A stretch of DNA of 13,619 bases from Deltaproteobacteria bacterium RIFOXYA12_FULL_61_11 (lineage in GTDB: Bacteria; Bdellovibrionota_F; JAHFAK01; YA12-FULL-61-11): the NCBI GenBank assembly GCA_001799195.1, contig MGSU01000080.1:402-14020 (forward strand), read 5' to 3'. Position numbers and translations under genes: made by a program. Positions 1 to 13,619 of the stretch are shown in pieces. How positions within the stretch are numbered: the stretch's first letter is position 1; every line of letters begins with the position of its first letter. Under the pieces are notes generated by a model. That model ran no database searches. It was not told the DNA's origin and saw only the letters and a list, made by a program, of their open reading frames with translations.

Positions 1-72
1 TTGAGTGAAACTTGGATTTTTTTCCAGTTGAGCTACTCTACCTTCCTGGGTCCAATTCTTGAGAAGCATTGT

Positions 73-1815
73 ATGCCCGCAAGATCGGTTGGAGTATGGG
101 CATGGTATCCCGCCATCCTGGTGGGAATATGCGGACTGCCGTTCTTCTCCTGTGTCGACCAAGCGGTTGTAGATTATTCCAACGAAACCACCGTGCCCGA
201 GGGAGGACCGGTGTACGATCCTGGCGCGGGTCCCGGACCGTCAGTCAGCGGTCTTGCTGGGAACCTCGATATTTCCGGTGATTCTGCCGGGTTCCCAACA
301 TCGCCCGTCACCTCTTTTGAGGATGGGGCGCTTGAATCTCATCTCGACCCACCTGCGGTTGGAGATCCTGCCCCACCATCGTCCCTGCCAATGCAGGTCG
401 AAGAAGAGGACGTGAGCCCAGAGCACCAGGATCCACCGGAGACGGTCGATCCAGTCCCCGAGACCAGCGCTGATGTATGGCCCCCTTCCATGCCACCGCA
501 ATCCTCCGAGCCCTGCACAACCTGCAAGTATGTCGATGGCACTGAGGGCTCCGATGAGTATGACGGTGGTTCGGCAACTCCTTGGAAAACGGTCATGAAA
601 GCCGTGCGATCGCTCGCATCCGGGGAAACGGCGATCATACGACCGGGTGTGTATGATGAGCACGTCGTCGTCACCACGGGAGGTATCTCACTCCGCGCGG
701 AGGGGATGGTTTCGGTGAAGAGCGTTCGGGTCGGGGGAGCGGTGCCGGTCGACGGCGTTTCGATCCTGGGCTTTACCATCAACAATGCGCTCGGTTATGG
801 CATTGATGTCTTTGGCGCCAACTGCAGAGTGGAGGAGAATACCATCTACTTTGCCAGTGAGGGCGGTATCATCCTGAGGACTTCGGCGGAGGATCCGAAC
901 CGGACCGAGCGGTGCATTGTCCGCAACAATCGGATCCAGCGATGTGCGCAATTCGGTCTCGATATTCGCGGTAGGGATCATCTCGTCGAAGGAAATGAGA
1001 TCTGGGACACCATCCAGCACCATCCGGCGAGAATCCCATCGCCTGCTTGGGCAGATGCGGACGGTATTCATTTCCACGGCTCGGGGCACCTGTTCAAGAA
1101 CAATTACATCCATGACATCGTCTTCGACGGTCAAGCCGTTATCGACTCCCATACGGACTGCTTCCAAACCTTCGTCGCCGAGAACGGCCGCGTGCCCGCT
1201 CATCACATCGTGTTCGACGGGAATCGCTGCATCAACCCCCAGTACCATTCCAGTGTCGAGGCCGCGACCGGTTTCATGATCGCCGATGCCAGCGACTTGG
1301 TATTCAAGAACAATGTGGTGGTCGCGTACGTCGGTATCCACGCAGGGAAAAACAGCCTGAAGAATTCCACGATCGTCAATAATACCTTCGTCGGTATCCT
1401 GGATCCTGCAATCCTCAAGGGTTGCCAGGTCGGGGTGGACTGCTGGCCGGTGGGGATTGTCCTGCAAGCGGCCTCCACTATTTCAATTTTCAACAATATT
1501 TTCTATCACTTCCAATATCGCGCGATGGAACTGAAAGGTACGGCGAATGTCGATATCGTCGAGGACTACAACCTCGTCTTCCGCGCCGACGCTCAACCCG
1601 CGGTCGGCCGCTTGCCCTCCCCCAATGGGATCCACGATCTCTGGGACATCGATCCCCTCTTCGTGGATCTTGTCGGAAATGATTTCCGGTTGCTTCCAAC
1701 TTCCCCCGCCTTGCATGCCGGCACTACCGTGGAGAACGATCACGATATCGCAGGGTCACCGCGCCCCTCGGGCAGCGGCTTCGACCTCGGAGCATACGAG
1801 CATACATCCAAGTAG
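73..1815 (+). CDS. Predicted lipoprotein with right-handed parallel beta-helix domain
   Basis: A 580-residue secreted protein. The ATG at 73 was chosen over an in-frame TTG at base 1: it is preceded by GAGAAG with a 6-nt gap and gives a signal peptide (Arg at 4, hydrophobic segment about 8-25) ending in FFSC with Cys27. That is a plausible but weak lipobox, because -3 is Phe. Residues about 28-152 are acidic, Pro-rich and probably disordered. From about residue 153 (YVDGTEGSDEYDGG, then a TPWKTVMKAV segment and an IIRPGVYDEHV strand) the protein has the repeated N-x-I/V turns of a pectate-lyase-like beta-helix, with many NN and NNxx turns. The C-terminus (SGFDLGAYEH) matches the ending seen in choice-of-anchor Q beta-helix proteins. 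Such folds bind or cleave polysaccharides, or act as adhesins. No catalytic residues can be assigned, so the substrate is unknown. If the TTG were used, the signal peptide would sit internally. Confidence 0.8.
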   Translation: MPARSVGVWAWYPAILVGICGLPFFSCVDQAVVDYSNETTVPEGGPVYDPGAGPGPSVSGLAGNLDISGDSAGFPTSPVTSFEDGALESHLDPPAVGDPAPPSSLPMQVEEEDVSPEHQDPPETVDPVPETSADVWPPSMPPQSSEPCTTCKYVDGTEGSDEYDGGSATPWKTVMKAVRSLASGETAIIRPGVYDEHVVVTTGGISLRAEGMVSVKSVRVGGAVPVDGVSILGFTINNALGYGIDVFGANCRVEENTIYFASEGGIILRTSAEDPNRTERCIVRNNRIQRCAQFGLDIRGRDHLVEGNEIWDTIQHHPARIPSPAWADADGIHFHGSGHLFKNNYIHDIVFDGQAVIDSHTDCFQTFVAENGRVPAHHIVFDGNRCINPQYHSSVEAATGFMIADASDLVFKNNVVVAYVGIHAGKNSLKNSTIVNNTFVGILDPAILKGCQVGVDCWPVGIVLQAASTISIFNNIFYHFQYRAMELKGTANVDIVEDYNLVFRADAQPAVGRLPSPNGIHDLWDIDPLFVDLVGNDFRLLPTSPALHAGTTVENDHDIAGSPRPSGSGFDLGAYEHTSK

Positions 1816-1838
1816 GGCATTGCCACCGACCTCGCTAA

Positions 1839-1867
1839 TTGCCAAACCGCCCGGCTTGGGCTACAAC
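1839..1867 (+). promoter_or_regulatory. Candidate sigma70-type promoter for the acyl-CoA dehydrogenase gene
   Basis: TTGCCA (1839-1844), a 17-nt gap and TACAAC (1862-1867) lie in the 124-nt gap after the beta-helix gene. They would start a transcript near 1874 with a leader of about 65 nt. The match was found by eye only, so chance is possible in this length of sequence. Confidence 0.4.
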
Positions 1868-1926
1868 CCCGAATGCGCCGCGGATCGAGCCGTGGGCGTC
1901 GCGCATCCGGTCGGTATGACCCTGTC

Positions 1927-1933
1927 GAGGAGG
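1927..1933 (+). promoter_or_regulatory. Shine-Dalgarno site setting the acyl-CoA dehydrogenase start
   Basis: GAGGAGG sits 6 nt before the ATG at 1940. The frame is open back to 1547, well inside the beta-helix gene, so this site decides the start and rejects the longer reading and the ATG at 1916. Confidence 0.85.
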
Positions 1934-1939
1934 TTTCCG

Positions 1940-3727
1940 ATGAACTACTACACCGATTCGCTCGAGTGGCATTGGTTGTTCCGCAACGCCGTGGACTGGG
2001 ACACCATCCTGCCCCTGTACTACAAGGAGTATCCGACCCCCGAGGGTTTCAAGGACAAGGACGAGGTCTTGAATTTCCTGGAAGAGCTGCTCACCGCGAC
2101 CGGGGAGTGGACCGCGACCGCCGTAGCCGGCCGGGCTCGCAAGCTCGACGAAGACGGCGCCGGCACGATTGTGGACGGCCGCACGGTCCCCGGCGAGCTG
2201 TTGCAGAAGATCTACGACGAGGCGAAAGAGTTGCAGGCCTACGGCCTCTCGGTCTCCGCCGAGCACGGTGGGCTCGGCGCGCCGGCCCTGGTCAGTCTCA
2301 TCGCCTTCACGCAAATGAACCGGGCCTGCATCGCCGCGGCGACCCAGGTCGGTTTCTACGGGACGATCGCCGACATGGTCGAGCGCTTCTGCGACCGCGA
2401 TACCGCGGCCAGGATCGTCCCCCGCATCGTGGCGGGCGAGCTGAGCGGATCAATGTGCTTGACCGAAGCCGGAGCCGGCAGCGACGTCGGCGCGATCAAG
2501 ACCTCGGCCGTGAAGCAGGCCGACGGGACCTACCTGCTCAATGGGGCGAAAATCTTCATCACCAACGCGGCCGGAGGCTTGGGCTTCGTCCTCGCCAGGG
2601 TCAAAGGTGCCCCCGAGGGCCTGGCCGGGTTGTCCCTCTTCTTCGTCGAACAAGACCTCGAGGTCGACGGCAAGACCCGCCTCAACTACCGGGTGACCAA
2701 GGACGAGCACAAGCTCGGCCTGCACGGATCCTTCACCTGCGAGGTGGTCTACGAGGACACCGTGGCCCGGATCATCGGACAGGAGAACGAGGGCTTCCAC
2801 CACATGCTCTACCTCATGAACGAGGCCCGTATCGGTGTCGGCTTCCAGGCGCTTGGCGGCATCGAGGCTTGCCTGGCCTATGCCCGCGAATACGCCCTGA
2901 CCAGGACCCAGTTTGGCAAACCTCTGCTCGAACTACCTCTCTATCGACGCAACTTCGAGGACTGGGAGACCGAGCGCGACGCCATCCGGGCCATGCTGGT
3001 CGATACTGGCAGCCACTTCGACATCTACCAGCGCCTCGACCTTGAGCTCCGCCATACCGGTGAGCTCTGCGAAGACAAGCGCAAGCAACACCAGGCCGCA
3101 CTGAAATGGGTCCGGCGGCGCACGCCCTTGGTCAAGTACTACTGTGCAGAAGCCTATACCAAACTCTCTCAAATGGCCGTCCAGGCCCTCGGCGGTTACG
3201 GCTTCATGCGCGAATACGACGCCGAGCGCTACCACCGCGACAGCTTCGGTCCGCTTCTCTACGAGGGAACCTCGCAGATCCAGGCCCTGATGGCGATGAA
3301 GGATGTGATGAAATACATCATGAAGAATCCGGGCCGCTTCTTCCAGACCATCTTCTATTCCCACCCCTTCGGGGTCTACTTCAGCGAGGACAACGAGTAC
3401 CAACGCGACTTCATCAACCTCCAGTACCGTTTCAAAAAAGCCCTTTCCTCCTTGCTGATGCGGGTGTTCAAACCCGGTCTGGAGAAATGGGACTTCGCCG
3501 AGCTGGCCAAGTTGTTCAAAGCGAAGACGTGGTTCACCGAGGAAAAGTTCGAACTGCTCATGGAGCACGCCGAGACCCTTTGCCAGGCCATGGCCTACCT
3601 CGAGACCCTCCGGGTCCTGGCCGTGCACGCAACCCGCGAACCGGGCCGCGGCGAATTGTTCCGCAGGTACGCAATACTGGTCAAACCGCGTTTTGCCGCT
3701 ATCTTCGAGGACTGGGACGTGCGCTGA
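1940..3727 (+). CDS. Acyl-CoA dehydrogenase, large FadE/DmdC-like type
   Basis: A 595-residue flavoenzyme that would oxidise an acyl-CoA to the trans-2-enoyl-CoA, passing electrons to an electron-transfer flavoprotein. The motif GSMCLTEAGAGSD (residues 170-182) is the FAD/substrate-binding signature in the middle domain. TRTQFGKP and QALGGYGF are typical of the C-terminal helical domain. In LLYEGTSQIQ, Glu442 sits where the catalytic base of medium-chain acyl-CoA dehydrogenase lies. The protein is about 200 residues longer than the short family. It has an extra N-terminal helical segment (residues 1-70), an inserted helical stretch before QALGGYGF, and a C-terminal extension of about 140 residues. 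This is the layout of the DmdC (methylmercaptopropionyl-CoA dehydrogenase) and FadE-like group. Acyl chain preference cannot be read from sequence. It ends 24 nt from the stop of the convergent dapF-like gene and appears to be transcribed alone. No neighbouring beta-oxidation gene is visible. Confidence 0.92.
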   Translation: MNYYTDSLEWHWLFRNAVDWDTILPLYYKEYPTPEGFKDKDEVLNFLEELLTATGEWTATAVAGRARKLDEDGAGTIVDGRTVPGELLQKIYDEAKELQAYGLSVSAEHGGLGAPALVSLIAFTQMNRACIAAATQVGFYGTIADMVERFCDRDTAARIVPRIVAGELSGSMCLTEAGAGSDVGAIKTSAVKQADGTYLLNGAKIFITNAAGGLGFVLARVKGAPEGLAGLSLFFVEQDLEVDGKTRLNYRVTKDEHKLGLHGSFTCEVVYEDTVARIIGQENEGFHHMLYLMNEARIGVGFQALGGIEACLAYAREYALTRTQFGKPLLELPLYRRNFEDWETERDAIRAMLVDTGSHFDIYQRLDLELRHTGELCEDKRKQHQAALKWVRRRTPLVKYYCAEAYTKLSQMAVQALGGYGFMREYDAERYHRDSFGPLLYEGTSQIQALMAMKDVMKYIMKNPGRFFQTIFYSHPFGVYFSEDNEYQRDFINLQYRFKKALSSLLMRVFKPGLEKWDFAELAKLFKAKTWFTEEKFELLMEHAETLCQAMAYLETLRVLAVHATREPGRGELFRRYAILVKPRFAAIFEDWDVR

Positions 3728-3751
3728 GCCAACCCAGGCCCGTGGCCGAGT

Positions 3752-4588
3752 TCAGTCAGGCCACTCCGCGGGCAATTCGACCGTTCCGCGATACACGATC
3801 TCGCCCTTCCCCCGCAAGACGATGGCCGAACCGCGGCGCCAATAGACCTGCAATTTTCCGATCTCGGTATGCACCGTGACCGGGGATTCGCAGCGCCGAT
3901 GCACGATACTGATCACCGCGGCCGCCGAGGCTCCCGAACCCGAGGCGAGGGTTATTCCCGCTCCTCGTTCCCAGAAGCGGGCCACCAGATTGTTCTGATC
4001 GAGGTGCTGGACGAACTCGACGTTGACACCGTCGGGGAAGATCGGCAGGTCTTCGATGAGGCGGCCGTCGTTCATCAGATCGAGCAAATCCACGCTATCG
4101 ACGAAGACCGTGCAATGCGGATTACCGAGGCTGACGTAGTTCAGACGGAGTTGCCGGTCGCCGACCGCCATCTCGCGATCAAGCAATTCCTCGGCCACGC
4201 TCTCGAGGGCAAAACGCGGCTTCCCCAGGTTGACGAAGACTTCCTCTCCCTTGAGCAGGACCCAACGCACACCCGCCTTGGTTTCCAACCTGAGTCGCCG
4301 ACCGGCAACCCCGGCAACCCGGTGCAAGTAGGTTGCAAGCGAGATGACCCCATTGCCACAGATCTCGGCCTCGGAACCATCCGGGTTGAAGAAGCGGAAG
4401 CGCAACGCCTCACGACCGCTGACGGAATAGAGGATGAGACCGTCGGAACCAATTCCGACCTTGCGCCGGCAGAGGAAGCGTGCCACCGCGGGAAGATCTT
4501 CCTCCGGCACTGCGAGGTCCTCGGGAATGATGAAATCGTTACCCGCGCTGTGGACCTTGGTGAAGCTCACTCTTGTTCCGGCGCACAT
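3752..4588 (-). CDS. dapF: Diaminopimelate epimerase-like protein, second catalytic Cys replaced by Ser
   Basis: A 278-residue protein, close to the usual DapF length of about 275. DapF converts LL- to meso-diaminopimelate for lysine and peptidoglycan, using two cysteines as acid and base. Family landmarks are present: HSAGNDF (13-19), GIGSDGL (45-51), NPDGSEAEICGNG (68-80, with Cys77 as the first catalytic Cys), SLGNPHC (153-159), FPDGVNVEF (184-192) and ERGAGITLASGSGA (208-220). In the last motif canonical enzymes have ACGTG; here the codon is TCG, giving Ser216. The segment after CGNG (VISLATYL) also lacks the usual A/I-R-C. The start at 4588 follows AAGGAG with a 7-nt gap and lies within the 3' end of lspA, implying coupled translation. 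It may be a weak epimerase, a related racemase or isomerase, or a non-catalytic paralogue. The family assignment is firm; epimerase activity is uncertain. Confidence 0.82.
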   Translation of the reverse strand: MCAGTRVSFTKVHSAGNDFIIPEDLAVPEEDLPAVARFLCRRKVGIGSDGLILYSVSGREALRFRFFNPDGSEAEICGNGVISLATYLHRVAGVAGRRLRLETKAGVRWVLLKGEEVFVNLGKPRFALESVAEELLDREMAVGDRQLRLNYVSLGNPHCTVFVDSVDLLDLMNDGRLIEDLPIFPDGVNVEFVQHLDQNNLVARFWERGAGITLASGSGASAAAVISIVHRRCESPVTVHTEIGKLQVYWRRGSAIVLRGKGEIVYRGTVELPAEWPD

Positions 4589-5138
4589 TGAAGGGCTCCT
4601 TGCCGCGTAGCATTTCGATGACCAGCAATCCCATTCCCACGCTGATTGCGGAGTCGGCGAGGTTGAAGGAGGGCCAGTGATAACTCCCCAGATACACATC
4701 GAGAAAATCGATCACGTAGTTGAGGCGGACTCGGTCGATCAGGTTGCCGATAGCGCCGCTGACGATGCAGGAGAGTCCCAGGAAACTGACCACTTCGGTC
4801 GCGGGCGTCTTCCAGATGATGAACAGGAGCAACACCATGACGAGCGTGGGGATCGTCAGGAGGATCGGCCTCCGCACCGAGTCGTCGAGATTGCGCAGCA
4901 TCCCGAAGGTCACCCCCGGATTCTCCACGTACTGCAAGTTGAACAACCCCGCGACGACTTCGATGGGCGGCTGCAGCACCACCCTGCGTTGCAAGGTCCT
5001 CCCCTCACCGAGGTCCACCCTGTCGTGGCGAACGAAATGCCGGTCGATGGCGATCTTGGTGGCCTGGTCGGCGGCTACCACCAGGACGATCACCCCGAGG
5101 ACCAGGAAAAACTTACGACGATCGGCGCCCAAGGACAT
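4539..5138 (-). CDS. lspA: Lipoprotein signal peptidase (signal peptidase II)
   Basis: A 199-residue inner-membrane aspartyl protease that removes signal peptides from diacylglyceryl-modified prolipoproteins. Four membrane helices are visible at about 9-24, 60-80, 92-109 and 116-133, with a further hydrophobic stretch at 164-176. Conserved elements are ENPGVTFG (72-79), GNLIDR (131-136), VIDF (142-145, Asp144) and FNLADS (158-163, Asp162). Asp144 and Asp162 match the catalytic pair known from Pseudomonas LspA. The start at 5138 is set by a strong purine-rich GGAGGAGGG and by the hydrophobic first helix; the frame is open further upstream only into the divergent promoter region. The loop between helices 1 and 2 (residues 34-58) is longer and more charged than in enterobacterial LspA. 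The 3' end overlaps the dapF-like gene by 50 nt. Two predicted substrates lie nearby: the beta-helix lipoprotein and the TPR-like lipoprotein. Confidence 0.95.
   Translation of the reverse strand: MSLGADRRKFFLVLGVIVLVVAADQATKIAIDRHFVRHDRVDLGEGRTLQRRVVLQPPIEVVAGLFNLQYVENPGVTFGMLRNLDDSVRRPILLTIPTLVMVLLLFIIWKTPATEVVSFLGLSCIVSGAIGNLIDRVRLNYVIDFLDVYLGSYHWPSFNLADSAISVGMGLLVIEMLRGKEPFNVRRNKSELHQGPQRG
4596..4601 (-). promoter_or_regulatory. Shine-Dalgarno site for the dapF-like gene, inside lspA
   Basis: On the minus strand this reads AAGGAG, 7 nt before the ATG at 4588. It lies inside the lspA coding region and supports the overlapping start rather than the in-frame GTG at 4570. Confidence 0.75.
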
Positions 5139-5142
5139 GCTC

Positions 5143-5149
5143 CCTCCTC
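5143..5149 (-). promoter_or_regulatory. Shine-Dalgarno site for lspA
   Basis: The minus strand reads GAGGAGG within a longer GGGAGGAGGGAG run just before the ATG at 5138. It fixes that start and excludes 55 extra upstream codons that would carry no LspA similarity. Confidence 0.8.
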
Positions 5150-5170
5150 CCAGCTCGAGCCGGGGGTTCG

Positions 5171-5199
5171 ATCCTAGCCGCGAGCTCCTCGTCGAACAA
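5171..5199 (-). promoter_or_regulatory. Weak candidate promoter for lspA-dapF
   Basis: Minus-strand TTGTTC (5199-5194), a 17-nt gap and TAGGAT (5176-5171) lie about 35 nt before the lspA start. The hexamers match consensus only partly, so this is tentative. Confidence 0.3.
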
Positions 5200-5214
5200 G
5201 GGAAAAGTGCAAAC

Positions 5215-5242
5215 TTGACCTCTGAGACTCTATTCCGATAAT
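5215..5242 (+). promoter_or_regulatory. Strong candidate sigma70-type promoter for the FHA-transglycosylase operon
   Basis: TTGACC (5215-5220), a 16-nt gap and GATAAT (5237-5242) each match five of six consensus bases. Transcription would begin near 5249. The in-frame ATG at 5241 lies inside the -10 element, so it cannot be the start codon of a transcript made here. This supports the ATG at 5340 and a leader of about 90 nt. Confidence 0.6.
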
Positions 5243-5339
5243 GGGACAGTCGCTCTTCCGTTCCACGAGGCTCCCGGAACAGGGTGCCCCGGAACAGGAT
5301 CACGACCGGACCGGGCTCAGGGCTTCACAACGCGAACCG

Positions 5340-6698
5340 ATGGCCGTCTATCTCACATACACCCACGAGGGTATCCCCCGCCGCCACCACATCGTTCGGC
5401 GGACGACCACCCTCGGCCGGCACACCTCGAACGATCTAGCCTTCTCGAATGCAGACACGTCCATGATCGTGAGCGGCAAGCATGCCGAAATCACCTTCGA
5501 CCCCACCCAGGGCTTCCTCCTGCGCGATCTCGGGTCGACCAACGGCACCTTCCACAACGGCGTCCGCATCAACGCCGTGCATCTCACGCACGGCGACGTC
5601 ATCGAACTCGGCCATGACGGCCCTCGCCTGACCGTTGAAATCACGGCGGGACCCGAGGAGTTCATCGCCAATTCGCGCGTGGTCTCCAAGCTCGAACGGC
5701 CGACCGCCTCCAGCCGTATTCAAAAGACCCTCCGCGCCGCCCCCATGCCGCCTCCTCCCCCGAGGTCACTGCGGGAACACCTGCGAGGACGCGAGTTGTA
5801 CCTGGCGGTCGGCGGGTTCTTCGGTCTAGCTCTCCTGATACTCCTGTACTCACGCTTCGGGTACTTGCCGGACATAGACCAGAAATTGGCCAATCTGCAA
5901 CGCCTCGACTCCACCATCGCCAAGCTCGAGAACGACATCCGCGCCGAAGCCACCCTGGAGAACAAGGAAGTGAAGATCGCGGCCTTGAACGAACTCATCC
6001 AACGCCGAGTGCTCATCATCGACACCCTGCCGATCCAGGAAAAGCCCAAGGTCGAGCCGATCCACGAGCAGATCATGGCCGTGCTGCGCCCCTTCGGTCT
6101 GACCAACTATAATATCCCCTCCGTCTTCGTCGAACGCGTCCAGTACTTCCTCGATTTCTACGCCACGCGTATCCGGGGTCGCACCATCGCCGCCTTCCAA
6201 CGCAGCCGGAGGTACATGCCGGTCATCGAGCAACTCTTCGCCGAGAAGAACCTGCCCATCGAATTGGCTTACATCGCCTTCATCGAGAGTGAGTTCGTGC
6301 CCGACGCCGTCAACCCATCCTCGAAAGCCACCGGCATGTGGCAATTCATGGCTCCAACCGCCAGGGAACACGGTCTCCGCGTGGATAAACAACTGGACGA
6401 ACGAACCGACCCCGTGAAATCGACCCGCGCAGCAAGGGACTACCTGCTCGACCTGATCTCGGTCTTCGGCATCGATTCGTTCATGCTCGTGCTCGCTTCC
6501 TACAATGCTGGAGACGGGATCATCCGGGCCCGGCTGAAGAAAATTGACGACCCTATCAAGTGTCGGGACTTCTGGTACCTGGTCCGTATGGGCGTGCTCA
6601 AGGAAGAGACCGAGAACTACATCCCCAAGTTCATCGCAGCGAACATCTTGGCCAAGAGCCCGACCTACCGCGACCTGAGGGGGGAAGGGGATGGCTAA
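5340..6698 (+). CDS. FHA domain-transmembrane-lytic transglycosylase fusion
   Basis: A 452-residue protein in three parts. Residues 1-105 form an FHA (phosphothreonine-binding) domain with GRHTSND (26-32), SGKH (45-48) and LGSTNGTFHNG (64-74), so the phosphate-contacting residues are present. A basic Pro-rich linker (about 120-150) leads to one membrane helix (153-171). A charged, probably coiled-coil stalk follows (176-240). Residues about 255-440 form a soluble lytic transglycosylase domain (GH23, MltD/Slt-like): ELAYIAFIESEF gives catalytic Glu316, then AVNPSSKATGMWQFMAPT (323-340) and LASYNAGDG (385-393). Such enzymes cleave peptidoglycan MurNAc-GlcNAc bonds to 1,6-anhydro products. The positive charges before the helix put FHA in the cytoplasm and the lyase in the periplasm. 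No LysM domain is present. The start at 5340 has a poor Shine-Dalgarno, but it begins the FHA fold exactly. The gene overlaps the downstream lipoprotein by 8 nt. Confidence 0.9.
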   Translation: MAVYLTYTHEGIPRRHHIVRRTTTLGRHTSNDLAFSNADTSMIVSGKHAEITFDPTQGFLLRDLGSTNGTFHNGVRINAVHLTHGDVIELGHDGPRLTVEITAGPEEFIANSRVVSKLERPTASSRIQKTLRAAPMPPPPPRSLREHLRGRELYLAVGGFFGLALLILLYSRFGYLPDIDQKLANLQRLDSTIAKLENDIRAEATLENKEVKIAALNELIQRRVLIIDTLPIQEKPKVEPIHEQIMAVLRPFGLTNYNIPSVFVERVQYFLDFYATRIRGRTIAAFQRSRRYMPVIEQLFAEKNLPIELAYIAFIESEFVPDAVNPSSKATGMWQFMAPTAREHGLRVDKQLDERTDPVKSTRAARDYLLDLISVFGIDSFMLVLASYNAGDGIIRARLKKIDDPIKCRDFWYLVRMGVLKEETENYIPKFIAANILAKSPTYRDLRGEGDG

Positions 6699-7659
6699 GA
6701 CCACCAAGATCCTGATCCTCTGCTGGTGCTGGGTCCTCGGCTGCGGCGCCGGGCGATCCACCCCACCACAGGTGCCTCCCCCCGCCCCGGCCCCATCCCC
6801 ACCCGCGGAAACGTCGGTGCATCAACCAACGAGCACGCTCCCGCCCTCCGAAAGTCGGCAGCTCACTTACAAATTCACCCTGGAACAACTCGAGCGGACA
6901 GAAGCGCTCGAACAACGCCTCAGCGAACTCGAACGCCGCAGCACCTCTCTTGGGGAACAGGACTTCGGCCGGGAATTCGCCGACCTCGAAAAATCTTTCG
7001 CCGAACTCGGGTACCACCACGGCACCCTTCGTTTGTTGTTGTTCGGTATCGACTACCGACGCCAGCGGAACAGCCCGGAAAAAGCCCTCGAACTCGCGGA
7101 ACGGGCCATCGGTGTCTGCGACTCGATCGGGGACTCTGCTGGTCGCAAGGCATTGATGTTCAACGTTGCATTACTCCTCGAACAGCTCGGCCGCTTCGAA
7201 CTCGCCGCGCTCAAATACGAAGAGTTGCTCGCGGCTGTAGAGCTGCCCTCCGAGTTACGCGCCACGGCCTTGCTCAACCTCGGCGTCCTGCGCCAACGGG
7301 CCAATGCCGGAGAGCTCGCGCGTACCTGTTTCCACCGAGCTGCGATACTTGCACCCGAGCATGGGGAGATCCAACGCAAGGCTCTCTGGAACTTGCTCAC
7401 CCTGCACTATGGACAGCGGCAGGACGTCAAAGCCCTGACCGTTGCCCGAACCCTTCTCGAGCACACGCTCCCGTCCGAAGAGCGGGCCCGGGTCCTCCTC
7501 CTCTGTGCGGTTCTCGAAGAGCGGCTCGGCAATATAGAAAACGCTCTCGCCACCACGGGCCAGGCCTTGCTCGAGCACATGTCCGAGCAGGACAAGAATG
7601 CCGCAGAGGTGTATCAACGGTACCTGCAGAAAAAACGCGAGTATCAGCAGAAGCGCTGA
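6691..7659 (+). CDS. TPR-like outer-envelope lipoprotein
   Basis: A 322-residue predicted lipoprotein. Residues 1-17 form a short signal peptide (Lys at 3 and 6, hydrophobic core) ending in the lipobox VLGC with Cys18. Gly at +2 does not suggest inner-membrane retention. Residues 22-55 are Pro-rich, a common tether. From about residue 60 the protein is all helical with repeated 34-residue-like units such as KALELAERAIG, LLEQLGRFELAALKYEELL, ALLNLGVLRQRAN and LEERLGNIENALATTGQAL, consistent with TPR repeats used for protein binding. The ATG follows a G-rich GAGGGGGGAAGGGG and overlaps the stop of the transglycosylase gene by 8 nt, so the two are probably translated together. The natural inference is an outer-membrane or periplasmic partner of the transglycosylase. 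It ends 16 nt from the convergent gltX-like stop. No specific family was recognised. Confidence 0.82.
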   Translation: MAKTTKILILCWCWVLGCGAGRSTPPQVPPPAPAPSPPAETSVHQPTSTLPPSESRQLTYKFTLEQLERTEALEQRLSELERRSTSLGEQDFGREFADLEKSFAELGYHHGTLRLLLFGIDYRRQRNSPEKALELAERAIGVCDSIGDSAGRKALMFNVALLLEQLGRFELAALKYEELLAAVELPSELRATALLNLGVLRQRANAGELARTCFHRAAILAPEHGEIQRKALWNLLTLHYGQRQDVKALTVARTLLEHTLPSEERARVLLLCAVLEERLGNIENALATTGQALLEHMSEQDKNAAEVYQRYLQKKREYQQKR

Positions 7660-7675
7660 GGAGAACGCCGACTTT

Positions 7676-9139
7676 TCAGCGGCACTCCGCCTTGAGGAAG
7701 GCCAACACGAGATCGAAACGCTTGAGGGTGACCTCCGGACCGAGCAGCTCGACGATCACCGGCAGACTCAACTCACTGCCGCCAAAGGTCAGGGCCACCA
7801 TGACGGACTTTACCAAGCGGGCAGACTCCCCGCGCTCCTCGGCGACTTCCTTGACCAGCCTCTCGGCTTCTTCCCCACGCCATTCGGGAAGTTCCCGCAA
7901 CTTCTGAGCGAGGACCTTCAGGGAATCGACGAGTCCACGCACCTCGTCTCGAGAGGTCACGGGAAAATACTCCCGTTGATAATCGTAGCGCGACGAAGCG
8001 AGGAAGGAGAGACGCTGTCCGATCTCGTCCAGACGTTTCAAGCCCGGCTGTAGGGCCGAGAGCGTACGCAACATGATGTGTTCGTTCGGGAAACGCACTT
8101 TTGCCAAGAAGGGGGTCAGGCGGCCGACCAACTCCTGAAGTCGCAGTTTATTGATATGCATAATATTGATGTCGGCGAGCTGTTCTCGTGGTAAGACGAC
8201 CTGGGTTCCCTCTCCCGGCCCGAGCTTGTATTTCTTGGCGAAGGCCTCCAGAGTGAAAGGTTTTTCCAGACCGATACCCGGTCCCAGTTCCGCAAGGGCG
8301 AGGAGGTGGACGATGGCCTCGGCCAGGAAACCCATCTCGCGAAGCTCGTTGAGGACGACCGAACCGTACTTTTTGCTCAGCCGGGACTGATCTTGGTTGA
8401 CCAGGATGGGGACATGGGCCAGGACCGGGGCTTGGATCCCAAGCTGAGAGATGACCATGAGTTGCCGATAGGTATTGGCAAGGTGGTCGTGCCCACGCAG
8501 GACATGGGTGATCTTCATGAGGTGGTCGTCGATCACGCTCGCGAAGTTGGGCATCGGCGAACCATCGGCTTTCACGATGACAAAATCACCGAATTCTGCG
8601 GTATCAGCCACGACCTCACCGAGTACGAGATCCTCGAACCCGACCTCCTGTTCGGCCACCCGGAGCCTCAGCACGGGTTTGCGCCCGGATTTCCGGTACT
8701 CGTTCTTCTCGGTCTCGGAGAGGAACCGGCACTTCTCGTTGTATTTCGGAGGCAAGCCCGAGCGAAGGGACTGCTTGCGCGCGTATTCCAGCTCTCCGCT
8801 GGTGCAGAAACACTCGTAGGCCTTGCCCTCGTCGACAAGTTTCTCGACATACTTCTGATACATGGCCCGCCGCTCGGACTGACGATAGGGGCCATAGTCG
8901 CCACCTACATCCACGCCCTCGTCCCAGGTCAAACCCAACCAGCGCAAGCTCTCGATGGTTTGGGTCTCCTGTTTGCGGGTCAGGGTCCCGGACTCGAGAT
9001 CGTCGTACCGGAAGACCAGTTTTCCCTTCTTCTGTCGGGTGATCAGGTTATTGAGGAGCACCAGCCGCACGGTACCGAGGTGACAGACGGTCTGCGGTGT
9101 CAACGAGAACCGCAACCGGCACACCTTCTTCGTCCCCAT
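7676..9139 (-). CDS. gltX: Glutamyl-tRNA synthetase-like protein with altered amino-acid pocket
   Basis: A 487-residue class I synthetase-like protein, full length for GluRS (about 470-490), with catalytic and C-terminal anticodon-binding regions. The HIGH element is HLGT (20-23) and the KMSKS element is RLSKK (253-257). WLGLTWDEG, GPYRQSER (83-90) and VIDDHLMKITHVLRG (202-216) align without gaps to bacterial GluRS. The zinc site C110-x-C112, Y133-x3-C137 is intact. Against my recollection of the Thermus thermophilus GluRS glutamate contacts, Arg5 and Arg205 are kept (Arg10, Arg215). Ala7 becomes Ser12, Ser9 becomes Thr14, Glu41 becomes Asp46, Tyr187 becomes Pro197 and Asn191 becomes Ser201. 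The usual PSPTG is LTPQT, and RGED is RGHD. The start at 9139 follows AGGAGGG; the frame extends to 9232 but crosses the candidate promoter. It could be the sole GluRS, diverged, or a paralogue with a new amino-acid or non-translation role. Confidence 0.85.
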   Translation of the reverse strand: MGTKKVCRLRFSLTPQTVCHLGTVRLVLLNNLITRQKKGKLVFRYDDLESGTLTRKQETQTIESLRWLGLTWDEGVDVGGDYGPYRQSERRAMYQKYVEKLVDEGKAYECFCTSGELEYARKQSLRSGLPPKYNEKCRFLSETEKNEYRKSGRKPVLRLRVAEQEVGFEDLVLGEVVADTAEFGDFVIVKADGSPMPNFASVIDDHLMKITHVLRGHDHLANTYRQLMVISQLGIQAPVLAHVPILVNQDQSRLSKKYGSVVLNELREMGFLAEAIVHLLALAELGPGIGLEKPFTLEAFAKKYKLGPGEGTQVVLPREQLADINIMHINKLRLQELVGRLTPFLAKVRFPNEHIMLRTLSALQPGLKRLDEIGQRLSFLASSRYDYQREYFPVTSRDEVRGLVDSLKVLAQKLRELPEWRGEEAERLVKEVAEERGESARLVKSVMVALTFGGSELSLPVIVELLGPEVTLKRFDLVLAFLKAECR

Positions 9140-9143
9140 GCCG

Positions 9144-9150
9144 CCCTCCT
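9144..9150 (-). promoter_or_regulatory. Shine-Dalgarno site setting the gltX-like start
   Basis: The minus strand reads AGGAGGG 4-5 nt before the ATG at 9139. The protein begins its Rossmann fold a few residues later (CRLRF), so upstream in-frame starts are not needed. Confidence 0.8.
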
Positions 9151-9179
9151 GCTCGCCGAATGCTCCCGTGAAGGCATTG

Positions 9180-9208
9180 TTCGTACAGCCACTTAGACTT
9201 CTTGTCAA
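9180..9208 (-). promoter_or_regulatory. Candidate promoter for the gltX-like gene
   Basis: Minus-strand TTGACA (9208-9203) is a perfect -35 hexamer. With a 17-nt gap the -10 would be TACGAA (9185-9180), a 3-of-6 match. The transcript would start about 34 nt before the ATG. Confidence 0.45.
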
Positions 9209-9238
9209 GTCGGAACGCACATTTCCCACCACATCGTC

Positions 9239-9267
9239 TTGAAAAAGGACTGACCCGGGTCTACAGT
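9239..9267 (+). promoter_or_regulatory. Candidate sigma70-type promoter for the PEGA kinase gene
   Basis: TTGAAA (9239-9244), a 17-nt gap and TACAGT (9262-9267) give a start near 9274 and a leader of about 59 nt to the ATG at 9333. The -35 matches five and the -10 four of six bases. The promoter is back-to-back with that of the gltX-like gene. Confidence 0.5.
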
Positions 9268-9332
9268 TCTGGGGACTTGTGTAACCATGGTCGCGGGGCT
9301 CGTTGAGCGTCCCGACGCAACTCTAGCCGCGA

Positions 9333-11591
9333 ATGGCAACCTTACCTGCGAGTTTCGGCAAGTATACCTTGCTCGAGAAAATAGCCACCGGGGGCATGGC
9401 CGAAATCTGGAAGGCCAAGTTCAGTGGGGTCGGAGGGTTCGAAAAGTACCTGGTCATCAAGAGAATTCTCCCCCACCTCGCCGAGGACAAGGAATTCGTC
9501 GACATGTTCTTCGACGAAGCCAAGATCTCGGTCATGCTGCAACATTCCAACATCGCCCAGATCTGGGAGATGGGCCAGATCAAGGACGAGTACTTCATCG
9601 CCCTCGAGTATATCGCCGGGAAAAACCTCCGGGAAATCGTGAAGAAGTGCAAGAGTAAGGGGTTGCATCTCTCGGTAGAGCAAACCACCTACATCATCGC
9701 CGAGACCTGCAAAGGCCTCGAGTTCGCCCATCAAAAACGCACCTTGCCCGACATCGGCCATCCCATCATCCATCGCGACATCAGCCCTCAGAACATCATG
9801 GTCTCGTACGAGGGCGAGGTGAAAATCGTCGACTTCGGCATCGCCAAGGCCCGTGGGGTCGCCGAGGGGAAGACCCAGGCCGGCGTTCTCAAGGGCAAGT
9901 TCGGCTACATGTCTCCCGAGCAAGCCCGCGGCCAAGACGTCGACCACCGTTCGGACATCTTCGCCACCGGCATCGTGCTCTGGGAACTGCTCACCGGTCA
10001 GCGCTTGTTCTTGGGAGAGAGCGATTTCGACACCCTGGAACGGGTCAAGACCATGGAGATCAAGTACCCCTCGGTCTTCAATCCCATGGTCGAACGAGAG
10101 CTGAACATCATCACCCTGACCGCGCTGGAACGGGACCTCAACCGCCGCTACCAGAGCGCCGGTGAGATGCAAGCCGACCTCTCCCGCTTCCTCAACATCT
10201 ACCATGCCGATTTCACCCCGATGAAACTGTCGTCCTTCCTCAAGACCATCTTCGAGGAAGACATCCAACACCAGCACGTCCTGCACGAACGGCAAAGGCG
10301 CCACGAGGTCGATCTGGAGAACGCGCCGACCCAGCGGGCCGATGGTATGATCGACCTCGAGAACGCCGAGACGATCCAGTCCCGCCTGCCCGGCTCCCCC
10401 GACGTCGATCTCGACATCGACAAACTGCTCCTCGACGAAGCCAGCGCGGTGAACCTCATCACTGGTTCCAACATCAAGTATCGCGCCGAGGAGAGCTATC
10501 ACCTGTTCAAGAAGAAGAACGGTCTGGTCGGAACCCTCAGACCGTCGCAGGTCCGATCCATCGTCCTGGGCGTCGCCATGCTGGCAGCCCTGGTCATGCT
10601 CTTCCTCGGCCTCAAGACCATCATGGACAAGGGTGATAAACGCAAGATCTTCGACCAGTATCAGAAAGAGGTCCAATCCACGCAGGCCGCGGTCAAGCCG
10701 ACCATGGGCTATGTGAACATCGACACCATCCCGCGAGGTGCCAAGGTCTTCATCGACCCGGTCGAGGGAGACACCGAGCCGAACGGCTATTCCCCTCTGT
10801 CCTACGTCGAACTGACCGCCAAACCCCATCTCCTGCGCATCCTCAAGGAAGGCTACCGGCCCTTCGAGCAAGAGATCCAGGTCACCGTGAGTACCCTCGA
10901 CAGTCCCCTGGATTTCAAGTTCACCCTCGAGAAAGAGCTCCGCTACGGGAAGATCGTCGTGACCAGCTCCCCGGACGGCGCGACCATCTATCTCAACTCG
11001 ACCAACACGGGCTTCCGCACTCCCTACACCTTCGACCAACTCGAGGCTCCCCAGCAGGTTACGGTCAGACTGGAGAAGGACGGTTATCGCAATGCCGAGA
11101 AGACCGTGGCGCTCAAGCCGGAAATCGAAGAAGTGTTGGACTTCCGGCTGTACCCGAGGGTAGGCAGGTTGTGCATCCGTTCCGATCCCGAAGGCGCCGA
11201 GATCTATCTCGACGAGGACCTCGCGGGCAAGACACCGCTCGACTTCCCGGACATCTATCCCGGACGGGAATACCGGCTACGCTTGTCGAAGAAAGGGTAC
11301 CAGGACCGCAGCGGAGTGATCAGCATCGACAACCCGGATCTTCCCAAGACCGTGAACTGGACGCTCAAGAAGCTCCCACCGTCCTTCGGTCTCCTGATCG
11401 TCCAGGCAAAGCCCTGGGCAACGGTCTACATCAACGGGAAGGCCGTGGACGAGACCCCGACGAAACCGATCCGCTTGCAATCCGGCAAGTACACCCTGAA
11501 ATTGTCCCACCCGCAGTATCCCCCCAAAGAGATGGAGGTCTTCATCCAGGCCGACAAGACCCTGACCCAGATCATCGACATGACCCAGTGA
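9333..11591 (+). CDS. Membrane Hanks-type Ser/Thr protein kinase with four PEGA repeats
   Basis: A 752-residue sensor-type kinase. Cytoplasmic kinase domain, about 9-290: glycine loop ATGGMAEIW (18-26), ATP lysine 43 (VIKR), helix C Glu62, catalytic HRDISPQN (147-154), DFG (167-169) and SPE (194-196). An intact lysine, Asp149, Asn154 and DFG predict an active kinase. Ser at 151 in place of the usual Lys in HRDLKPxN matches the HRDxSPQN form common in myxobacterial kinases. The juxtamembrane segment (about 310-395) is charged and carries DLENA twice (327-331, 341-345). One membrane helix lies at 409-428. Outside it are four PEGA-like beta repeats at about 459-533, 538-606, 610-678 and 685-750, each with an xxPxGAxVYxD-type strand and a KxGY turn. 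PEGA domains are thought to bind envelope components or partner proteins; the ligand here is unknown. The start lacks a clear Shine-Dalgarno but is the first ATG in frame and begins just before the kinase fold. Confidence 0.93.
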   Translation: MATLPASFGKYTLLEKIATGGMAEIWKAKFSGVGGFEKYLVIKRILPHLAEDKEFVDMFFDEAKISVMLQHSNIAQIWEMGQIKDEYFIALEYIAGKNLREIVKKCKSKGLHLSVEQTTYIIAETCKGLEFAHQKRTLPDIGHPIIHRDISPQNIMVSYEGEVKIVDFGIAKARGVAEGKTQAGVLKGKFGYMSPEQARGQDVDHRSDIFATGIVLWELLTGQRLFLGESDFDTLERVKTMEIKYPSVFNPMVERELNIITLTALERDLNRRYQSAGEMQADLSRFLNIYHADFTPMKLSSFLKTIFEEDIQHQHVLHERQRRHEVDLENAPTQRADGMIDLENAETIQSRLPGSPDVDLDIDKLLLDEASAVNLITGSNIKYRAEESYHLFKKKNGLVGTLRPSQVRSIVLGVAMLAALVMLFLGLKTIMDKGDKRKIFDQYQKEVQSTQAAVKPTMGYVNIDTIPRGAKVFIDPVEGDTEPNGYSPLSYVELTAKPHLLRILKEGYRPFEQEIQVTVSTLDSPLDFKFTLEKELRYGKIVVTSSPDGATIYLNSTNTGFRTPYTFDQLEAPQQVTVRLEKDGYRNAEKTVALKPEIEEVLDFRLYPRVGRLCIRSDPEGAEIYLDEDLAGKTPLDFPDIYPGREYRLRLSKKGYQDRSGVISIDNPDLPKTVNWTLKKLPPSFGLLIVQAKPWATVYINGKAVDETPTKPIRLQSGKYTLKLSHPQYPPKEMEVFIQADKTLTQIIDMTQ

Positions 11592-11629
11592 TGCGTGATA
11601 CTGCGGTTGCTCCCTACGGGATAGCCACG

Positions 11630-12262
11630 TCAACGCCAGTTCGTCGTTCTCTGGAATTCGTTGAAGTTCTTCACAGCTATGGCAAGGTCCCCCTCGATGA
11701 GGGTGGCGATCTCGGGGAAACGCCCTTCGTCCTTGAGGTCGAGCAGGTGCTTCATCGATGCGTTCAACCCCGCGCTGATACGGGAGAACTCGTCATAGAG
11801 CCGTCGCTCCTCGAGGTACTCCCGAAGATGCAACTCGATGTTCGAGGTCAGGAGCGCGACCCACTGGAGCAACGAGGAGAGATGGAGGAACAGGCGCGAG
11901 ACCTCGGTCATGTTGCGGGTTCGGCAGGGAACCAGACAGTCTTCCAACAGCTCCTGCAAGGCATTGAAATGGAGCTGTGCATTGCGCAACTCCTCGAGAA
12001 TGAACTGCTCGACCGAGACGGTTTCCACCGCCACGACCTGGTCGGGGCCGATCGGCAATTCGCTGCCGGCAGGGGTCTCGACCTCCTTGCCGTCGAGCAG
12101 GACCTGGACCAGCATTTCGCCCTTGCCGAGATGGACGGTCTCGAGTTCGGCGACCAGCTCGCCGAGCCGTTCTCGCCCCTTGACCTCGAGCTGCTCCTCG
12201 AGGACCTCGACCTTTCCCTGCCGACGAAGGCGTCTCGTCATCGCCACGACCCGCGTACTCAT
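11630..12262 (-). CDS. Unrecognised protein: N-terminal beta region, C-terminal helical bundle
   Basis: I do not recognise this 210-residue protein. The start at 12262 is supported by TGGAG with a 5-nt gap and by a promoter-like sequence upstream; an internal Met8 is possible. After a basic N-terminus (TRRLRRQ), residues about 19-80 alternate short strands with one helix (VEVLEEQLEV, LGELVAELE, MLVQVLLDGKEV, DQVVAVETVS), which would suit a small ubiquitin-like or similar beta fold. Residues 83-205 are strongly helical with heptad-like leucines (ILEELRNAQLHFNALQELLED, cut here into LQELLED and LFLHLSSLLQWVALL), and end in IEGDLAIAVKNFNEF. There is no signal peptide or membrane segment, so it is probably cytoplasmic. 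Cys109 and Cys113 (CLVPC) form a CxxxC pair of unknown meaning. It converges with the kinase gene (38-nt gap) and diverges from the AsmA-like gene. The base composition matches the neighbours. Confidence 0.75.
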   Translation of the reverse strand: MSTRVVAMTRRLRRQGKVEVLEEQLEVKGRERLGELVAELETVHLGKGEMLVQVLLDGKEVETPAGSELPIGPDQVVAVETVSVEQFILEELRNAQLHFNALQELLEDCLVPCRTRNMTEVSRLFLHLSSLLQWVALLTSNIELHLREYLEERRLYDEFSRISAGLNASMKHLLDLKDEGRFPEIATLIEGDLAIAVKNFNEFQRTTNWR

Positions 12263-12292
12263 CGCCACTCCAGTTGCGGTCAACGTGGACCC

Positions 12293-12321
12293 ATTGTAGG
12301 AGATCGCCCTTCTGGTTGCAA
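12293..12321 (-). promoter_or_regulatory. Candidate promoter for the unrecognised minus-strand gene
   Basis: Minus-strand TTGCAA (12321-12316), a 17-nt gap and TACAAT (12298-12293) would start a transcript about 24 nt before the ATG at 12262. The -10 matches five of six bases and the -35 four. Confidence 0.5.
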
Positions 12322-12419
12322 CCGTACCGGGCAAAACCTCCACCGGTCCGCAACCCCCTCCTCCGATTCACAGGACTGCGGTCTCGAACAGTTCGGTCGC
12401 TCCGGGTGCAGGGTTCCTC

Positions 12420-12448
12420 TTGCCTGGAGCCCCCCCCTTCCTTATGAT
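12420..12448 (+). promoter_or_regulatory. Candidate promoter with a C8 tract in the spacer, upstream of the AsmA-like gene
   Basis: TTGCCT (12420-12425), a 17-nt gap and TATGAT (12443-12448, five of six) would start a transcript near 12455. The spacer holds eight consecutive C (12430-12437). A change in tract length would alter the spacing between the two hexamers. Confidence 0.5.
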
Positions 12449-12459
12449 GAACCCGACCT

Positions 12460-12479
12460 TGTAGTCCGGCTGTAGTCCG
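12460..12479 (+). repeat. Tandem direct repeat TGTAGTCCG, 11-bp period
   Basis: TGTAGTCCG occurs at 12460-12468 and again at 12471-12479, one helical turn apart. It lies between the predicted transcription start and the ATG at 12489. It could be a protein-binding site on one face of the helix, or a chance duplication. Confidence 0.6.
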
Positions 12480-12488
12480 ACCGCGACC

Positions 12489-13619
12489 ATGATCAAAAAA
12501 GTGATGTTGCCGCTTCTGCTCCTGGCCGCGCTCGTGCTCGCCTACGAATACCACAAGGACGCGCTCAAGCGCGGCCTCGCCACAATCCTGGTCGAGCAAC
12601 TGCGTGCCCGAGCCGGCCTGGAGCTGTCCCTCGGATACTACTCGCTCGATGCCTACCCTCACCGACTCACCTTGGAACGAGTGCGGTTGCGGGGACCGAC
12701 CTTCGACCTGGAGATCCCGCGTCTCTCTCTGACTTTTTCCTGGGGCCGACTCTTCGCCAAGGTCGTGGAGTTCGATTCCCTGCTCGTGGAGCATCCCCAC
12801 GTGCGGGTGCGCCTCTCCCCGAGCACCGGGGAATCGAGGGGAAAAACCTCTGTCCGCGAGGTACTGCATCTTGTCAAACTGGCGTTCGGGAACCTTACCA
12901 TCCGGGAGCTCGAACTCGAGCTCGACTTCGAGGAGAGCAACCTACACGCCTCTCTCTCTCTCCGGGAGGCGAGCGCAGTCCGCTTGGCCGAAGACCTTAC
13001 CAGCGGAACCTTCGTTCCCCATCGTCTCGGCTTGTCCGGGCTCACGGCAGAACTACGCCGTGACGGCCGCACGCTCCGCGTGGCTGAACTCGACGCCTCG
13101 GCAACGGTGCGGGGTTCGATCCTGCTCCTGGAGAAAGCCAGAGCGAGGTCCACGGTCGGAGTCATGAACGCGAAAGGCAGCTACAACCTCGACGGCCCCT
13201 GGGACGCCGATCTCAACGGTACCTTCGAGCTGAGCGAGCTTGCCGTATTCCTCGGGATCCCGACCCTGAGCGGGGAGGGCTCCTTCACCGCGGCCGCGAC
13301 CGGAGCGCAACCTACCTCCCTGGAGCGGGTGGTGGCGAAGGTCACCGTTGCGACCATGACCTACGACATCTTCCGTTACCACGACACCATCCTCGAGGCG
13401 GAACTCCTCGAGCAGCGCCTGACCGCCGCCCTCCATTCCTTCGACGAAGGGCGAGTCGATCTGCGCGCCGACATCGTACTCGGGCTCGAGACCCCCTATC
13501 CCTTCTCGGGCAGCGGACATCTGGAGGCCTTTCCCCTCGACAAGATCGTCGCTATTTTCAGTACCTCCCAGGACTATGTCGACCTCTCCGCGACCGCCGA
13601 CGCGACCTTCGACGGCGCG
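12489..13619 (+). CDS. AsmA/TamB-like envelope protein, N-terminal part (runs off the window end)
   Basis: The frame is open from 12489 to the last base (377 codons) with no stop; the 3' end is missing. Residues 5-19 (VMLPLLLLAALVLAY) form a single N-terminal membrane anchor after two lysines. It is followed by a segment like those at the start of AsmA, YhdP and TamB proteins (VEQLRARAGLELSLGYYSLDAYPHRL shape, described here by its pattern only), and then by long amphipathic beta strands such as LTLERVRLRGP, LEIPRLSLTFSW, VRVRLSP and LTIRELELELDF. Proteins of this class form periplasmic beta grooves bridging the inner and outer membranes, moving phospholipid or helping outer-membrane protein assembly. 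The exact subfamily needs the missing C-terminus. No good Shine-Dalgarno precedes the ATG; Met6 at 12504 is an alternative. A 13-nt CT run (12950-12962) lies in the coding region. Confidence 0.75.
   Translation, partial: MIKKVMLPLLLLAALVLAYEYHKDALKRGLATILVEQLRARAGLELSLGYYSLDAYPHRLTLERVRLRGPTFDLEIPRLSLTFSWGRLFAKVVEFDSLLVEHPHVRVRLSPSTGESRGKTSVREVLHLVKLAFGNLTIRELELELDFEESNLHASLSLREASAVRLAEDLTSGTFVPHRLGLSGLTAELRRDGRTLRVAELDASATVRGSILLLEKARARSTVGVMNAKGSYNLDGPWDADLNGTFELSELAVFLGIPTLSGEGSFTAAATGAQPTSLERVVAKVTVATMTYDIFRYHDTILEAELLEQRLTAALHSFDEGRVDLRADIVLGLETPYPFSGSGHLEAFPLDKIVAIFSTSQDYVDLSATADATFDGA
12950..12962 (+). repeat. CT dinucleotide run (6.5 units) inside the AsmA-like gene
   Basis: CTCTCTCTCTCTC encodes part of an Ala-Ser-Leu-Ser-Leu stretch. 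Loss or gain of one unit would shift the frame early in the gene. The length is modest for slippage. Confidence 0.7.

Follow-up and report, generated by a model that had tools for sequence, protein, structure and literature searches.

GluRS glutamate recognition is among translation's most invariant features, and a GluRS paralog that departs from the PSPTG motif raises the question of whether it is still a synthetase and, if so, for what purpose. We address this question for one such gene in the window, i.e. the whole stretch of DNA that was analysed (13,619 nucleotides of contig MGSU01000080.1), from a bacterium belonging to a poorly known phylum. With its loop and tRNA-facing contacts altered beside an untouched acceptor-arm domain, the protein lends itself, as an experiment of nature, to asking which regions of a class I synthetase determine the choice of amino acid and which the grip on tRNA. 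The features on which the analysis rests are as follows.

7676..9139 (−): GluRS-like paralog of 487 aa, ATG at 9139
9145..9150 (−): Shine-Dalgarno AGGAGG, 5 bases upstream of the ATG, read directly in the sequence
9180..9208 (−): weak candidate promoter TTGACA-17-TACGAA, noticed on visual inspection and under the promoter-scan threshold
9074..9112 (−): residues 10–22, with Arg10, the altered loop S-LTPQT (for A-PSPTG) and the kept HLG
8984..9010 (−): residues 44–52, Arg44 kept, RYDDLESGT replacing RIEDTDxxR
8729..8812 (−): residues 110–137, zinc motif CxCx20Yx3C, within the intact acceptor-arm domain (residues 56–185)
8495..8551 (−): residues 197–215, Pro197 replacing the pocket Tyr, Arg215 kept
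8369..8383 (−): residues 253–257, RLSKK replacing KMSKR
8165..8308 (−): residues 278–325, stem-contact region, many conserved residues missing
7712..8131 (−): residues 337–476, anticodon-binding domain (Pfam PF19269, 44.4 bits against a cut-off of 23.6)

The clean frame of 487 codons at 7676–9139 that was given in the original prediction was confirmed, on the minus strand. All of its codons are open. The branch measures about 2.5 changes per site, along which neutral change would be expected to introduce some 57–67 stops (about 11–13 at 0.5 changes per site), and an open frame despite such a long branch argues that the protein has been maintained. Neither of the alternative frames over the N-terminal part yields a canonical motif, and a compensated frameshift or local reading-frame artefact was therefore rejected. 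The gene stands alone at its locus: its neighbours in the window are unrelated, and no biosynthetic or transport genes were found among those beside it. A Ser/Thr protein kinase with four PEGA repeats is encoded divergently from it at 9333–11591 (+), and a single protein encoded at 5241–6698 (+) combines an FHA domain with a lytic transglycosylase (SLT) domain.

The AlphaFold2 model of the GluRS-like protein (mean pLDDT 89.6) shows a confident GluRS fold, the nearest solved structures to which are bacterial GluRSs, with Borrelia 4gri and Thermotoga 2o5r foremost. The structural match spans residues 1–484, anticodon domain included, and the GluQRS-type structures 4a91 and 1nzj are also among the fold matches. 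In a profile search, both the class I E/Q catalytic domain and the GluRS anticodon-binding domain were matched. The protein passed the curated GluRS profile TIGR00464 (319.4 bits against a cut-off of 289.95), failed the glnS cut-off (34.7 against 425.8 bits) and missed every GluQRS cut-off (186.2 bits at best against 250); given these cut-offs and the presence of the anticodon domain, identity with GluQRS was rejected. Passing the curated cut-off also constitutes an annotation trap, as the window gene would be labelled 'glutamate--tRNA ligase'. The gapless alignment to bacterial GluRS that had been predicted was verified through the first Rossmann half. HLGT, Arg10, Arg215 and the zinc residues are kept, as had been claimed, with the zinc motif an exact CxCx20Yx3C at residues 110–137, the spacing listed for the zinc-bound Borrelia GluRS (PMC4381286).

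Residue roles in the pocket were based on two published descriptions, with Thermus numbering set by offset from a Thermus-like sequence. Glutamate is bound in GluRS by three arginines and a Tyr (PMC7387524), and in the GluQRS–glutamate complex the contacts are made by Arg9, the Ala11 carbonyl, the Ser13 hydroxyl, Glu45, the Tyr172 hydroxyl and Arg190 (PMC12736043). All five pocket substitutions of the original prediction (A7S, S9T, E41D, Y187P and N191S) are present, together with the changes of PSPTG to LTPQT and of RGED to RGHD, but two of the five are not diagnostic: among 83 diverse GluRSs, 6 have Asp at the Glu41 position, and Asn191 lacks general conservation, its position being Val in most GluRSs. 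A7S and S9T may be mild as well, considering that Ala provides only its backbone carbonyl in GluQRS and that Thr retains the hydroxyl. The pocket Tyr position, which is Tyr in 77 and Phe in 6 of the 83 GluRSs, is Pro197 in the GluRS-like protein, and this is the sole loss among the mapped glutamate contacts, Thr14 keeping a hydroxyl and Asp46 a carboxylate.

Around these contacts, PSPTG or a near variant is kept in essentially all 83 diverse GluRSs, and in the EDTDxxR motif, which reads DDLExxT here, Leu48, Glu49 and Thr52 replace near-invariant T, D and R, a set of changes absent from the original prediction. The ATP motifs, described there as intact, proved so only in part: HLGT and xLSKK are present, and His20, Gly22, Ser255 and Lys256 of the HxG/KMSKS core are retained along with Arg10, Arg44 and Arg215, but the invariant Arg after SK in KMSKR (83 of 83 GluRSs) is Lys257. 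The strong departures at the sequence level are taken to be the LTPQT loop, DDLExxT, the change of Tyr187 to Pro, Lys257 and the losses in the stem-contact region. Two GluRS signature features failed, namely the APSPTG loop with EDTDxxR, and the pocket made up of three arginines and a Tyr that a few enzymes replace by Phe, and for this reason we regard the protein as a GluRS-family member by sequence, a duplicated and diverged synthetase, and do not class it among functional GluRSs. With Arg10, Arg44 and Arg215 in place, and with residues 14 and 46 still offering a hydroxyl and a carboxylate, respectively, the pocket fits an acidic ligand, possibly still glutamate. Of the two proposals made originally, altered specificity is not borne out, whereas a role outside normal charging finds support.

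The departures are not spread evenly along the chain. Of the 70 columns conserved at at least 85% in the comparison set of 83 diverse GluRSs, the GluRS-like protein misses 27, whereas each of the 83 ordinary enzymes misses 14 at most, with a median of 3. By log-odds against the family, residues 6–55 score lowest (z −10.6), followed by the KMSKS/stem-contact part (248–330; z −4.3), where 9 of 15 conserved columns are missing, a loss likewise absent from the original prediction. The second Rossmann half (z −2.3) and the anticodon domain (z −1.8) depart less, and the acceptor-arm/zinc domain (56–185) scores as ordinary (z −0.5), all 16 of its conserved columns being retained, versus 27 of 54 elsewhere (Fisher p 2e-4, to be read as descriptive, as the region boundaries, taken from the known GluRS domain order, were drawn after the residue list had been seen). 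Such a concentration of losses by region is not predicted by uniform drift, and the sequence comparison places changes past the pocket, in the tRNA-facing stem-contact region.

The assembly, which comprises 342 contigs totalling 4.64 Mb at 87% completeness, contained three family members: a canonical gltX on contig C341, glnS on contig C297 and the window gene. A search for a second, canonical gltX, for glnS and for gatCAB had been suggested with the original prediction; while both of the former are present, GatA and GatB gave no match in the 87% complete assembly, and matches were obtained in 12 of 14 control genomes. The gltX carries APSPTG, IEDTD and an equivalent of Arg358, which we take to be the mark of a discriminating GluRS, and was typed accordingly. 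Since gltX and glnS cover normal charging, the window gene is surplus, and bulk charging does not depend on it. The genes found for tRNA-Glu (two) and tRNA-Gln (one) are all of ordinary appearance, and an odd partner tRNA is consequently not supported. In a tRNA-Glu(TTC) at L202:1501–1575 the D loop exceeds the Rfam consensus in length, and the DNA preceding this gene is masked as N. The tetranucleotide composition of the window contig is typical for the bin, whose only dapF lies on this contig, so that a binning error is not favoured.

Close relatives were absent from 386 genomes (best about 38–39% identity), from the matches listed in a scan of about 85,000 species seeded by 8-residue patterns (best 39% over part), and from plasmids (34% at best among the matches listed); the viral contigs searched yielded one ordinary GluRS and no close relative. 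The IMG/VR locus L174:3001–4569, on a contig (388,594 bases) listed as viral, codes for a GluRS that is full-length and ordinary, both APSPTG and IEDTD being present. When the altered N-terminus alone was used as query against the 386 genomes, the next best match reached 33.6 bits versus 130.6 for self, and the best matches inspected were ordinary proteins with APSPTG. The original prediction had allowed that the protein would be a diverged but ordinary enzyme if it were the only GluRS of the genome and had normal relatives with the same residues; a gltX is present, and no same-residue relative was found, so that this check speaks against an ordinary enzyme.

The phylum was sampled by two genomes of the same class, that of the window and G001. 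The latter contains a canonical gltX, glnS, GatB, which was absent from the search of the window's genome, and a GluRS-like protein of 326 aa, L116 (L116:1462–2442 (−), corresponding to contig C79:5498–6478 (−)). In L116 the HIGH motif (PLSLD) and KMSKS (KLSSR) are gone, the N-terminal part is collapsed, the anticodon domain is absent and the tail is repeat-like (HSRESRNPG), with Tyr197 kept and an acceptor-arm domain that scores normally. The two proteins pair in two trees (supports 83; 89/87), both on long branches; the derived residues they have in common (5 of 37) lie within the range of other pairs, and their genes have no shared neighbours. Common descent of the two is plausible. The gltX of the window's own genome belongs, with strong support, to a Thermus-type group, and constraining the GluRS-like protein with it cost 38.7 log-likelihood units (p-AU 0.054, borderline); a recent duplication of this gltX is thus not favoured.

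Cumulatively, we lean, with about even confidence, towards a GluRS paralog, full-length, folded and restricted to its lineage, which has taken on a specialised role while the housekeeping synthetase of the cell is another enzyme. This reading draws on the co-occurrence of gltX and glnS in the same assembly in which GatA and GatB were not found, on the 27 of 70 columns missed, with regional losses that spare the acceptor-arm domain, and on the kept core residues and arginines, the good fold, the 487 open codons, the Shine-Dalgarno sequence and a contig that fits the bin. Such a protein would still grip the tRNA acceptor arm via its retained acceptor-arm/zinc domain and would still bind an acidic amino acid, be it glutamate or an analogue; adenylate formation is probably retained, with the kinetics, specificity or acceptor changed, and the job would be one other than bulk Glu-tRNA supply, for instance serving a special acceptor, acting as an isoform under stress or binding tRNA as a regulator. 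Weighing against a specialised role are the position of the gene alone among unrelated neighbours, the passing of the curated GluRS cut-off (319 vs 290), the Arg cage and the conservative changes at residues 14 and 46, which leave room for ordinary glutamate charging, and the lack of a close ortholog for a direct selection test.

The closest rival, less probable but not far behind in our estimation, is a non-catalytic pseudo-synthetase that would form no adenylate and would bind the tRNA acceptor arm or a protein, for example as a regulator or chaperone. The changed PSPTG, EDTDxxR and invariant Arg of KMSKR next to an ordinary acceptor-arm domain are what such a protein would be expected to show, and L116, in the only other genome of the class, has a normal acceptor-arm domain despite the loss of HIGH and KMSKS. 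A dead enzyme, however, need not keep His20, Gly22, Ser255, Lys256 and the three arginines, and the parallel with L116 is weakened by the long branches, the differing neighbours and the lack of an excess of shared derived residues. The literature searched contained no case of a GluRS pseudoenzyme. We consider it rather unlikely that the protein represents a new synthetase-like family confined to the candidate phylum, which, on a GluRS frame with acceptor-arm domain and carboxylate cage retained, would activate a different acidic compound or use an acceptor other than tRNA-Glu and would have its degenerate sister in G001.

Next after the pseudo-synthetase among the rivals comes a diverged but ordinary GluRS2, charging tRNA-Glu or tRNA-Gln with glutamate, which we deem improbable. 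The GluRS cut-off was passed, the carboxylate arginines are kept, and some bacteria possess a second GluRS alongside GlnRS (PMC3927822), all of which is consistent with such an enzyme; yet Glu-tRNA-Gln would be without use where GatA and GatB are not found, for which reason a transamidation-linked GluRS2 is not favoured, the second GluRSs of other genomes that were inspected keep APSPTG, EDT and Tyr or Phe, and conserved residues on the stem-contact and anticodon sides are missing here. That the gene is a pseudogene beginning to decay, or arose through misassembly, is conceivable where close relatives are lacking and the assembly is of metagenome type, with 342 contigs and 87% completeness, but very improbable in view of 487 open codons on a long branch, a good ribosome-binding site, normal contig composition, a single-copy dapF on the contig and no hidden canonical motif in other frames. 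Least probable of all is an isoform insensitive to a glutamyl-adenylate-like inhibitor, for although the changes cluster around the amino-acid/adenylate site and duplicate SerRS, IleRS and TrpRS are known in antibiotic producers or resistant strains (PMC9437257), the stem-contact and anticodon regions are changed too, no biosynthetic or transport genes adjoin, and the papers searched contained no GluRS case.

Among known systems, bacterial GltX (2o5r, 4gri and T. thermophilus 1j09) has the same fold, domain order, zinc motif, HxG, SK and carboxylate arginines as the window protein, which differs in lacking 27 of 70 conserved columns, in its changed PSPTG loop, EDTDxxR and Tyr, and in having a canonical gltX alongside. 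GluRS2 of Helicobacter pylori and Thermotoga maritima is likewise a second full-length GluRS-like gene per genome; such second GluRSs are common, some occurring alongside GlnRS, and that of T. maritima was reported inactive (PMC3927822). In contrast to GluRS2, GatA and GatB were not found in the window's genome and the pocket loop is changed. L116 resembles the window protein in its collapsed N-terminal part and its ordinary acceptor-arm domain but is shorter and devoid of HIGH, KMSKS and the anticodon domain. HisZ, PoxA and the resistant IleRS, SerRS and TrpRS (PMC9437257) are also diverged duplicates beside a housekeeping copy, but of other synthetase families. GluQRS (YadB), with the same catalytic fold, is itself a paralog of GluRS that does something other than charge tRNA-Glu, and the only one of this kind listed in the review PMC9437257; while it lacks the anticodon domain that is present in the window protein, the latter may join it on the short list of GluRS paralogs employed outside translation.
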